From: Treponema sp.
GTDB taxonomy: Bacteria; Spirochaetota; Spirochaetia; Treponematales; Treponemataceae
Direction: 5' to 3'
Assembly (NCBI GenBank): GCA_016288205.1
Contig: JAEEYO010000025.1
Coordinates: 124,001 to 188,000, forward strand
DNA length: 64,000 nt
The notes under the pieces: generated by a model
What the model was told of the DNA's origin: nothing
Database searches by the model: none
The model's input: the letters and a program-made list of their open reading frames with translations, nothing else
Program-made: the position numbers and the translations under genes
In this document: in pieces, positions 1-64,000 of the stretch
Numbering within the stretch: the stretch's first letter is position 1
How the letters are laid out: the number at the start of each line of letters is the position of its first letter

Positions 1-278
1 AGCACATAGACGAAATTCTCTCCATGTTCAGCGAGGAGGACACCCTGCTTGTCTCCGGTCCTGGTGCCGCATCTTTCGTTGAGCAGACGAGGGAAAGAAA
101 ACCGCTCTTGAAACTGAGCGCGATTACACCATGGACAGATTGCTGTGAGTCTCTTTTTGAAATGGCTGAGGAAAAAATCAGCAGGAAAGAAAAGCCGCTT
201 GAAGATTACGACGGTCCGCTCTATGTACGAAAAAGCGAGGCTGAGATAGTCTACGAGCAGAATCAAAAGAAAGAATAA
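1..278 (+). CDS. tsaB: TsaB-like tRNA threonylcarbamoyladenosine protein, C-terminal part
   Basis: Only the last ~92 codons lie in the window; the frame is open from the left edge, so the true start is upstream. The tail ends with a PLYVRKSEAE-type motif, typical of the C-terminus of TsaB/YeaZ, the non-catalytic partner of TsaD in making the t6A base of ANN-decoding tRNAs in the cytoplasm. The N-terminal ASKHA fold cannot be seen. It converges on csrA with only six bases between the stop codons and no visible terminator. The call rests on this short C-terminal signature. Confidence 0.6.
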   Translation, partial: HIDEILSMFSEEDTLLVSGPGAASFVEQTRERKPLLKLSAITPWTDCCESLFEMAEEKISRKEKPLEDYDGPLYVRKSEAEIVYEQNQKKE

Positions 279-284
279 ATAGAA

Positions 285-503
285 TTACGCGAAAAGATTT
301 TTGAGGGCATCCTCTGAGGAACGTGCGGCCGCAGCCCTGTTTTCTGCCTGAATCTCATCGTAAACTTCCTGGCGGAACACCTTTACGTTTTTCGGTGCCT
401 CCACTCCAATCTTTACGAAATCGCCATGCACTTCAATTATGGTCAGGCTGATGTCATTGCCAATGCGGATTTTTTCATCGACTTTGCGGGATAGAATCAG
501 CAT
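285..503 (-). CDS. csrA: Carbon storage regulator CsrA
   Basis: A 72-residue protein with the classic CsrA N-terminus [15 protein letters not shown], the core strand region and a GVEAP turn (about residues 33-37), plus a short Ala-rich tail. CsrA is a dimeric RNA-binding protein that blocks translation by covering GGA motifs in leaders; in flagellated bacteria lacking E. coli-type control it often represses flagellin. It overlaps the end of fliW by seven bases, so the two are translationally coupled. FliW is the known protein antagonist of CsrA, which supports both calls. Confidence 0.96.
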
Positions 504-949
504 TTTTTCCCCCTCTGTCTGCGCTCAAGACCTTCGAGCAACTTATATTTGGTGCTCCATCTTGAGTCATCGACGATTACCTGCATGGCCTTGCGGTTCT
601 TCTTGTTGATTACGAGAGGTCCCATCAAGTTTGCGGTAACAGGATTTCCATCGCCCGGAACTGTAACGAGCGTCATCACGCGGACATCGGCAGGATCATC
701 AATCCCAATTTTTTGCAGCTCCTTGTCGTCAATGTCGGTCTCATAATCGCCACAAACAAGGAAGGGATCAATCATCAAAAAAGCAAGGTTCTCATTCTGC
801 AGCGACTGAAGCCACACGAAAGGATGATACGTGCTGTCATAAAGAGCGAAGGTCGTATAGTCCTCAAAGCCAAAGAGTCCGGCTGGAATTGTAATGATAT
901 GTTCCTCAGGAACCTCAACGATTCCCGAGGCTTTGGTCTTTATCTGCAT
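497..949 (-). CDS. fliW: Flagellar assembly factor FliW
   Basis: A 150-residue protein with the FliW pattern: an N-terminal [18 protein letters not shown] segment, a mid-protein WLQS segment and a conserved [11 protein letters not shown] block near residue 108. FliW binds CsrA allosterically and is displaced by flagellin, linking filament protein export to flagellin translation. It lies 23 bases after flgL and overlaps csrA by seven bases. The order flgK-flgL-fliW-csrA is common in spirochaetes and several Gram-positive groups. Confidence 0.95.
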
Positions 950-972
950 TTCACCCTACCCGATGATCTTGT

Positions 973-2217
973 CTAGCGGAGATAATCAAGAAGAGTACTT
1001 GAGTACATCTTGCCTGCGTTGCTGAGTGTGGCCTGGTGCACGTAATCAAGCATCTTGAGGTCGGTGATTGCCTCGCTCATGTCAATGTCACCCTCGCGGC
1101 TCACAAGCTTTGTCACATTCAGATTGTTCAGAGACTGTCTCTGGATGTTGTTCTGCGCTCTCTCGTAGTCGCTTCCGTTCTTTGCAAGACGTGTGGTAAG
1201 ATTGCTCATTCCCTGATCAATCACACCAAGGACGCGTGAACCGATTGCCTCATGGTCACCACGGTACATTGCGTCGCGAAGTGCAATCACAGAGTCGAAA
1301 AGTGATCCGCCTGAAACGCTTACGCTGTTGCCAATGTTATATGGAGGAAGCTGGCTCTTGTCCTTAATCATTCCGATTTCCTCAAGCACGTTTCCGCTCG
1401 CATCCGCAAGCCACATCTGATGTGCATCGGTTGTGCGGAGGTTAAGTCCACGGCTCAGAGGATCAATTGACGCACGGATTGCAACACCGCTGTTGTTGAT
1501 TTTAGCAGCAACAGAATAAATGTTGTCGCCCGCATTGATCTCAATGTTAACGCCGTCAACATAAATCACGCTGTCGCTTGAAGCCTGCCATGCGGAAAGA
1601 TCGCGCTGTCCCATGTACACCTGAGGCTCGGCCCAGAAAACTTTGTTTCCGGAATTCTCAACGTCGAGATAAGCGTTCTCGTCAACCTCAACTTTGTTTC
1701 CCTCAATGTTTCCGTTGTACTGTACGGTCGTAATCAGAGGCTCTGCGGCACCCTCAACATTTCCCATTGAAACTTCAAATGCCGTCACGTTGTTGCGTGT
1801 TCCTGCGAAAAGAGAATTTCCATCAGGTCCCACGGCGTTTGCGTTCTGGACAAGCTCCTTCAAAAGCTCATCGACTTCAACGGCCATGTTCTTCAAATCT
1901 TCCGGAGTATTGATTCCGTTCGCACCCTGAACAGCAAGCTCGCGGACTCTCTGCATAATCTCAAGATTCTGGTGAATGTAGCCTTCCCTCACCTGGAAAT
2001 TGTCGGCGAGAGTCTGTGCGTTTTTCTCGAACACGTTCACCCTTGAAAGGAATGACTGGTAGCGCACAAGATGTCCTGCGGCAAGCGGATCGTCACGGAG
2101 AGATGAGATCCTGCTCTGGCTTCCAACCTGCGCGTTTTTCTGTGCCTGACGTACCTCCTGCTGTCTGAGGAAGTACTGTGTATTCATATTGTTGTACTGC
2201 GAACTGATTCTATTCAT
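973..2217 (-). CDS. flgL: Flagellar hook-filament junction protein FlgL (HAP3)
   Basis: A 414-residue protein with flagellin-like termini: an N-terminal helical D0/D1 region (MNRISSQYNNMNTQYFL, then SRISSLRDDPLAAG) and a C-terminal helix rich in Asn, Gln and Leu ending SSTLLDYLR. The middle carries the variable domain. FlgL forms the second junction layer between hook and filament; in spirochaetes this lies in the periplasm. It follows flgK by 52 bases. The length is somewhat above the enteric protein, in keeping with a larger middle domain. Confidence 0.93.
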   Translation of the reverse strand: MNRISSQYNNMNTQYFLRQQEVRQAQKNAQVGSQSRISSLRDDPLAAGHLVRYQSFLSRVNVFEKNAQTLADNFQVREGYIHQNLEIMQRVRELAVQGANGINTPEDLKNMAVEVDELLKELVQNANAVGPDGNSLFAGTRNNVTAFEVSMGNVEGAAEPLITTVQYNGNIEGNKVEVDENAYLDVENSGNKVFWAEPQVYMGQRDLSAWQASSDSVIYVDGVNIEINAGDNIYSVAAKINNSGVAIRASIDPLSRGLNLRTTDAHQMWLADASGNVLEEIGMIKDKSQLPPYNIGNSVSVSGGSLFDSVIALRDAMYRGDHEAIGSRVLGVIDQGMSNLTTRLAKNGSDYERAQNNIQRQSLNNLNVTKLVSREGDIDMSEAITDLKMLDYVHQATLSNAGKMYSSTLLDYLR

Positions 2218-2269
2218 TTCAATCTCCTATATCTATCTGCTAACTTCCAAACTTAGATTCGCATGAATC

Positions 2270-4141
2270 TTAAATTCCCATGCGGTTGATGATGGTCTCA
2301 AGAAGCTGATCCTGTACGGTGATGAATCTTGCCGCCGCATTATATCCGTGCTGGAACTTGATGATGTCCGCAAGCTCCTCGTCCACGTTTACTCCGCTGA
2401 TGCTGTCCCTGAGCGCCGTAAGATCACTCATGATTGCATTCTGGCTTGCAAGCATGTTCTGTGCCTGCTCACCCTTGAGTCCCACGTTGGTGACAGAATC
2501 CGCAAAGTAGTCGTCGAAGGTGCGGCTCTTTCCAACCATCACATTGCTGTTCCTGATTGAAGCGATGCTGACAGCTGCCCTTCCGTCTCCCGGATCTGCC
2601 ATGCCCTGAAGATTGGGGAATGCAGCCGCGACAGACTGAACATCTGTGTGAATCTGATCATTTACCTGGATGTATGCGGAAGGATTCAGTACCGGTGCAA
2701 GTCCGAACTGAGCTCCAGCAAGTGCGTTAACAGCGTCTGCCTGCTCCCAGTCATAAGCTCCCTCTGCTCCGCTTCCGGAAAGGATTCCAGCATATCCTGT
2801 GAGGAACATACCGGAGTCTTCCACGTGGCGGATTACGAAATCAGGATTGTCCCAATCAGCAGCGGTGCTTGCCTTGAGCACGAGCTTGTCGTTCTGATCA
2901 AGATATGCCTTGACCTCCGCATCAGTGTTGTTGATTCTGTTTATGACTTCCTCAACTGTGTCGGTCGCGTTATATGCCACGGTCACATTTCCGTCATGTC
3001 CGCTGAGTGTGATTTCTCCCTCAAGTCCAATCTGCTCGTGAAGCCTAAGCGAGTTTGTACCTGTAAAGCGGAAGATATATGATGAGTCAAATGCACCGTC
3101 CCCGTCCCTGTCAAAGTTTCCGTTCACGTTCTCCACGAAAGGATGCTGGACAAAGAAATCAAGACCGGTCACATTGTTTTTTCCGATTGCGTTTCTGTGC
3201 ACGTCGTTCACAAGGTCTGCAAAGTTAAGAGTCATTGTGTTGAGGGACTGCATCTCACTGCGCACGTCCTTGTCACGGAGCTCTACCAATGCACCAAGCG
3301 AACCGCCTGAGAAAAATGCGTCGTACTGTGTGTCGCTCCACTTGAGCTTTGAATATCCAAAGTGCTCGATGTCTGTCTGTGTCTCAATCTGACGGGCAAT
3401 GCTTCCCTGAACGATGATCTGTCCGTCGGTGTGGACCATGAACTCATCGGGATCCTTGCGTGAAACAGTCACGTTAATCAGCTTGCCGAGTTTTTCCACG
3501 AGGAGGTCACGGCGGTCCATGAGGTCGTTCGGATCATCACCCATAGCCTTGCTGCGTACAATCTCGTTGTTGAGCTCAGCGATCTGTCTGGCATAGTCGT
3601 TAACCTGCTTTACGGTCGCGTTGATGTCCTCGTTAATCTGGTTTCCAATGGCGACAAGGCTCTTGTTTCTCTGCTGGATTGCATTTGTAAGACTGTCTGC
3701 CCTGCTTACTACCGCCTGACGAGCCGCATCCTGATCGGGATAGATTGACAGCTCCTGCCAGCTTTCCCAGAATTTATCCATGTTGCCGCGGACTGAAATC
3801 TCCTCCGGCTCATTGTAGATCTGCTCAATCATCGTGTAGTATTTTTCGCGGGTCTCCCAGTATGACTGAACGTTTGTCTGTGCGACAATTCTCGTGTCAA
3901 GAAGCTCATCGCGGAGACGCTTTACGCTTTCAACATCGGTACCCTGTCCAATCTGGCCAGGTCTCTCTGCCCTTTCCAAATCAGGTCGATAAAGCGGCTC
4001 AAAGGACTTTACGTTTACACGCTGCCTGGTATAGCCCTCAGTATCCGCATTGGAAATGTTGTGACCTGCAGTTTGAATCTGCAAGCTGTGCGCCATGAGA
4101 GAGCGTTTTCCAATTTCAATTCCACCAAATGATCCTGACAT
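2270..4141 (-). CDS. flgK: Flagellar hook-associated protein FlgK (HAP1)
   Basis: A 623-residue protein whose start has the FlgK signature SLQIQTAGHNISNADTEGYT (residues ~20-39) and whose end has the axial-protein helix with EELADIIKFQHGYNAAARF. The first junction protein laid on the hook, exported by the flagellar type III system. The central ~350 residues are variable domain, with a cadherin-like Gly/Asp-rich stretch. It lies 55 bases downstream of the flgN-like chaperone gene and 52 bases upstream of flgL, all on one likely transcript. The start has an upstream purine-rich GGAGG site. Confidence 0.95.
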   Translation of the reverse strand: MSGSFGGIEIGKRSLMAHSLQIQTAGHNISNADTEGYTRQRVNVKSFEPLYRPDLERAERPGQIGQGTDVESVKRLRDELLDTRIVAQTNVQSYWETREKYYTMIEQIYNEPEEISVRGNMDKFWESWQELSIYPDQDAARQAVVSRADSLTNAIQQRNKSLVAIGNQINEDINATVKQVNDYARQIAELNNEIVRSKAMGDDPNDLMDRRDLLVEKLGKLINVTVSRKDPDEFMVHTDGQIIVQGSIARQIETQTDIEHFGYSKLKWSDTQYDAFFSGGSLGALVELRDKDVRSEMQSLNTMTLNFADLVNDVHRNAIGKNNVTGLDFFVQHPFVENVNGNFDRDGDGAFDSSYIFRFTGTNSLRLHEQIGLEGEITLSGHDGNVTVAYNATDTVEEVINRINNTDAEVKAYLDQNDKLVLKASTAADWDNPDFVIRHVEDSGMFLTGYAGILSGSGAEGAYDWEQADAVNALAGAQFGLAPVLNPSAYIQVNDQIHTDVQSVAAAFPNLQGMADPGDGRAAVSIASIRNSNVMVGKSRTFDDYFADSVTNVGLKGEQAQNMLASQNAIMSDLTALRDSISGVNVDEELADIIKFQHGYNAAARFITVQDQLLETIINRMGI

Positions 4142-4196
4142 ATTTTCCTCCAGACTTTAGCAAGCTTCCAAAACAGAGACCTGCTTTACTGATTAT

Positions 4197-4913
4197 TTAC
4201 ACAAGCGCATCCAACACGACGCTTTCCGCCATGGGACTCGTTATTTTTCCGTTGCGGCCATAGACCCTTGTCTTGGACTGTGGCACGCAGTTTTCTATTA
4301 CGCCGTCAATGAATTCCTTCGTTGAAGAAACATAAGTTGCAAGGGCGCTGTTCTCAATCTTGCTCTTTGAGAGCTTGGTTCGGACGCTAACATAGACTTC
4401 CTGAATTCCAGGCTCCAAATAGAGATCCCTGTTGTCGCCCACATAATTCTCGCGGCACTGGTCAAGGTTCACGAAAGCGTCGCTGTAAGCCTTCATGTTG
4501 TCTATGCAGGCCTCAAGCTCCACCCACTTCCTGTCCTTCACGTTGTCGTGAATTTTTTTCTGCTGCGTGAGCATACACTCAAGCACATCGTTCTGGGCGT
4601 TGAGAATCTGAAGAAGCTCGTTGTCCACCGGAACTGATTTTTTCGCATCATCAATCACGTTCTCGACCTCAGCCTTTACGTCGCGACCGACTTCGCTTTT
4701 GTTCTCAGTTTCGCTTGCAGATTCAAGTTCATCCTGTGAAGAAGCCGCTGTTTCGGTATTTTCTTCAGCACTGATTTCCTCAAGTTCCATAGCCTCAGCC
4801 TCAATTTCCTCGTTCTTATCCGCGTTTTCCGCAGCAACGATATTTTCAGTGTCCTCAAGCTCCACAGCCTCAGTCACGTCGTCCAGAATCTCTTCATCAA
4901 GCTTTTCTACCAT
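4197..4913 (-). CDS. flgN: FlgN-like flagellar chaperone with long acidic N-terminal extension
   Basis: A 238-residue protein. Residues ~100-238 are helical and end in a YGRNGK-type tail, as in the FlgN export chaperones of FlgK and FlgL, and the gene sits directly before flgK. The first ~95 residues are very different: rich in Glu, Asp, Ala and Ser, without predicted globular character. Usual FlgN proteins are about 140-160 residues, so this is an added acidic arm. FlgN function is inferred mainly from position and the helical C-terminal part; the protein may instead be a spirochaete-specific analogue. The start follows a weak GAGGGG site. Confidence 0.7.
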   Translation of the reverse strand: MVEKLDEEILDDVTEAVELEDTENIVAAENADKNEEIEAEAMELEEISAEENTETAASSQDELESASETENKSEVGRDVKAEVENVIDDAKKSVPVDNELLQILNAQNDVLECMLTQQKKIHDNVKDRKWVELEACIDNMKAYSDAFVNLDQCRENYVGDNRDLYLEPGIQEVYVSVRTKLSKSKIENSALATYVSSTKEFIDGVIENCVPQSKTRVYGRNGKITSPMAESVVLDALV

Positions 4914-4970
4914 AATTCTACCCCTCGACCCATCCCAAAAAGGACTACTTTTACAAGTTCTCTGTTACGA

Positions 4971-4997
4971 TTATCGGAATCTGAATTTTTTACTTTA
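4971..4997 (-). promoter_or_regulatory. Sigma-28 (FliA/WhiG-type) promoter of the flgN-flgK-flgL-fliW-csrA operon
   Basis: On the minus strand the sequence reads TAAAGTAA, 11 bases, TCCGATAA. The sigma-28 consensus is TAAAGTTT-N11-GCCGATAA, so 13 of 16 motif positions and the exact spacing match. The site lies about 58 bases before the flgN-like start codon and faces the flagellar operon. It implies late-class flagellar expression of the junction proteins and of fliW-csrA. Confidence 0.8.
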
Positions 4998-5105
4998 GAA
5001 TTTTTTCATCAATTTCGGGGAGATTTTTTGTGTGGATTCAGGGAATCTCTTAGAATGGATATTTTTTGAGACTCCCCATTGGAAATTTTGCGGAAATCCG
5101 GGATT

Positions 5106-6233
5106 TTAGTCCTCGAATTTACCTTTTACGGGCTGGTAAACGGTCCGGCCATCCAAAACCAGTTTGCCGGTCTTATCCTCAGTCACCACGCCAAGAATGC
5201 GTATGGGCTTGTCTGGATTAATCCGGCTCAGATTTTCAGGTGAGAAATAAACGTCCACAATGCCCTCAACATGCTTTCCGTCCTGATATCCAATAAGAAG
5301 ACTGCACTGCCATGAACCGTCGTCGTTGGACTTGGGATTGGAAATTGTGCCCGTCCATGCAACATAGCAGCCGTTGTAAAGCACGTGGTCTCTTTCGACG
5401 ACCTCATAAGAGTAATTGTCATTAAACTTGTCCTTATCCTTGCTGCTGCTGTCCTTGAGCTTGTCAAACGGCACAGGTTTCAGCTGTTCGGCAAGACGGG
5501 TCGCCTCAAATTTTATATCTGTGGATGCATTGCTGTTGCAAATACGGTTGATTTCAACTCGCGCGGGATTATCCCTACCCTGAGTCATGTACATGCGGGC
5601 GTCTTCATAGCACTGTATGACATCCTTTTTTTCAAGCCTGTAATGGACCGGTGCCGACGAAAGGCTTTGGGATATGGCATTGCGCTGCTGGTCTCTTGAA
5701 AGCGGATTTCCCACAGTCGGCTTTTCCTTTGGCGCAAGTTTTATTCCCAGGAAAATTCCAAGACAAAGAAGCAAGGCCACGAACACACAGTTGCGGATGA
5801 TGTCTGGATTGAATCCGATCGGAGGATAGAACTGCTCAATCTTCCGGTTTTCCTTGATTCTCTGGATGTACGCGTAATCTTTTCCCTTTGTCCTGATGAA
5901 TTCCATCGCAGCTTTTGCCTGCTCATTGTTCGGGTCAATGTCAAGAATGTCCATGTAATATTGGAGAGCCTTGACGGTGTTTCCGTGCCTGAGCAAAAGG
6001 GCCGCCTGTCCAAGAAGGAGCTCCGAGCTGTTGATGTGAATTTCACGGGCGAGCTGATAGTATTTCGCAGCGTCCCCCTCATCACCAATGTAAAGGCAGG
6101 ACGTACCGAGCGCAAGATAGTATTCAAAGCTTCCCTTGTAGTTCGCGATGTACGACTCAAGGAGACGTATGGCAAAACCGAATTTGCGTCTTTTCATGAG
6201 ATATCGTGCCTGTTGAAGTACGCTGTGTGCCAT
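5106..6233 (-). CDS. TPR-repeat protein with one membrane segment
   Basis: A 375-residue protein. Residues ~1-120 form tetratricopeptide-like helix pairs (YYLALGTSCLYIGDEGDAAKY, then LLLRHGNTVKALQYYMDIL). One hydrophobic segment near residues 145-170 (CVFVALLLCLGIFLGI) is followed by a ~200-residue region without a recognised family that contains a WTGTISNP stretch. No signal peptide, so the TPR part is probably cytoplasmic and the C-terminal part periplasmic. It follows the upstream lipoprotein by three bases. Precise role unknown; scaffold or assembly protein is an inference. Confidence 0.7.
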   Translation of the reverse strand: MAHSVLQQARYLMKRRKFGFAIRLLESYIANYKGSFEYYLALGTSCLYIGDEGDAAKYYQLAREIHINSSELLLGQAALLLRHGNTVKALQYYMDILDIDPNNEQAKAAMEFIRTKGKDYAYIQRIKENRKIEQFYPPIGFNPDIIRNCVFVALLLCLGIFLGIKLAPKEKPTVGNPLSRDQQRNAISQSLSSAPVHYRLEKKDVIQCYEDARMYMTQGRDNPARVEINRICNSNASTDIKFEATRLAEQLKPVPFDKLKDSSSKDKDKFNDNYSYEVVERDHVLYNGCYVAWTGTISNPKSNDDGSWQCSLLIGYQDGKHVEGIVDVYFSPENLSRINPDKPIRILGVVTEDKTGKLVLDGRTVYQPVKGKFED

Positions 6234-6236
6234 TTT

Positions 6237-7787
6237 TTAGTTAACTCCCTCCAGTTTTCCCATAATTGCATCCAGCTCGTCGTTCAGATATTTCAACTCC
6301 GCCTCATCAACATCGTCGCTGTTTTCCAAAAGCTCAATGTGCTCTATCAAGGCCTGGACATAAGCCATGTCAATCTGATCGGTGGAAGGCTTTTTTCCAG
6401 ATCCGGATGCGGAGGTTCCAGACTTTCCAGATTTTCCAGTTTCGGCCGGATAATCAGGAAGAGGTCCGTCAGATGCAGTCGCGTTCACAGGTGTGTTCTC
6501 AAATGTCATTGTCTTTGGATTCCAGTAGTTGTTTGAGGAATCAACAAGAGGCGGCATATTTTCCCAGTAGCGGCTCACCACATCCTGCTCGGTAAGCTGT
6601 ACAGGCTCCGGTGCCGTGGAGGACTGCTGCAGACGGATAATCTGGTCGGGTCCAAGGGCTACCGTTCCCTGTGAAAGAGCCTCTATAAACTCATCGCCGG
6701 CAGGAATATCGCCATTGATAGCGACCGAAATGTAGAACGCAAGGGAATCCATCTGCTTGGGATCAAGATAGAATCCGTCCCAGTTCACGGCAATCTCCGA
6801 GTTGTTGTAGTTTACCGCGGAATTAAAGCTCTTGTGGTCAACCACGGAAGGGAGCCAGCGTGTTTTCTCAATGGACGCTTTGTTCGCGAGAGTTACGAAA
6901 GTCGGACTTCTAAGGCCCTCTCCCTCCAAGATAAACTGAACCGAGACATCCCCGTTGGTTGAGCGCACCCACTTGTGCTTCTGGAAATTGGTGTACTGCA
7001 CCTCGCTTGTGATCAAAGCGTCTTCCCTTGTTGAGAAATGATGGTTCGTATCTTCACCAAGGATTGTATCAAAGACTGATTTTAGCGAAATCATTTCCGT
7101 GGTGGAACCGATGTTCACGACATAGGCCGTAACCCTGAGCATGTCAACCCTTGAGGATGACGCGATCGAGGGAAGGAATGTAAAATCAATTATGACCTTG
7201 ACCTTTTTTGCCACAGTATACACAAGCTGTCCGCCATAGGGGGTTCTTCGTGCTTCGGTCTTGATTCCGTTCATGCGCTTGAGCTCAATCATCCTGTTGC
7301 CGTACAAAACGGAGAAGAATGAAGAGCTGAATGAGTCATATATGGAAAGCAAGGGTATAGTGCTTGATTTTTCATTTACGGCAAAGATACAGTAAGTTCC
7401 CGTGCGTCCGTCCAAATCAATCCTGATGTCGCCGTTCGTGATTGTAAAATGCTCCTCAGGAATGTAAATCCATCCGGTGTATGGATCGACGGTTTGCAGC
7501 TCCCTCATTCTGGACTCTTTTGTGCCGCCTTTTTTCGCCGCTTTTGTCTGGGGCTTCCTCGTTTTAACGGGCTGCTTCTGTTTTACTTCCGCTCCAGCCT
7601 CTGACTCGCTTTTTGGAGAATCTGATTCCTCGGTGACAAGCTCCCCGCCTTCAGTAAGCTTGGCATATACGGCGCCGCTTCCGTCGGTATATAATACGAC
7701 AGGGACCTGCTTATATGAACTTCCACAGGCTACAAACAGAGAAAGCAAAATAATTTCTGACATCAAAATGTATATTTTCTTCATCAT
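6237..7787 (-). CDS. Putative lipoprotein of unknown function
   Basis: A 516-residue protein with a hydrophobic leader ending FVACG, a relaxed spirochaetal lipobox with Cys near residue 21. A basic, low-complexity linker (~residues 55-95, Lys, Pro, Thr, Glu) precedes a mostly beta domain with no family recognised. The C-terminus has a Gly/Ser/Lys-rich linker (~450-470) and an acidic helix ending LDAIMGKLEGVN. It lies between an exported coiled-coil protein and a membrane TPR protein on the same strand, suggesting a shared envelope role. The start uses tandem ATGs after GGGAGAA. Confidence 0.6.
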   Translation of the reverse strand: MMKKIYILMSEIILLSLFVACGSSYKQVPVVLYTDGSGAVYAKLTEGGELVTEESDSPKSESEAGAEVKQKQPVKTRKPQTKAAKKGGTKESRMRELQTVDPYTGWIYIPEEHFTITNGDIRIDLDGRTGTYCIFAVNEKSSTIPLLSIYDSFSSSFFSVLYGNRMIELKRMNGIKTEARRTPYGGQLVYTVAKKVKVIIDFTFLPSIASSSRVDMLRVTAYVVNIGSTTEMISLKSVFDTILGEDTNHHFSTREDALITSEVQYTNFQKHKWVRSTNGDVSVQFILEGEGLRSPTFVTLANKASIEKTRWLPSVVDHKSFNSAVNYNNSEIAVNWDGFYLDPKQMDSLAFYISVAINGDIPAGDEFIEALSQGTVALGPDQIIRLQQSSTAPEPVQLTEQDVVSRYWENMPPLVDSSNNYWNPKTMTFENTPVNATASDGPLPDYPAETGKSGKSGTSASGSGKKPSTDQIDMAYVQALIEHIELLENSDDVDEAELKYLNDELDAIMGKLEGVN

Positions 7788-7834
7788 AATTCATTCTCCC
7801 AGCAACAAACTGCATTCCGAACAGGCCGAATACT

Positions 7835-10627
7835 TTACTCCAGACCCTCTATTTTCTGCTGAAGGATCTTTGCCTTTTCCTTCAGAGCCTCTATCCGCTT
7901 ACCACGCTCGAATTTCTCTGTCAAAACACGCAGCTGGTCTGCTCTTGATTTTATATCATCTTCGGCACTCTGTCCATTACTTTTACCGGAGCTTCCCGAA
8001 TTCGCATTTTTAAGTGCCTCCGCCTCAGCCCGGTTCTTGTCGGCCTTTTCCTTGAGGAGCGCCTCAAGCTGAGCCTGCCTTTCCTTTGCGAGTGCCTCAA
8101 GACGTGCTTTTTCCGCGTCAGTCTTTGCAGCAGCTGCATCCGCATTTGCCTTTTCAAGAGCCTCTTCCGCAGACTTTATCTTTGCTTCCGCCTCCGCATT
8201 CGCACGATTTATCTGCTCCTGAGCGTCTGCCTGTGCCTGGGCTTTTGCGGCCTCCACCTGAAGGATTGTGTCAAGCTGAGCCTGCTTTTCCTTCGCAAGG
8301 GATTCGAGACGTGCTTTTTCCGCTTCGCTCTGTGCCTTTGCAGCCTCCGCATTTGCATCATCAAGTGCCTTTTGTGCTGCCTTTATGCGCGCGTTTGCCT
8401 CCGCGTTGGCCTTGTTGATTTCATCCTGCGCCTTTTGCTTTGCCTCTGCCCTTGCATTCTCAACCTGAATGAGTGCGTCAAGCTGTGCCTGCTTTTCCTT
8501 TGCAAGCGCATCAAGACGTGCTTTTTCCGCTTCGCTCTGTGCCTTGGCAGCATCCGCGTTTGCCTGATCCACGGCATCCTGTGCGGCTTTTATGGACTCC
8601 TCGGCTTCCGCTTTTGCACGGTCAATCTCTTCCTGTGCGAGCCTGTTTGCTTCCGCCTTGGCCTGTTCTATCTGCATGAGAGCGTCGAGCTGTGCCTGCT
8701 GTGCGGCTGCCTGTGCCTCAAGCTGTGCTTTTTCCGCTTCGCTCTGTGCCTGGGCTGCGGCCTCATTCGCTTTTTCAAGGGCTTCCTGAGCGGCCTTGAG
8801 TCTTTCCTGAGCTTCCTGATTGGCCTGTTCTATCTCTGCCTGAGCCTCTTCCCTTGCCTTTGCCTTTGCCTTTTCAATTTCTTCCTGGACTTTTTTGTCC
8901 GCGTCTGCCTTGGCCTGCTCTATCTGCATGAGGGCATCAAGTTGTGCCTGCTGTGCCGCAGCTTCCGCTTCCAGTCTTGCACGGTCGGATTCGGACTGAG
9001 CTTCCTCCGCAGCTTTCTTTACGTCCTCCAAGGCTTCCTGGGCTGCCTTTATGCGCTCCTGGGCCTCTGCATTTGCCTTCTCAATCTCCGCTTTTGCTTC
9101 CTCACGGGCCTTTGCGTTGGCTTTCTCAATCTCTTCCTGAGCCTTTCTGTCTGCCTCTGCCTTGGCTTCCTCAATCTGCATGAGAGCCTCAAGCTGTGCC
9201 TGCTGTGCCGCCGCTTCCGCTTCCAGTCTTGCACGGTCGGACTCGGACTGAGCTTCCTCCGCCGCTTTCTTTACGTTCTCCAAGGCTTCCTGGGCTGCCC
9301 TAATGCGTTCCTGAGCCTCCTCATTTGCCCTCTCAATTTCCGCGAGAGCTTCCTCACGGGCCTTTGCGTTGGCCTTCTCAATCTCTTCCTGAGCCTTTTT
9401 GTCTGCTTCTGCTTTAGCGGCCTCAATCTGCATGAGTGCCTCAAGCTGTGCCTGTTCCGCCGCTGCTTCCGCCTCAAGTTTTGCACGGTCAGATTCGGAC
9501 TGAGCTTCCTCCGCCGCCTTTCTTGCTTTTTCCACGGCTTCCTGCGCCTGTCTTATGCGCTCCTGGGCCTCTGCATTTGCCTTCTCAATCTCATCCTGTG
9601 CCTGCTGGCTCTGCTCAAGTGCGTCCAGACGAGCCTTTTCCGCTTCCTGTTCAGCGAGTTCCTTTGCAAGCCTTGATTCCTCGGCATCAGCCAAAGCCGC
9701 GGCAATTTTTTCATCCGCATCCGCATTTGTCTTAGCGATCTGCTCCTGAGCATAAAGACGTGCGTTCTCCGCTTCCTCAAGGGCATCCTGCAGGGACTTA
9801 TCCTTTCGCGCAAGCTCCGCCTCAAGTTCCGCAATACGTGCGTTGGCATCATCAAGAGCCTGTGACGAAACCAAATCCTCAGCGGGTGTGCTCACATTGC
9901 TGTATGTTCCCGCATTTCCAGCGCTTCCGCTTGTTTCTCCGCCGGTACGAGCCGGTCTCTGGGCAAGCTGTCTCTCGTAATATTCCCTCGCGCTAAGATA
10001 CTCCTCGCCGGTCATCTTAAGCAGATAGAGCAGCTTCTGTTCCCTTTCGCTCTGTCTGATTTCGGAAAGTCTCTGCTCGGCTTCCGCAGCTTTTTCATCA
10101 TCGGGGTATTCGGAGATGACCTGGGAATAAAGGGACTCCGCCATCTCATAATTGTAGTCGTCATAAAAACACTCGGCCATCCAAAAGAGACCCGACGCGT
10201 ACATGGGACTGTCAGGATTCTGATGACAAAAATCACTCAGGACCATAACGGCACGGTCATTCTGTCCAATCTGGTGGAGAGCGCGCCCCTTCTGATACGT
10301 GATGTACGGCAAAAGCGGGCTGTCTGGAAATTTACTGATAAATGTGTCGCAATCTTTTACGGCCGAATCATAGGAATCTGTGGCCATCTGGCTTAAAATG
10401 AGCATGTACCATGTGCTGTCTACGGCATTCGGGTTCTCAGTCACGGCCTTTCGCAAAAAAAGGGATGCCGAAACCCAGTCCTTGTTCTTGTATGCCTCGT
10501 ATCCCTGCACAAGAAAGTCGCTCTTGACTTCGTCCACACCACTTTGTCCATAAATCGGGGACAAGGGCAGCATAGAGAAAGAAAATATTAATGCAGTCTT
10601 AAAAAGCAGCTTCTTTATTTTTTCCAT
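7835..10627 (-). CDS. Exported TPR and giant Ala/Glu-rich coiled-coil protein
   Basis: A 930-residue protein with a signal peptide (residues 1-27, cleavage likely after IYGQS). Residues ~30-200 resemble TPR/BamD-YbgF repeats (VSASLFLRKAVTENP; EMAESLYSQVISEYPDDEKAAEAEQRL). From ~255 to ~900 it is an uninterrupted Ala/Glu/Gln/Lys/Arg-rich coiled coil built from exact repeats of 84 and 69 residues. It ends in a further short helix. No anchor or sorting motif is seen, so it is probably periplasmic. It overlaps the end of rpe by 13 bases. A long helical rod of this length could span or organise the periplasm; that role is inference. Confidence 0.75.
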   Translation of the reverse strand: MEKIKKLLFKTALIFSFSMLPLSPIYGQSGVDEVKSDFLVQGYEAYKNKDWVSASLFLRKAVTENPNAVDSTWYMLILSQMATDSYDSAVKDCDTFISKFPDSPLLPYITYQKGRALHQIGQNDRAVMVLSDFCHQNPDSPMYASGLFWMAECFYDDYNYEMAESLYSQVISEYPDDEKAAEAEQRLSEIRQSEREQKLLYLLKMTGEEYLSAREYYERQLAQRPARTGGETSGSAGNAGTYSNVSTPAEDLVSSQALDDANARIAELEAELARKDKSLQDALEEAENARLYAQEQIAKTNADADEKIAAALADAEESRLAKELAEQEAEKARLDALEQSQQAQDEIEKANAEAQERIRQAQEAVEKARKAAEEAQSESDRAKLEAEAAAEQAQLEALMQIEAAKAEADKKAQEEIEKANAKAREEALAEIERANEEAQERIRAAQEALENVKKAAEEAQSESDRARLEAEAAAQQAQLEALMQIEEAKAEADRKAQEEIEKANAKAREEAKAEIEKANAEAQERIKAAQEALEDVKKAAEEAQSESDRARLEAEAAAQQAQLDALMQIEQAKADADKKVQEEIEKAKAKAREEAQAEIEQANQEAQERLKAAQEALEKANEAAAQAQSEAEKAQLEAQAAAQQAQLDALMQIEQAKAEANRLAQEEIDRAKAEAEESIKAAQDAVDQANADAAKAQSEAEKARLDALAKEKQAQLDALIQVENARAEAKQKAQDEINKANAEANARIKAAQKALDDANAEAAKAQSEAEKARLESLAKEKQAQLDTILQVEAAKAQAQADAQEQINRANAEAEAKIKSAEEALEKANADAAAAKTDAEKARLEALAKERQAQLEALLKEKADKNRAEAEALKNANSGSSGKSNGQSAEDDIKSRADQLRVLTEKFERGKRIEALKEKAKILQQKIEGLE
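8065..9441 (-). repeat. In-frame tandem repeats, 3 x 207 bp and 3 x 252 bp
   Basis: The anchor CAAGCTGTGCCTG (with variants) recurs at 8065, 8272, 8479, 8686, 8938, 9190 and 9442. The spacings are exactly 207, 207, 207, 252, 252 and 252 bases, i.e. 69 or 84 codons. The 84-codon unit differs from the 69-codon unit by one extra 15-codon block of the Ala/Glu helix. Perfect frame and spacing point to unit duplication by recombination within the gene. Confidence 0.9.
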
Positions 10628-11247
10628 CTAAGATTCCCCCGAAAGAAAGAAGAACCGGAAACTACAACATCAGTTCCTGCCTCAATCACGCCGGGTAAAG
10701 TCTCAGAGTTTATGCCGCCGTCCACAGAAATCTGATATGCATAATTCTTCTCTTTCTGTATATCGGCAAGTTTTTTCACTTTGTCAACAGTATATGGAAT
10801 AAGTTTTTGACCGCCCCACCCTGGATTCACGGTCATCACGAGCACTAAATCCACCAGCGGAAGCAGATTCTCAAGGGAACTGACCGGAGTGGTCGGACAG
10901 ATTGCTATTCCGGCCTTTTTTCCCGCCGCATGGATTTTCTGAACGCAAAGGTCCGCATGGTTCGTCGCCTCAAAATGGAAAGTGATTGAGTCGGCACCGG
11001 CCTCTATGAAGGATTCAATGAAATTCTCAGGACGCTCAATCATCAGATGCACGTCAAACGGAAGCTTCGTACACTTGCGGATTGACGAAATCACGCACTG
11101 ACCGAAAGTGACTGGAGGCACAAAATGACCGTCCATGACATCAATGTGAACCATGTCGCCGCCGTTCTCTTCTATAAATTTAATGTCCTCTCCAAGCCTG
11201 GAAAAATCAGAGGCAAGGATGGACGGGGAAAGCAATACTGTCTTCAT
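10615..11247 (-). CDS. rpe: Ribulose-phosphate 3-epimerase
   Basis: A 210-residue TIM-barrel enzyme with the family landmarks LSPSILASDF near the start, VHIDVMDGHFVP (residues ~33-44, metal and catalytic Asp), FDVHLMIE, MTVNPGWGGQ and VDGGI. It interconverts ribulose-5-phosphate and xylulose-5-phosphate in the cytoplasmic pentose phosphate pathway. It heads a minus-strand gene series and overlaps the coiled-coil gene by 13 bases. A strong promoter lies so close to the ATG that the mRNA may have almost no leader. Slightly shorter than typical (~215-220 residues). Confidence 0.95.
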   Translation of the reverse strand: MKTVLLSPSILASDFSRLGEDIKFIEENGGDMVHIDVMDGHFVPPVTFGQCVISSIRKCTKLPFDVHLMIERPENFIESFIEAGADSITFHFEATNHADLCVQKIHAAGKKAGIAICPTTPVSSLENLLPLVDLVLVMTVNPGWGGQKLIPYTVDKVKKLADIQKEKNYAYQISVDGGINSETLPGVIEAGTDVVVSGSSFFRGNLRWKK

Positions 11248-11253
11248 GTTGAT

Positions 11254-11282
11254 ATTTTAATCTTTTTTTTGGATTCTGTCAA
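11254..11282 (-). promoter_or_regulatory. Sigma-70-type promoter of rpe
   Basis: The minus strand reads TTGACA, 17 bases, TAAAAT. The -10 box ends only six bases before the rpe ATG (11245-11247), so initiation is expected at or within a base or two of the start codon. No Shine-Dalgarno sequence can fit in between. Confidence 0.75.
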
Positions 11283-11334
11283 ATAAGTGGAGAGAGGAAA
11301 AATCAAAGTGCCGGGGAAAAAAATATTTTTCTAC

Positions 11335-11363
11335 TTCACAAAAACCGATATTTATAGTAAGAT
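11335..11363 (+). promoter_or_regulatory. Putative promoter of the 11419 lipoprotein gene
   Basis: TTCACA, 17 bases, TAAGAT, 55 bases before the ATG at 11419. The -35 box matches consensus at five of six positions, the -10 box at four of six. Confidence 0.5.
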
Positions 11364-11418
11364 TTTATGAGGATTTGCGCTCATGGGAATTCAGCGCCCT
11401 GGGCGAATTGGAGGAAAT

Positions 11419-12015
11419 ATGAAAAGAATTGGCTTTGTGGCATCTTTGCTGATGACGCTCGCACTTTTTATCTCATGTGCATCAAACAAGCAGCCGGTAA
11501 TGAACAATACATTCAATGAAACAAATACTACAGATGGAAAAAATCAGGACGGAGCGGAGGAAGAGATTGTAAAGCCCCTTCTCCTCACCCAAATGCCAAT
11601 AATCGCCTTTACCGGCGTGGGAATCAAGTACGAGTGTGAGTCCCTGCTTTTGGAAGAGACATCGGTGGTTCAGGATGAGAGCGCAAGCAGCAAATACGCA
11701 ATCAAGATTGAGAACAACGCTTCAAGGGCACAGATAAAAATCCGCTTCCCCGCAGGAACCTATGAGTGTCTTTTATGTGAAAAGGCTTATTCCACCGCAC
11801 AGTCGGCTTTTTATGTCTACATCGATGACAATGCCTACAGGGTTTATCCGAGCAATCCGCCGACGGGAAATTTCGAGCTGACCACAAGGGCCCCAATCTA
11901 CTTCACCATTGACGAGCCAAGGACAATCCTCGTGACAATCCAGGCGAACTCAGGCAACAAGATTGGCGGTACCGGAATGTTCCTTGATTACATCCAGTTC
12001 GTGAAAAGAAAGTAA
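11419..12015 (+). CDS. Putative lipoprotein of unknown function
   Basis: A 198-residue protein starting at MKRIGFVASLL; this ATG follows GGAGGAAAT, so the in-frame ATG 36 bases upstream is unlikely. The leader ends FISCAS, a good spirochaetal lipobox with Cys near residue 20. A Thr/Asn/Asp-rich linker follows, then a beta-rich domain containing TGVGIKYECESLLLEE and repeated Tyr/Phe strands. No family recognised. It stands alone on the plus strand between minus-strand genes, with its own promoter. Probably anchored in the inner or outer membrane facing the periplasm. Confidence 0.7.
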   Translation: MKRIGFVASLLMTLALFISCASNKQPVMNNTFNETNTTDGKNQDGAEEEIVKPLLLTQMPIIAFTGVGIKYECESLLLEETSVVQDESASSKYAIKIENNASRAQIKIRFPAGTYECLLCEKAYSTAQSAFYVYIDDNAYRVYPSNPPTGNFELTTRAPIYFTIDEPRTILVTIQANSGNKIGGTGMFLDYIQFVKRK

Positions 12016-12057
12016 CAAGCGCCACATTCCAGAATTTTCCCACCCTTCAAAGACTGC

Positions 12058-13263
12058 CTATTTTCCGAGGTCCAGCACGCGTCGGTTAAAATCCTTAGGC
12101 GGTCTTTCAATTATGCTCCAGTCAAAATCCAGGATTCCATGCGGCGGGAAAAGTGGCGGCGGAGCGGGCTTCCTAAGCTGATGGTTCATCGCTATGATTT
12201 CCTCAATGGTGCGAGTTCCGTCAGTCAGCGTAAGATAAGGCTCCCCGAACGCACAGATTGTGGTAGTGCGCACCGTATACTGAATGGGGTTTCCATAGGC
12301 ATCGGTGGAATGTTTTTCAACCAGCACTGAATTTACGGTGTGCGGATTAGGCAGCGAGTCGCTTTTCACAAGATTCCTGATTCCGGTTCTTTTTCCAAGA
12401 GTGCATGTATAATTCTGGTCTCCGATCCACAGATGTTTGGGCACGCTGTAGGTCTCGTCTCCCTCGCTGAAAGTTGCGATTGCGGCGGGATCGTACTCCA
12501 TGTCAGTCTTCCAGTATCTGATCGGATAAACCGCATTGTCGGTCACGTAATATGAAAGAAGCTCCTCGCTTTCCCTTGGCGGAGAGGCGAAAATTCCGTT
12601 GGCGTTTCCAAAGTTCTGCCAGTAGCCGGCAAGTTTGTTTCCGGACTCAAGCACGGTTCCGTTCAGGAAAGGACTTGCGGGAAGCGAGTCAGAATCCTCA
12701 ACTTTGATTGCGAATTTCAGATAGAGCTTGTCCCCGATCACAGCGACAGGTATATGGTAGATTTTTTTTCCGCCCAAACGTCTGCCACCGAATTCAACCT
12801 GCATGTCCCACGCGCCCGAGCAGAGGTTCTCTCCCAAAAGGATGTCGCCGTCCTCCTGCACCGTGGTGATTCCGTATTCCGACGTAAAAAGCTGGTCGGT
12901 CAGAGGAACGAAGCGGATTTTCACTTCCTGCGCCGGAGATGATGTCTGGGTCGCATTGTTTGTGTCCCGCTGAGTCCCCGCAGAATACTCGTTGCTTTCC
13001 GCCACCCTGTCATCGTACCACTGATAGAATGTCCTGAGAACGATATGCGGCACGGCCTCACCCGACGGACTTACATATCCCGTGTCAAAAACCACGTAGC
13101 GGTTGTAGTTCTCCCAGATTCCCTCAAGCAAAAGAGGAACAGGATTGTCCTGCTCCACCATCTCAGTTCCGCTGTCATCCGACCAAGAATCCTGAGCAGG
13201 CAGAGTCTGTGCAGCAAGGGCAAAAAATCCCGCAACGAAAAATATTTTATGACAAAACTTCAT
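12058..13263 (-). CDS. Exported protein of unknown function
   Basis: About 401 residues with a signal peptide (MKFCHKIFFVAGFFALAAQ, cleavage probably after LPAQD). The mature part is acidic and Trp/Tyr-rich, with segments such as EGIWENYNRYVVFDTGYV and FLNGTVLESGNKLAGYWQNF that suggest a beta-rich periplasmic or outer-membrane-associated protein. No family recognised. ATG at 13263 is chosen, 10 bases after GGAGG; an in-frame GTG at 13269 is only four bases from that site. The gene converges on the lipoprotein ending at 12015. Confidence 0.65.
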   Translation of the reverse strand: MKFCHKIFFVAGFFALAAQTLPAQDSWSDDSGTEMVEQDNPVPLLLEGIWENYNRYVVFDTGYVSPSGEAVPHIVLRTFYQWYDDRVAESNEYSAGTQRDTNNATQTSSPAQEVKIRFVPLTDQLFTSEYGITTVQEDGDILLGENLCSGAWDMQVEFGGRRLGGKKIYHIPVAVIGDKLYLKFAIKVEDSDSLPASPFLNGTVLESGNKLAGYWQNFGNANGIFASPPRESEELLSYYVTDNAVYPIRYWKTDMEYDPAAIATFSEGDETYSVPKHLWIGDQNYTCTLGKRTGIRNLVKSDSLPNPHTVNSVLVEKHSTDAYGNPIQYTVRTTTICAFGEPYLTLTDGTRTIEEIIAMNHQLRKPAPPPLFPPHGILDFDWSIIERPPKDFNRRVLDLGK

Positions 13264-13339
13264 TCTCACTAAACCTCCGTCTCCCGTAAGCGGGGGACAA
13301 TGAGCCTCCCCGAACTAAAAACAATATGGCTCTTCGTTC

Positions 13340-13368
13340 ATTATCGGAAGATTTCCCGGATTTGTGAA
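13340..13368 (-). promoter_or_regulatory. Putative promoter of the 12058-13263 gene
   Basis: On the minus strand TTCACA, 17 bases, GATAAT, about 75 bases before the ATG. Both boxes match consensus at five of six positions. It lies in the ~130-base gap behind the stop of the metalloprotease-like gene. Confidence 0.55.
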
Positions 13369-13399
13369 GTAGATGTCAAAAACAACTCATTTCGCGGCG

Positions 13400-14368
13400 T
13401 TATTTTTTCAAAATCTTTTTCATGTTGGTAATCACTTTCTTTGTCTTCACCTTTTTGGAATTTGTCACGAGCAGGACAAAGTTGTCGGCAAGGATTTCCT
13501 CCGCATGAATGATGTAATTTGTGTTTTCTCCAACCAGCGAAAGATAGTTCGGAATCTCGCTAAATGAATATAGACAGTTCTGATCATTCACAACTTTAAC
13601 CTTGCAATCATCTTCATCTTCCTGAATTGCGCAGAATGCCAAAATCATGTAGTCAAAGAATTCACCGCCCTTGCTTTCGTCGTAATCAGTGGCACCAAGC
13701 AAAATCGGCATGACCTTTTCTGCCTGCCCATTAATCGTCGTGTTGAAATAGTAATTGTTGTTCACGGAATCTGGATTCGTAATCTTATACTGAGCCATGA
13801 GACCTGTGAATGTGAGATTCTTCGTTTTATAAAATCCGATGCTGTTGTAAAGTTTTTCCCTTATGTCAAGATTGTTCTTTGAGAAAATATGGAAAAGCTC
13901 GTGAATCAAAAGTTCTTCCATGGCAGAAAGGCTGTCCATCCTGATCATGTTTTTTGAAAGGACTATGACATTCTGTTTTCGGCAATATGCTGAATCGCCT
14001 TCCTCGGCTCCGGTTGTCTTTACAAGATAAATTTCCTTCGGGAGCATAATCTTATATTTTTTCAGCAGGTCCTTAATTTCTGTAAAAGCCACATTCAGAT
14101 AGAGAGATTCAACATCATCCCAGTCCAAAGTCTGCCGGCTGATAAAATCAAGGTATTCTTCTTTTGTTACCTTTCTGCTTGTCTTCAATCTTGCGGACAT
14201 ATCAAACTCGGAAAGGCTGTTCGTAAAATCATCTTCCTCTTTTAGAAGCTCACTGCCCTTTGTCTTATCCGCGAGGATAAAATTGACTTTTGAGGAATCC
14301 ACGCAATCAAGTGCAAAGGCGAAACCAAATGACAACATGATTGTTAATAAGAATAAAAATTTTTTCAT
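13400..14368 (-). CDS. Exported metalloprotease-like protein (HExxH)
   Basis: A 322-residue protein with a signal peptide (residues 1-20, cleavage near AFALD). HELFH at residues 156-160, followed by IFSKNNLDIREKLYNSIGF, is a zinc-peptidase-like HExxH helix; the third zinc ligand cannot be fixed by eye. The rest shows no known family, so this could be a gluzincin-like peptidase or an inactive relative. It ends three bases before the next stop-start region of the pyridoxamine-oxidase-like gene, which lies upstream on the same strand. Periplasmic or secreted location is inferred from the leader. Confidence 0.6.
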   Translation of the reverse strand: MKKFLFLLTIMLSFGFAFALDCVDSSKVNFILADKTKGSELLKEEDDFTNSLSEFDMSARLKTSRKVTKEEYLDFISRQTLDWDDVESLYLNVAFTEIKDLLKKYKIMLPKEIYLVKTTGAEEGDSAYCRKQNVIVLSKNMIRMDSLSAMEELLIHELFHIFSKNNLDIREKLYNSIGFYKTKNLTFTGLMAQYKITNPDSVNNNYYFNTTINGQAEKVMPILLGATDYDESKGGEFFDYMILAFCAIQEDEDDCKVKVVNDQNCLYSFSEIPNYLSLVGENTNYIIHAEEILADNFVLLVTNSKKVKTKKVITNMKKILKK

Positions 14369-14371
14369 ACT

Positions 14372-14812
14372 CTACTCCATTTTAGCGCTAAGAAATGCAA
14401 CATCGACATTTTCCGTCTTTAAGTCGCAATAATATCTTCCTTTGCTCGCGGTAAATTTAAGGACGCAATAGTCAGGATCCGTCACGCCCTTTTTGTAAAA
14501 GATTGAGTCCCCTCTTCTCCAGATAGCGCTCTTTGTTTCCTGATCCGTAAGCACTTCCATCTTTCCGACAAGCATCAGTCCCTCGTATTTTATGAGACCC
14601 TTGTGGTAGAAGTATATGCTTGCATTTGGATTTTCCCGATATTGCCTGACACGCATTGATGAGGTGTTTGTGGAAAAATAAAACTCCTTTATGCCTACCC
14701 GCTTCCTTGGCTTCAGCATGGCCTTTACGTTCGGGAACATCTCATTGTCCACAGAGCACACAAAACTCACTTTCTGCCTGTCGATGAACTTTTCCAATTT
14801 TTTCAAATCCAT
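14372..14812 (-). CDS. Pyridoxamine 5'-phosphate oxidase-family flavin protein
   Basis: A 146-residue protein with the split-barrel pattern of the general-stress/PNPOx-like family: KLEKFIDRQKVSFVCSVD at the start, then KEFYFSTNTSSMRVRQYRENPNASIYF near residues 43-75 and GLMLVGKMEVL. These proteins bind FMN (or F420/heme in relatives) as dimers. Substrate unknown; the length suits small FMN-binding stress or reductase-like members rather than true PdxH. Good GGAG site before the start. Cytoplasmic. Confidence 0.8.
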   Translation of the reverse strand: MDLKKLEKFIDRQKVSFVCSVDNEMFPNVKAMLKPRKRVGIKEFYFSTNTSSMRVRQYRENPNASIYFYHKGLIKYEGLMLVGKMEVLTDQETKSAIWRRGDSIFYKKGVTDPDYCVLKFTASKGRYYCDLKTENVDVAFLSAKME

Positions 14813-14821
14813 TTTTGTCTC

Positions 14822-15478
14822 CTATCTGCAAACTATTGCCCAATTTTTAAAAAATATTTTATAGCCGCCGTCGTTCCACAATTTCAGGAACTCATCATAA
14901 GTATAATACCGGTTTCCTTCCATGCACTTCTCATCAATCACTGTCTTGCGCTGATTTTCCGCACTCTTGTCCTGCATTGAGTCGTAAAGCATAAAGCCGT
15001 TTTCATCATAGCCTAGAATCGTCACATAATGAAGGATGTGATGGATTTTTATAAGGCAAATGACTGGACGCTTTTGCCACACGGTTTCCTTTATCCACTT
15101 TATTTTTTCCTCATCGGATTTTGACTTCAAAACATATTCCTTGGTCTTGATTCCGTTCTCATGCAACTGATTCACCACGCCCTGCGGAAACGTGAGATTC
15201 TTATAGATGCGCCATTTCATTTGCTGTGAAAGAAGCTCGGGATCTTTTTCCTCGTTTCGCAGAATATTCACCACGGCCATAACCGAGTAAGGTCCGCAAT
15301 TATTCAGTGTCTGCCGGTAAAAAAGATTTTTGTCCATCTTCAAATAATATGTGTCGTAAGCCATATAGTTTCCTTTTGGAACAAATGACGGAATTGCCCT
15401 GCCGAAGCAAAGCAAAAATATCGCAGCCGCAACAAGAAATATCAAAATGCCATTCAGTATAATTTTTCTCTTTTTCAT
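14822..15478 (-). CDS. Membrane-anchored C39-like cysteine peptidase
   Basis: A 218-residue protein with one N-terminal membrane segment (residues ~7-27) and a papain-like C39 domain. The catalytic Cys is in QTLNNCGPYS (Cys61, with the oxyanion Gln six residues before), His is in HILHYVTILGYD (His150), with a following Asp. C39-like proteins of this kind without a transporter process or bind double-Gly leaders, or act as general envelope peptidases. No bacteriocin or ABC exporter lies next to it. Active site on the periplasmic side is inferred. Confidence 0.75.
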   Translation of the reverse strand: MKKRKIILNGILIFLVAAAIFLLCFGRAIPSFVPKGNYMAYDTYYLKMDKNLFYRQTLNNCGPYSVMAVVNILRNEEKDPELLSQQMKWRIYKNLTFPQGVVNQLHENGIKTKEYVLKSKSDEEKIKWIKETVWQKRPVICLIKIHHILHYVTILGYDENGFMLYDSMQDKSAENQRKTVIDEKCMEGNRYYTYDEFLKLWNDGGYKIFFKNWAIVCR

Positions 15479-15514
15479 TTTTCCCCCTGAGAACCGGCAC
15501 AGACAATCCGTGTT

Positions 15515-16720
15515 TTACCTCGGCAGTTCAACAACAAACCATTGGTGCGTGCGCTCGTCTTGACACATCGATACTTGGTCATAATCATCGACAGTTTCAC
15601 CCTGGTATGCTGCGGAGATTCTTATTGTGTAGTACTCCATGTACTTATGGAAGTTTTCTGGATTGATTGTGACGGAAATATAATCGACCAGACCATAAAG
15701 CTCTTCCCATGCATTTTCAAACGAAACAATTTCATCCGCAATACCTGAATGCCAGACATAGTTTTTCCAGGCATCAGACTGATTAAAATAACTCACGAAA
15801 AAAGTGGCCAAAACTTCCGTCGGGTCGGTACGATCTATGTTTGAAAAATCTGAGATGGGATTTCCTCCGAGCGTCGCGGTGACTTTTTTCCCTTCACGCT
15901 TTATTACAAAAGATTTTTTTGAATCATCTTTATCAACAATGGCCCACTCAAGCTCTTCCGCGGCAGAAATACAACCTTTTGGAATGTCCATTCCCGAAAT
16001 GCACGCGACGACTCCCTGATTCGGACTTATATACCATTTCTTTCCGTATTTAATTGTCTCCGCAAGAAAATAATATTTTGTCCCTTCAACATAAAAGCTG
16101 GCCGTAACGTCCTTAATGTCCTTGCAGCCGTAAATCTTTTTTGACTTCTCAAGATTTTTATTTATTGTCTGATTAAACTCATCAAGCAAATCTTCATCGC
16201 AAGAATCATAATAAGGATAATTACCGGCATAATACGTCAAAATCCTTTCAAGTGGAACAAACTCATTAAATTTAATGGCGCGCAACCTTCGTTCCGCATT
16301 GCTGGGAAATGCTTCGTCTATTACGCTTTGAACATTGTCACGTAAAGCAATGACACTGCTTTTTTTGAAAAAATCACTTCCGCTTAAATTCCAAATCTGA
16401 TATTTTATCATCTTGTTGATTGAGGCCAAGACTTCAAATTTGCCAGTTTCCCGGAGAAGATCGTCTTTCGGATAAATCATTTTCATTGTCACAGTGGCAC
16501 AATTCAGATTTTCTATAAAGCGGTCAATGCTGTAGTTTTCCACAAAGGTCTCTACCGCATAACAACTTATAATCTGATTATAGTCACAAGCTTTCAGTGC
16601 ATTCAAGTAATTCTTTACGGCATCCTCGGGAGAGTCCGCACCCTTCCCTTCAAAAGTCTGCGCCCCCAGCGAAAACACAAGACATAAAGTCAATAAAACT
16701 CTCAATATATTTTTTTTCAT
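15515..16720 (-). CDS. Exported protein of unknown function
   Basis: About 401 residues with a signal peptide (MKKNILRVLLTLCLVFSLGAQ). The mature protein begins SPEDAVKNYLNALKACDYNQII, a pattern seen in NTF2/SnoaL-like exported proteins, and this theme appears to recur near the C-terminus (PTEVLATFFVSYFNQSDAW), so it may hold two related cone folds. ATG at 16720 is chosen over a TTG six bases upstream; neither has a clear Shine-Dalgarno site. Function unknown. Confidence 0.6.
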   Translation of the reverse strand: MKKNILRVLLTLCLVFSLGAQTFEGKGADSPEDAVKNYLNALKACDYNQIISCYAVETFVENYSIDRFIENLNCATVTMKMIYPKDDLLRETGKFEVLASINKMIKYQIWNLSGSDFFKKSSVIALRDNVQSVIDEAFPSNAERRLRAIKFNEFVPLERILTYYAGNYPYYDSCDEDLLDEFNQTINKNLEKSKKIYGCKDIKDVTASFYVEGTKYYFLAETIKYGKKWYISPNQGVVACISGMDIPKGCISAAEELEWAIVDKDDSKKSFVIKREGKKVTATLGGNPISDFSNIDRTDPTEVLATFFVSYFNQSDAWKNYVWHSGIADEIVSFENAWEELYGLVDYISVTINPENFHKYMEYYTIRISAAYQGETVDDYDQVSMCQDERTHQWFVVELPR

Positions 16721-16813
16721 ATACAAATTCTACCTACAGAGATATTCAAATCTTTGGAGAAATTCATCTTGCTGACATCCATAACTATATACTAACGTTA
16801 AGCAGAGGTATCG

Positions 16814-17317
16814 TCAAGACGGAAAATCAGTTTTGATCTGATTTCGTATATAATGCCCTTCCTGAATCGCTGCAATTGTGGCGATTGTACAAACGACTGC
16901 GGCCGCATAACGAAGCTCAATGAAACGAAGGGTCAAAGGCAAGACAAATGCCAATATGCCAGTTATTTTATTCAAAACAGAATGGACGAAAACAATCCTT
17001 TTATATTTTTTCACCTCATACACAATATTGACAGCCTTGATTACTCCGATAATCGCAATCCACATATAAAGCCATTTTTCAATGTCCAGGACTGGAATCA
17101 ACTTTACAAGGCAAACCGCCACAAACAAAAAATCTGCGATTGAATCAAATTTAGAGCCGAATTCACTTGCCTTTCCAGTCTTTCTCGCGACAGTTCCGTC
17201 AATCATATCGGACACACCCGCCGTCAGGTACAACACGTAGAAAAATTTTGAGAATGGTGGGACAAACAGCAAAGCCATGCTGCAAAGGATTCTGACACCG
17301 GTAATTATATTAGCCAT
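16814..17317 (-). CDS. CDP-alcohol phosphatidyltransferase
   Basis: About 167 residues from the ATG at 17317, which gives the usual MANIITGVRILCS start; a TTG 30 bases upstream is possible. The catalytic motif DxxDGxxAR-x8-GxxxDxxxD is complete (DMIDGTVAR, GSKFDSIAD). Several membrane segments follow. The family transfers a phosphatidyl group from CDP-diacylglycerol to an alcohol such as glycerol phosphate, inositol or serine; the substrate cannot be told here. It sits apart from other lipid genes, next to a GNAT gene. Confidence 0.85.
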   Translation of the reverse strand: MANIITGVRILCSMALLFVPPFSKFFYVLYLTAGVSDMIDGTVARKTGKASEFGSKFDSIADFLFVAVCLVKLIPVLDIEKWLYMWIAIIGVIKAVNIVYEVKKYKRIVFVHSVLNKITGILAFVLPLTLRFIELRYAAAVVCTIATIAAIQEGHYIRNQIKTDFPS

Positions 17318-17387
17318 TGTTTTGATAGTGAACAATAAAGTTCGCAATTTTGTTTCTGAATATTTTCTGAAACATAGTCAATCATTT

Positions 17388-17954
17388 TTACCTAGACCTA
17401 TAAATCCAATATCCGTTGAATGCTACCCCATCTTTTGCAACAAGAAGGGCATCCGTTTTTTCAAAACCGAACTTCTTTGCGGCTTCCATGCGTTCAACTG
17501 CATAAATCGGAACTTTGGTTACAACCTGACTGCATTCAAACATTTCAAAAATGTGGGGAACAATGAGCGACATGATTTCCTTTAAAACATCAGCTCGCTC
17601 GTAACTGCTTCCAACATCAAGCCGAAGGACACCGCTTTCATTAAACGCATCTTCCGAAAGCCTCTTGAAAGATTCAATTGTGCCAATAACTTTTCTGCTT
17701 AACTTATCAATAATTGCCCAGCGCACAAACCATTTTTCTTTATATGAAGAGAGCCAGAAATCCATGGCCTTATCCATCAGCTCCTTTGTATGGTAATAAA
17801 AATTGTCGCCGTCACAATTATCGCTGTTAAAAAACGGGAGCGCATTTTTATCGCCATAGACCTCAAGCAAATCATCGGCATCAGTTTTTTCCACAAAGCG
17901 CAAAAGCCATCGGTCATTTTCAAAAACCGGCACAGCATCATAAATGTTTGTCAT
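17388..17954 (-). CDS. GNAT-family N-acetyltransferase
   Basis: A 188-residue RimJ/RimL-type acetyltransferase: WLLRFVEKTDADDLLEVYGD at the start, a VIGTIESFKRL strand, SGVLRLDVGSSYERADVLKEIM covering the acetyl-CoA site, and a C-terminal FGFEKTDALL region. The classic Q/RxxGxG/A loop is degenerate (SSYERAD), so activity is less certain. Substrate unknown. Strong GGAG site before the ATG. Cytoplasmic. Confidence 0.8.
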   Translation of the reverse strand: MTNIYDAVPVFENDRWLLRFVEKTDADDLLEVYGDKNALPFFNSDNCDGDNFYYHTKELMDKAMDFWLSSYKEKWFVRWAIIDKLSRKVIGTIESFKRLSEDAFNESGVLRLDVGSSYERADVLKEIMSLIVPHIFEMFECSQVVTKVPIYAVERMEAAKKFGFEKTDALLVAKDGVAFNGYWIYRSR

Positions 17955-18012
17955 CTTTTCACTCCAATCGTATTTTCATAAACAGAAACCGAATTCAGCA
18001 ATAGGCGTTTTT

Positions 18013-18948
18013 TTACATTAAATCCTCAAGAAAAGAAATATTAATATCTTTATCCAGTTCCTTTAGCTGTTTATATTTTAACACTTCAAATTCAATGCCT
18101 TCTTTTTGGGCATTATTATAATCACCAGAAAGCAATTGCTTCTCCAAATTTCCACAAACATATGCTAACAGAAATAGCGCTGAATATTCACTTGAAGCGA
18201 TCTCTTCCGGGAAACAACTAGAATCTATTGTGATTTGCACGATATCACTTTCTGAAGCGAATTCAATAATATATGAATAGTTTTTCAAATTTTTCTTAGA
18301 AAAGTCCTTATCCTGCTTAAAATTACTGATTAATCTCAACAACTCGTTCTTTTCTTTTTCCGAGATCTCAGAAGGACTGATTTCATCAACCAATGCAGAC
18401 AAATCAAATTCAAAGACAAAATCCTCTATTTTTCCATTTATCATTTCTGTTTCTTCTTCATTTAAATCCGCCCATCCGACTTGGGCAGTTACGGTCACAT
18501 TTCCGCTCTTTGGAAGTTCAGCACCATAAATAACCGTCTGCATTATAATTCCTTTTTGGGGATTCTTTACAATATTTTTAGCAGAAGGATTTCTTTCGAT
18601 AAATTTATAAGACTCTAAAATTTCTGTATGAGGTTCTATTACCAAATCTGTTTTTTCCTTGGTAATCTGGGCATAACTTATACCATCAATTTTGAAATCC
18701 CTCAATTCCTGTAGATAGAAGTGCTTGTCATTTTTCCGAAGTTTTGTTATTTCAAATAAAAACAGCAGCCCCTCTAAATTCTTTTCTTCTCCGTTTTTTC
18801 CTTCTGCAGCAGCTTCTACCTTTTGGATATAAATCGGATCGACTTTTGTTTCCTTAGTCTTTTTGGCTTTTAGATTTATTCCACTTGCATTTAAATCAGC
18901 AAAGACAAATCCCATTATAAGCAACAGCGAAATTAATTTTCTTTTCAT
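18013..18948 (-). CDS. Exported protein of unknown function, AT-rich
   Basis: About 311 residues from the ATG at 18948, which follows AAGGAG; longer in-frame starts lack such a site. Signal peptide MKRKLISLLLIMGFVFADL with cleavage near NASG. The mature protein is Lys/Glu-rich and mixed alpha/beta, with a WADLNEEE stretch. No family recognised. Codons are AT-richer than in the flagellar genes, and it pairs with the zinc-ribbon gene 50 bases upstream on the same strand. Confidence 0.55.
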   Translation of the reverse strand: MKRKLISLLLIMGFVFADLNASGINLKAKKTKETKVDPIYIQKVEAAAEGKNGEEKNLEGLLFLFEITKLRKNDKHFYLQELRDFKIDGISYAQITKEKTDLVIEPHTEILESYKFIERNPSAKNIVKNPQKGIIMQTVIYGAELPKSGNVTVTAQVGWADLNEEETEMINGKIEDFVFEFDLSALVDEISPSEISEKEKNELLRLISNFKQDKDFSKKNLKNYSYIIEFASESDIVQITIDSSCFPEEIASSEYSALFLLAYVCGNLEKQLLSGDYNNAQKEGIEFEVLKYKQLKELDKDINISFLEDLM

Positions 18949-18998
18949 AACATCTCCTTGAATGTCTGTTTTGACTCGATTAAAAAATATTCCGTTAT

Positions 18999-19688
18999 TT
19001 ATGGCAACGAGTGTTCCTCGATATCTTTTGCTTTTATAAGCTTTTCCTGACAATCTACTATTTCAATAATATATCCTTTATAAAAATCTGTTCTTTGTTT
19101 TATAATTTCAATGATTTTAGCAGCATTTTCAAAATTTCCTTTACGCCTCTCCAAATCAACTCTGATTAATAAAAAGTTCTCATATGATTCTGATGTCTCC
19201 GGAACCAATTCAAAATATTTTATGGCATTTGACATTAAATAACTTTTATTCTTTTCATTATTATTTTCCCAAACACTTTCTAGAAAAACCCAGGCAATAT
19301 TTTCAATCGGCTTGTTTAATATAAGCATTTCTTGACCCAAATAATAATAATTTGGATAGTTCTTATCTGCATCTGGAAGATTGTTTTTAGACAAATATTC
19401 TTTCAATATTTTAAGTTCTTCTTCCGAGAAAAGTTCATCTTCAAAAACGAAACCGCATTTTTCGCACTTCGGAATTGGAGTAGGAATTATTGCCGCTCCA
19501 ACAGGTTTTAAATCAAGATTCTGACCAAATAATGAATACGAATACTGGACTCTATAATTAAACTTTGTAGAGCATATTGGACACTCAAACTCATGTTCAC
19601 GAACAGTTGAAGAAAAACCTGATGATATACAAAGAAATATAAAAAAACAGATAGCTACAATTCTTTTTGATTTTTTGAAAACACTCAT
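18999..19688 (-). CDS. Exported zinc-ribbon protein, DUF2225-like
   Basis: About 229 residues from the ATG at 19688 (MSVFKKSKR), seven bases after AAGGAG. Leader of ~22 hydrophobic residues, then a zinc ribbon: CPICSTKF near residue 38 and CEKCGF about 40 residues later. The remaining ~130 residues are helical and TPR-like (KYFELVPETSESYENFLLIR). This layout resembles DUF2225 proteins, here with a signal peptide. Role unknown. Directly behind it lies one copy of the short dispersed repeat described at 19745. Confidence 0.6.
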   Translation of the reverse strand: MSVFKKSKRIVAICFFIFLCISSGFSSTVREHEFECPICSTKFNYRVQYSYSLFGQNLDLKPVGAAIIPTPIPKCEKCGFVFEDELFSEEELKILKEYLSKNNLPDADKNYPNYYYLGQEMLILNKPIENIAWVFLESVWENNNEKNKSYLMSNAIKYFELVPETSESYENFLLIRVDLERRKGNFENAAKIIEIIKQRTDFYKGYIIEIVDCQEKLIKAKDIEEHSLP

Positions 19689-19744
19689 TTTTATCTCCTT
19701 GGGAGCACACAGGCGCGGGTGTCCGTATCCCCCACACATATCCA

Positions 19745-19763
19745 CATAAGCTCCATCCGTAAT
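19745..19763. repeat. Short dispersed repeat, copy A
   Basis: CATAAGCTCCATCCG followed by T/C and AAT occurs here and again at 21362. On the minus strand both copies read through to an I-x-DGAY-x-x-M coding-like stretch. Copy A abuts the stop of the PIN toxin gene; copy B follows a broken RelB/DinJ gene. Flanks are only partly alike. Confidence 0.6.
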
Positions 19764-20140
19764 TACCAAACAGTTTTTACATTATACAACGGAATTTTAG
19801 AATCCGTTGTAATTATTGTCAAATCATTGTCCATTGCCATTGTAATGAGAAGTCTATCGAATGGATCTCTATGAACATCAGGCAAAGACTTTATCAATTC
19901 CAACGAATTTGATGTTACAGAAAGCTCTTCAAATTCTTCTATCTTGCAAGCATCAATAATATCTTGAATTGATTGTTTATACTGAAGAAGACCTTTTGTT
20001 TGTTTTATCGCAATTTCCCATAAAGAAACTTTGCTATAATAACAAATTTCATTGTCAATGATTTCTTTTGCCTTGCTTGAAAGATTTGCGTTACCATACA
20101 AATACCAAAGCAAGGCATGTGTGTCTAATAAATATTTCAC
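19763..20140 (-). CDS. VapC-type PIN-domain toxin
   Basis: A 125-residue PIN protein with LLDTHALLWY at the start (Asp6), SLWEIAIK (Glu42), HRDPFDRLL (Asp92/Asp95) and ITTDSKI (Asp113): the four acidic residues of the Mg-dependent RNase site. This subtype is often listed as PIN type II toxin. It starts with GTG in a four-base GTGA overlap with the antitoxin stop. Likely cleaves tRNA or rRNA when released; target unknown. Confidence 0.9.
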   Translation of the reverse strand: MKYLLDTHALLWYLYGNANLSSKAKEIIDNEICYYSKVSLWEIAIKQTKGLLQYKQSIQDIIDACKIEEFEELSVTSNSLELIKSLPDVHRDPFDRLLITMAMDNDLTIITTDSKIPLYNVKTVW

Positions 20141-20364
20141 ATATACTCCTTAAAATCTTCCAATGGCTCATCAAAATCAGGAGACATAAAGAAATTTGGA
20201 TCTTTCAAGATTCCTGCCTTGCGGTTAGGAAATCTTTTAACAGTTTTCGCCTGTTGTTTCTTATACAAAATCTTATATTCCAAAAGTTCCAAATAGTTGT
20301 ATATCTCCGCCATATACTCTTCTGGAATTGATTTGAGTTTTTCTTGAACAGCAGTCAATGGCAT
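20137..20364 (-). CDS. Antitoxin of the PIN toxin (DUF2281/VapB-like)
   Basis: A 75-residue protein: a helical N-terminal part (IPEEYMAEIYNYLELLEYKI), a basic middle and an acidic tail (MSPDFDEPLEDFKEYM). This matches DUF2281-type antitoxins found directly before PIN toxins. The start has a textbook GGAGGT site. The acidic, poorly folded tail would thread the toxin site and the complex would repress its own promoter; this is family knowledge, not visible here. Confidence 0.8.
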   Translation of the reverse strand: MPLTAVQEKLKSIPEEYMAEIYNYLELLEYKILYKKQQAKTVKRFPNRKAGILKDPNFFMSPDFDEPLEDFKEYM

Positions 20365-20455
20365 ATTCTACCTCCTTACTATCTATAATATATCACAGTT
20401 TTTCAAAATTTTCTAGAGTTTTGTCCTCCATTCGGCTTTGGAGCTTTGTTAAGTT

Positions 20456-20659
20456 TTATTTTTTGATTTTCAAGAAATCCACAGGCCTTATAATTCTTAC
20501 AGGAGAATTCTTGCATCCATTTTTTTCATCCCGAGTAATAATATAATCCAACTCTTCTGTTTCGGCACATTTCATTTGCAGGCCATCTTCTAAATCATTC
20601 CAATCAGGATTATTGCATACAGAACAATTCTTCTTTTTCGTTAATCTCACGATTAACAC
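20456..20659 (-). pseudogene. 3' remnant of a PIN_3-type toxin
   Basis: The readable 67 codons end in WNDLEDGLQMKCAE then LDYIITRDEKNG and VRIIRPVDFL, which is the C-terminal third of PIN_3-family toxins. The N-terminal half with the first catalytic Asp is missing; the residues before WNDLED (KKKNCSVCNNP) do not fit the family. It overlaps the truncated antitoxin frame by 50 bases, as expected after a deletion fused the two genes. Likely non-functional. Confidence 0.65.
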
Positions 20660-20822
20660 TTCCTTTTATACTGTCAAAGAAAGCGAGTCCATTCTCAATT
20701 TCAGAATTATATGCTTTTTTCTTTGAAAAAATCAAATTACTGATTTTATCAAAAAGAATTTCCAAATCTGGTAAATCAAGGGTATCTAATTGTTTATAAT
20801 ATGAATAAGCCAAATCTGACAT
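20610..20822 (-). pseudogene. Truncated antitoxin fused into PIN remnant
   Basis: A 70-residue frame with a good GGAGGT site and an N-terminus like antitoxins that precede PIN_3 toxins (helical start, then FFDSIKGSVNREI). After EKEEL, where family members continue with a conserved acidic tail, the frame runs into unrelated codons and stops. With the downstream toxin remnant this suggests one deletion removing the antitoxin tail and the toxin N-terminal half. It could still make a short DNA-binding peptide. Confidence 0.5.
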
Positions 20823-20870
20823 AAAGACCTCCTAAGCTATTCAAATTATATCATATTTTGGAAAAAAATA

Positions 20871-21311
20871 CTAATCTTCCGAAAATGGGTTATCAAATTT
20901 TTCTAAATCACTTTCAGAAAAATATAATGCAATCCAATCAAAAGTTTTTTGTTCATTTATTATAAGAAAGAATAATATTCCTTCTTCTGCATTTGCAGAA
21001 GATGTACATGCTACAATATATATCTCGCCTTCTTTATATTCCCATTCATTCATAGCTTTTTGTAGAAGCCATGTATTTTGTTTTGCTATTTTGTTCAAAA
21101 TTGTAAATTCTTTTTCTTCAAATTCACAAACCATATATTCTAAATATACTTTTGAATATTTTAACTCATCTTCATCTAGTGTATCTATATATTCAGCACA
21201 TGCCCAACCATCAAAATTTTGAGAAAAATCATAATAATGCTTTAGGTCAAAACCTTGAGAGAAACAAAGATACGGCAAAAATAAAAATACCAAAACAATT
21301 ATTTTTTTCAT
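20871..21311 (-). CDS. Small exported protein of unknown function
   Basis: About 146 residues from the ATG at 21311, five bases after GGAGG (a GTG two codons earlier is less likely). Signal peptide MKKIIVLVFLFLPYLCFSQG, with a Cys-containing end that is not a good lipobox. The mature part is acidic and aromatic-rich (FDLKHYYDFSQNFDGWACA), ending DLEKFDNPFSED. AT-rich, and placed between two broken toxin-antitoxin remnants, so it is probably part of an acquired segment. Confidence 0.5.
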   Translation of the reverse strand: MKKIIVLVFLFLPYLCFSQGFDLKHYYDFSQNFDGWACAEYIDTLDEDELKYSKVYLEYMVCEFEEKEFTILNKIAKQNTWLLQKAMNEWEYKEGEIYIVACTSSANAEEGILFFLIINEQKTFDWIALYFSESDLEKFDNPFSED

Positions 21312-21361
21312 CTTCACCTCCCAAACCTCTCCAGTGGTCTATCGTCCTACCCCCATCTCCC

Positions 21362-21380
21362 CATAAGCTCCATCCGCAAT
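21362..21380. repeat. Short dispersed repeat, copy B
   Basis: Same 15-base core CATAAGCTCCATCCG as at 19745, then CAAT. The minus-strand reading I-A-DGAYGEM parallels copy A. It lies ~50 bases before the start of the small exported protein gene at 21311. Confidence 0.6.
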
Positions 21381-21492
21381 CAAAAACAGACCTCTGCTTA
21401 CGCACACATCTCACATTATTATACCACATCCAAATGAAAAATCAAGATTAATTTTAGCCATGAACACCTGATGTCCGACCAAACTTTTATCA

Positions 21493-21657
21493 TCAGGAAT
21501 CCTCCATGAGCTCATGTACTTTGCCGTTTCCATTTTCTATCTGGGCTATGCTTTGCCGGAGATATTTCATGTTCTCCTCGGAGTAAATAAAAGGGTCTTT
21601 CGTCAGCTTCAGTTCAAACGGAATTCCATTCTCACACAACTGACACTTCTGTATCAC
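21493..21657 (-). pseudogene. RelB/DinJ-type antitoxin, C-terminal remnant
   Basis: The minus strand translates to GIPFELKLTKDPFIYSEEN, then MKYLRQSIAQIENGNGKVH and ELMEDS before a stop. The GIPFE...YSEEN...L..SIAQ...G....HEL pattern is the conserved C-terminal half of RelB/DinJ antitoxins. The frame is closed by a stop just upstream (near 21675), with no ATG and no ribbon-helix-helix N-terminus; no RelE/YafQ toxin follows. A broken gene. Confidence 0.65.
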
Positions 21658-21714
21658 ATAAAAAACAAGAAATCATTTTCAGGAGGATTGAATCTAAAGA
21701 AGGGATTTACAATT

Positions 21715-21795
21715 TGCGAGAGGAGGGACTTGAACCCTCATGCCTAGGGCACCAGATCCTAAGTCTGGCGTGTATGCCAATTTCACCACTCTCGC
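21715..21795 (-). tRNA. tRNA-Leu (anticodon TAG)
   Basis: The acceptor arm GCGAGAG pairs with CTCTCGC, and the anticodon stem-loop has loop letters CTTAGGA with anticodon TAG. The long variable region fits a class II leucine tRNA. CCA is not encoded. It is the last tRNA of a four-gene minus-strand series. Confidence 0.9.
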
Positions 21796-21842
21796 ATTAA
21801 AAGATACCGAAACGGCAACCAAACGGGGAATGATTCAAATAA

Positions 21843-21915
21843 TGAGCGATGGGAGGATCGAACTCCCGACCCACAGATTAAGAGTCTGTTGCTCTACCAG
21901 CTGAGCTAATCGCCC
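21843..21915 (-). tRNA. tRNA-Lys (anticodon CTT)
   Basis: A 73-base cloverleaf; acceptor GGGCGAT with one G-T pair, anticodon loop CTCTTAA with anticodon CTT. CCA not encoded. Confidence 0.93.
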
Positions 21916-21952
21916 TATTGAACGGAATTACCGCCCGAACACATAACCAATT

Positions 21953-22026
21953 TGCGTCCGACACGTCTCGAACGTGCAACCTACGGATTCGAAGTCCGTT
22001 GCTCTATCCAGTTGAGCTACGAACGC
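21953..22026 (-). tRNA. tRNA-Arg (anticodon TCG)
   Basis: A 74-base cloverleaf; acceptor GCGTTCG with one wobble pair, anticodon stem ACGGA, loop CTTCGAA, anticodon TCG. CCA not encoded. Confidence 0.93.
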
Positions 22027-22059
22027 GATTCATCGGCTACAGTCCGCTTCGTTCAGGAG

Positions 22060-22132
22060 GGTGCCTGGTGGGTTTCGAACCCACGACAACCAGATCCACA
22101 ATCTGGGATTCTACCCCTGAACTACAGGCACC
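22060..22132 (-). tRNA. tRNA-His (anticodon GTG)
   Basis: Acceptor of eight pairs (GGTGCCTG with CAGGCACC), the extra G-1:C73 pair being the histidine identity element. Anticodon loop TTGTGGA, anticodon GTG. First gene of the tRNA operon. Confidence 0.93.
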
Positions 22133-22149
22133 ATATAATCGACAAAATT

Positions 22150-22178
22150 AATCTATCACAAACACGTTTTTATGTCAA
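22150..22178 (-). promoter_or_regulatory. Promoter of the tRNA operon
   Basis: On the minus strand TTGACA, 17 bases, TAGATT. The -10 box ends 17 bases before the mature 5' end of tRNA-His, so a short leader would be removed by RNase P. Consensus -35, four of six at -10. Confidence 0.7.
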
Positions 22179-22285
22179 TAAGCACGCGGAAAAAAATCCG
22201 GAAAAATTTCAAAAAAAATTCAAGAAAATCATCCGAGACAATAAGTTAGCATTAGCTAATCTTTCATCAAATTATAAAAAAAACC

Positions 22286-22314
22286 TAGAAAAATTAATAG
22301 GAATCGTTTATAAT
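22286..22314 (+). promoter_or_regulatory. Putative promoter of the hdr-flx-frd operon
   Basis: TAGAAA, 17 bases, TATAAT. Perfect -10, four of six at -35. It would give a ~160-base leader before hdrB. The gap from 22133 to 22480 also holds the divergent tRNA promoter and a weak TTAGC/GCTAA hairpin near 22246-22259; no riboswitch was recognised. Confidence 0.5.
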
Positions 22315-22480
22315 CGTAGAATCTGGGAGGAATATTTGCCATATTTCTTCCTGCCCTCAAAACAACTGCGCAACACAGGAAATTCGAGGGAATCTTGTGG
22401 TAAATCCCACATTTCAAGTTAAAAAAAGGGACGGATTTACAGTCGGTCTCTCTCACACTTTGGAAGAGGAAGTAGTTCAG

Positions 22481-23293
22481 ATGGAGAACACCAAACATTA
22501 CGCTTACTTCCCCGGATGCACGCTAAAGAACAAGGCTCTTGACCTTGACAACTACGCACGGGCATCTGCGGAGGCGCTCGGTTTCACGCTTGACGAAATC
22601 CCTGAATGGCAATGTTGCGGAGGAGAATATCCCCTTGCAAAAGACGAAATTGCCACAAAGCTTTCTTCTGTAAGAGCTCTGTCTGATGCTCAGAAGGAAG
22701 GAAAGGATTTGGTCACGCTCTGTTCGGCTTGCTACAATGTAATCAAGCAGGTGAACAATGACATGCAGACGGATGAGGATATTGCCCTCAGGGTGAACAA
22801 TTACCTTGCCCATGACGGCATTGAGTACCACGGCGAGACAAAAGTGGTGCATTTCCTTGAGATTCTCCGGGATGAAATTGGCTGGGACAACGTAAAAAAA
22901 GCTGTGAAAAATCCTTTTACGGGAAAGAAAATCGGAGCCTACTACGGTTGTCTTTTGCTCAGGCCCGGCAAGGTGTTGCAGTTTGATGATCCGGAAAACC
23001 CACAGATTATAGAAGATTTCATAAAGGCTATTGGCGGAACACCCGTCCTTTACGCTCAGAGAAACGAGTGCTGTGGCGCATACACTGCATTGGAGGATGG
23101 TTCTATCCCCCAGAAACGCACTCAGGCAATCCTTGGAAACGCAGCCGACATGGGAGCTGATTTCCTTGTCACGAGTTGCCCGCTCTGCCGCTACAATCTG
23201 CTTAAGAACCGGGGGGACAGCCCTCTGGATGTAATCTACTTTACGGAGCTTCTTGCACAGGCGCTCGGAGTAAAGGAGGCCGCAAATGCTTAA
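22481..23293 (+). CDS. hdrB: HdrB-like heterodisulfide reductase subunit B
   Basis: A 270-residue protein starting at MENTKHYAYFPGC, after GAGGAAG; an in-frame ATG 84 bases upstream lacks a ribosome site. Both cysteine-rich CCG motifs (C-x30+-CC-x30+-CxxC) are intact: FPGC...WQCCGGEYP...LCSACYN and YYGC...NECCGAYT...SCPLCRYN. In HdrB these hold two non-cubane [4Fe-4S] clusters that reduce disulfides; here the acceptor may differ because CoM/CoB are not expected in a spirochaete. First gene of an eight-to-nine-gene operon; overlaps hdrC by eight bases. Confidence 0.92.
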   Translation: MENTKHYAYFPGCTLKNKALDLDNYARASAEALGFTLDEIPEWQCCGGEYPLAKDEIATKLSSVRALSDAQKEGKDLVTLCSACYNVIKQVNNDMQTDEDIALRVNNYLAHDGIEYHGETKVVHFLEILRDEIGWDNVKKAVKNPFTGKKIGAYYGCLLLRPGKVLQFDDPENPQIIEDFIKAIGGTPVLYAQRNECCGAYTALEDGSIPQKRTQAILGNAADMGADFLVTSCPLCRYNLLKNRGDSPLDVIYFTELLAQALGVKEAANA

Positions 23294-23681
23294 ATCCGAA
23301 ATGGAAGAGATGAAGGCACAGCTTCTTGCAATCAGCGGAGTGAATCCGAAGAAATGCATGGTATGCGGAAAATGCTCTGGAACATGTCCGAACTACGACG
23401 AGATGGAGTATCACCCGCATCAGTTTGTGCAGATGGTTGAGAACGGCGAGATTGAAAAACTGGTCGCCTCCCCCTCAATCTACAAGTGTCTCTCATGTTT
23501 CGCATGTCTTGAGAGATGTCCGCGTCAGGTGGAGCCCGCAAAACTGATTGAGGCCGTGCGTCTCGCAGTTGAAAGGCAAAGAGGTCCGCATCACCTCGGT
23601 GCGGAGGATGTCGCTAAATATTTGGATGACGATATGCCCCAGCAGGCCATTGTCAGCGCATTCAGAAAATACAAGAAATAA
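23286..23681 (+). CDS. hdrC: HdrC-like heterodisulfide reductase subunit C
   Basis: A 131-residue protein with two [4Fe-4S] ferredoxin motifs, CMVCGKCSGTCP (~residues 24-35) and CLSCFACLERCP (~67-78), spaced as in HdrC. It links HdrA to HdrB in the soluble complex. Usual HdrC is ~185 residues, so this is a compact form. It overlaps hdrB and lies 10 bases before hdrA. Confidence 0.9.
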   Translation: MLKSEMEEMKAQLLAISGVNPKKCMVCGKCSGTCPNYDEMEYHPHQFVQMVENGEIEKLVASPSIYKCLSCFACLERCPRQVEPAKLIEAVRLAVERQRGPHHLGAEDVAKYLDDDMPQQAIVSAFRKYKK

Positions 23682-23691
23682 GGAGTGGTAG

Positions 23692-25704
23692 ATGGAAAAG
23701 ATTGGTGTTTTCGTATGCCACTGTGGTACGAATATCGCAGGTACGGTTGACGTAGCAAAGGTGGCGGATGAGCTGGGCAAGGTTCCCGGAGTTGAGTTCT
23801 CAACCCACTACACCTACATGTGCTCCTCAGCCGGACAGAAGATGATTGAGGAGACAATCAAGGAAAAGGGACTCACCGGTGTGGTTCTCTGCTCCTGCTC
23901 TCCCCGTATGCATGAGAAGACGTTCCGCGGTTGTGCGGAGCGCGCCGGACTTAACCCCTTCAAAGTTGAGATTGCGAACATCCGCGAGCAGGATTCATGG
24001 GTCATCAAGGACATGGACGAGGCTACGGAAAAGGCCATCGCACTTGGAAAAGCTGCCATTGCAAAGACAATCCTTGACACTCCCCTGACCCCGGGTGAGA
24101 CTCCCATGACAAAGAGGGCCCTGGTCATCGGTGGTGGAATCGCAGGTATTACGGCAGCCCTTGACATTGCGGACGCCGGATTCCCGGTGGACATCGTTGA
24201 GGCAAAACCGACTGTCGGTGGAAAGATGGCCATGCTCGACAAGACCTTCCCGACCTTGGACTGCGCCTCATGTATCGTCACTCCGAAGATGACCGAGGTT
24301 TCACAGAACCCCAACATCCGCATTCTCTCCTACAGCGAGGTGCAGAGCGTCACGGGTTACGTCGGAAACTTCACGGCACAGATCAAGAGAAAGGCACGCT
24401 ATGTTGACGAGACCAAGTGTACCGGATGCGGCGCGTGTATTGAAAAATGCCCGAACAAAAAGGTTCCGAATGATTTCAACCTGAACCTGAACAACAAGAC
24501 CGCAATCTACATTCCTTTCGCACAGGCTGTTCCGAAGGTGGCCACAATTGACGCTGGATACTGTCTGCACATGAAGGCACTCAAGAACGGAAAGGACAAT
24601 GTTTGCGGAATGTGTCAGAAAGTCTGCGGCGTGGGTGCCATTGACTTCAACGCAAAGGACACTGTAATAGAAGAAAAATACGGAGCCATTGTCGTGGCAA
24701 CCGGTTACAATCCGATTGACCTCAAGAACTTCGACGAGTTCGCCTATGCACAGAGCAAGGATGTGGTTTCATCGCTTGAGTTCGAAAGACTCTGCAATGC
24801 CGCGGGACCGACAAACGGTGTTCTCCTCCGCCCATCTGACGGTAAGCCGCCGAAGACAATCGTTTTCGTACAGTGCGTGGGAAGCCGCTGCTCTGCCGAT
24901 GCAAGTAAGGGACATGAGTATTGCTCAAAGGTCTGCTGCATGTACACCGCGAAGCACGCCATCCTTACCCGCGACCACTATCCGGACACAGAGTGCTATG
25001 TATTCTATATTGACGTGCGTACCCCGGGAAAGAACTTCGATGAATTCTACCGCCGCGCCGTCGAGCAGTACGGAGTGCATTACATCAAGGGTATGGTCGG
25101 AAAAGTCACCCCGCAGTCAGACGGAAAGCTTGACGTACAGGGAAGCGACCTGATTCTGAATCGTCAGGTTCACATCAAGGCGGACATGGTGGTTCTCGCA
25201 GCTTCAATCGAGGCAGACAAGAGCGCACGTCCCCTTGCGACCATGCTCACAACCTCAATGGACAACAACGACTTCTTCCTTGAGGCACACGCAAAACTTC
25301 GTCCAGTGGAAAGCCCGACAGCCGGTATCTTCCTTGCCGGATGCTGCCAGGGACCGAAGGATATTCCTGAGACAGTCGCACAGTCATCTGGAGCCGCCGC
25401 AAAGGCAATCTGTCTCTTGGTAAAGGACAAGCTCAAGAACGATCCGTGTACCGCACATCCCGATGAGAATATGTGCAACGGATGCGGTCAGTGCGCGAAC
25501 GTGTGTCCGTACGGGGCAATCTCTTATGTGGACAAGGACTTCCGTGGACCCAACCGTACCACAATCACACGCCACGTCTCACAGGTCAACACGGCCATGT
25601 GTCATGGATGCGGTGCATGTACGGTAACATGTCCATCTGGAGCAATGGATCTCTTCGGATTCAGCAACAAACAAATCATGGCGGAGGTGGATGCAGTTTT
25701 GTAA
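23692..25704 (+). CDS. hdrA: HdrA-like flavoprotein, probable electron-bifurcating subunit
   Basis: A 670-residue cytoplasmic flavoprotein. Order: N-terminal HdrA domain with IGVFVCHCGTNI; GxGxxG FAD site VIGGGIAGITAALDIA (~residue 144); TFPTLDCASCIVTPKM, the Cys signature of HdrA; a cluster CTGCGACIEKCP; Cys-rich segment NVCGMCQKVCGVGAI; FAD C-terminal part; and two terminal ferredoxin clusters MCNGCGQCANVCPYGAI and MCHGCGACTVTCPSGAM. The terminal clusters are where ferredoxin is reduced during flavin-based bifurcation. It overlaps flxD by 14 bases. Bifurcation is inferred from family and domain set. Confidence 0.93.
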   Translation: MEKIGVFVCHCGTNIAGTVDVAKVADELGKVPGVEFSTHYTYMCSSAGQKMIEETIKEKGLTGVVLCSCSPRMHEKTFRGCAERAGLNPFKVEIANIREQDSWVIKDMDEATEKAIALGKAAIAKTILDTPLTPGETPMTKRALVIGGGIAGITAALDIADAGFPVDIVEAKPTVGGKMAMLDKTFPTLDCASCIVTPKMTEVSQNPNIRILSYSEVQSVTGYVGNFTAQIKRKARYVDETKCTGCGACIEKCPNKKVPNDFNLNLNNKTAIYIPFAQAVPKVATIDAGYCLHMKALKNGKDNVCGMCQKVCGVGAIDFNAKDTVIEEKYGAIVVATGYNPIDLKNFDEFAYAQSKDVVSSLEFERLCNAAGPTNGVLLRPSDGKPPKTIVFVQCVGSRCSADASKGHEYCSKVCCMYTAKHAILTRDHYPDTECYVFYIDVRTPGKNFDEFYRRAVEQYGVHYIKGMVGKVTPQSDGKLDVQGSDLILNRQVHIKADMVVLAASIEADKSARPLATMLTTSMDNNDFFLEAHAKLRPVESPTAGIFLAGCCQGPKDIPETVAQSSGAAAKAICLLVKDKLKNDPCTAHPDENMCNGCGQCANVCPYGAISYVDKDFRGPNRTTITRHVSQVNTAMCHGCGACTVTCPSGAMDLFGFSNKQIMAEVDAVL

Positions 25705-26185
25705 AATCAAAACAGCGAGAATGCTTATGGAAGAAACTACGACTACTTCAACAAATACAAAATGGGAACCGAAGATTGTGGCCTTCTGCTGCAACTGGTG
25801 TTCCTATGCCGGAGCGGACCTTGCCGGAAACAACCGCCTGGAATACCCCGGAAACGTTAAGATTATCCGCATCCCCTGCTCATGCCGCTTGAACCCGCTT
25901 TTCATCCTGCGCGCATTCCAGAGGGGAGCCGACGGAGTGATTCTCTGCGGATGTCATCCCGGAGACTGCCACTACACAAGCGGAAACTATTTTGCCCGCC
26001 GTCGCATGACGCTTCTTTTCTCCATGCTGAACTATCTCGGCATTGAGAAGGAAAGGACAAGGGTTGAGTGGTGTTCCGCCGCTGAGGGTGTTCGCTTTGC
26101 GGAAATCATGAACAGCTTCGTCGCACAGATTACGGAGCTCGGAGAAAACAAACGCCTGGAGGACTTGAGATGCAAGAAAAACTGA
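25691..26185 (+). CDS. flxD: FlxD/MvhD-like iron-sulfur electron transfer subunit
   Basis: A 164-residue MvhD-family protein: AFCCNWCSYAGADLAG near residue 31, PCSCRLNP, GVILCGCHPGDCHY and a C-terminal WCSAAEG segment. MvhD carries a [2Fe-2S] cluster and passes electrons to HdrA; in Flx systems it joins the NADH module to Hdr. Start at 25691 is only three bases after GGAGG; MLMEET at 25721 is an alternative. Overlaps hdrA and flxC. Confidence 0.9.
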   Translation: MQFCKIKTARMLMEETTTTSTNTKWEPKIVAFCCNWCSYAGADLAGNNRLEYPGNVKIIRIPCSCRLNPLFILRAFQRGADGVILCGCHPGDCHYTSGNYFARRRMTLLFSMLNYLGIEKERTRVEWCSAAEGVRFAEIMNSFVAQITELGENKRLEDLRCKKN

Positions 26186-27135
26186 TTGAACGCGCAGTGG
26201 CATTGCTTGCAGACGGCACTGTAAAAGGCGTAATCGGATGGAGAAAGGGACTTTTTGATGAGGACATCACCCCTTCCATCTTCAAGGATGCGGAGGACTT
26301 GAAAAAGAACTTCGTGTTCAACAAATACTGCAGGGCAAACCTTTCAAAATACCTTGTGAAATACACCGCAAACATTGAGATTGCGAAGAGCACCACAAGG
26401 GTGAACAATGTTATGGCAAAGCAGAGGGATCCGAACGCACAGGAGCAGCCGATTCCACAGGAAAAGGTCCTTGTGTTCCTGAAGCCCGGTGACTGCCACT
26501 CATTCACACAGCTCATCAAGGAAAACCGCATTACACGCGACGATGTGTATGCCGTCGGAATTCCTTGCAGCTGTACCTTGGACGAGAACGTGCACGGCGA
26601 AGGATGCGACCATTGCCGCAACAAAAAGCATGTTTCCTGTGATGAGATTCTGGGAGACGAGACCTTCGTTGAGTACACTGGCCGCTACGACATGGTGGAA
26701 AAACTGGAGCACATGAGTCCCGCCGAAAGATTCGCATTCTGGCAGAACGAGCTGAGCCGCTGCATCCGCTGTAATGCATGCCGCAACGTTTGTCCCGCCT
26801 GTACATGTGAAAAATGCGTGTTCGACAACAACAATCTGTACACGACACAGAAGGTTGCCGTCAACAGCTTCGAGGAAAATCTCTTCCATATTATCCGCGC
26901 ATGGCATGTGGCCGGACGCTGCACTGACTGCGGTGAGTGCTCACGTGTCTGTCCTCAGAACATTCCGCTCCATCTCTTGAACCGCAAGTTCACGAAGGAC
27001 ATAGACGAGCTGTACGGACCTTACATTGCCGGAAGCGACATGGAAACAAAACCGCCAATGCTCACATACACCACGGACGACTGCGAGGCAAGCATTGTCC
27101 ACGAGCGTGAAGCGGCTGCACAGGAGGCAAAATGA
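26170..27135 (+). CDS. flxC: FlxC-like [4Fe-4S] electron transfer subunit
   Basis: A 321-residue protein with a CSCTLDENVHGEGCDHC Cys segment in the middle and two ferredoxin motifs, CIRCNACRNVCPACTC and CTDCGECSRVCPQ, in the C-terminal third. This layout is that of FlxC and the related subunits of cytoplasmic oxidoreductase modules. It overlaps flxD by 16 bases and flxB by four, so the stoichiometry is coupled at translation. Likely passes electrons between FlxB/FlxA and FlxD. Confidence 0.85.
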   Translation: MQEKLIERAVALLADGTVKGVIGWRKGLFDEDITPSIFKDAEDLKKNFVFNKYCRANLSKYLVKYTANIEIAKSTTRVNNVMAKQRDPNAQEQPIPQEKVLVFLKPGDCHSFTQLIKENRITRDDVYAVGIPCSCTLDENVHGEGCDHCRNKKHVSCDEILGDETFVEYTGRYDMVEKLEHMSPAERFAFWQNELSRCIRCNACRNVCPACTCEKCVFDNNNLYTTQKVAVNSFEENLFHIIRAWHVAGRCTDCGECSRVCPQNIPLHLLNRKFTKDIDELYGPYIAGSDMETKPPMLTYTTDDCEASIVHEREAAAQEAK

Positions 27136-28181
27136 TGTTTACTCTTCCTGAATCAAAAATAAATGAATTCTTCAAGCTGATTGCCTCAAAGGGTGAACTT
27201 TACATTCCCCAGGACAACAATACCGGCAAGGCTGACTTCGCTCTCTGGAACGAGGGGGCAAAACTCAGCAGCGCCCTGAAGACCGTCCGCTCTGCAAAGG
27301 ATTTCTTCTTCCCCAAGGCGGAAAATCTCGTGAACCTGAGAATGGAAGGAAAGCACGTTACGGTCGAGGATCCGAGAAAGGAACTGAACGACTTCGTGGT
27401 TTTCGGTGTCCGTGCATGTGACGCGAAGAGCTTTGAGATTGTGGATGCCGTCTACCTGAACATGGATCCGGTGGACTCCTATTACAAGAACCGCCGCGAC
27501 CACGGAACAGTAATCACTCTTGCATGTACGGAACCTGCGAAAACATGTTTCTGCCACGCATACAAGATTGACGCAGCTGCTCCTGCCGGGGATGTAAGCG
27601 CATGGCTCTGTGACGGCACTTTCTACTTCCAGCCCAACACCGACAAGGGAAAGAAAATCATCGAGTCCGCGAAGTCTCTCTTTGCGGAAGGCGATGAGGC
27701 TCCGGTCAAAAAGCAGCAGGAGGAAACACGCAAAAAATGCGCCGCTACTCCATTCGCGAACCTTGACCTCTCAAAGTGGGTCGGAAAGGACATGCTCAAG
27801 ATTTTCAACTCCAAGATCTGGGACTCCCTCTCGGAATCCTGCCTTGGATGCGGAACCTGTACCTATGTGTGTCCCACCTGTATGTGTTTCGACATCCGCG
27901 ACTTCGACTCAGGCGCGAACGGCGTAAAACAGTTCCGTTGCTGGGACTCCTGCATGTACTCAGATTTCACCCAGATGGCAGCGGCAAACCCACGCCTCAC
28001 GCAGAAAGAAAGATTCCGGCAGCGCTTCATGCACAAGCTGGTATACTATCCGATGGCCCACGAGGACAACTGGCAGTGCGTAGGATGCGGAAGATGCCTT
28101 GAGAGCTGCCCCATTCACATGAACATCGTGAAGGTCATAAAGACTTACAATGAAAATGCTGACGGAGGAAACGCACAATGA
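27132..28181 (+). CDS. flxB: FlxB-like dicluster iron-sulfur subunit (sulfhydrogenase beta/AsrA-like)
   Basis: A 349-residue protein with VFGVRACDAKSFEIVD in the N-terminal half and two [4Fe-4S] motifs, CLGCGTCTYVCPTCMCF and CVGCGRCLESCPIHMNIV, near the C-terminus. This is the AsrA/HydB-like fold that partners a flavin/NAD subunit. Four-base overlaps with both neighbours. Expected to relay electrons from FlxA. Confidence 0.88.
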   Translation: MMFTLPESKINEFFKLIASKGELYIPQDNNTGKADFALWNEGAKLSSALKTVRSAKDFFFPKAENLVNLRMEGKHVTVEDPRKELNDFVVFGVRACDAKSFEIVDAVYLNMDPVDSYYKNRRDHGTVITLACTEPAKTCFCHAYKIDAAAPAGDVSAWLCDGTFYFQPNTDKGKKIIESAKSLFAEGDEAPVKKQQEETRKKCAATPFANLDLSKWVGKDMLKIFNSKIWDSLSESCLGCGTCTYVCPTCMCFDIRDFDSGANGVKQFRCWDSCMYSDFTQMAAANPRLTQKERFRQRFMHKLVYYPMAHEDNWQCVGCGRCLESCPIHMNIVKVIKTYNENADGGNAQ

Positions 28182-29005
28182 TCAATGACGCATTGATTCC
28201 ACACGTCTGCAAGATTGTGGAAATAAGACGAGAGACGCCGGACGTAAAGACGTTCTGCATACAGGACCTTGAGGGCAAAAAACCCTTCGAGCATATCCCC
28301 GGACAGTGTGCCATGCTGATGGTGCCGGGACTGGGAGAGTCGATGATCAGTATCACGTCCTCACCCACCCTTAAAACCCACCTTGAGTTCAGCGTAAAAA
28401 AATGCGGTGTGCTCACAAGCTGGCTCCATTCCGCAGAAGTCGGACAGGAGATTGCAATCCGCGGACCTCTTGGAAACGGATTCCCGGTTGAGGGAGCCCT
28501 CCGTGGAAAGGACATCCTTGTAATCGCCGGTGGTATCGGAATCGCTCCGGTTCATTCCGTCGTGAACTACATGATGGATCACCGCGAGAACTACGGACGC
28601 ATCCAGGTAATCTACGGATCCCGCTCAAAGGCTGACTTGGTTCGCCTGGACGAGATGCAGAATGTCTGGATGAAACAGCCCAACTGCTCAATCAACCTGA
28701 CGATTGACCGCGCGGAAGAAGGCTGGGACGGACACGTCGGATTCGTTCCCCCATACGTGACGGAGTGCAAGCCCGACACAAGCATGACGGTAATCATGTG
28801 CGGACCGCCAATCCTGATTCACCTGTCTTTGGCCGAGCTGAAAAAGATGGGCTTCGTGGACACGCAGATTTTCACCACAATGGAAATGCGTATGAAGTGC
28901 GGAATCGGCAAGTGCGGAAGATGCAACATCGGTGACAAGTTTGTCTGCAAGGACGGACCTGTGTTCAGCTTTGACCAGCTGGGAGAGCTTCCCCCTGAAT
29001 ATTAA
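28178..29005 (+). CDS. flxA: FlxA-like FAD/NAD-binding oxidoreductase subunit
   Basis: A 275-residue ferredoxin-NADP-reductase-like protein: FAD domain (residues ~1-100), NAD site AGGIGIAPVHSVVNY, and a C-terminal PyrK/AsrB-type cluster motif CGIGKCGRCNIG with a further Cys (FVC) for a [2Fe-2S] cluster. It would oxidise NADH (or NADPH) and feed the FlxBCD-Hdr chain. It overlaps flxB by four bases. An inverted-repeat element follows immediately. Confidence 0.9.
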   Translation: MINDALIPHVCKIVEIRRETPDVKTFCIQDLEGKKPFEHIPGQCAMLMVPGLGESMISITSSPTLKTHLEFSVKKCGVLTSWLHSAEVGQEIAIRGPLGNGFPVEGALRGKDILVIAGGIGIAPVHSVVNYMMDHRENYGRIQVIYGSRSKADLVRLDEMQNVWMKQPNCSINLTIDRAEEGWDGHVGFVPPYVTECKPDTSMTVIMCGPPILIHLSLAELKKMGFVDTQIFTTMEMRMKCGIGKCGRCNIGDKFVCKDGPVFSFDQLGELPPEY

Positions 29006-29009
29006 TGAC

Positions 29010-29081
29010 TGTCATGCTGAGCGTAGCCGTCACAGGCTAAAAGATTCAGCATCCAAAGATTCCGGTAAAATCGGAATGACA
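29010..29081. repeat. 72-bp double-hairpin repeat element
   Basis: Bounded by TGTCAT and ATGACA. The first hairpin has arms ATGCTGA and TCAGCAT with inner AGCC/GGCT; the second has arms ATTCCG and CGGAAT. This type of TGTCAT-bounded element recurs in intergenic DNA of many bacteria (general knowledge). It sits between flxA and frdB-like, inside the operon, with a ribosome site right after it. Confidence 0.7.
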
Positions 29082-29097
29082 TATAAGGAGATATTAA

Positions 29098-29787
29098 ATG
29101 GCTGAAAAAGAAATGGCAACAATATATCTGTTCGGCAAAAAATATGAGGTGCCGGCAGAACTTACAATCATGAATGCGATGGAGTACGCGGGCTACCAGC
29201 TCAAGCGTGGATGCGGATGCCGCAACGGATTCTGCGGTGCATGTGCCACCATCTACAGAATCAAGGGCAACAACCAGCTCCAGACCTGCCTTGCCTGCTC
29301 GAAGAAAGTTGAGAACGACATGTACATTGCCACTCTTCCCTTCTTCCCGCTCGTAAAGCAGATCTACGACATCAACACAATCAAGCCGGAGCAGGCCGTG
29401 ATGATGCAGCTCTACCCGGAGATTTATTCCTGCGTGGGATGCAACGCCTGTACAAGGGCATGTCCACAGAGCCTCAACACAATGCAGTACATCGCCTATG
29501 CACAGCGCGGAGACTTCGCAAAGTGCGCGGATCTTTCATTTGACTGCGTAATGTGCGGATGCTGCTCAAGTCGTTGTCCGGCAGGAATCAGTCACCCACA
29601 GGTTGCAGAGTTGGCTCGCCGTCTGAACGGTAAGTACATACAGCCACAGTCACAGCATCTGATTGACCGCGTTAAGGAGATTGATTCCGGTGCGTGCGAA
29701 GAAGCAATCAAGAAGTTTGTAGAAATGTCTACCGGCGACAAAGAGCAGATCAAGAATCTGTATAACACTCGTGAAATAGAGAAGTAA
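29098..29787 (+). CDS. Fumarate reductase/succinate dehydrogenase iron-sulfur subunit, soluble type
   Basis: A 229-residue FrdB-like protein. The [2Fe-2S] domain has CGCRNGFCGACATIY and a later CLAC; two cubane motifs follow, CVGCNACTRACP and CVMCGCCSSRCP. No CCG (HdrB) domain is fused, unlike the TfrB subunit of methanogen thiol:fumarate reductase, and no membrane-anchor genes follow. Good AAGGAG site. Together with the downstream FrdA it should form a soluble fumarate reductase fed by the adjacent Hdr-Flx module. Confidence 0.88.
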   Translation: MAEKEMATIYLFGKKYEVPAELTIMNAMEYAGYQLKRGCGCRNGFCGACATIYRIKGNNQLQTCLACSKKVENDMYIATLPFFPLVKQIYDINTIKPEQAVMMQLYPEIYSCVGCNACTRACPQSLNTMQYIAYAQRGDFAKCADLSFDCVMCGCCSSRCPAGISHPQVAELARRLNGKYIQPQSQHLIDRVKEIDSGACEEAIKKFVEMSTGDKEQIKNLYNTREIEK

Positions 29788-29802
29788 GACGGAGGAGAGA
29801 AA

Positions 29803-31440
29803 ATGTACGGAAATTACCTTGACGATGCTGCGAAAATCGTAGCTGAAAAACGCGAAGCAAACCTTAAGTTTGAACATGCACGTCTTACAGCAGAACAGAA
29901 GGACGACCTGCTCTTGAAGTTCCATCCCGACCGCATCAAGGAACAGTTCACTGAGCTCAAGATTGGTCCGAACAAGGGTCAGAAGGCTCCGATCGAGCTT
30001 GCGGAAATGCTTCAGGCAAAACCCCGCATTGAGCCGGAGAGAATCGACCTGAAACACATTGACTACGAGGCGGATGTCCTTGTAATCGGTGGCGGTGGAG
30101 CCGGTACATCAGCCGCAATCATGGCAAGCGAGGCGGGAGCAAAGGTTCTCCTCGTCACAAAGCTCCGTGTTGGAGACGCAAACACAATGATGGCCGAAGG
30201 TGGAATCCAGGCTGCGGACAAGCCGAATGACTCACCCGCACAGCACTATCTGGACGCATTCGGAGGCGGACACTTCGACGGAAAGCCCGAGCTGGTCTAC
30301 ACACTCGTAAACAAGGCTCCGAGCGTAATCAAATGGCTGAACGACCTCGGCGTTGAATTTGACAAGATGCCCGACGGCACAATGGTAACCACCCACGGAG
30401 GCGGAACAAGCCGCAAGAGAATGCACGCATGCAAGGACTACTCCGGTGCCGAAATCATGCGCACACTCCGCGACGAGACATTCAACCGCGCAGACAGAAT
30501 CACTGTCGTAGACTTTACGGCGGCGATCGAAATCATCAAGAACGACAAGGGAGAGGCCTGTGGTGCTGTTCTTATGAACATTGAGACAGGTGAAATCCGC
30601 ATCGCAAAGGCAAAGGTTGTTGTAATTTCAACTGGTGGAGCCGGACGCATGCACTATCAGGGATTCCCGACCTCAAACCACTACGGTGCTACAGCCGACG
30701 GTCTTGTCATGGCATACCGCGCAGGTGCTAAGCTTCTTTATCAGGACAGCCTGCAGTATCACCCGACAGGAGCCGCTTACCCGACACAGATCCTCGGAAA
30801 GCTCGTTACCGAAAAGGTCCGCTCACTCGGCGCAAAGCTCATCAACAAGGACGGAGAGGTTTACATCCATCCTCTTGAGACTCGCGACGTTAACGCTTCC
30901 GGAATCATCCGCGAGGTTCGTGAGGGACGCGGAGTAAAGAACGACGTGCAGGATGCTGTATGGCTCGACACTCCGATGATCGAGATGATCCACGGCGAGG
31001 GAACAATCCTCAAGTCAATTCCCGCCATGTACAATATGTTCATCAAGTACGGAATCGACATCAGAAAGGAGCCCATCCTTGTTTATCCCACACTCCACTA
31101 CCAGAACGGTGGCGTTGAGATCGACAAGACATGCCACACAAACGTAGCGAACCTCCTCGTCGCAGGTGAGGCATCCGGTGGAGTCCACGGAACAAACCGC
31201 CTGATGGGTAACTCACTTCTTGACGTCGTAGTATTCGGACGCGAGGCCGGAATTGAGGCAGGAAAGATGTTCAAGAACATTGCCCTGAGCGACAAGCTGA
31301 ACCTCGACCACGTGAAGGCATTCGAAAAGGAGCGTGAGGCGGCAGGAATCAAGGGCGACGCAGTTTCTCCGAAGATTCTTCCGAGCTACACTCACGGCAA
31401 CAAGGAGTTTGAAAAAGAAATTCCTGGTGCTACTCTGTAA
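29803..31440 (+). CDS. Fumarate reductase flavoprotein subunit, soluble type
   Basis: A 545-residue FrdA/SdhA/TfrA-type protein. An N-terminal extension of ~85 residues precedes the FAD site VIGGGGAGTSAAIMA. The four active-site residues are kept: LQYHPTG (His320), LETRD (Arg361), PTLHYQNGG (His432) and TNRLMGNS (Arg466). The FAD-linking His of E. coli FrdA aligns with Asn127 (DANTMMAEGG), so FAD is probably bound non-covalently. No signal peptide or anchor subunits. Likely reduces fumarate to succinate in the cytoplasm; aspartate oxidase is less likely given the FrdB partner. Terminator follows. Confidence 0.9.
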   Translation: MYGNYLDDAAKIVAEKREANLKFEHARLTAEQKDDLLLKFHPDRIKEQFTELKIGPNKGQKAPIELAEMLQAKPRIEPERIDLKHIDYEADVLVIGGGGAGTSAAIMASEAGAKVLLVTKLRVGDANTMMAEGGIQAADKPNDSPAQHYLDAFGGGHFDGKPELVYTLVNKAPSVIKWLNDLGVEFDKMPDGTMVTTHGGGTSRKRMHACKDYSGAEIMRTLRDETFNRADRITVVDFTAAIEIIKNDKGEACGAVLMNIETGEIRIAKAKVVVISTGGAGRMHYQGFPTSNHYGATADGLVMAYRAGAKLLYQDSLQYHPTGAAYPTQILGKLVTEKVRSLGAKLINKDGEVYIHPLETRDVNASGIIREVREGRGVKNDVQDAVWLDTPMIEMIHGEGTILKSIPAMYNMFIKYGIDIRKEPILVYPTLHYQNGGVEIDKTCHTNVANLLVAGEASGGVHGTNRLMGNSLLDVVVFGREAGIEAGKMFKNIALSDKLNLDHVKAFEKEREAAGIKGDAVSPKILPSYTHGNKEFEKEIPGATL

Positions 31441-31493
31441 TTTTCAGAAGCAACCGAACCTCTCTTGGCATTCGCTTTGAGGGGTATGTTAAA

Positions 31494-31535
31494 AGACCGT
31501 CTGATTCTGACTCAGTTTCAGGCGGCCTTTTTTTA
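31494..31535 (+). terminator. Rho-independent terminator of the hdr-flx-frd operon
   Basis: Stem of about 11 positions (AGACCGTCTGA against TCAGGCGGCCT, one mismatch and one wobble), loop of ~13 bases, then seven T. It lies 54 bases after the FrdA stop. The opposite-strand phosphatase gene ends at 31574. Confidence 0.8.
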
Positions 31536-31573
31536 TCCTCGTGTTTTTTTCTGATTTGAAATCCGCGGCAGAA

Positions 31574-33730
31574 TCAGCTCTCCAAGTCCTTCCTCAGAGT
31601 AAGAACATTGTGGCCGTCCCTGTACTCATAGAAAACCTCGTCCATCATTTTCTTCGTCATATAGATGCCGAGTCCTCCGATGTCCCTTTCCTCAGCCGAA
31701 AGAGTGATGTCGGGATCAATGCGGTCAAGTGGATTGAACTCTTTTCCCGAATCCGAAAAACTTATTGTAAGCGAAGTCCGGTCCCTGCTCAGCTCAGCGT
31801 TCACAATCACATTTCCCTTTCCGGGGGCATAGGCATAATTCGCGATGTTCACGAAAATCTCCTCCACCGCCACGCTGATCTCCATGAGACTCTTTTGCGA
31901 GCAATGAATCCCGTCCATCTTTTTCTCTATGTATTCGTACACCTCATGAATCCGGGAAGTATCAGCCTCAATCTCAAGCACGTCACTTGCTCCGTTGCCA
32001 TCCCCGGAAGCTCCCCCCTTGTACTCAAAGCAGAGCATGGTCATGTCATCAAACTGCTCGGCCCCGTTCACAAAGCCATTCACGGCATCCTGCACATGCG
32101 TAATAATCAGATACGGAGACTCATCAGAAGCACGGTTCAGAGCGTCAAGCATACGGTCCGGTCCGAACATCTTTCCCTCGCTATCCGTCGCCTCTGGAAC
32201 ACCGTCGGTATAAACGAAAAGCTTGGAGCCGGGAGAAAGCTCCAGGTCATACTCACTGTACTTCATTCCCTCAAGACCGCCGATCACAAATCCGTGCTTG
32301 TCCTCAAGAATCTCAAACTGACCGTCCTTCTTTTTTATCACCGGATACTCGTGCCCTGCATTCGCCGCCTTCATCTTGCCGGTGGAAATCTCAAGGATGC
32401 CGAGCCAGACGGTGACGAACATATCCTCTGTGTTGTTCTGACAAATCAGGTAGTTGGTGTACTCAAGGATTTCCGCGGGAGACTTATTCATCAGAGCCGT
32501 GTTCGCAAGGACGATTTTCGATGCCATCATAAACAGGGCGGCCGGCACTCCCTTTCCTGAAACATCCGCAATGACAAGACACAGATGGTCGTCATCAATC
32601 AGAATGAAATCGTAAAAATCACCGCCCACCTCGCGCGCAGGATTCATTGAAGCATAGATGTCAAATTCATTTCTGTCCGGGAACGCGGGAAAATCACTAG
32701 GCAGCATGTCGGCCTGAATGCGAGTTGCAAGTGAAAGCTCCGTCCCGATCCTCTCCTTTTCGGCGGTCACAAGCGTAAGGCTCTCCTCGTAGTCGGCAAG
32801 GCTCTTTTCCATCTCCGCCATGATTACGCTCAGGTTCTCCAGCTCGTCCCCGGTCTTGATTTGAAGCGCCGCGAAGTGATTGTTTCCGGAAATTCCCGCG
32901 CACTTGTCAAGGATATAATCCTGCGCCGCCTGAGTTATGGAATTGATTGGAACGACCATCCGCTTTTTCATGTGCTTCGTCATAAGGAAACAGAACGCGT
33001 TTATGAGGATGAACATGGCGATGACGTACTGGATAAGGAAGGTGCGGACTCCTACACGGAAATTTTTCAGAGAGACATCCGTAATCACGAACGCGACAGT
33101 AGAGCCGTCACTTCGCTTTATGGGAGCCGCGCTCATGCAGAGCCATCCGTAGATCTCAGTCTTGCCGATGTCGTAGAGCTTTCCCTTCCCGTCCCAGTGC
33201 ATGAATTTTTTCAGGGTCTTGGCCTTGAATTCCTGCCAGTCGCCCGGCATAAGCTTTTTGCTCACAACATCATCCGGGTCCACAAGATAGACGATTCTTC
33301 CATTCTCCTCATCGAAGGTGGCAAGGTAGACGGCGTCAACATCCCCCGCGTCAAGAAATTCATGGAGCACGAAATGAATGGAACCGAACGCTGGGTTTTC
33401 CTCCAAATCTGAAAAAAGATTCCGGTAATCCCTGCTGCCCATTGAAGCAATCTCCGAATCGCTCAGGCTCCTGTAACGCCCCATGACAGAATCCGAAAAA
33501 GACTCCACATCGGCAACCTTCTCACAAATGGACGCCGCGCAACAAGAGATGCTGTATGACTGCGAGATATACTGTCCCACGAGCGCATAAGTGTAAAGCC
33601 CGAGCCCTATAATCAGAACGATCAGCCCCAGAATCAGGGAGCCCAGTAGAGTCGCGTGAAAAACACGTCCCGTAAGCGAAAACCGTCTCCTGTCCATTTC
33701 TTCCATTGCATTGCCGCTGTTCTCAGACAT
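31574..33730 (-). CDS. Membrane SpoIIE/RsbU-type Ser/Thr phosphatase with C-terminal HATPase
   Basis: About 718 residues from the ATG at 33730 (after AAGGGGG). Membrane segment at ~26-50, periplasmic sensor region to ~228, second segment ~230-251, HAMP-like linker and coiled coil, PP2C/SpoIIE domain with REVGGDFYDF and IADVSGKGVPAALFM, and a C-terminal anti-sigma-like HATPase (EISVAVEEIFVNIANYAY; GGLGIYMTKK). Family members reverse phosphorylation of anti-sigma-factor antagonists; carrying phosphatase and kinase-fold domains together suggests a self-contained switch. Its partners are not in this window. Confidence 0.9.
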   Translation of the reverse strand: MSENSGNAMEEMDRRRFSLTGRVFHATLLGSLILGLIVLIIGLGLYTYALVGQYISQSYSISCCAASICEKVADVESFSDSVMGRYRSLSDSEIASMGSRDYRNLFSDLEENPAFGSIHFVLHEFLDAGDVDAVYLATFDEENGRIVYLVDPDDVVSKKLMPGDWQEFKAKTLKKFMHWDGKGKLYDIGKTEIYGWLCMSAAPIKRSDGSTVAFVITDVSLKNFRVGVRTFLIQYVIAMFILINAFCFLMTKHMKKRMVVPINSITQAAQDYILDKCAGISGNNHFAALQIKTGDELENLSVIMAEMEKSLADYEESLTLVTAEKERIGTELSLATRIQADMLPSDFPAFPDRNEFDIYASMNPAREVGGDFYDFILIDDDHLCLVIADVSGKGVPAALFMMASKIVLANTALMNKSPAEILEYTNYLICQNNTEDMFVTVWLGILEISTGKMKAANAGHEYPVIKKKDGQFEILEDKHGFVIGGLEGMKYSEYDLELSPGSKLFVYTDGVPEATDSEGKMFGPDRMLDALNRASDESPYLIITHVQDAVNGFVNGAEQFDDMTMLCFEYKGGASGDGNGASDVLEIEADTSRIHEVYEYIEKKMDGIHCSQKSLMEISVAVEEIFVNIANYAYAPGKGNVIVNAELSRDRTSLTISFSDSGKEFNPLDRIDPDITLSAEERDIGGLGIYMTKKMMDEVFYEYRDGHNVLTLRKDLES

Positions 33731-33750
33731 GAAAGCCCCCTTTATTTCAA

Positions 33751-33779
33751 TTATACAAGGGAGTTCCCGGGGTGTCAAG
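33751..33779 (-). promoter_or_regulatory. Consensus sigma-70 promoter of the SpoIIE-type phosphatase gene
   Basis: On the minus strand TTGACA, exactly 17 bases, TATAAT: both boxes are perfect. Transcription should start near 33744, about 14 bases before the ATG. The heptamer array begins 17 bases upstream of the -35 box. Confidence 0.85.
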
Positions 33780-33795
33780 TTTGAGGGGGGTGCGA

Positions 33796-33914
33796 GTGGA
33801 AAGTTGAAAGTGGAAAGTTGAAAGTGGAAAGTTGAAAGTGGAAAGTTGAAAGTTGAAAGTTGAAAGTGGAAAGTGGAAAGTGGAAAGTGGAAAGTGGAAA
33901 GTGGAAAGTGGAAA
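33796..33914. repeat. 17 tandem heptamers (GTGGAAA/GTTGAAA)
   Basis: Seventeen uninterrupted 7-base units over 119 bases: alternating GTGGAAA and GTTGAAA for units 1-8, two further GTTGAAA, then seven GTGGAAA. It is noncoding on the gene map and lies directly upstream of the perfect phosphatase promoter. Copy number of such tracts changes readily by slipped-strand mispairing. Confidence 0.95.
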
Positions 33915-34018
33915 GTGCTTTTTTTGTGATGAACGGAATTTGCGAAAATGTGTAAATTTACAACGGAAAAGTAAACGCAGGCAGAATTCTGCTTGTTTTA
34001 AGAAGCCTCGTAACGCAA

Positions 34019-34246
34019 CTGTCAAAGGAGAATGAAAAATTTTTTTATGGATGTGTAAAATCCGGAGCCCGAGCCCGCGAGTTTAAGTCCGGCGGAAATG
34101 TTACGTCTGCTAGTTTTAAACGTTACAGAAAAGAAGAGAATCCTGAAAAGGCAATCCGTTTTTCCACACTGGAATACAAAGTCCAGTCCGACTTGATAAA
34201 CGTCCCTCTATATCTGGCCGGAAGAATAAAAAGCTACGTGAACTAA
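34019..34246 (+). pseudogene. C-terminal remnant of a DUF4143-type AAA ATPase
   Basis: The frame ending at 34246 reads [16 protein letters not shown], then NPEKAIRFSTLEYKVQ and LINVPLYLAGRI. The K-S/A-G-x-N-V-x-A-x-S ... INVPLYLA pattern is the C-terminal end of DUF4143 ATPases, common single-gene elements in gut bacteria. The N-terminal ATPase core is absent, and the 5' end runs into unrelated DNA without a start. Decayed gene. Confidence 0.6.
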
Positions 34247-34256
34247 ATTAAAAATA

Positions 34257-34326
34257 CCCTCCATAATGAGGGGGAAGTCTCCCCCTGCGCCTCATCTAAA
34301 GAATCGGCTACCCCCTCGCCTAGGGG
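34257..34326. other. GC-rich hairpin cluster of unknown function
   Basis: Three short inverted repeats: CCCTC/GAGGG (34257-34272), AGGGGGA/TCCCCCT (34269-34286; these two exclude each other) and CCCCT/AGGGG (34312-34326). No T tract follows, so these are not simple terminators. The stretch up to ~34380 is also C/G-run rich and unlike the AT-rich island that starts right after. No RNA family recognised. Confidence 0.4.
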
Positions 34327-34386
34327 CAAACAAAGCAAGTGCGTATGGTTGCGGCCCCTAAAACCCCAAGCGACAACCTTGTGAGA

Positions 34387-34415
34387 TTGAAATAAATAAA
34401 AAAAACTGGTATACT
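34387..34415 (+). promoter_or_regulatory. Promoter of the PLD-helicase gene
   Basis: TTGAAA, 17 bases, TATACT; each box matches consensus at five of six positions. It lies 32 bases before the ATG at 34448, with a GGTGGAG site between. Confidence 0.7.
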
Positions 34416-34447
34416 ATTTATGAAACAATTTTGGTGGAGCGTAATAA

Positions 34448-37387
34448 ATGGATGTCCTAGAAACTGAAAAACTGTTAAAAAGCCTTCGAACAGGATTTAT
34501 TTCACGACAGATTTCCTCAGATAATTACCTTATGCCTACGCTCTTAGTAAATGATTATCATAAAAGCAAAAAAATCCTTTCAGCGCTTACAGAAGAACTT
34601 TCAACTTGTGAAGCCTTCGATTTTTCGGTTGCCTTTATAAATGATACAGGGCTTGCTTCAATTCTTCAAAAACTAGAATATCTTGCAGAAAAAAATATTA
34701 AAGGAAGAATACTTACAACAAATTATCTAAATTTTACTTCACCAGGGGCGTTATCTAAGTTACTAGAATTTCCAAATATCGAAGTCCGTGCATACACAAA
34801 AGGTGGATTTCATCCGAAAGGATATATTTTTAAACAAAGCAATTATTATTCCATTATCGTTGGCAGCGCGAATTTAACCGCAAGTGCATTAAGTCAAAAT
34901 CAGGAATGGAGCATAAAGTTTCTTTCATTGACAGACGGACAAATAGTTTTTTCGGTCCGAGACGAATTCGAACGCGTCTGGAAAGAGGCAGAAACTGTAA
35001 CATCAGAATGGATTACTGACTATACGATAGACTACAATCTAAAAAAAGTTGCGCTAAAATCTCTTCCGAAGGATGCCATAAAAGAACTCCAAGCGGATCA
35101 TGCAATAGAAGAAAATCTCAAATTATCTGATGAAAATAACGAATTGGAAATAGTCCCGAACTCAATGCAAAAAGAAGCAATGGCTTCCCTTGAAGAGTTG
35201 CGGAGTAAAGATGAAACCAGAGCTCTTTTGATTGCTGCTACAGGAACTGGAAAAACTTATCTTTCTATTTTTGATGTTCAGCAAGTCAATCCTCATCGAG
35301 TTCTTTATATTGCTCATCGCGATATGATTCTTAACAAATGCGAAAAAAGTTTCAAAACTTTGCTACCAAACATTCAGACAGGATTCTTAAATGGCACACA
35401 AAAAGATTTCAATGCGGATTATTTATTTGCATCAATTTTCACGCTTGCCAAGGATGAAACATTAAAAACATTCCGAAAAGATCATTTTGATTATATTATC
35501 GTAGATGAGGTTCATCATGCCGGGGCTGAAAGTTATAAAAAGGTAATAGAATACTTTGAACCAAAATTCTTACTTGGTCTTACAGCAACACCAGAACGCA
35601 CCGATGGATTTGATATTTTTGCTTTGTTTCACAATAATATTCCATATGAAATAAGGTTACAAAAGGCTTTGGAAGAAGATTTGCTTTGCCCCTTCCATTA
35701 TTATGGATTAAGTGATTTAACAATAAACAATGAAATAATAGATGATAAAAGTGATTTTTCAAAGCTAGTAAGCACAGAACGAATCAGACATATTGAACAT
35801 GCAATAAAACTATACAAAAGTAATGATGAACTTGTAAAGGGACTCATCTTTTGCAGTAGAATTGAAGAAGCAAAGGAATTGAGCAACTTTTTGAATAAAG
35901 ACGGTTTTGTTACAACATATCTTACCGGTGAAAATTCCGATTCCGAACGCGAGCGAGTAATTCAAAAGCTGGAGAGCGATGATGATCCTCTTCAATATAT
36001 AATCAGTGTGGATATCTTTAATGAAGGAGTTGATATTCCATGCGTAAATCAAGTTGTTATGCTTCGTCCAACACAATCTGCAATTATTTTTGTCCAGCAA
36101 CTTGGAAGAGGTCTACGAAAAGATAAGGGAAAATCTTTTGTAAGTGTAATAGATTTTATTGGAAATTATGAAAACAATTTCTTTATCCCGATTGCTCTAT
36201 TCGGAGATAATTCATATAACAAAGATAATCTACGACGGGCTCTTTCAACAGGTTCAGCATGCATTCCTGGTTCTTCAACAATTCAAATAAATGAAATTGC
36301 AAAGCAAAAGATATTTGATTCAATAAATCAAACCTCATTTTCTCAACTTAAACTCCTAAAAGAAGAATATACAAAACTAAAATTCCGTCTTGCACATATT
36401 CCAACAATGATAGAATTTGTTGAAAATGGATTCATCGATCCGCTTTTATTTATTGATTATGCTGGAAGTTATTACGCCTTTAAATGCAAAGTTGAAAAAC
36501 AAGATACATTACTATCACCAAAGGAACTATGCTCACTACAGTTTATTTCACTTGAATTTGCTCACGGCTTTAGAATTCATGAACTTCTTTTATTGAAGAT
36601 GCTCTTAAACAAAGACCATATTTCATATTCAGACTTTTCAGAAACATTGAAAACATACAGTGTCCCATTAAATGAAAAGGACGTAGATGGTATATGCCGC
36701 TTACTTTCACCAGAATTCTACACTCAAGCTGACAAGAAAAAGTATGGCGGAATAACTTATGTTACTTTTGATAAAACCAATAAAATATTTGTTCGTACCA
36801 AAGAATTTGCTGATTTAATAAAGAATAAATCATACGTTGATGAATTAAATGACTGCTTATGTTATGGGATAAAAAAAGCTAGTTTGAAAGAAAACGAAAT
36901 AAAAACAGAAAATAATCTTGTTTTATATCGAAAATACTCTCGTAAAGATGTTTGTAAATTATTGAACTGGAAAAGTGACTGCTCTTCAACAGTATATGGT
37001 TATAAAACAGAAACATCCACACCAGAATACACATGCCCAATCTTTGTAACTTATAAAAAATCAGATGATATTTCTGACTCAATAAAATACGAGGATGTGT
37101 TTATTGACAATACACGTTTTAACTGGTATTCAAGAAGCCGCAGAACATCAGAATCTGACGAAGTTTCCGCATTAATTCATCAGCAGGATAACAATATTAG
37201 AATCATGTTATTTGTAAAAAAAGATGATGCGGAGGGATCGGATTTTTATTTTATGGGTGACATGAAATTTGAATCTTTTGAAGATACAACTATGAATTCT
37301 GATAAAGGACAGGTTCCTGTCGTAAACATAAAGTTTGATATGAAAACACCTGTTCCCCAAAATCTTTATGCATATTTGGAAGGTTAA
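34448..37387 (+). CDS. PLD-nuclease/superfamily 2 helicase with DUF3427-like C-terminus
   Basis: A 979-residue protein. N-terminal PLD-like nuclease domain with FHPKGYIF (His122, Lys124) and GSANLTASAL; helicase Walker A ATGTGKT (~264-270), DEVHH (353), LTATPERTDG, then the second RecA domain with FNEGVDIP and QQLGRGLRKDKGK. The last ~400 residues are a DUF3427-like region. This architecture is shared with restriction-like and defence-associated helicases; the substrate is not known. Strongly AT-rich compared with neighbours, suggesting transfer. A NUDIX gene starts one base after its stop. Confidence 0.88.
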   Translation: MDVLETEKLLKSLRTGFISRQISSDNYLMPTLLVNDYHKSKKILSALTEELSTCEAFDFSVAFINDTGLASILQKLEYLAEKNIKGRILTTNYLNFTSPGALSKLLEFPNIEVRAYTKGGFHPKGYIFKQSNYYSIIVGSANLTASALSQNQEWSIKFLSLTDGQIVFSVRDEFERVWKEAETVTSEWITDYTIDYNLKKVALKSLPKDAIKELQADHAIEENLKLSDENNELEIVPNSMQKEAMASLEELRSKDETRALLIAATGTGKTYLSIFDVQQVNPHRVLYIAHRDMILNKCEKSFKTLLPNIQTGFLNGTQKDFNADYLFASIFTLAKDETLKTFRKDHFDYIIVDEVHHAGAESYKKVIEYFEPKFLLGLTATPERTDGFDIFALFHNNIPYEIRLQKALEEDLLCPFHYYGLSDLTINNEIIDDKSDFSKLVSTERIRHIEHAIKLYKSNDELVKGLIFCSRIEEAKELSNFLNKDGFVTTYLTGENSDSERERVIQKLESDDDPLQYIISVDIFNEGVDIPCVNQVVMLRPTQSAIIFVQQLGRGLRKDKGKSFVSVIDFIGNYENNFFIPIALFGDNSYNKDNLRRALSTGSACIPGSSTIQINEIAKQKIFDSINQTSFSQLKLLKEEYTKLKFRLAHIPTMIEFVENGFIDPLLFIDYAGSYYAFKCKVEKQDTLLSPKELCSLQFISLEFAHGFRIHELLLLKMLLNKDHISYSDFSETLKTYSVPLNEKDVDGICRLLSPEFYTQADKKKYGGITYVTFDKTNKIFVRTKEFADLIKNKSYVDELNDCLCYGIKKASLKENEIKTENNLVLYRKYSRKDVCKLLNWKSDCSSTVYGYKTETSTPEYTCPIFVTYKKSDDISDSIKYEDVFIDNTRFNWYSRSRRTSESDEVSALIHQQDNNIRIMLFVKKDDAEGSDFYFMGDMKFESFEDTTMNSDKGQVPVVNIKFDMKTPVPQNLYAYLEG

Positions 37388-37388
37388 A

Positions 37389-37790
37389 ATGAAAAATGTA
37401 AATGTTGTTGCTGCTATTATTATAAGGACAGATGAAAATTCTAAAAAGAATGTTTTTGCAACTCAACGCGGATACGGAGACTTCAAAGACGGATGGGAAT
37501 TCCCTGGAGGAAAAATCGAAGAAGGCGAATCCCCAGAATCAGCTCTTGCTCGTGAAATAAAAGAAGAACTGGCAACAGAAATACAGGTTGGAGAATATAT
37601 TGACACAATTGAATATGATTATCCAAAGTTTCATCTTTCAATGCGTTGTTATGCATGTACAATTCTGAGTGGAAAACTTGAGCTTCTAGAACATGAAAAT
37701 GCAAAATGGTTGACAAAGGAAACTCTAAATTCCGTAGATTGGCTTCCTGCAGATATTTTAATTCTAGATAAAGTAAAGAATCTTTTATAG
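37389..37790 (+). CDS. NUDIX hydrolase, MutT-like
   Basis: A 134-residue protein starting one base after the helicase stop. The Nudix box GX5EX7REUXEEXXU is complete (GKIEEGESPESALAREIKEE). N-terminal VVAAIIIR and a C-terminal WLTKETL...VDWLPAD resemble (d)NTP pyrophosphohydrolases that clean oxidised nucleotides. Close coupling to the PLD-helicase suggests a joint system in which it acts on a nucleotide product or signal; that is inference. Confidence 0.88.
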   Translation: MKNVNVVAAIIIRTDENSKKNVFATQRGYGDFKDGWEFPGGKIEEGESPESALAREIKEELATEIQVGEYIDTIEYDYPKFHLSMRCYACTILSGKLELLEHENAKWLTKETLNSVDWLPADILILDKVKNLL

Positions 37791-37882
37791 ATTTCTTCTA
37801 CAAAATGTATTATATACGAAAATATATAATGCCCAACTTTTAATTTAATACTTAACTTAAAAATAGTAAGGATATGGACGGT

Positions 37883-38251
37883 ATGACATTTAATGAATTA
37901 AACGAAAAATTGAAACAATACTCAAATGGTATTGATACAGACCATTCGTATGTTGAACAAGAACTTGATTATGAAAATGAATACATTTCGGTAGTGATTT
38001 TTGCAAATTCAAATAAGTGGATCAATAAACATACAGAAATGGAAACTATGTGGAGTATTATTTATAATCCAAAGAAGGATTTTTCACACCTGAAAAATTG
38101 GAAATCAGTGCAGAAGGAATTAGAAATAGAAATTACCCCAGTAAGAAAAGGAGTAAATATTGGTAAATTTGGTATTCGTATTAGAAAAATGAAAAAGAAA
38201 CCTGATGAAGAAATTATAAAACAGCTCCTTGATTTTATTTTTTCAAAATGA
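37883..38251 (+). CDS. Small protein of unknown function after NUDIX
   Basis: About 122 residues from the ATG at 37883, 10 bases after AAGGA (an in-frame ATG nine bases earlier is too close to that site). Acidic N-terminus (DTDHSYVEQELDYENEY), aromatic middle with ETMWSIIYNPKKDF, and a Lys-rich C-terminus with KFGIRIRKMKKKPDEE. No family recognised. It shares the AT-rich composition of the helicase and NUDIX genes. The gap before it holds an ATTATATA/TATATAAT palindrome (37809-37830). Confidence 0.55.
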   Translation: MTFNELNEKLKQYSNGIDTDHSYVEQELDYENEYISVVIFANSNKWINKHTEMETMWSIIYNPKKDFSHLKNWKSVQKELEIEITPVRKGVNIGKFGIRIRKMKKKPDEEIIKQLLDFIFSK

Positions 38252-38467
38252 ATGTAAGGAGACATATAGAAAATGCGAATGGCATAAAAAATATTTGAAC
38301 ACATTTCAAGAATTTCGGAACAGATTATTGAACACTGTGATACCTATATGAAACGCATTTTTTTTACATAAGTTTTTAGAATTGTCACAACACTGCTGCG
38401 ACAATCTTCAGGGATTATAAAGGGCTTCCCCCCCTATAAATTTATTAATAAGGAGTATGGTAGAACC

Positions 38468-38860
38468 ATGTACACACCACCCTTTGCCATCAGTGCAAGA
38501 GCAATCAACCTTATCTCAGAAATCTCCGCAAACTTGGAGCGTTTTGCCATTCGAATGGAGATGGAAGACGGAATCATGATGCGCAAAATGAACCGCATGA
38601 AGACAATTCACGGCACACTTGCAATTGAGGGCAACACTCTGAGCGAAGAACAGGTAACGGCTCTGCACGAGTTTGAATTTATTCACCCATTTATGGACGG
38701 CAACGGACGCATGGGGCGATTCTGGCAGTCAAGGCTTTTGGCTGAATGGAATCCAGTTTTTGCCCATCTCCCCATTGAAAACATGATTTGGGAGAATCAG
38801 AGAGCACATAAAGTCAGATGGAGGAAATATTATGGCAAACGGAATCGAAGACTTGCATGA
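38468..38860 (+). pseudogene. Fic-family protein with internal deletion
   Basis: The 130-codon frame begins with a canonical Fic-family N-terminus (SARAINLISEISANLER; IKTI-type IHGTLAIEGNTLSEEQVTAL with the inhibitory-helix-like motif), then jumps straight to FEFIHPFMDGNGRMGR, the catalytic Fic motif. In full-length relatives ~110 residues lie between. After LPIENMIWENQ the family similarity ends too. Frame is kept, so a short product is possible, but it lacks most of the fold. AMPylation activity is doubtful. The gap 38252-38467 shows no gene. Confidence 0.65.
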
Positions 38861-39029
38861 GAAAAACAAGGAAGAGCAAAGTGATGACAAATCTGCTTCC
38901 ACACATTATAATGAGTGGAGGGTTTTCCAGGGGCGCGAGGATGCGGAGATGCTTCGGGAAAAATCTTTGGGCTGGTCAAGCAAAAAGGATTATTTAGGGG
39001 ACTACGATGACAACGAACGCGACTATTAG
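38832..39029 (+). CDS. Small acidic protein of unknown function
   Basis: A 65-residue hydrophilic protein (MANGIEDLHEKNKEEQ..., ending DYLGDYDDNERDY). The start has a good GGAGGAAAT site. It overlaps the Fic remnant by 29 bases and the DUF1294 gene by 23. No family recognised; may be the antitoxin or C-terminal partner of the broken Fic locus, but nothing in the sequence proves that. Confidence 0.45.
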   Translation: MANGIEDLHEKNKEEQSDDKSASTHYNEWRVFQGREDAEMLREKSLGWSSKKDYLGDYDDNERDY

Positions 39030-39285
39030 AAACACAGTTTTTGTATACCTGCTGATTATGAACATCATCGGGTTTATTCTCATGGGGATTGACAAGCACA
39101 AGGCGAAAAACAAAGGCTGGAGGACACCTGAAAAGGCCCTGTTCCTGGCAAGTCTCATCGGAGGAAGTCTCGGCACGTGGCTCGGGATGTATGTTTTCAG
39201 GCACAAGACGAAGCACTGGTATTTCGTAATTTTCATGCCGCTGATTCTTATACTCCACATCGTGCTGCTCGCTTTGTTTCTTTAG
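39007..39285 (+). CDS. DUF1294-family small membrane protein
   Basis: A 92-residue protein with the DUF1294 pattern: an N-terminal membrane segment (VFVYLLIMNIIGFILMGID), a basic K-HKAKNKGWRTPEKAL motif, an IGGSLGTWLGMYVFRHKTKH segment and a second C-terminal membrane helix. Function of the family is not known. Weak ribosome site; overlaps the preceding small gene by 23 bases. Confidence 0.85.
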   Translation: MTTNATIRNTVFVYLLIMNIIGFILMGIDKHKAKNKGWRTPEKALFLASLIGGSLGTWLGMYVFRHKTKHWYFVIFMPLILILHIVLLALFL

Positions 39286-39314
39286 CTCAGGCAAGATTGC
39301 AAAACGGAGGCAAA

Positions 39315-40346
39315 ATGAAACCACCGTCCAACCCAACCTCGACCTACGCCGTCACCCTGTATTTTGACCCGGACTCAACTACCCTGATTCGCTCGGCCAT
39401 ATCGCACTTGGCGGAGATTTGCGGAAATGATTACATGATTCAAAATGAAGTGCCGCCGCATCTGACATTGGGAATGTTTCATGCAAGCGACGCGAACTTG
39501 GAAAAGCTGGAGAATCTGTTCCGTGATTTTTCAAAAAAAGCAGGCAGGACTTTCCCGGTGGATTTTTCCGGCGCGGATTCTTTTATGGACAAGGTGATTT
39601 TTCTTTCATTGAAAAAGGACTCTCCGACTTTCACTTTTCTCAAGGATTTGAACTCAAGTCTGCACGAAATGTTCATACCGCATTTTGAAGCCGGAGACAA
39701 CAGGAATTATCTTCCGCAGAATTGGGTTCCGCACATTGCCCTTGCTGTAAAGCTTTCGCACTCGCAATTTGAAAAAGGCTTCTCCTTGTTTGAAAAATCG
39801 ATTCTGCCGCAATCAGCAAAAGTCATCTCTCTCGGTCTTGCGCGCTGCAATCCTTACAAGGAAATTCTTCGCATATCACTTTCCACCGACAGCTTGAGCG
39901 CAGAGCAAAGGCACAAAAACATGGCTGCAATTCACAGCTCGGACACAAAGCCGGAAAAGAAAATCCGCTCCGCACTCTTTAAGTTCGGTCTCCGCTTCCG
40001 AAAAAACGACCGCCGCTATCCCGGCACTCCAGATTTAGTCTTTCCGCACTACCATGCCGTCGTGTTCATAAACGGATGCTTTTGGCACGGACACGAAAGC
40101 TGCTCCAGATTCAGGATTCCAAAATCCAACGTTGGGTTCTGGGAAAACAAGATTGAGCGCAACAAAAAAAGGGATTCCGAAAACATCAAAAAATATCAGG
40201 ACATGAGCTGGAGAGTCTGCGTTGTGTGGGAATGCGCAATCAGCGGAAAAAAATCAAGGCAGAAGATAAAGAACGTAACGGAAAAAATCTGCCTGTGGCT
40301 TGAAGAATGTGAGTCAGTGTTTTTGGAGATCCGCGGATATGATTGA
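39315..40346 (+). CDS. 2H phosphoesterase fused to Vsr mismatch endonuclease
   Basis: A 343-residue protein from the ATG at 39315 (after CGGAGG); the longer in-frame start overlaps DUF1294 and lacks a site. Residues ~1-190 are a 2H/LigT-like domain with VPPHLTLG (His49, Thr51) and VPHIALAV (His140; Ala instead of Ser/Thr). Residues ~193-343 are a complete Vsr domain: LSAEQRHKNMAAI, RYPGTPDLVF (catalytic Asp240), NGCFWHGHESC and WRVCVVWEC. Vsr nicks 5' of T:G mismatches formed by methylcytosine deamination. No cytosine methylase gene lies nearby. The fusion is unusual; its RNA- or cyclic-phosphate substrate is unknown. Confidence 0.87.
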   Translation: MKPPSNPTSTYAVTLYFDPDSTTLIRSAISHLAEICGNDYMIQNEVPPHLTLGMFHASDANLEKLENLFRDFSKKAGRTFPVDFSGADSFMDKVIFLSLKKDSPTFTFLKDLNSSLHEMFIPHFEAGDNRNYLPQNWVPHIALAVKLSHSQFEKGFSLFEKSILPQSAKVISLGLARCNPYKEILRISLSTDSLSAEQRHKNMAAIHSSDTKPEKKIRSALFKFGLRFRKNDRRYPGTPDLVFPHYHAVVFINGCFWHGHESCSRFRIPKSNVGFWENKIERNKKRDSENIKKYQDMSWRVCVVWECAISGKKSRQKIKNVTEKICLWLEECESVFLEIRGYD

Positions 40347-40412
40347 ACCACACCCAAAAATCAAAAGCTGCCGCCGGTAGCCAGTGCACACACAAACGAC
40401 AGCCCCGATTTC

Positions 40413-41306
40413 CTAGCGATACTCACCGCTTACTTTTCTGAATCCGTCAATCAATGCGTTCTCAAGTTTAAACGCGCAGAAGTTGTTTATCATTTTTTGG
40501 TCAGTCTTATCGCTTTCTATGGAACCGTTCCATTCCTCCATCCATTCAACTTCTATCGGTTCCTTCGCCACAAGACATTTTTCCTTCGTGTCATACACAC
40601 AGATCGCATACTTTCCCTTGAACGCGAATTTTGTCTTCGGCGTAAAAAACTGGGGAATAAAACACAAAAGCCCGACTCCAAAGCTTCCTGCGCTGAGAGC
40701 CATCTCCACTTTCTTTCCCAATGTGTCAGGCGGAAAATCATCTATCATGGAAGCAATGAAAGCCGCTCCTCCAATGGAAAGAATGAATCCTGCGTTTGTC
40801 CATGCCTGCTGGGTCTTCGCCGTGTCATGGTAAAGGAACTGAGTTTCCTGGACAGAGACAAAGGCAACGTAACGTTTCGCACTCTTGTACATGACAAGAT
40901 CCTGCGGGGTGAATTCACCAAAATAGAGCTTGGAGCAGTCATCGGCCATCTTCAATTTAGAAAGCGTGGAGCCAAATCTTCTGAATGTCTTTGTGTCCCT
41001 CACTTTCATCCAATAATTGTAATCGGAAAAATACTCCAAGGTTGATTCCGAAGAGCCGCCGAGCAAATCTGCAAGATATGACTCATTTTTGGAAATCTGC
41101 GATGTCACGGCAAGCAAAGTCATCTCAGGCTTGAACCCGATGAATTCCATGTTCGGCTCATCCTCGAAGGGCTCCCCATGAACCGAGATGGAACTTGCGG
41201 ATCCCACGTCGGTAATTGGGGTTGAAACGCACGATTCTGCAATGAATGAAAAGAACACAATCACAGAAAGCGCAAGAATTGATTTTTTCAAAGCAGTTGT
41301 CTTCAT
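40413..41306 (-). CDS. Putative lipoprotein, last gene of the ABC/TCS operon
   Basis: A 297-residue protein with a leader ending AESCVS (relaxed lipobox, Cys ~26). A Ser-rich start of the mature part is followed by a mixed alpha/beta domain with a central hydrophobic stretch (AWTNAGFILSIGGAAFIASMI) and later SAGSFGVGLLCFIPQF, so it may be partly membrane-embedded. No family recognised. Its start is immediately after the stop of the upstream exported protein gene; GGAGGG site present. It is the seventh gene on one minus-strand transcript. Confidence 0.65.
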   Translation of the reverse strand: MKTTALKKSILALSVIVFFSFIAESCVSTPITDVGSASSISVHGEPFEDEPNMEFIGFKPEMTLLAVTSQISKNESYLADLLGGSSESTLEYFSDYNYWMKVRDTKTFRRFGSTLSKLKMADDCSKLYFGEFTPQDLVMYKSAKRYVAFVSVQETQFLYHDTAKTQQAWTNAGFILSIGGAAFIASMIDDFPPDTLGKKVEMALSAGSFGVGLLCFIPQFFTPKTKFAFKGKYAICVYDTKEKCLVAKEPIEVEWMEEWNGSIESDKTDQKMINNFCAFKLENALIDGFRKVSGEYR

Positions 41307-41774
41307 TTAGAAATCTCCCTCCTCAAGAATCGGACCAAATTTTTCATCAAGAAGTTTCAGATGCTTTGCCACGACAGCCTCATCATCAGGATTTATTTTT
41401 TCATCAAAGAGTTTTTTGATTTTCTTTGCCATTGTAAGTTGCAAAAACCAAGACGAGTCCTTCATCTCCTTTTCGAGCTTGCATTTCGAATAGCTCAGAA
41501 TAATAGACTCCAGCTTGTCATAACGGTTTGGCCCCGAGATTCCATATTTCTCAAGGATTTTCTCAACCGCCTCCTTCTCAGCCTTGGTGCACTCATCGTT
41601 GACTTCCTCAACTCCTGCATCCTCAATATCATCCATAATATCTACACAGTGCTCCGCAAAAGCAATCACGTCCGCATCAGTCAAATTTACCGACGGAGGG
41701 ATTTTCTTCTGCTTGGCAAAAGCCGGAACAAGCAAAATCAAAATCAATGCCGCTGACAAAATATTCTTTTTCAT
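41307..41774 (-). CDS. Small exported helical protein of unknown function
   Basis: A 155-residue protein with signal peptide MKKNILSAALILILLVPAFA. The mature part is helical and charged (AFAEHCVDIMDDIEDAG; EKEAVEKILEKYGI), about 135 residues, with two Cys. No family recognised. Its ATG overlaps the histidine kinase stop by four bases, after AAGGAGG, so it is translationally coupled to the sensor kinase. A periplasmic accessory role is inferred from that. Confidence 0.65.
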   Translation of the reverse strand: MKKNILSAALILILLVPAFAKQKKIPPSVNLTDADVIAFAEHCVDIMDDIEDAGVEEVNDECTKAEKEAVEKILEKYGISGPNRYDKLESIILSYSKCKLEKEMKDSSWFLQLTMAKKIKKLFDEKINPDDEAVVAKHLKLLDEKFGPILEEGDF

Positions 41775-42706
41775 TTTCTTTCCTCCTTAATGTCTATGAA
41801 AAATGCCTTTGTATATTCAGGAACATCCTCCGATATTCCAATTTTACCGCTGTGTTTTTCCACAATCTGTCTCGCAATCGCAAGCCCGAGTCCGCTCCCT
41901 GTGCCGCTCGTCCTGGATTCGTTTCCGCTCACAAAAGGATTGAAAAGTTTTCTCGCAAGATTCTGTGGAATTGCCTCTCCGTCATCAGCAACAAGAATTT
42001 TCACCCGCCCCTTTTTCTCTCCGACAGATATTTTTACGCGCGCACCGTCCTTGTTATGTCTGTAGGCGTTTACAATGATGTTGTTCAAAGCCCTGCGGAA
42101 TTCAATCTCATCAAGCATCGCAAAAATCGGTTCGTCAGGAATTTCCATCGCGAGTTGAATCTCCTTCTTTTCAAAACAATCGTATTCCATTGCTGTTACA
42201 GCCCTGACCAAAGCGCATACATCAGTCTTTTTTTTCTTCAGCGTATATGCGGAGCTTCCAGTTTTCGCAAGGGCAATCATTTCCATCAAAAGCTCATTCA
42301 TCATTTTTGTTTTCGTGCGGATTATCTCTGCGGTCTCAGGGATTTTTTCAGCAGGAATTTTACCGTCACAAAGGGCGGCGGAAAATCCCATTACGCTTGT
42401 CATCGGTGTCTTCAAATCATGCGCAAGACTTGAATATAAAAGACTCTGCTTGTCCAGCTCGTCTCTCTGATCGTTCCGCATCGCTTTTTTCGTAAGTATG
42501 AAAAACAGAAACGCGGCCCCAGCAAAAGAAAGCGCGGTCAATCCAAAAAACAAAAAGAGCAAAAGAACAAATTTTCCACCATCATCCTCAGTCAAACAAG
42601 TATCAATAAAATTCCCGGCTATATCGTCTATCAAAGAAACAGCAATCTCAAGAAGAAATGCACAAAGAATAAAATACCAGATGATTTTAGTCCTAAGTTT
42701 TTTCAT
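41771..42706 (-). CDS. Sensor histidine kinase
   Basis: About 311 residues from the ATG at 42706, after GGAGG. Two membrane segments (~8-28 and ~48-71) flank a very short periplasmic loop, as in intramembrane-sensing kinases that watch an ABC transporter. HisKA motif LAHDLKTPMTSV (His96), N-box NNIIVNAYRHNKDGA, G1 VADDGEAIPQ and G2 GTGSGLGLAIARQI are complete. Pairs with the OmpR-type regulator 11 bases upstream and sits behind ABC transporter genes. Confidence 0.9.
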   Translation of the reverse strand: MKKLRTKIIWYFILCAFLLEIAVSLIDDIAGNFIDTCLTEDDGGKFVLLLFLFFGLTALSFAGAAFLFFILTKKAMRNDQRDELDKQSLLYSSLAHDLKTPMTSVMGFSAALCDGKIPAEKIPETAEIIRTKTKMMNELLMEMIALAKTGSSAYTLKKKKTDVCALVRAVTAMEYDCFEKKEIQLAMEIPDEPIFAMLDEIEFRRALNNIIVNAYRHNKDGARVKISVGEKKGRVKILVADDGEAIPQNLARKLFNPFVSGNESRTSGTGSGLGLAIARQIVEKHSGKIGISEDVPEYTKAFFIDIKEERK

Positions 42707-42717
42707 ACATCCTCCAC

Positions 42718-43422
42718 CTATATGCCTTTCTCCAGCCGATACCCCAGACCGCGTATAGTCTTTATCTGGCAACTCCCAATTTTGTCACGCAATCTGCTTA
42801 TAATTACACGGATTGTATTGTCATCCACGGCGACATCACCCCATCCGCACTCATAAACCTGGTCCTTGGTAAACACACGCATTGGCTGTTCCATGAACAT
42901 TTTCAGGACAAGGAATTCCACCTTTGTAAGATTGCTTGTATTTCCATCCGCAGTGATTGTGCATGAGTCAAGATTCAAAACAAGGTTCTCAAACTGAATG
43001 ACATTCGCATTTTGAACCTGCTCATCTTTTCCCGGAGAAGATTTCATTGCATCGCTTCGTCTCAAATGCGCCTTTACCTTCGCAACAACCTCAAGAGGCT
43101 CAAATGGTTTTTGAATATAATCATCAGCACCCAAGTCAAGACCAAGCACACGGTCGGAAAGTTCAGTGCGTGCGGAAATCACCAGAACCGGAAGATGATG
43201 TGAGACGCGAAGTTTTTTAATCAGCTCGAAGCCGTTGAGTTTCGGCATCATCACATCAACAAGCGCAAGATCAATCCTCTCGGATTCAAGAATATTGTAA
43301 GCCGATTCTCCGTCGCTCGCCGCAATCACCTCCATGTCCTCGGAGTCAAGATAGAGCCGCAAAAGAGAGATTATTTCAGCGTCATCATCAGCAACAAGAA
43401 TCATCTTCTTTTCATTCATCAC
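42718..43422 (-). CDS. OmpR-family response regulator
   Basis: A 234-residue protein. Receiver domain with acidic pocket ADDD, phosphorylated Asp56 in ALVDVMMPKLNG, and KPFEP switch Lys. The C-terminal winged helix has LTKVEFLVLKMF, then VDDNTIRVIISRLRDKIG and IRGLGYRLE. Probably controls the ABC transporter/serine hydrolase operon that contains it. Good site before the start; follows the hydrolase gene by 24 bases. Confidence 0.93.
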   Translation of the reverse strand: MMNEKKMILVADDDAEIISLLRLYLDSEDMEVIAASDGESAYNILESERIDLALVDVMMPKLNGFELIKKLRVSHHLPVLVISARTELSDRVLGLDLGADDYIQKPFEPLEVVAKVKAHLRRSDAMKSSPGKDEQVQNANVIQFENLVLNLDSCTITADGNTSNLTKVEFLVLKMFMEQPMRVFTKDQVYECGWGDVAVDDNTIRVIISRLRDKIGSCQIKTIRGLGYRLEKGI

Positions 43423-43446
43423 ACACCTCGCTTTTCCAGGAGTTTT

Positions 43447-45285
43447 TTACACGCCCCAGAAATTCCAGAACTGAAAGTAGCAGATAAAGAATGCGGAATA
43501 CAAAGCACAAAGAGCAGAGAACCAGCATTTCTTCCTGATTAAGTATACACCATTTGCGACAGAACTTAAAGCCAAAAATCCCGCAAGAATCGCAGAAATT
43601 ACGGCAAAAGGTTTTACACAAATTGAAGTGGAGAAAAAGAGGAGCACAATTATGGTAATCACAATCGGAGTAAGCTTCGCCATAAGAGCGGCCACAGATT
43701 TTTTATCAAGCGACAAGCTTTTTGCATTTGACAAATTCCTTGATTTTTTTCTCGCAACAAATTTAATCATCTGAACCAAAATCACAATGAAAGCAATAAG
43801 AGCAAGCACAGGCACAAGGATGATAAAAGCAGCTTTTACAAAAAATGTCGGATCATGGATGTAATCATAACATTCCATCTGCAAGACATTCCTTCCTTTT
43901 TCGTTTCGGGAAAGATAAAGTGGCATCTGCATTCCGTTCTGGTTGTCAAGGATGAAAAAGCTGTTGCCCACATCGCTTATGATTCCGCCCATACCGCCAA
44001 TAATCGGGAATTTTCCGTCCTCATTCATTTTTGCAACGGGCAAGAAGAAAGTATATTGTGCCATGCAGTAAAAGCCTTTTATGAAGGAGCGGCTCTCCGT
44101 GTAAAAGCCTGAAATATCTGGAGTTCTTTTCGATGACGATTTGCTTCCTTCTCCAAAATAAGAATTGTCCTTATACTCACCGAAAAGCAAAGACGGAAGC
44201 CCCATAGTGAAAGCTGTCTCACCCACCTCATTTACAATAACGGCAATTCCCTTTCCTGTCTCCGGATCAAACAAAAGATTTGACGTACAACCGGCAGTAT
44301 TTCCTCCGTGTCCGAACACAGTCTTTCCGTAATAAGAAACAAGCAGACCGTGGCAATCTCTCGGAGCATTTGTATCTCCATAAAACAAAGATACCGAAAG
44401 CATTTCTTTCAGTGTCTCCGATTTCTGGAACAAGGGTGATTTTCCATCCGAAGGAACAAATGCCTTCCCAAACTTCACAAGATCACACAGAGGACTGATT
44501 ACGGCTCCAGCAGGATACACATCGACATAACTTACGTTTATTCCAAACGAATCGTTTTCCTCACTGTTGATATTGTAAGTCTTCAAATTCTCACGGCGTT
44601 CTTTTACATCAAGATTGTCGCGGTGAGAACCAGAAACAGCGGTCTGTGTCATTCCAAGCGGCTCAAGAATGTGATGATGAACATAATCCACATAATCCTC
44701 ACCACTAACACACTGAACAATGAAAGCTGCAAGTGCCGCACCCCAGTTTGAATAAGACATTACTGTGCCCGGACGGAAAACCTGGTTCGGCTCAAGATTC
44801 CTCAATGTTTTTTCAAGCGGCAAAAGTTTCTCTTCCTTTATTGACTCATTCTGATAAACACATTCCTGAAATCCCGCCGTATGATTCATCAGATGAAGCA
44901 TTGTGACAGGCTCCTCATAATGCAATTTGGTAAGGAATCCCGTCGGAAGATAAGTACGGACATCTTCATTCAAGTCAAGTTTTTCCTGCTCATAAAGCTG
45001 CATCGCGCTAGTCCAAACTAACATCTTTGAAACGGATCCCCACTCATAAACCGTATCACCGTCCGCCGGCACAGAGTTTTCAATGTCCGCCATGCCGAAA
45101 TAATTTTCATAAACGGTTGACTCATTTTGAAAAACGGATACGGCTACAGAAGCAAGTCCTCCCTTTCGGACATCGACATAGTTTTCAATTTCACTTGCAA
45201 TCTGTTTTTCGAACTCTTGTGCACAAACAGAGCCTGAAAAAATCAATAAAAAACATGACGTAAAAAATCCAAGTGTTCTTTTCAT
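43447..45285 (-). CDS. Membrane serine hydrolase, class C beta-lactamase-like
   Basis: A 612-residue protein: signal peptide (1-22), a beta-lactamase/PBP4*-type domain with SxxK at Ser84 (GSVSKML), YxN at Tyr178 (SYSNWG) and HGG in FGHGGNTAG, then a C-terminal region with about four membrane segments (LVPVLALIAFIVILVQMI, VITIIVLLFFS, and others). This is the esterase/peptidase-like group rather than a true beta-lactamase. Active site faces the periplasm. Its position between an ABC transporter and a two-component system suggests a role in handling an antimicrobial or envelope peptide. Confidence 0.87.
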   Translation of the reverse strand: MKRTLGFFTSCFLLIFSGSVCAQEFEKQIASEIENYVDVRKGGLASVAVSVFQNESTVYENYFGMADIENSVPADGDTVYEWGSVSKMLVWTSAMQLYEQEKLDLNEDVRTYLPTGFLTKLHYEEPVTMLHLMNHTAGFQECVYQNESIKEEKLLPLEKTLRNLEPNQVFRPGTVMSYSNWGAALAAFIVQCVSGEDYVDYVHHHILEPLGMTQTAVSGSHRDNLDVKERRENLKTYNINSEENDSFGINVSYVDVYPAGAVISPLCDLVKFGKAFVPSDGKSPLFQKSETLKEMLSVSLFYGDTNAPRDCHGLLVSYYGKTVFGHGGNTAGCTSNLLFDPETGKGIAVIVNEVGETAFTMGLPSLLFGEYKDNSYFGEGSKSSSKRTPDISGFYTESRSFIKGFYCMAQYTFFLPVAKMNEDGKFPIIGGMGGIISDVGNSFFILDNQNGMQMPLYLSRNEKGRNVLQMECYDYIHDPTFFVKAAFIILVPVLALIAFIVILVQMIKFVARKKSRNLSNAKSLSLDKKSVAALMAKLTPIVITIIVLLFFSTSICVKPFAVISAILAGFLALSSVANGVYLIRKKCWFSALCALYSAFFICYFQFWNFWGV

Positions 45286-46031
45286 TTTAACTCCATCCTC
45301 CTGAAGATTATAAAATCCAAGGTAAAGAACAATGCGAGAGTCAAAAGAGAAACCACGAATGCCGTAATCACTCCCGACAAACTATCACAAACTGGGAATA
45401 GAAAGAGCTGTCCGAAAGAAGTGAAAGACGCAAGTTTTATCAGTCCCTCATTCGGAGTCTCGGTTTGAAAAAGCGACTGCACCATGCTGTAGAGCTCAAG
45501 ATTTGCAAGAAGACATACAGCGGCACATCCACCTTCCCTTTTCATCAAAAGAGCAAGCGGGACGCACACGCAAAAACAAGATGCAATCACCAGCAGGGAA
45601 ACGAGGAGCCATGCGAGTTCAAAAAACGCTGATGCGATTGAAGTAATGCCGAGTGAGCCAGAAACAATGCTTCCTGCAACAAACGACACCAACGAAGAAA
45701 CAAGCACAAAGATTGTCAAGGGCAGAATATAAAAAAGACATTCCCCAAAAATGACGGAGGCTCTGGATGCACCTGACATAACGCATACCGAAACTTGTCT
45801 TGAAACAACGCTGCAGTTTATGCTCATCGCGCAAAAAACCCCGGCTGCAAGAACAAGGAATGAAGACGAAAATGAAACCGATGCACGCATGAACTCAATT
45901 CCGCTCGCAAATCCATCTTCGTGTGAAAGAAGGATAAAACTCATTCCACAAAGCAAACCTGCTACAAGCAATATAGGCAGCAACAGAGAATGTGCGAAAC
46001 AATGCATTTTCCATTTTAAGCAATCACGCAT
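45282..46031 (-). CDS. ABC transporter permease, Bce/lantibiotic-immunity-like
   Basis: About 249 residues from the ATG at 46031 (eight bases after GGAGG), overlapping the ATPase gene by eight bases and the hydrolase gene by four. Six hydrophobic segments (e.g. LLLPILLVAGLLCGMSFI; ITSIASAFFELAWLLVSLL; ITAFVVSLLTLALFF). The size and topology suit ABC-2-type permeases of antimicrobial peptide self-protection systems. Cargo unknown. Confidence 0.85.
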   Translation of the reverse strand: MRDCLKWKMHCFAHSLLLPILLVAGLLCGMSFILLSHEDGFASGIEFMRASVSFSSSFLVLAAGVFCAMSINCSVVSRQVSVCVMSGASRASVIFGECLFYILPLTIFVLVSSLVSFVAGSIVSGSLGITSIASAFFELAWLLVSLLVIASCFCVCVPLALLMKREGGCAAVCLLANLELYSMVQSLFQTETPNEGLIKLASFTSFGQLFLFPVCDSLSGVITAFVVSLLTLALFFTLDFIIFRRMELK

Positions 46032-46791
46032 TCCATTTTCCTCCTTCCACAATGTCTTCCTCTGTCAAGCCCAAAAGCTCCAGATAAAATTTTTCAAGGG
46101 ATTTTCCTTTAAGCGAAATGTCGCAAGCACTTGCAAGTCTGAGGATTTTTCCACCGCTTATAAAAATGTAGTCCGTGGCAAGTTCCTCAAGCTCCGAAAG
46201 AATATGGCTCGAAAGAAGCACGGTAATTCCGCTGTCCCTGCACAAGGACTGAATCAGGCGGCGAATTGAGATCATCCCCATTGGGTCAAGTCCGTTCATC
46301 GGCTCATCCAGAATCAAAAACTCAGGATTTACAATCAATGCGAGTGCAATTCCAAGTCTCTGTCTCATGCCAAGAGAAAAATCACGCACTTTCTTTTTTC
46401 CGCATCCACCGAGTCCGACTCTCTCCAAGATTTTTTCAATCCGATTTTCATCGCATTTCATTCCGTATAAAATGCCGCGTTCCAAAAGATTTTCCCTCGC
46501 ATCCGCAAATGGATTGAATACAGGCTGTTCAACCAGAGCACCGATTTTCCTGCGCTTCATCGAAAGTGATTTTGCACCATTGCTTCCATCATCTCCGAAA
46601 AGCACAATCTTTCCGCTGTCAGCTTTGGTCAGCCCGCACATCATACGGATGCATGTCGTTTTTCCCGCACCATTCTCACCAACGAAGCCATATATTCGGC
46701 CACGCTCAAGTGAGAAAGTCGCAGAATCCACGGCAATCTGAGAACCATATTTTTTTGTAACGTCCTGAAACTCAAGAATAAAATCATTCAT
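46024..46791 (-). CDS. ABC transporter ATP-binding protein
   Basis: A 255-residue ATPase: Walker A GENGAGKTT (~38-46), Q-loop VEQPVFNPFADARENL, signature FSLGMRQRLGIALAL, Walker B LILDEPMNGLDPMG and H-loop LSSHILSEL. It matches the BcrA/NatA drug and peptide exporter group. First gene of the seven-gene operon; pairs with the downstream permease. Confidence 0.93.
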   Translation of the reverse strand: MNDFILEFQDVTKKYGSQIAVDSATFSLERGRIYGFVGENGAGKTTCIRMMCGLTKADSGKIVLFGDDGSNGAKSLSMKRRKIGALVEQPVFNPFADARENLLERGILYGMKCDENRIEKILERVGLGGCGKKKVRDFSLGMRQRLGIALALIVNPEFLILDEPMNGLDPMGMISIRRLIQSLCRDSGITVLLSSHILSELEELATDYIFISGGKILRLASACDISLKGKSLEKFYLELLGLTEEDIVEGGKWNA

Positions 46792-46864
46792 GCCTATAAA
46801 ATAGCATGAGAATATTTCTTTAAAAAGTGTCCAACATTAACCGAATGTGAATTTTTTACAAAAA

Positions 46865-47602
46865 CTAGAGATTTTTTTCCATGAAGACATCCGCATACGG
46901 ATTGTCATTGTAACGCTCTGTTTCTGTGAATCCGAAGCTTTCATAAAGTTTTCGCGCGTCTTTGTACTTGGCCATGGAATCCAAAACAACACGGGCATAT
47001 CCTTTTTCCTTTGCGGATGAGACAGCCGTTTCCAAAAGCTTTCGACCCAATCCGTAGCCCCTGAATTCATTTGAAAGATAAAGTGCCTTAAGCTCAACGG
47101 TAGAATCATCAATTTTTTTCAAGGCGACAGTTCCAATCACCTGAGAATCCGCAATCAAGCACCAGAACGAATCGAACGCACTTTCTATCTCATTATAAAA
47201 AAAATGTCTTCCATTCGGCTCAAAAGCTTTTCCCAAGTCCTGAAAACAATGATCGGTAAAATCAAAAACGCTCCGCTTATATTTCTCCTCATAAGGAACA
47301 ATCCGCAAGTCAACGAGTTTCAAGTCGCAGGAAAAATCGTAATCAGTCTCATTCATTATTTCGACCACTGTTTCAAAAAACTTCGTTCCCAGATCAGACT
47401 TGCTCTTTTCCGCATCGGACCAGATTATCTCAAGTTTTTCCCCGTATTCATGGAAGCCGAATCCACCGCACAATAAATCGGCAAATGCATCCAGATTGTG
47501 TCCTGTTTTCCAGTCGAGATTTCTTGTAAGGAGCCTGTCAATCTCCGTGTAAAACTCTTCCTGATTTGAAAAGTTTTTTCCGTCAATCAAAATCCTCTTC
47601 AT
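46865..47602 (-). CDS. Barstar-like domain fused to GNAT acetyltransferase
   Basis: A 245-residue protein. Residues ~1-95 match the barstar RNase-inhibitor family (IDGKNFSNQEEFYTEIDRLL, HNLDAFADLLCGGFGFHEYG, IIWSDAEKSKSDLG). Residues ~98-245 are a GNAT domain with GTVALKKIDDSTVELKALYL, the acetyl-CoA loop FRGYGLGRKLLE and YESFGFTETERY. The barstar part usually neutralises a barnase-type RNase toxin; fused here to an acetyltransferase its partner is unknown. Stop is two bases before the next gene's end. Confidence 0.8.
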   Translation of the reverse strand: MKRILIDGKNFSNQEEFYTEIDRLLTRNLDWKTGHNLDAFADLLCGGFGFHEYGEKLEIIWSDAEKSKSDLGTKFFETVVEIMNETDYDFSCDLKLVDLRIVPYEEKYKRSVFDFTDHCFQDLGKAFEPNGRHFFYNEIESAFDSFWCLIADSQVIGTVALKKIDDSTVELKALYLSNEFRGYGLGRKLLETAVSSAKEKGYARVVLDSMAKYKDARKLYESFGFTETERYNDNPYADVFMEKNL

Positions 47603-47603
47603 G

Positions 47604-48389
47604 TCAATGCGTCCTCAGCCATGATTTTACAATGCTTTCAAACATTTCAGGTTGCTCTATCTGAAGATTGTGTCCGGCGTTTTCAATGGCACAGTAAGTC
47701 GAGTTAGGATAAACTTTCATCAAATCATACTGGTCCTTATAACCGACGACTGAATCCTGTTTTCCCGCTATAATCAAAGTGGGAATCTCGCACGGCTTTT
47801 CCAATTTGTCAACGTCAAAGGAAAATTTTCCATCAAGCACATGTCCCAAGAATTTCCAGTCCGCACATGCAAGAGCCGGCACCAAAAAATCCTTGTAACG
47901 ATTCCAAACCTCACGAGTGAGTACGGCATTCATCTCCGTAAAACTTTCGCGCTCCTCTTTTGAAAGCGAGTCCAGCAGGGAATCATCCTTTTGAACGACA
48001 CGTAACTTTTCAACCCGCCCCTTTTTCACACCCGGAATAATGCAAGGACAAAGAAGGACAATCTTTTGAATCATCTCGGGAAACTTGTTTACAAAACCTC
48101 TGGAAATCAATCCGCCATAAGACTGACCCACGATTATAAATTTGTCTTTGATTACATCGCTGGCAAATTCATGAAGCAGGTCAAGAATGTCGTCGGAGTT
48201 TTTTACGTCGCCATGCTCGGACTGTCCCATGCCGGGAAGATCAATGTAAAATCTTTTGTAGCCGTCAAGCTCAGTAAAGACAGGCTCAAACGCGGCTTTC
48301 ATCGTAAGTCTGCTGATTCCCCATCCATGGATTATAAGGACAGGCACACCGTTTCCGACAGTCTCGTAATCAAGAATCCCGTATTTCAT
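47604..48389 (-). CDS. Alpha/beta hydrolase
   Basis: A 261-residue protein with the oxyanion HGWG loop (residues ~21-24), nucleophile elbow GQSYGG (Ser90) and a C-terminal ENAGHNLQIEQPE His. Cytoplasmic, no leader. The family cleaves esters, amides or C-C bonds; substrate not deducible. It lies directly between the barstar-GNAT gene and a methyltransferase, one transcript likely. Confidence 0.88.
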   Translation of the reverse strand: MKYGILDYETVGNGVPVLIIHGWGISRLTMKAAFEPVFTELDGYKRFYIDLPGMGQSEHGDVKNSDDILDLLHEFASDVIKDKFIIVGQSYGGLISRGFVNKFPEMIQKIVLLCPCIIPGVKKGRVEKLRVVQKDDSLLDSLSKEERESFTEMNAVLTREVWNRYKDFLVPALACADWKFLGHVLDGKFSFDVDKLEKPCEIPTLIIAGKQDSVVGYKDQYDLMKVYPNSTYCAIENAGHNLQIEQPEMFESIVKSWLRTH

Positions 48390-48399
48390 TTACATTTCC

Positions 48400-49191
48400 T
48401 CATTTCTTCCGAAGAATCTTAAGGGCAGCATAATGCTGGATTTCAAATTGCTCGGGCGTCTCAGATTCCAACATTGCCCAATGCTCTTTTTCCCACGCGG
48501 CAAGCTCATCTCCAGACAAAGACGCACCCACACCGCGACATGCTTTCATTCTTCCGTGCCAGCTTTCCCTTGTAAAAGGAATCTTCACGTCGTATTCCTC
48601 ATGGTCTTCCAAGTCGAAATACTTGTTTGCGACATCCGGCACCCAGATTGGATGTTTCGTCTCTCCCGCACCGGACCACTTGGGACTGTATTTCAAAACA
48701 ATTTTCTCGCTCTTGCCGGCAATCTTGTCCTCAAAGGGAAGCCATGCCATGTAGAGAATCAAAAGTTTTCCGCCGCTTTTCAAAAGACGCGCAAACTCCG
48801 GCATAACTTTCTCATGGTCGAAATACCAGAAACACTGACACGCCGTAAGCACATCAAATGACTCCGATGGAAAATCTATTTTTTCCGCAGACACAGCCTG
48901 AAAATCAATATCCATGCCAGCTTCCTTTGAAAGCCGTCTCGCCTGCTCAATCTGCTCAGGAGAAATATCCGTTCCAGTCCATTTCGCACCGAAGCGATAC
49001 ATATTTCTTGGGAGCACTCCGGTTCCGGTTCCAAGATCAAGAACTTTTTGAGGAGCAACGCAAAGTCCCCTGTCCACAATCTTCTTATAAAAAATCTCCG
49101 GGTAAATGTCACGGAAGCGGGCGTAATCTGCCGATGTTCTTCCCCAGTCAAATGCCTTTCCTTCGTCAATTCTCTTGTCAACAATATCCAT
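48400..49191 (-). CDS. Class I SAM-dependent methyltransferase
   Basis: About 263 residues from the ATG at 49191, after GGGAG (a longer in-frame start overlaps the tautomerase gene). Motif I VLDLGTGTGVLPRNMYRFG, acidic motif II (GTDIS) and SFDVLTACQCFWYFD typify the UbiE/BioC-like small-molecule methyltransferases. Substrate unknown. C-terminal ~90 residues are a helical cap. Confidence 0.88.
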   Translation of the reverse strand: MDIVDKRIDEGKAFDWGRTSADYARFRDIYPEIFYKKIVDRGLCVAPQKVLDLGTGTGVLPRNMYRFGAKWTGTDISPEQIEQARRLSKEAGMDIDFQAVSAEKIDFPSESFDVLTACQCFWYFDHEKVMPEFARLLKSGGKLLILYMAWLPFEDKIAGKSEKIVLKYSPKWSGAGETKHPIWVPDVANKYFDLEDHEEYDVKIPFTRESWHGRMKACRGVGASLSGDELAAWEKEHWAMLESETPEQFEIQHYAALKILRKK

Positions 49192-49192
49192 T

Positions 49193-49555
49193 TTATTCTC
49201 CCTTTTGTTTTCCTGCCATGCCCCAGTTTTCAAGAGGCGGCTCGTTGATGACTATGAACACATCCGTCGGTGCAATGCCAAGCGAGTCATGCAGTTTTCC
49301 AGTGATAGTCTCTATCGCCTTTCGTTTCTGCTCCTTTGTCCTTCCCGGAAAAACGGTAAGCTCTATAATCATAAAATCTTTCGTCTTTCCCTCGGGCAGT
49401 TCAAAATCTTCCGGGCTGATTTCCACAATACGCTGAAACCTGTCCCAGTCGGCAATGTCAAAAGATTCCATCAATCCCTCGTGTATATTAGTCAAAACTG
49501 ACTTTTTATACTCGGGACTTTTTCCTTTAATCATCTCAACTCTTACAAGCGGCAT
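49193..49555 (-). CDS. Tautomerase-family protein
   Basis: A 120-residue protein with N-terminal Pro after the start Met (MPLVRVEMIKGKSPEY), the catalytic base of 4-oxalocrotonate tautomerase and MIF relatives, and a beta-alpha-beta repeat with FMIIELTVFPGRTKEQK and APTDVFIVINEPP. Longer than the 62-residue 4-OT subunit, closer to the Tautomerase_2 group with a fused second unit. It overlaps the HIT gene by 20 bases. Confidence 0.85.
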   Translation of the reverse strand: MPLVRVEMIKGKSPEYKKSVLTNIHEGLMESFDIADWDRFQRIVEISPEDFELPEGKTKDFMIIELTVFPGRTKEQKRKAIETITGKLHDSLGIAPTDVFIVINEPPLENWGMAGKQKGE

Positions 49556-50012
49556 TTAATCCTCCAAGTTCCTCGCGCAGTTTATTTTTCATATCCTCCA
49601 GTTCACTTTCAGTCGGACGGTTTTCATCCGAATACATTTTTTCCATCGGATACCACCAGACAGGACCCTTGCCGTTATTTCCATAATTTTCTATATCACC
49701 ATTTCGTCTCGGATAAAGATGCCAGTGCAGATGCGCGTCTCCCATTCCGAGCAACTCATAATTCATTTTGTCCGGTTTGAAAACATTTGCAACAGCCTGC
49801 GCAACAATGCTCATCTCCTGAAGAAACTTCGTTCGCTCCTCCATGTCCAGCTGAAACAATTCCGTGTGATTGTGATTTTTATACAAAAATAAAGTGTAGC
49901 CGTAAAAGTGCTGATTGTCCCCAATCACAACATAGCCAGTCTCAAGTTCCTTTACAAAATACGGATTCGTCCCATTTTTTATCATATTGATTCTGTCACA
50001 TATCAAACACAT
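49536..50012 (-). CDS. HIT-family hydrolase
   Basis: A 158-residue protein with MCLICDRINM at the start (zinc-like Cys pair) and the histidine triad DAHLHWHLYPRR (His94, His96, His98). HIT proteins cleave nucleotide phosphoramidates or dinucleoside polyphosphates such as AppppA. The C-terminal ~40 residues are an added helical tail. Good site before the ATG. Confidence 0.9.
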   Translation of the reverse strand: MCLICDRINMIKNGTNPYFVKELETGYVVIGDNQHFYGYTLFLYKNHNHTELFQLDMEERTKFLQEMSIVAQAVANVFKPDKMNYELLGMGDAHLHWHLYPRRNGDIENYGNNGKGPVWWYPMEKMYSDENRPTESELEDMKNKLREELGGLNAACKS

Positions 50013-50036
50013 AATTTTCCTCCAGCAACTTCATGC

Positions 50037-50519
50037 TCAGAACTTGTACCGCATTTCCCTGTAGCGATTGTCTTTTTCCTTGAACCCAAGTTTCTCATAA
50101 ATGCGATATCCGTCATTTGTGGCAGAAAGATCGATTCGTCCAAGCCCATGCTCCTTTCCATACGCAATTAGATTTTGCATAAGCTTCGTGCACAGACCTT
50201 TTCCTCTATACTCGTCCTCGGTAAACACACTCAAAACTGTTCCGTAAAATCCATTCAGCAAAACAGAATTCGCGGGCATTTCGATTATGTGAAGATAAGC
50301 GACCGAAACAATTTTTTCAGTATTTTTTTCCACATCTTTTGCGACAAAGGCTACAAGCTCAGTTCCAAGTTTGCGTCCAAAATAATCCCGGAGCTGATTT
50401 TCCATGCATTCTTTTTCATGCTCGCTTACACTTCCGAAATCATCCTTCATGTATGCAATCCTCATTCGGATAAGCTCATCAATATCATCCTTTGTTGCTT
50501 CGCCAAAAACAATGTTCAT
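50037..50519 (-). CDS. GNAT-family N-acetyltransferase
   Basis: A 160-residue single-domain GNAT: FGEATKDDIDELIRMRIAYM at the start, acetyl-CoA loop YRGKGLCTKLMQNLIAYG, and C-terminal DGYRIYEKLGFKEKDNRY. Substrate unknown. Overlaps the GNAT-HAD fusion gene by four bases. Confidence 0.9.
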   Translation of the reverse strand: MNIVFGEATKDDIDELIRMRIAYMKDDFGSVSEHEKECMENQLRDYFGRKLGTELVAFVAKDVEKNTEKIVSVAYLHIIEMPANSVLLNGFYGTVLSVFTEDEYRGKGLCTKLMQNLIAYGKEHGLGRIDLSATNDGYRIYEKLGFKEKDNRYREMRYKF

Positions 50520-51859
50520 AATTTTCCTCCCACTCTATTCAAAAGCCATTTGGCCACACCATCATCCTCATTACTTTCTATGATTCCGGTCGCAATTTTC
50601 TTAAGTCCGTCCACAGCATTTGATACGGCATAGCACTCATCTGAAATTTCAAACATGGGAATGTCATTTATCGCGTCCCCGAATGAAATTACTTTTGTGC
50701 AGCCCCACATTTTTTTCAGCTTTTTGATTGCATTTGATTTTGTCGCAAGGGTCGGCATAATCTCGCACCAGTATTCGGGCCGGTAGAGTTCCTGCTGCAT
50801 GGTGCAACGGTAGCGGCTGTCTTTTGAAAAAATCTCATAAACTCTCTCAAGCTCATCCTTTTCACCGATGCACGTAAAATAGAACATCTTGCCTTCATAA
50901 AGCGAGTCATCATTATCCACGGAGCGAAAACGCTTGTCTCCCTTTCTCACACTCAAATATCGCCTGATGCCGTCATTTTCAAATTTCGGAATCCACGAAA
51001 CTTTTTCGATTCCTTCAACAAAAGAATAAACCAGCGGACTGATTTTGTGCTCGGTCAAAACGTCGCGGACATACTTTCTCTCTTCATCGGTAAAACCCTC
51101 TTCGGAAAGAATCTCGCCGGTTGACGGTTGAAAAATAAATGTTCCATTGTACGCGATGATTGGAATCTTCGTGGAAAGACCATTCGTCACCTTCGACGCA
51201 GACACCAGGGAGCGTGCAGTCGCATAAGTGAAAAGCATTCCCTTTTCAACCAGACTGTTGATAGTCTGAATGCTGAATGGATTAACGCTGTCATGCCTGT
51301 TCAAAAGCGTGCCGTCCAAATCAGTAACATAAAGAGTCTTCTCTTCAAGCACTTTTTCCATCAGATAGAAAAGTCCCTTGCGCCACGAAGTCTCTCCGGT
51401 CTTGTAATAGCCGGAATGTTCGTACAATTTTAGTGAATGCGGATTTTGACTGAACACATCAAGGCGAAGACTTTTAACTCCGAGGGAAAGCACTTCTTTT
51501 TCAATATGACTCAAAGTCGCCTTTGCAATTCCACGGTTTTGAAAATCTGGATGGACGCAGAGACGATGAACAACCCTCCACTCACCGTCGGATTTCCACT
51601 CGCCGTTTTTATATTCGTCATCACACTCTTTGTTGAGAGCATAGATGACCGCGATTCTCTTTTGATTTCCGCAATCTATAAGACCTGCAAAAAGAGATTT
51701 CGATTTTATGTCAGAAAGAAAATCCTCTCGCGCAGGATAGATTTCATCCCACTGGAAAATTTTCTGCCGGTCCATTTCCGAAATGGCAGCTTTTATGAGC
51801 ACACAGATTTCATCCAAATCATTTTCCGTCGCAAGTCGGTATTCTATCTTTTCACACAT
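50516..51859 (-). CDS. GNAT acetyltransferase fused to HAD (Cof-type) phosphatase
   Basis: About 447 residues from the third in-frame start (51859), five bases after GAGGAG. Residues ~1-170 are GNAT (VHRLCVHPDFQNRGIAK; YEHSGYYKTGE). Residues ~178-447 are a Cof/YidA-type HAD phosphatase with LYVTDLDGTLLNR, AYNGTFIF, and ISFGDAINDIPMFEIS. One protein able to acetylate and dephosphorylate could act on amino sugars or phosphorylated antibiotics, but that is inference. Confidence 0.88.
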   Translation of the reverse strand: MCEKIEYRLATENDLDEICVLIKAAISEMDRQKIFQWDEIYPAREDFLSDIKSKSLFAGLIDCGNQKRIAVIYALNKECDDEYKNGEWKSDGEWRVVHRLCVHPDFQNRGIAKATLSHIEKEVLSLGVKSLRLDVFSQNPHSLKLYEHSGYYKTGETSWRKGLFYLMEKVLEEKTLYVTDLDGTLLNRHDSVNPFSIQTINSLVEKGMLFTYATARSLVSASKVTNGLSTKIPIIAYNGTFIFQPSTGEILSEEGFTDEERKYVRDVLTEHKISPLVYSFVEGIEKVSWIPKFENDGIRRYLSVRKGDKRFRSVDNDDSLYEGKMFYFTCIGEKDELERVYEIFSKDSRYRCTMQQELYRPEYWCEIMPTLATKSNAIKKLKKMWGCTKVISFGDAINDIPMFEISDECYAVSNAVDGLKKIATGIIESNEDDGVAKWLLNRVGGKL

Positions 51860-51886
51860 CATCACTCCTCAACTTATCAACACAAA

Positions 51887-52414
51887 TCATGCCTTAAACG
51901 AATTGAACCAAGCGCGTTCCTCAAATGTTTTTTTCTTCGGACAACCTGGCTCAGACTCAGCCTTACCAACAGGAAGAATGCACACAAGATTGTAATCCTC
52001 GGGGACATTCAAAATCTCCGCAATCCTGTCGCAGATTCTGTCCTCGTCGGTTATGTGTCCCTCGTACCAGCAGCTCTGATAGCCAAGCTCCACAATCGCA
52101 AGCAGCATGTTTTGTATTGCGGCGGAATAATCCTGAACGGCAAAACATCTGTCACGATACGCGTTTATATTTTGCGAAAGTACACAAATCAATGCTGGTG
52201 CCGTCTCGCACACAGGAGGCTCAATTACCGATTTAATTTTTTTCAGCGTCTCGGCATCATCAACACAAATCAAACTCGTTGTCTGTTTGTTGCATCCAGA
52301 CGGTGCGGAAAGTCCTGCTTCAAGAATCGCAAGCAAATCCTCACGCGGTACCGGCTCCGCCTTATATTTTCCTCGGTAGCTTCTTCTGCTTTTTATTGCA
52401 TCAAGTGTGTTCAT
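51887..52414 (-). CDS. Nitroreductase-family flavin protein
   Basis: A 175-residue protein: IKSRRSYRGKYKAEPVPREDL with the FMN phosphate-binding Arg residues, GLSAPSGCNKQTTSLICVDD, and a C-terminal PVGKAESEPGCPKKKTFEE segment. FMN-dependent NAD(P)H reductase of nitroaromatics, quinones or flavins; true substrate unknown. Shorter than NfsB types, close to putative TdsD-like members. Confidence 0.88.
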   Translation of the reverse strand: MNTLDAIKSRRSYRGKYKAEPVPREDLLAILEAGLSAPSGCNKQTTSLICVDDAETLKKIKSVIEPPVCETAPALICVLSQNINAYRDRCFAVQDYSAAIQNMLLAIVELGYQSCWYEGHITDEDRICDRIAEILNVPEDYNLVCILPVGKAESEPGCPKKKTFEERAWFNSFKA

Positions 52415-52438
52415 TTTATCCCTCCGAAATAAAATCTT

Positions 52439-53110
52439 CTATCTCAAAGTCCCGCCGTGAAAAACACATTCGTAGACTTTTGTTTCATTCAAATAGATTT
52501 CCTCAAAACCCTGGAACCAGTTGAAGTCGCCGGTCACGCTGCATTTGTACGTGAACTCACCGGACTGATAAATCTCTGGTCCACGGTAGGGCATCTTTTT
52601 GTCCGCATGACGGAGAGCCTCTTTTAGAAAATCTCCGCTGAAACGGTCGTCAAGCACACGCCCAAGATAGTTCATCGCATACAATGCCGTTCCCTTTTTA
52701 CAGACCGACTCCTCACCCGCAAACTGCTCGCCGCCCACATAAGTGTCGTGATAGACGTAATCTCCTTTTTCGTAGCGGAAATCATGGGAGGCAGGACGAG
52801 TGGACTCAACCTCATTCATAAAAGCCGCATAGGTGTTTACGTTGGCCTCTAATCTGAACGAAATCAACTCATCAAGATCCGTTATCCGTTCATTTGAAAT
52901 ATTCACGGCACAGTCCTGATCTTTCACAAGATAATCAACACTCACATTCATCAATGTGCTGATTTGAATCAAGTTGAAAATATCCGGGTAGACCTGACCG
53001 GACTCCCATTTTGCAACTGCCTGTCTGGACACATTCAGTTTTTCAGCGAGTGCTTCCTGAGTGAGTCCCCTGTTTTTTCTAAGAATCTGTAGCTTTTCCG
53101 AAAAAATCAT
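52439..53110 (-). CDS. XRE-family regulator with DUF5680 sensor-like domain
   Basis: A 223-residue protein: XRE helix-turn-helix (residues ~1-60, LRKNRGLTQEALAEKLNVSR; WESGQVYPD) and a C-terminal DUF5680-type domain (FRYEKGDYVYHDTYVGGEQF; GNFNWF-like FNWFQGFEEI). Such proteins often control neighbouring detoxifying enzymes. A CTTAC/GTAAG inverted repeat lies 45 bases upstream and could be its operator. Clear GGAG site. Confidence 0.85.
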   Translation of the reverse strand: MIFSEKLQILRKNRGLTQEALAEKLNVSRQAVAKWESGQVYPDIFNLIQISTLMNVSVDYLVKDQDCAVNISNERITDLDELISFRLEANVNTYAAFMNEVESTRPASHDFRYEKGDYVYHDTYVGGEQFAGEESVCKKGTALYAMNYLGRVLDDRFSGDFLKEALRHADKKMPYRGPEIYQSGEFTYKCSVTGDFNWFQGFEEIYLNETKVYECVFHGGTLR

Positions 53111-53154
53111 AATCGTCTCCTTAAAATCATCATTTAGATTTCTTATAAAAACAT

Positions 53155-53174
53155 CTTACACAAACAGGCGTAAG
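53155..53174. promoter_or_regulatory. Inverted repeat, possible XRE operator
   Basis: CTTAC, 10 bases, GTAAG, 45 bases before the XRE regulator start. Short arms and no second copy, so the assignment is tentative. Confidence 0.3.
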
Positions 53175-53241
53175 TTTTACATAAACCCGCAGTTGCATTT
53201 TTGCTACTTATGGGAACCTTATTTTATACAAGCACTTACTT

Positions 53242-54309
53242 CTATTTCCACTCATCCTTCAAAATCGAATAAAACATTCTGCCCTCGTATTTTCCTTTTC
53301 TGAAAAAATAATCGCGCAGGGTACCTTCATAGGTAAAGCCGCATTTTTCAATCACTTTTCTTGACGGTATATTTGCAGGTCGAACGCAAATCTGCACTTT
53401 ATGGAAGTTGATTTTTTCAAAAGCAAATTTTATTGCAGCCTTTGTCGCTTCCGTCGCATATCCGCGTCTCTGAAAATCTTTTCCGATGCAATACTCAATC
53501 TCGCCGAAATGGTTGTTGTGATCCACAAGAAAATATGCAATCTGCCCGATGCACTCGCCGGATGACTTTTCAATTATCGCCCAGCGGAAATACACGCCGC
53601 TTTGATACGCATTGATATACTTGTCCAAAAGCCCCTTCACATCTTCCTTGGTTTTGTAAGATGGCTCACCATACATTTCCTGCACATAGTCATCCGAAAC
53701 CCAGTTACGCATCATTGAATCGGCATCATCGTAAGTGAACTTCCGCATTATGAGCCTTTCGCTTTCAAAAGTTTCAGAGCCACATGGAAAAATGAATTCT
53801 TTCTTTTCCAAAATGATTTCCATGTCAACGCAAGTCCACGAACCAATTTTCAAATTGCAATTCCGTCTGCTGTATTCGCGGAAACCGGCGGCCTCATAAC
53901 AATGTCTTGCACCGGGATTATTTTCAAACACACCCAAATCAATTCGCTGCACACCCAGATTTTTTTTCGCATATTCAATTCCGAGCGTGAGCATTTTCTT
54001 TCCAAGTCCCTTGCCTCTCAGTTCAGGATTCAAGATGACGAAACCAAAGCGAACCGATGTGTCGTCACCTTCATTCGGATAGCGGATTATAAAGTGTCCA
54101 AGAATATTTCCATTTTCATCTACCGCCGTGAGTGGAAAAAATCTTTTGCCCTCAAGCTGGGGCGCATAGCTTTCATTCATGTCATTTTCGGAAAGCGGAA
54201 ATTTGTTGAATCTGTCGGAAGACCATTTGTACAGTTCTTCTTCCGTCCTGAGCCACTTGCAGATTGTCGCCGCGTCTTCACTTTTATATTCCCTCAAAAT
54301 CATTTCCAT
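53242..54309 (-). CDS. Two GNAT acetyltransferase domains in one protein
   Basis: A 355-residue protein. Residues ~1-170: GNAT with LREYKSEDAATICKWL, acetyl-CoA loop LRGKGLGKKMLTLGIEYA and CYEAAGFREYSR. Residues ~175-355: a second, RimJ/RimL-like GNAT with SERLIMRKFTYDDADSMMR, FQRRGYATEATKAAI and IEKCGFTYEGTLRD. The two halves belong to different GNAT groups, so this is a fusion and not a duplication. Substrates unknown. Confidence 0.87.
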   Translation of the reverse strand: MEMILREYKSEDAATICKWLRTEEELYKWSSDRFNKFPLSENDMNESYAPQLEGKRFFPLTAVDENGNILGHFIIRYPNEGDDTSVRFGFVILNPELRGKGLGKKMLTLGIEYAKKNLGVQRIDLGVFENNPGARHCYEAAGFREYSRRNCNLKIGSWTCVDMEIILEKKEFIFPCGSETFESERLIMRKFTYDDADSMMRNWVSDDYVQEMYGEPSYKTKEDVKGLLDKYINAYQSGVYFRWAIIEKSSGECIGQIAYFLVDHNNHFGEIEYCIGKDFQRRGYATEATKAAIKFAFEKINFHKVQICVRPANIPSRKVIEKCGFTYEGTLRDYFFRKGKYEGRMFYSILKDEWK

Positions 54310-54345
54310 TTTAAATCAACCTCGCTTTTGTTATTATTGATGCTC

Positions 54346-54987
54346 CTATTTCAAAATCTTAAAATGATTTTTCGTCGCTTTACCGTGTCCGTAATGCAGG
54401 GTTCTTTCTCCGAGCGACTTGATTTTTTCCGCAGTTTTTTTGATGGCATCCAAATCACTGTAGAGATGACCTGTGGCGGGACTTATCCAGTTGTCGAGCG
54501 CATCACCCACGAGCAAATCAGTTCCCCCAACATCAACTCCGATTGAGCCGTTTGTATGTCCGGGAAGCTCAAGGATTTTAGCATCAATACCGTAATCAGA
54601 AAGACTGTCTCCGTCGGAAACGTAAATTAGGTTCGAGGGCTTTTCAACTTTTGTTTCCCGCAAAACTTTCAATGACAATCCAAGGACAACGCGGCCAACC
54701 AATCCGTAAGATTTCAGAGGCTGTTTGTCAAAGCTGTCAAAGAGCTCCAGATCCGCCTTGTGAACTGCGACAGGAATTCCAAAATGATCTGCAATCTTCG
54801 CGGCATTCTCCGCATGATCAAAATGAACGTGGGTAAGGACAACAAGCTTCATATTATACTTGCTGCACTCACTTAAAACCATCTCATATCCTGGAGCGCT
54901 TGTCGTATCAACAAGAATGGCATCCTTTCCGTTTTCGACTATGTAACAGTTGTCAGTTCCGCATTTTATCCGATGTATTGTGTGCAT
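54346..54987 (-). CDS. Metallo-beta-lactamase-fold hydrolase
   Basis: A 213-residue protein with the HxHxDH motif HVHFDH (residues 53-58) and later LPGHTNGSIG, LVGDAL and a C-terminal LHYGHGKAT His. This is the glyoxalase II-like group of MBL hydrolases. Thiolester or other substrate unknown. AAGGGGG site before the ATG; its own unit, 36 bases upstream of the double-GNAT gene. Confidence 0.88.
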   Translation of the reverse strand: MHTIHRIKCGTDNCYIVENGKDAILVDTTSAPGYEMVLSECSKYNMKLVVLTHVHFDHAENAAKIADHFGIPVAVHKADLELFDSFDKQPLKSYGLVGRVVLGLSLKVLRETKVEKPSNLIYVSDGDSLSDYGIDAKILELPGHTNGSIGVDVGGTDLLVGDALDNWISPATGHLYSDLDAIKKTAEKIKSLGERTLHYGHGKATKNHFKILK

Positions 54988-55081
54988 TTTTCCCCCTTAC
55001 ACAATCTGATTATATCAGAAAGACGGAACAAATGCTATAGAAAAAATTGATTATTCGGTACAAACAATAAATCAAAACTTG

Positions 55082-55111
55082 TTGAAAAAAATGGACAGTT
55101 TATGATATAAT
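55082..55111 (+). promoter_or_regulatory. Promoter of the lemA-TPM genes
   Basis: TTGAAA, 18 bases, TATAAT, 29 bases before the LemA ATG. Perfect -10, five of six at -35. Confidence 0.65.
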
Positions 55112-55139
55112 GCGAATTACTTTTAGGAGAAATGTGATT

Positions 55140-55748
55140 ATGAAAAAAATTAGAAGCGTAGCTTTTATAACATTGATGATGGCAACAGTTTTTAACTTTT
55201 CCGGCTGCTTTTTGATTGAGAACAAAATCATCGAGCTGGACCAAAATGTTGAGGAGGCACAGAGCAATATTGCTACTCAGTACGACAACAAGCTCCGCCG
55301 CATTCCAGAACTTCTTTCAACCGTAAAGGCATCGAAGAATGCTGAGATTGAGGCGATGATTGGAACCATTGAAGCACGTGCACAGGCAGCAGGTCAAATC
55401 AAGTTGGACGCAAACACAATTTCCAATCCAGAACAGATGGAAAAATTCCAGGAGGCACAAGCGGAACTTAACGCCGGTCTTGGTCGTCTTCTTGCGGTAA
55501 GCGAGCAATATCCTGATTTCAAATTCCCTGACCAGTTCACGAATCTTATGACCGAAATAGAGGGCGCAAACAACAGAATCACCGTAGCACAGACGAGGTA
55601 CAACAAGGCAGTGAAAGAATTCAACACGTACATCCTCAGTTTCCCTGGAAAACTCTGTGCGAAAGATTATCCCAAGAAAGTCATGTTCCAAATGGATAAT
55701 GTAGATGTTACAAAACCCGTCGGTGCAATGGAGCTCGACTTCAATTAA
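55140..55748 (+). CDS. lemA: LemA-family lipoprotein
   Basis: A 202-residue protein from the ATG at 55140 after AGGAGA. The leader ends NFSGC, a good lipobox. The helical LemA core follows: LDQNVEEAQSNIATQYDN, RRIPELL, KASKNAEIEAM and VAQTRYNKAVKEFNTYI. LemA proteins bundle in the envelope; function not settled, but they are often encoded with TPM-domain proteins as here. It is 15 bases upstream of the first TPM gene. Confidence 0.9.
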   Translation: MKKIRSVAFITLMMATVFNFSGCFLIENKIIELDQNVEEAQSNIATQYDNKLRRIPELLSTVKASKNAEIEAMIGTIEARAQAAGQIKLDANTISNPEQMEKFQEAQAELNAGLGRLLAVSEQYPDFKFPDQFTNLMTEIEGANNRITVAQTRYNKAVKEFNTYILSFPGKLCAKDYPKKVMFQMDNVDVTKPVGAMELDFN

Positions 55749-55763
55749 CCCAGGATGATTTAA

Positions 55764-57215
55764 ATGAAAAAGTTTCTAAAAAAACTTGCGGCAATTTTCG
55801 TTCTCTTCCTGATTTCTTTTGCGGCAATTCATGCGGACGAAAATCTTAAGTTGCAGAACCTAAATGATTCTCAGAAACACGAATCCAGCTCCGATGATTT
55901 TCTTGCATTTGATTCAGAAACAGAAAATTTCACAAAGGACAAAAATGGTCTATACAACTGGACCGGAAGTTTCGTGCTTGATACGGCAGGTCTCCTTTCC
56001 AAAGACGAGCGTATTACACTGAAAAAATTTCTTCGTGATTTGAACGACACAACAGGAATACAGATCGCGGTTCTGACAGTTCCGACAACCGACGGCGAAA
56101 ACATACACGACTTTGCGGTACGGCATTTTGAGAAATGGGAGCTCGGACAGGAAGGCGTTGACAACGGTGTGATTCTGACCGTCGCATTCAATGACCACAG
56201 AATGGACATAACGACAGGAGACGGCGCGGAGTGCATACTGACTGACATTCTTTGCAAAAAAATTCTTGACAATGTTCTTGCCCCTGCATTGCGCGAAGGA
56301 AAAAATGGAGAAGGCATAATCAGTGCAGTGCACAATATGGCTGGCTTCCTCACGCAGGATAAATCGCTCGTCACTGTCCCGGCGCCACTAATGGATGCGG
56401 ATGGATTTTACGAATGGGATGACAGCGGCATAATAGACGCTGCGGATGTGATAACAGAAGTCACCCGTAAAAGTATTTCCGAACTGCTTGCGAAAGTCAA
56501 TGCCACGAATGAGACACAGATTGTTGTGCTTACCTTGCCTGATACGGGTGGAATAGACGGAGAACCCACTGCCGATGTGCTTAATCGATATTACAAAAGA
56601 TGGCGAACTGAACACACAGGTCTTGATAACGGAGCGTTAATTGTCTATGCCCAGGACAAACTTCAGTTCAGCATGGGAGTGGGGCCTAATGCACAAAACC
56701 TGCTTACATCTGAGATGAACAGACAGATTGTGGACGATATTTTTGAATCCGCGCTTAATAACCATGAGCAAAACTGGGGCATACTAAAAGCCGTGGAAAA
56801 AGTGGCCGTAATCATCACTCAGGACGAGTCGCTTGTGCCTCAGACAAAAACTAAAGAAGGTTCTAACTGGATGGTACTTATACCGATAGCAGGATTGGTT
56901 CTCTTTGTTTTCTTCATCTGGCTGATAAACAAACTGATAGATATGAAAGAAAAGCGCGAAAGAGAAAAACGAAGGCAGGAAGAACAAAAGGCTTGGATGG
57001 CACTGTCACCCGAAGAAAGAAAACGAATAACCAAGGAGAGAGAAAAACAAAGAAAGGCCGCAAGCAGCTATTACTCAAGCCATTCACATAGTGGAAGCTC
57101 TTCTTCAAGGTCATCTTCGTCGAGTTACAGTTCATCAAGATCAAGCTCCAGCAGCTCACATCGTTCTGGCGGCGGTGGTCGCACAAGTGGCGGTGGAGCA
57201 AGCAGCAGCTGGTAG
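55764..57215 (+). CDS. Membrane protein with two TPM domains
   Basis: A 483-residue protein: signal peptide (1-24), a TPM_phosphatase domain (~65-190, VLDTAGLLSKDERITLKKFL; KWELGQEGVDNGVILTVAF), a second TPM domain (~215-355, IIDAADVITEVT; HTGLDNGALIVYAQDKLQF), one membrane segment (~370-390), a basic Lys/Arg/Glu linker and a Ser-rich tail ending in Gly/Ser repeats and W. The tail resembles YgcG-type proteins. Role in envelope or photosystem-like repair is known only for distant relatives. Lies between LemA and a second TPM gene. Confidence 0.88.
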   Translation: MKKFLKKLAAIFVLFLISFAAIHADENLKLQNLNDSQKHESSSDDFLAFDSETENFTKDKNGLYNWTGSFVLDTAGLLSKDERITLKKFLRDLNDTTGIQIAVLTVPTTDGENIHDFAVRHFEKWELGQEGVDNGVILTVAFNDHRMDITTGDGAECILTDILCKKILDNVLAPALREGKNGEGIISAVHNMAGFLTQDKSLVTVPAPLMDADGFYEWDDSGIIDAADVITEVTRKSISELLAKVNATNETQIVVLTLPDTGGIDGEPTADVLNRYYKRWRTEHTGLDNGALIVYAQDKLQFSMGVGPNAQNLLTSEMNRQIVDDIFESALNNHEQNWGILKAVEKVAVIITQDESLVPQTKTKEGSNWMVLIPIAGLVLFVFFIWLINKLIDMKEKREREKRRQEEQKAWMALSPEERKRITKEREKQRKAASSYYSSHSHSGSSSSRSSSSSYSSSRSSSSSSHRSGGGGRTSGGGASSSW

Positions 57216-57232
57216 TAAACAAGGAAAAAAAT

Positions 57233-57808
57233 ATGAGAATTAAACATGGATTTTTAAAAGAACTTTTTATGCTCACGCTGATTGCCCTGTGCACAGCCAA
57301 TGTTTTTTCACAGGATATGGCCGTTGAAAGCACAATCATGCACAAATATAAAAGGGACCAGCAGGGATTGTATGAATGGAACGGAAGCTTTGTCTATGAC
57401 CAGGGAACCATGCTCTCACCAAAGGAGCATCGCGAGCTAAAATCGTTTCTTCAAAATCTGTACGACACAACAGGCATACAATTTGCAGTGATGACGGTTT
57501 ACATCTTGGACGGGAAACCGAATGTGCATGAATATGCGGAACAGCATTTCAAAAAATGGAAGATGGATCAAAACGGAGACAAGAATGTAATCCTTGTGGT
57601 CGCATCCAATGCCATCTCGGAAGTTGAAGTCATCACGAGCGACGGAGCAAAAGACATTCTCACAAAAAAACTGTGCAATAAGATTTTTTCCAAAGTTTAT
57701 GACAATGCTTTTATCGACAAGCACCGAGGCGAAGGAATAACCAACACGGTTAAAAACATGGTGGGAATTCTTACTAATGATGATTCCCTTGTCACGATAA
57801 AAAAATAA
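57233..57808 (+). CDS. Small exported TPM-domain protein
   Basis: A 191-residue protein with a signal peptide (residues ~1-27, cleavage near VFSQD) and one TPM domain (~45-180; SFVYDQGTMLSPKEHRELKSF and KWKMDQNGDKNVILVVAS). Unlike its neighbour it has no C-terminal membrane segment or Ser-rich tail, so it is probably soluble in the periplasm. Clearly related to the first domain of the upstream gene, consistent with duplication. Confidence 0.88.
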   Translation: MRIKHGFLKELFMLTLIALCTANVFSQDMAVESTIMHKYKRDQQGLYEWNGSFVYDQGTMLSPKEHRELKSFLQNLYDTTGIQFAVMTVYILDGKPNVHEYAEQHFKKWKMDQNGDKNVILVVASNAISEVEVITSDGAKDILTKKLCNKIFSKVYDNAFIDKHRGEGITNTVKNMVGILTNDDSLVTIKK

Positions 57809-57839
57809 ATGGAAACTCTGAACCTCAATCGATAAAAAA

Positions 57840-60344
57840 TCAGGCGAGGAAATTTTTTATTGCGTTGAGAATATCGCTCAGGGGATTGTACATCCTTCGT
57901 GTCATAGGAACGCTGGTCGTAAAAATTTTTCCGTAGGCTTTTTCCACAATGCGGCGGTCAAGAACAACAATTGCACCCTTGTCGTCACCCCGGCGAATCA
58001 AGCGACCGAATCCCTGCCGGAATTTTATGACTGCCTGCGGAACACTCAGCTCCATAAATGACGAGCGGCCTTTTTTTTCAAGGGACTCGCTTCTTGCCTG
58101 AAACACGGGATCATTCGGAACTGCAAAAGGAAGCTTCACGATGATTACCTGACTCAGGCTGTCCCCCGGCACATCAACTCCTTCCCAAAAACTGTCGGTC
58201 GCAAAAAGCACGCTTTCCCTGTCATCCTTAAATTTCTCAAGCAAGCGGAAACGGTCGTCATCACCCTGCTTGTACACGTCGATCCCTGCCTGTATGAGCT
58301 GATTGTATGACGCGCTGTACGCATGACGGAGAGAATCGTAGCTTGTAAAGAGAACAAGTGTACGTCCACCAGATGCAAGAATCAGGCGAGGGACGACATC
58401 CTCAACGTAGGACTGGAACGCGGGATTGTCGGGAAACGGTGCGTCGGACGGCACTGCGAAAATTGCATTTGTTTTGTACGGAAAAGGAGAGTCAAAAACT
58501 TCGGATTTGAGTCTGGACTCCTCAACGAAAGCAAGACCTGTGCGGTGCATCCAATAATCGAAGGAGGTTCCTGTCCTTAATGTCGCGCTGGTACACACAA
58601 CGGAACTCATCGGCTCAAAGACTCCCATGTTCATAAGAGGTGCAATATCAAGAGGTGTCTGCGTGAACTGGATGTACGTTAAAAAATCCTCGCCCGCTTT
58701 TTTCGGTGGGATCCTTGTTTTTTGCATCCAGAAAACGGTGTCCTCTTTTTCTTCCCACTCCACAAAATCCTTGCAGAGATGGAGCATATCATCAAGACGG
58801 CGCAAAACGGTTTTGGCCTCGAACACACAGGGAGCATCCTTGTCATCATCCGCAATGCCCTCAAGCACTTCCCTTGCAAGACTCGTGAACTTTCCGATTG
58901 ACGCTCGAAGATTGTCCATGCCCTTTAACACAGCACGGAACCTTGGGTGTGTCGCGGATGTGAGGCGCGATGTAAAATCATTTTCCATTGCATCGGACGC
59001 AAGCTCTTCAAGTGCCGCCATGTTTTCCTTTATTTCCGTCACAGCCTCAGTTGAAGTCTCATAAAAATCATCCACGGATGAAAGAGCCGCAGCCTGAACT
59101 AAAAATCCAGCGATGGAGCCCCGGTGATTGCGGTACATCAAATTGATTTGCTTGAGCAGCTTGAAGCGGTTGATTGTCTCGCTGAAAAAAGATGTCGCGC
59201 TGTCCTCAATTCCGTGTGCCTCGTCAAAGACAATCCTTTTGTAGGGAGGGAGAACCGCTGTGTCCTCATACCCCGCTCCATTCATGCGGCTTTCAATGTC
59301 GGCAAAAAGCAAGTGATGATTCACCACAATCAGATTCGCATCGGCGGCTTCCTTTCGGACTTTCATAACAAAACATCTGTCGTGATACGGACAACGCGAG
59401 CCCATGCATCCGTCGCTTTCGGAGTTTACCCTTGTCCACACGGCATCCGGGGGCATAAAACTCAGGTCGGATCGGCTTCCGTTTTCCGTAGTCTTTGACC
59501 AAGCGTCAATGCTCTCAAGAACCGCGGGATCCTCCGTGAACATATCGATTTCGGAAAGAGCGTCGTTCATGCGTCGGAGGCAGAGATAGTTTTGTCTTCC
59601 TTTCAAGAGGATTGCCTTGATTTTTTTTCCGACGATTTTTTGTGCGGCAGGAATATCCTTTTCAACAAGCTGCTGCTGCAAGTTGATTGTACCGGTTGAG
59701 ATTACCACACGCTCTTTGTTTTTTACCGCCCATAATATGGAAGGAATCAGATAGGCATAACTTTTTCCGACTCCGGTTCCGGCCTCAAACGCGGCAATCT
59801 TTCCACCGTTAAACGCGGACGCAACATTTCTTACGAGCGAGATTTGTGAGGGTCGCTCCTCATACGCGGGATTTTTTTTCGCAAGGGGACCGGTGGATGA
59901 AAGGTAAAACGCTGTGTCATCCTCATCAAGCACTTCAAGGATTTTTGGACGCACAGGCTCCACAATCACGTAGACATCGGAAACCTCATTGTTCACGATG
60001 TACGAGCCGACACCCATTTCCATGTAGCTGGACGCAACTTCCATATCCGCGTCGGATGGCTGGAGATTACCGGACGGATGATTATGAATCACCACATGAC
60101 CGGCACCCTCGGAGATTTCACCATCGGGATTTTCAGAGGTTTGATTTTCATCAATCACATCACGGTTCATGGCACCATTTACAAGCACCATGCCGGAATT
60201 TCCACGCGCACCGACTTTCACGCTGATTACGCGGCCGTCTGCGTTTATGGTTCCAAGCCAACAGACTTCGTTACCGGAAGCCTCCTGGACATCCCTCCGC
60301 ATTGCCGTGATGATTGACTGTGTAAACCTCTGATGAATGTCCAT
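57840..60344 (-). CDS. JAB/RadC-like domain fused to DinG-family helicase
   Basis: An 834-residue protein. Residues ~25-130 form a RadC/JAB domain with VIHNHPSGNLQPSDAD (His87, His89, Asp100), a zinc-protease-like motif. From ~170 it is an XPD/DinG helicase: Walker A EAGTGVGKSYAY (~187-195), Fe-S cysteines near LCLRR and MGSRCPYHDRC, DEAH box VFDEAHGI, and motif VI QGFGRLIRRGDDKG. Expected to unwind damaged or stalled DNA structures. The start and site are good. Stops 32 bases from the plus-strand TPM gene. Confidence 0.92.
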   Translation of the reverse strand: MDIHQRFTQSIITAMRRDVQEASGNEVCWLGTINADGRVISVKVGARGNSGMVLVNGAMNRDVIDENQTSENPDGEISEGAGHVVIHNHPSGNLQPSDADMEVASSYMEMGVGSYIVNNEVSDVYVIVEPVRPKILEVLDEDDTAFYLSSTGPLAKKNPAYEERPSQISLVRNVASAFNGGKIAAFEAGTGVGKSYAYLIPSILWAVKNKERVVISTGTINLQQQLVEKDIPAAQKIVGKKIKAILLKGRQNYLCLRRMNDALSEIDMFTEDPAVLESIDAWSKTTENGSRSDLSFMPPDAVWTRVNSESDGCMGSRCPYHDRCFVMKVRKEAADANLIVVNHHLLFADIESRMNGAGYEDTAVLPPYKRIVFDEAHGIEDSATSFFSETINRFKLLKQINLMYRNHRGSIAGFLVQAAALSSVDDFYETSTEAVTEIKENMAALEELASDAMENDFTSRLTSATHPRFRAVLKGMDNLRASIGKFTSLAREVLEGIADDDKDAPCVFEAKTVLRRLDDMLHLCKDFVEWEEKEDTVFWMQKTRIPPKKAGEDFLTYIQFTQTPLDIAPLMNMGVFEPMSSVVCTSATLRTGTSFDYWMHRTGLAFVEESRLKSEVFDSPFPYKTNAIFAVPSDAPFPDNPAFQSYVEDVVPRLILASGGRTLVLFTSYDSLRHAYSASYNQLIQAGIDVYKQGDDDRFRLLEKFKDDRESVLFATDSFWEGVDVPGDSLSQVIIVKLPFAVPNDPVFQARSESLEKKGRSSFMELSVPQAVIKFRQGFGRLIRRGDDKGAIVVLDRRIVEKAYGKIFTTSVPMTRRMYNPLSDILNAIKNFLA

Positions 60345-60380
60345 CGAATCAATTCCCGCTCAATACAATCTGCTCAGAAA

Positions 60381-61826
60381 CTATAGCTTTCGGCTTTGGG
60401 CGCAGAATTTTTCAAGGGTCTCAATCTGGACTTGCGTACATTCGGGAGAAGGTCCACCTGTGGTCTTTCGTCCTTCCATGCATGCCCTGGGTGTGATGAG
60501 CGAATAAATGTCATCGCAGATTAAATCAGACGCTTCCTTGAGCTTTTCTATCGGCAGATCCTCAATGCGGGAAAGCCCGGAGTCAATGGCCATGCGAACA
60601 CATTTTGCTGCGACACCATGAGCGGTTCTGAAAGGCATTCCCTTCCGCACAAGATATTCGGCCACATCGGTTGCGTTTGCAAATCCACCCTCGCAGCTTT
60701 TTTCCAGATTCTGAACGTTCCATCTTGCCGAAGAAATCATCGCGGTAAAAACCGTCAGATTGTTTTGGACTGTGTCGAGGGCATCAAACAAAGGTGCCTT
60801 GTCCTCCTGCATGTCTCTGTCGTAAGCAAGCGGAAGTCCCTTTACCATTGTGAGCAAATTAATCAGGTCGCCGTAAACTTTTCCGGTGCGTCCGCGAATC
60901 AGCTCTGCAAAATCAGGATTTTTTTTCTGCGGCATGATGGAGCTTCCGGTTGACCATCTTTCGCTCAAATCAATGAAGGAAAATTCGGTGGTGGACCAAA
61001 GCACGATTTCCTCACACATGCGGCTCAAGTGTGACTGGAGGATTGCAAAGTCCGACGTGAACTCAAGACAATAATCGCGGTCGCTTGATGAGTCAAGGGA
61101 GTTTTCGGTGACTCCAGAAAACCCAAGCTCGCGGGCAACCATGGCACGGTCAAGGGGCAATGTGCTTCCCTGCAATGCTCCACTACCGAGCGGTGAAAAA
61201 TCAACGCGCTTCAAACTGTCCTCAATGCGGGACCAGTCGCGGCGGAGCATAAATGACCAGGCGAGCAAATGCTGGGCAAGGGTTCCGGGCTGTGCGTGCT
61301 GCATGTGAGTGTATCCGGTAAGGAGAGTCTCTTTGTGCTGCGACGCAATTTTCACGAGGGTTTCAATCAATGTGATTATGCTGTCCTGCACGGTCGGAAT
61401 TACACGGCGGAGATAGAGCCTTTCGTCCAATGCAATCTGGTCGTTGCGGCTTCTTCCCGTGTGGAGTTTTTTACCAGCCTCCCCGATTCTGTCGGTCAAG
61501 GTCGCCTCAACAAAGGAATGAATGTCCTCGGCGGAATAGTCGATGGGAAGTTTTCCGTCGCTCAAATCTTTTTCAATGGATTCAAGTCCCTGCACGATTG
61601 AACGAGACTCTTCCTTGCTGATGATTCCCTGCTCACCGAGCATCTTTGCGTGTGCGATGGAACCGTGGATGTCATCAAATGCCATGCGCTCGTCAACATA
61701 AATCGAGGTTTCAAATTCTACGGCAGCCGCATCGGGTCCCTCAGCAAATCTTCCGCTCCAGAGTGCCTTGTGGTTGTCGCCGGTAATCGCGCTATGTCCT
61801 TCCGCCGCATTATTTTTCTGAGACAT
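60381..61826 (-). CDS. argH: Argininosuccinate lyase
   Basis: About 481 residues from the ATG at 61826, spaced well from AAGGAG; two upstream in-frame ATGs lie within the malQ end. The fumarase-superfamily signature GSSIMPQKKNPDFAEL is intact, with TGRSRNDQIALDERL, SPLGSGALQGST and HMQHAQPGTLAQHLL. Last step of arginine synthesis: argininosuccinate to arginine and fumarate in the cytoplasm. No other arg genes here; malQ is upstream on the same strand. Confidence 0.95.
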   Translation of the reverse strand: MSQKNNAAEGHSAITGDNHKALWSGRFAEGPDAAAVEFETSIYVDERMAFDDIHGSIAHAKMLGEQGIISKEESRSIVQGLESIEKDLSDGKLPIDYSAEDIHSFVEATLTDRIGEAGKKLHTGRSRNDQIALDERLYLRRVIPTVQDSIITLIETLVKIASQHKETLLTGYTHMQHAQPGTLAQHLLAWSFMLRRDWSRIEDSLKRVDFSPLGSGALQGSTLPLDRAMVARELGFSGVTENSLDSSSDRDYCLEFTSDFAILQSHLSRMCEEIVLWSTTEFSFIDLSERWSTGSSIMPQKKNPDFAELIRGRTGKVYGDLINLLTMVKGLPLAYDRDMQEDKAPLFDALDTVQNNLTVFTAMISSARWNVQNLEKSCEGGFANATDVAEYLVRKGMPFRTAHGVAAKCVRMAIDSGLSRIEDLPIEKLKEASDLICDDIYSLITPRACMEGRKTTGGPSPECTQVQIETLEKFCAQSRKL

Positions 61827-61836
61827 TGCTTTCTCC

Positions 61837-63405
61837 TTAGTCTTCATTTCTTCTGTAAATCTTTGAGTACCATGCAAGTTCCGAAGCCCCGCGTGAGTCC
61901 ATCATGTCATCGCCCATGCGCCAGCTCCAGTTTGAGCCTGTGGTTGAGGGTGTGTTCATCCTGCCCTCCGCCCCCACGCTGTAAACGTCCTGCAATGGCA
62001 CGATGCATGTGTCGGCGACTGATGAGAATGCGGATCGGATCATCGTGTGCGCAATGGTCATGTCGTCAACACCGTCGTAGAGATTGTAATAAGCGCAGAG
62101 ATTTTTCTTCACTCCGTCGCCCGAAGACTTGAGCCATCCCATGGTCGTGTCGTTGTCGTGAGTTCCGGTGTAGACCACGCAATTTGTGTTAGAGAAATTG
62201 TGCGGCAGATAGGCGTTTCTTGAGCTTTCAACCGACCACTCATCCCCGCTGAACGCAAACTGCAAAATCTTCATGCCGGGGAATCCAACAGCGTCGCGAA
62301 GTTTTTCCACCGTGGGAGTGAGAATGCCCAAATCCTCCGCAATAATCGGAAGCGTGCCAAGCTCAGCCTTGATTGCCTTGAACAATGCGGTACCCGGTCC
62401 CTTGCACCATTTGCCGCCGATTGCATTTTCCGCACCAAAGGGAACCTGCCAGAATTCATCGAAGCCACGGAAATGGTCAATTCTCACGATGTCCACAAGA
62501 CGGAGCATGTTCTTGATTCTGTCAATCCACCAGCGGTAGGAAGTCTTTTTCATCGCGTTCCAGTCGTAAAGAGGATTTCCCCAAAGCTGGCCGGTCTCGC
62601 TGAAATAATCCGGGGGAACACCAGCGCAGGATTTCTGCTTGAGAGTCTTCGTGTTGAAAAGGAAGAGCTCCTGATTTGACCAGAGATCGGCGGAATCAGC
62701 TGCGACAAAAATCGGGATGTCACCGATGATTTTAATATTCTTTGAGTTGGCATAATCCTTGAGTGCCTTCCACTGAACCGAGAAGAAAAACTGGATTACC
62801 TTTATCTGCTCAATGTCGGACGCATTTTCGGAGTTCCATTTTGCGACGGCGGCACTGTCACAGGAAGCGAGGTCCTTTGGCCAGAAACGGTTCCACATGC
62901 TCTTCGCGCCCTCGACTTTTTCTTCCTGAGCTTTTTTGTCGTAAAACTTTTTGATGCTCATAAAGGAAGCGAAACTGTCCAGCCAGTTTGACTGCTCGCT
63001 TTTGAATGTCTCGTAAGATTTTTTGTCGGAGTCAGAAGCGTGTGAAAGGAAATACTCTGCGGCGGAATAAAGCACGGGAGTCTTCCACCAGACCACGGAA
63101 CCAAAATCAACGGGCCCCTCGCTCTTGATGTAATCCGGGGGAACAATTGAGCTCCTTTCTGCCCAGCCGCGCTCCACCAAATCATCCAAATCAATCAGCA
63201 GGGGATTTCCGGCAAAGGTTGAAAAACTCGCATAGGGACTGTCGCCATAACCGGTGGGTCCCAAGGGAAGAACCTGCCAGAGAGTCTGTTTTCCCTCATG
63301 CAGCCAGTCCACAAATTTAAACGCGCTCTTTCCCAGCGTCCCGATTCCAGGAGTTCCCGGAAGTGATGTTATGTGCAAAAGCACACCGCTCTGTCTTTTT
63401 CCCAT
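61837..63405 (-). CDS. malQ: 4-alpha-glucanotransferase (amylomaltase)
   Basis: A 522-residue GH77 enzyme: RQSGVLLHITSLPGTPGIG at the start, WQVLPLGPTGYGDSPYA, the catalytic region VRIDHFRGFDEFW, IAEDLGILT and YTGTHDNDTTMGW. It moves glucan chains between maltodextrins in the cytoplasm. AAGGAG site and a putative promoter lie before it; argH follows. Confidence 0.95.
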   Translation of the reverse strand: MGKRQSGVLLHITSLPGTPGIGTLGKSAFKFVDWLHEGKQTLWQVLPLGPTGYGDSPYASFSTFAGNPLLIDLDDLVERGWAERSSIVPPDYIKSEGPVDFGSVVWWKTPVLYSAAEYFLSHASDSDKKSYETFKSEQSNWLDSFASFMSIKKFYDKKAQEEKVEGAKSMWNRFWPKDLASCDSAAVAKWNSENASDIEQIKVIQFFFSVQWKALKDYANSKNIKIIGDIPIFVAADSADLWSNQELFLFNTKTLKQKSCAGVPPDYFSETGQLWGNPLYDWNAMKKTSYRWWIDRIKNMLRLVDIVRIDHFRGFDEFWQVPFGAENAIGGKWCKGPGTALFKAIKAELGTLPIIAEDLGILTPTVEKLRDAVGFPGMKILQFAFSGDEWSVESSRNAYLPHNFSNTNCVVYTGTHDNDTTMGWLKSSGDGVKKNLCAYYNLYDGVDDMTIAHTMIRSAFSSVADTCIVPLQDVYSVGAEGRMNTPSTTGSNWSWRMGDDMMDSRGASELAWYSKIYRRNED

Positions 63406-63426
63406 AATAATTCTCCTTGCGTAAAT

Positions 63427-63455
63427 ATTTTACAATATTTATGAGAATCAAGCAA
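63427..63455 (-). promoter_or_regulatory. Putative promoter of malQ-argH
   Basis: On the minus strand TTGCTT, 17 bases, TAAAAT, about 20 bases before the malQ ATG. Weak -35 (three of six), good -10. Confidence 0.4.
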
Positions 63456-63465
63456 TACACTAGAG

Positions 63466-63494
63466 TTGACAAGTGGAAAATTTGGGGTTATTCT
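63466..63494 (+). promoter_or_regulatory. Putative promoter of the GH10 xylanase gene
   Basis: TTGACA, 17 bases, TATTCT, 27 bases before the ATG at 63522. Perfect -35, four of six at -10. Back to back with the malQ promoter. Confidence 0.55.
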
Positions 63495-63521
63495 GATTGT
63501 ATATATTTTGAGGAGGGTTTT

Positions 63522-64000
63522 ATGGCAGATGTGGAATGCAGGATGTCCAACGCAAAACTGAGGGTCTATGGGAAAGACGGGAAGCCGCTCGGTGGTGCGA
63601 AGGTCACGGTAAATCAGATTGGACACGAGTTTCTTTTTGGATGCGGTGCATTCGAGTCGATTCCATACACAAGCGGATTTATTCCAAAGGAACTGAATCT
63701 TTCCGACGACCAAAAAGAGGAATTCCGCAAAAAACAGGAAGACAGGATGCAGAAATGGCTCGGTCTTTTTAACTACGGCACGCTTCCGTTCTACTGGGGT
63801 GGATTTGAGCCCGAGGAAGGAAAGCCCAACACCGAGGTTCTGAAAAAAGCCGCCGAATTCCTTAAGTCAAAGGACGTGGCCATAAAGGGACATCCGCTCT
63901 GCTGGCACACTGGATGCGTACCCTGGCTCATGAACTACGACAATGCGACAATCCTCAAAAAGCAGCTTGAAAGAATCCACCGTGAGGTTTCCGGCTTCAA
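63522..64000 (+). CDS. GH10 endo-beta-1,4-xylanase, N-terminal part
   Basis: The first 159 codons of an open frame that runs off the window; ATG at 63522 after AGGAGG. The segment contains FLFGCGAFESIPYTSG, LPFYWGGFEPEEGKPN and the GH10 strand KGHPLCWHTGCVPWL. No signal peptide, so it is probably cytoplasmic and acts on imported xylo-oligosaccharides. The start also carries a short beta-sandwich-like N-terminal piece (LRVYGKDGKPLGGAKVTV). Catalytic Glu residues lie beyond the window. Confidence 0.85.
   Translation, partial: MADVECRMSNAKLRVYGKDGKPLGGAKVTVNQIGHEFLFGCGAFESIPYTSGFIPKELNLSDDQKEEFRKKQEDRMQKWLGLFNYGTLPFYWGGFEPEEGKPNTEVLKKAAEFLKSKDVAIKGHPLCWHTGCVPWLMNYDNATILKKQLERIHREVSGF

Follow-up and report, generated by a model that had tools for sequence, protein, structure and literature searches.

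In a genome of Treponema sp., a single gene joins a 2H phosphoesterase domain to a complete Vsr endonuclease. I propose that its product is an active T:G nickase that carries a cyclic-phosphodiesterase-like 2H domain and belongs to a group of genes centred on 5-methylcytosine restriction, a reading to which I would give about an even chance of being correct. Both domains are of known kinds, but as far as the searches show, there is no earlier description of the two being combined, of how widely the fusion occurs or of a connection between this 2H family and 5-methylcytosine (m5C) restriction islands; the preliminary description of this DNA likewise knew of no such combination, and in a literature search restricted to papers outside subscription, no paper with both a 2H phosphoesterase and Vsr was found. 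The gene lies in what is called here the window, the whole 64-kb stretch of DNA that was analysed (G000:C32:124001-188000), in which the following features are relevant:

34448-37387, forward strand: SauUSI-like type IV restriction enzyme, 979 amino acids (PADLOC PDLC03658 mREase_IV, E 1.4e-230, residues 10-977; Pfam)
37392-37790, forward strand: NUDIX hydrolase, PADLOC phage-defence candidate PDC-S07 (PDLC04899, E 7e-48)
38468-38860, forward strand: Fic gene, 130 amino acids, probable remnant (PF02661; homologues 360-371 amino acids)
39007-39285, forward strand: DUF1294 membrane protein gene, 30 bases upstream of the fusion (PF06961, E 1.5e-27)
39315-40346, forward strand: 2H-Vsr fusion gene, 343 amino acids (open reading frame, domain matches, relatives, model)
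39315-39884, forward strand: 2H phosphoesterase domain, residues 1-190 (PF13563, fold match, both histidine motifs)
39885-40343, forward strand: Vsr endonuclease domain, residues 191-343 (TIGR00632, alignment to 1cw0, fold match)

The open reading frame of the fusion is uninterrupted (ATG at 39315, stop at 40344-40346, 343 codons) and is preceded by a GGAGG ribosome-binding site. Profile searches place the Pfam domain PF13563 (2_5_RNA_ligase2) at residues 44-176 (E 9e-9, above the cut-off), the Pfam domain PF03852 (Vsr) at residues 191-261 (E 1e-29, 102.7 against a cut-off of 27) and the NCBIfam model TIGR00632 (Vsr) at residues 191-308 (E 9e-42, 142 bits against a cut-off of 97.85). The 2H domain is N-terminal and the complete Vsr domain C-terminal, without a long linker, and the short join begins at the native N-terminus of Vsr. 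The His-x-Thr/His-x-Ala pair of the preliminary description is present as H49-L-T51 and H140-I-A142, and the catalytic aspartate that it assigned to a complete Vsr domain is D240. Its 'HGC-like' Vsr motif is also there (NGCFWHGH), but reads N-G-C, N253 standing where E. coli has H64, and this holds for each of the 27 aligned Vsr sequences. No RNA families were found in the 33-42 kb part of the window.

A sequencing frameshift confined to this genome had been named as one way in which the fusion might prove spurious. This explanation, and that of an assembly artefact, can be ruled out, as the fusion has an open frame, with the same domain order, in 18 of 196 Treponema genomes; two further fusions (G052, L125; G047, L245) are cut off where their contigs end, directly behind the join or within Vsr. 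The other concern, a 2H catalytic pair that has lost its function, is not borne out either, since the aligned fusions retain both histidines. Purifying selection acts on both domains: between the window and its closest relative, G005, the 2H half has a dN/dS of 0.17 and the Vsr half one of 0.11, and for three other pairs the value for the whole protein is 0.14-0.21.

The 2H family is nearly restricted to Treponema among 296 Spirochaetota genomes, and it is present in 86 of the 196 Treponema genomes. Each of the 19 fusion genomes searched has the fused copy as its sole strong 2H of this family (two segments given for G125 belong to a single gene, and the window's genome, G000, has one weak additional match, E 7e-5); were separate copies as frequent as in the other genomes, approximately 7 of these 19 would be expected to have one. 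A fusion with Vsr first was not found in any genome, and a search of genome contigs yielded no fusion outside Treponema among the 80 loci listed. In IMG/VR, the relatives among the 70 loci listed are Vsr-only, and one apparent full-length match (L181) proved to be a separate Vsr reading frame beside a methylase. A phage origin is rejected, as the 4.5-kb region has no match in phage records. Among plasmids, one record covers most of the query, with Vsr and 2H as separate genes.

The folds of both halves are predicted from an AlphaFold2 model of the fusion (59 aligned relatives as input; mean pLDDT 94.1, pTM 0.72). The modelled Vsr half matches E. coli Vsr (1cw0) with a Z score of 20.2 and 39% identity over 150 residues, and the other half has Z scores of 14-19 to many 2H structures, among them the plant cyclic phosphodiesterase 1jh6 (19.0), YjcG (2d4g, 17.2) and LigT (approximately 15). 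A pTM of 0.72 despite a pLDDT of 94 suggests that the two halves have no fixed orientation. In the work on 1cw0, the N-terminus of E. coli Vsr is reportedly positioned on the DNA at the site of the mismatch, and as the join is made at this very terminus, the 2H domain would sit near the nicked site.

Aligned to 1cw0, the window protein has the catalytic residues E214, D240 and H258 and the zinc ligands C255, H260, C263 and C307, of which D240 and H258 correspond to E. coli D51 and H69, and the four ligands to C66, H71, C73 and C117. Also present are M203, F256, W257 and W276, the counterparts of the E. coli residues that intercalate at the mismatch. The catalytic, zinc and mismatch-contact residues are invariant across seven aligned fusions. 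The fusion has the same fold, catalytic Asp/His/Glu, zinc ligands and mismatch residues as the very short patch repair endonuclease of E. coli (1cw0, 1vsr), but it carries a 190-residue N-terminal 2H domain where that enzyme has a short arm, and its gene has no adjoining dcm gene. From these residues the Vsr half is predicted to be a T:G mismatch nickase; it would cut 5' of the T, and its sites would most likely be T:G pairs that result from the deamination of 5-methylcytosine.

The 2H half has its fold and its two histidine motifs in common with the plant cyclic phosphodiesterase of Appr>p (1jh6, 1fsi), YjcG (2d4g) and LigT/ThpR, but identity to these is 12-20%, the second motif is HxA and not HxS/T, and a nuclease is attached. 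Stand-alone relatives within the family measure approximately 190-230 amino acids. Both histidines are kept in the fused and unfused members aligned (with one X in G078); the first motif is HxT, and the second is HxT in G161, G061 and a distant clade and HxA in most, fused and unfused alike, so that the alanine, standing where Ser or Thr is the rule, is a trait of the family and not of the fusion. With its predicted cyclic-phosphodiesterase-like fold, this Treponema 2H may act on a 2',3'-cyclic, 1'',2''-cyclic or 2'-5' phosphodiester, or at least bind such nucleic acid. In one locus a NUDIX domain of the PDC-S07 type is fused ahead of the 2H domain (L111:7613-8641, 343 amino acids), and in another the 2H domain is fused to a GNAT acetyltransferase domain, with a barstar-like gene adjoining (L113:6209-7381, 391 amino acids); the 2H domain may thus join any neighbour. 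A two-domain Barstar-GNAT gene stands beside 2H in several Treponema loci (L114:3106-3834, L002:5090-5863).

The absence of a nearby cytosine methylase, from which the preliminary description concluded that the target may not be the classical T:G mismatch, is confirmed: there is none in the 64-kb window, and the local profile found none within 5 kb of any fusion, on contigs some of which are short. The fusion therefore lacks linkage to a cytosine-5 methylase gene, the usual though not a defining companion of Vsr. The conclusion does not follow, as the four mismatch-contact residues are conserved and the genome does have one m5C methylase, whose gene adjoins an HNH_2 gene on contig C71. A methylase is not always present in the assembly, since G078, G107, G115 and G143 are not among the genomes with an m5C methylase, all four assemblies being less than 90% complete. 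Moreover, VsrA of Caulobacter is functionally linked to a cytosine methylase that does not adjoin it, and deletion of this methylase leads to a Vsr-dependent DNA-damage response (PMC12907096). A missing linked methylase does not, then, exclude membership of Vsr; VsrA resembles the fusion in having no methylase as its neighbour, but has no described 2H domain (PMC12907096).

In the window, the NUDIX gene starts 5 bases past the SauUSI-like gene and lies approximately 1.5 kb upstream of the fusion. Enzymes of the SauUSI-like class cut DNA carrying m5C or hm5C (PMC3874153). The Fic gene retains the HPF-GNGR motif, much of its length apparently having been lost, and intact Fic genes are present in other 2H loci (L120, L128). 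The DUF1294 gene recurs next to the fusion of G005 (L002) and next to an unfused 2H of G009 (L114). As G005 does not have the restriction-NUDIX block at its fusion locus, the fusion is not tied to this neighbour. A small protein starting MANGIEDLHEKN is encoded at 38832-39029 of the window and again at L234:13058-13318, which is contig C62 of the same genome, directly after a PDC-S07 NUDIX. A tandem array of the 7-base unit AGTGGAA (17.6 copies, 33795-33917) lies shortly before the SauUSI-like operon, and another of 7.3 copies is found on contig C71 (L144:548-598), approximately 7 kb from the only m5C methylase of the genome.

Of 42 2H loci, 12 (5 of the 18 with a fused and 7 of the 24 with an unfused 2H) have a PDC-S07 NUDIX gene no more than about 1.3 kb from the 2H gene, and in approximately 8 loci of stand-alone Treponema Vsr such a gene is at most 350 bases from Vsr. 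With some 140 strong matches (E < 1e-37) in the 196 genomes, or roughly one per 2.7-Mb genome, about 0.1% of genes would be expected to have one that close, although several of the NUDIX-2H loci come from related genomes, which leaves fewer independent cases. An LlaJI endonuclease, an AAA ATPase and cytosine methylases lie ahead of 2H in L114, L134 and T. saccharophilum, and other methylases are found at 2H loci L115, L128, L129 and L136; LlaJI, AAA, Fic and NUDIX precede the fusion in L120, and SauUSI, NUDIX and Vsr are consecutive in L114. A single chromosomal site beside NUDIX-2H, with identical flanks, holds differing restriction systems in six related genomes (L111, L112, L129, L134, L136, L137), so that part of the link between 2H and restriction is one hotspot. 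Plasmid pTS1 of T. saccharophilum carries a homologous pair in one neighbourhood (Vsr WP_002703408.1, 2H WP_002703404.1) behind an LlaJI restriction-modification operon, in the order two m5C methyltransferases, AAA ATPase, LlaJI endonuclease, Vsr and 2H; in contrast to the fusion, these are two genes, approximately 340 bp apart, with Vsr first. The 2H gene thus appears to be a resident of defence islands, together with a NUDIX hydrolase and restriction systems that make or cut m5C, where Vsr would be its companion.

In a Vsr tree of 57 rows, the window and G005 cluster with ordinary stand-alone Treponema Vsr. The remaining 16 fused Vsr fall together in a second group, within which some stand-alone relatives are nested. 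Forcing the window pair into this second group is worse by 49 log-likelihood units (p-AU 0.0058), and with more stand-alone Vsr added, the Vsr data reject a single origin of all fusions. As a similar grouping constraint on a sparser Vsr sample gave p 0.126, and as the groups for the AU test were named after a tree had been seen, the double origin is supported but not proven. The 2H tree is mostly without resolution and too poor to decide the number of origins. The fusion probably arose twice, to judge from the Vsr sequences, although two fusions, or one fusion with a later swap of the Vsr half, would both be compatible with the Vsr tree. Two members of one gene set would have been joined, probably on two occasions, and this, together with the unfused nearby pair in T. 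saccharophilum, points to a working relation between them. As a consequence of the fusion the halves are made together, and they may act at the same DNA site.

Alternatively, the fusion may serve co-expression only, the loss of a stop codon or a deletion having joined a 2H gene beside a restriction hotspot to a neighbouring vsr, with no cross-talk between the products. I consider this possible, if clearly the less probable course: the fusions of 2H to NUDIX and to GNAT, the short join at the native Vsr N-terminus and the model, which suggests no fixed orientation, all agree with it, but the same order of 2H then Vsr recurs in approximately 20 genomes, with probably two origins and no Vsr-first fusion found, and a single case each of a fusion to NUDIX and to GNAT was observed. 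A coupled enzyme in the strict sense, in which the 2H domain directs or controls the T:G nickase after convergent double fusion, within an m5C restriction set (type IV or LlaJI enzyme, NUDIX PDC-S07, 2H, Vsr) where 2H proteins were previously unrecognised, can be advanced only tentatively and is rather unlikely.

It is improbable that the protein is a gated nickase, a defence effector and not a repair enzyme, in which the 2H half would bind or destroy a cyclic or 2'-5' nucleotide signal and so switch an otherwise harmful Vsr. Acb1 and the 2-5A phosphodiesterases have the same fold as the 2H half, the setting is a defence island with a SauUSI-like enzyme, a PDC-S07 NUDIX and Fic, and Vsr is able to cause DNA damage (PMC12907096). 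However, no nucleotide cyclase was recognised among the annotated neighbours, the 2H family is a host chromosomal gene that is often unfused, and no known case of a nuclease switched by a 2H domain was found. The cut of E. coli Vsr leaves a 5'-phosphate and a 3'-OH and no cyclic phosphate, so that the healing of nuclease-made ends by the 2H half, as envisaged in the preliminary description, is unlikely. Hardly credible, finally, is a repair role in which the 2H half opens 2',3'-cyclic phosphates at nicks near the Vsr site, for example at ribonucleotides in DNA, for even though 2H enzymes open such phosphates (PMC5283653) and the nearest folds are cyclic phosphodiesterases, Vsr's own cut needs no such healing and the neighbourhood holds no pointer to ribonucleotide repair.

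The nickase with its appended 2H domain, among genes centred on 5-methylcytosine restriction, is the reading that I prefer. Vsr is a textbook repair enzyme, which is kept here apart from its methylase and adjoining a type IV enzyme of the m5C-attacking class. Many bacterial 2H proteins are not known to have a role. A conserved, single-copy and probably convergent fusion connects one such orphan 2H family with both mismatch repair and the restriction of 5-methylcytosine, and allows its role to be tested with one purified protein.
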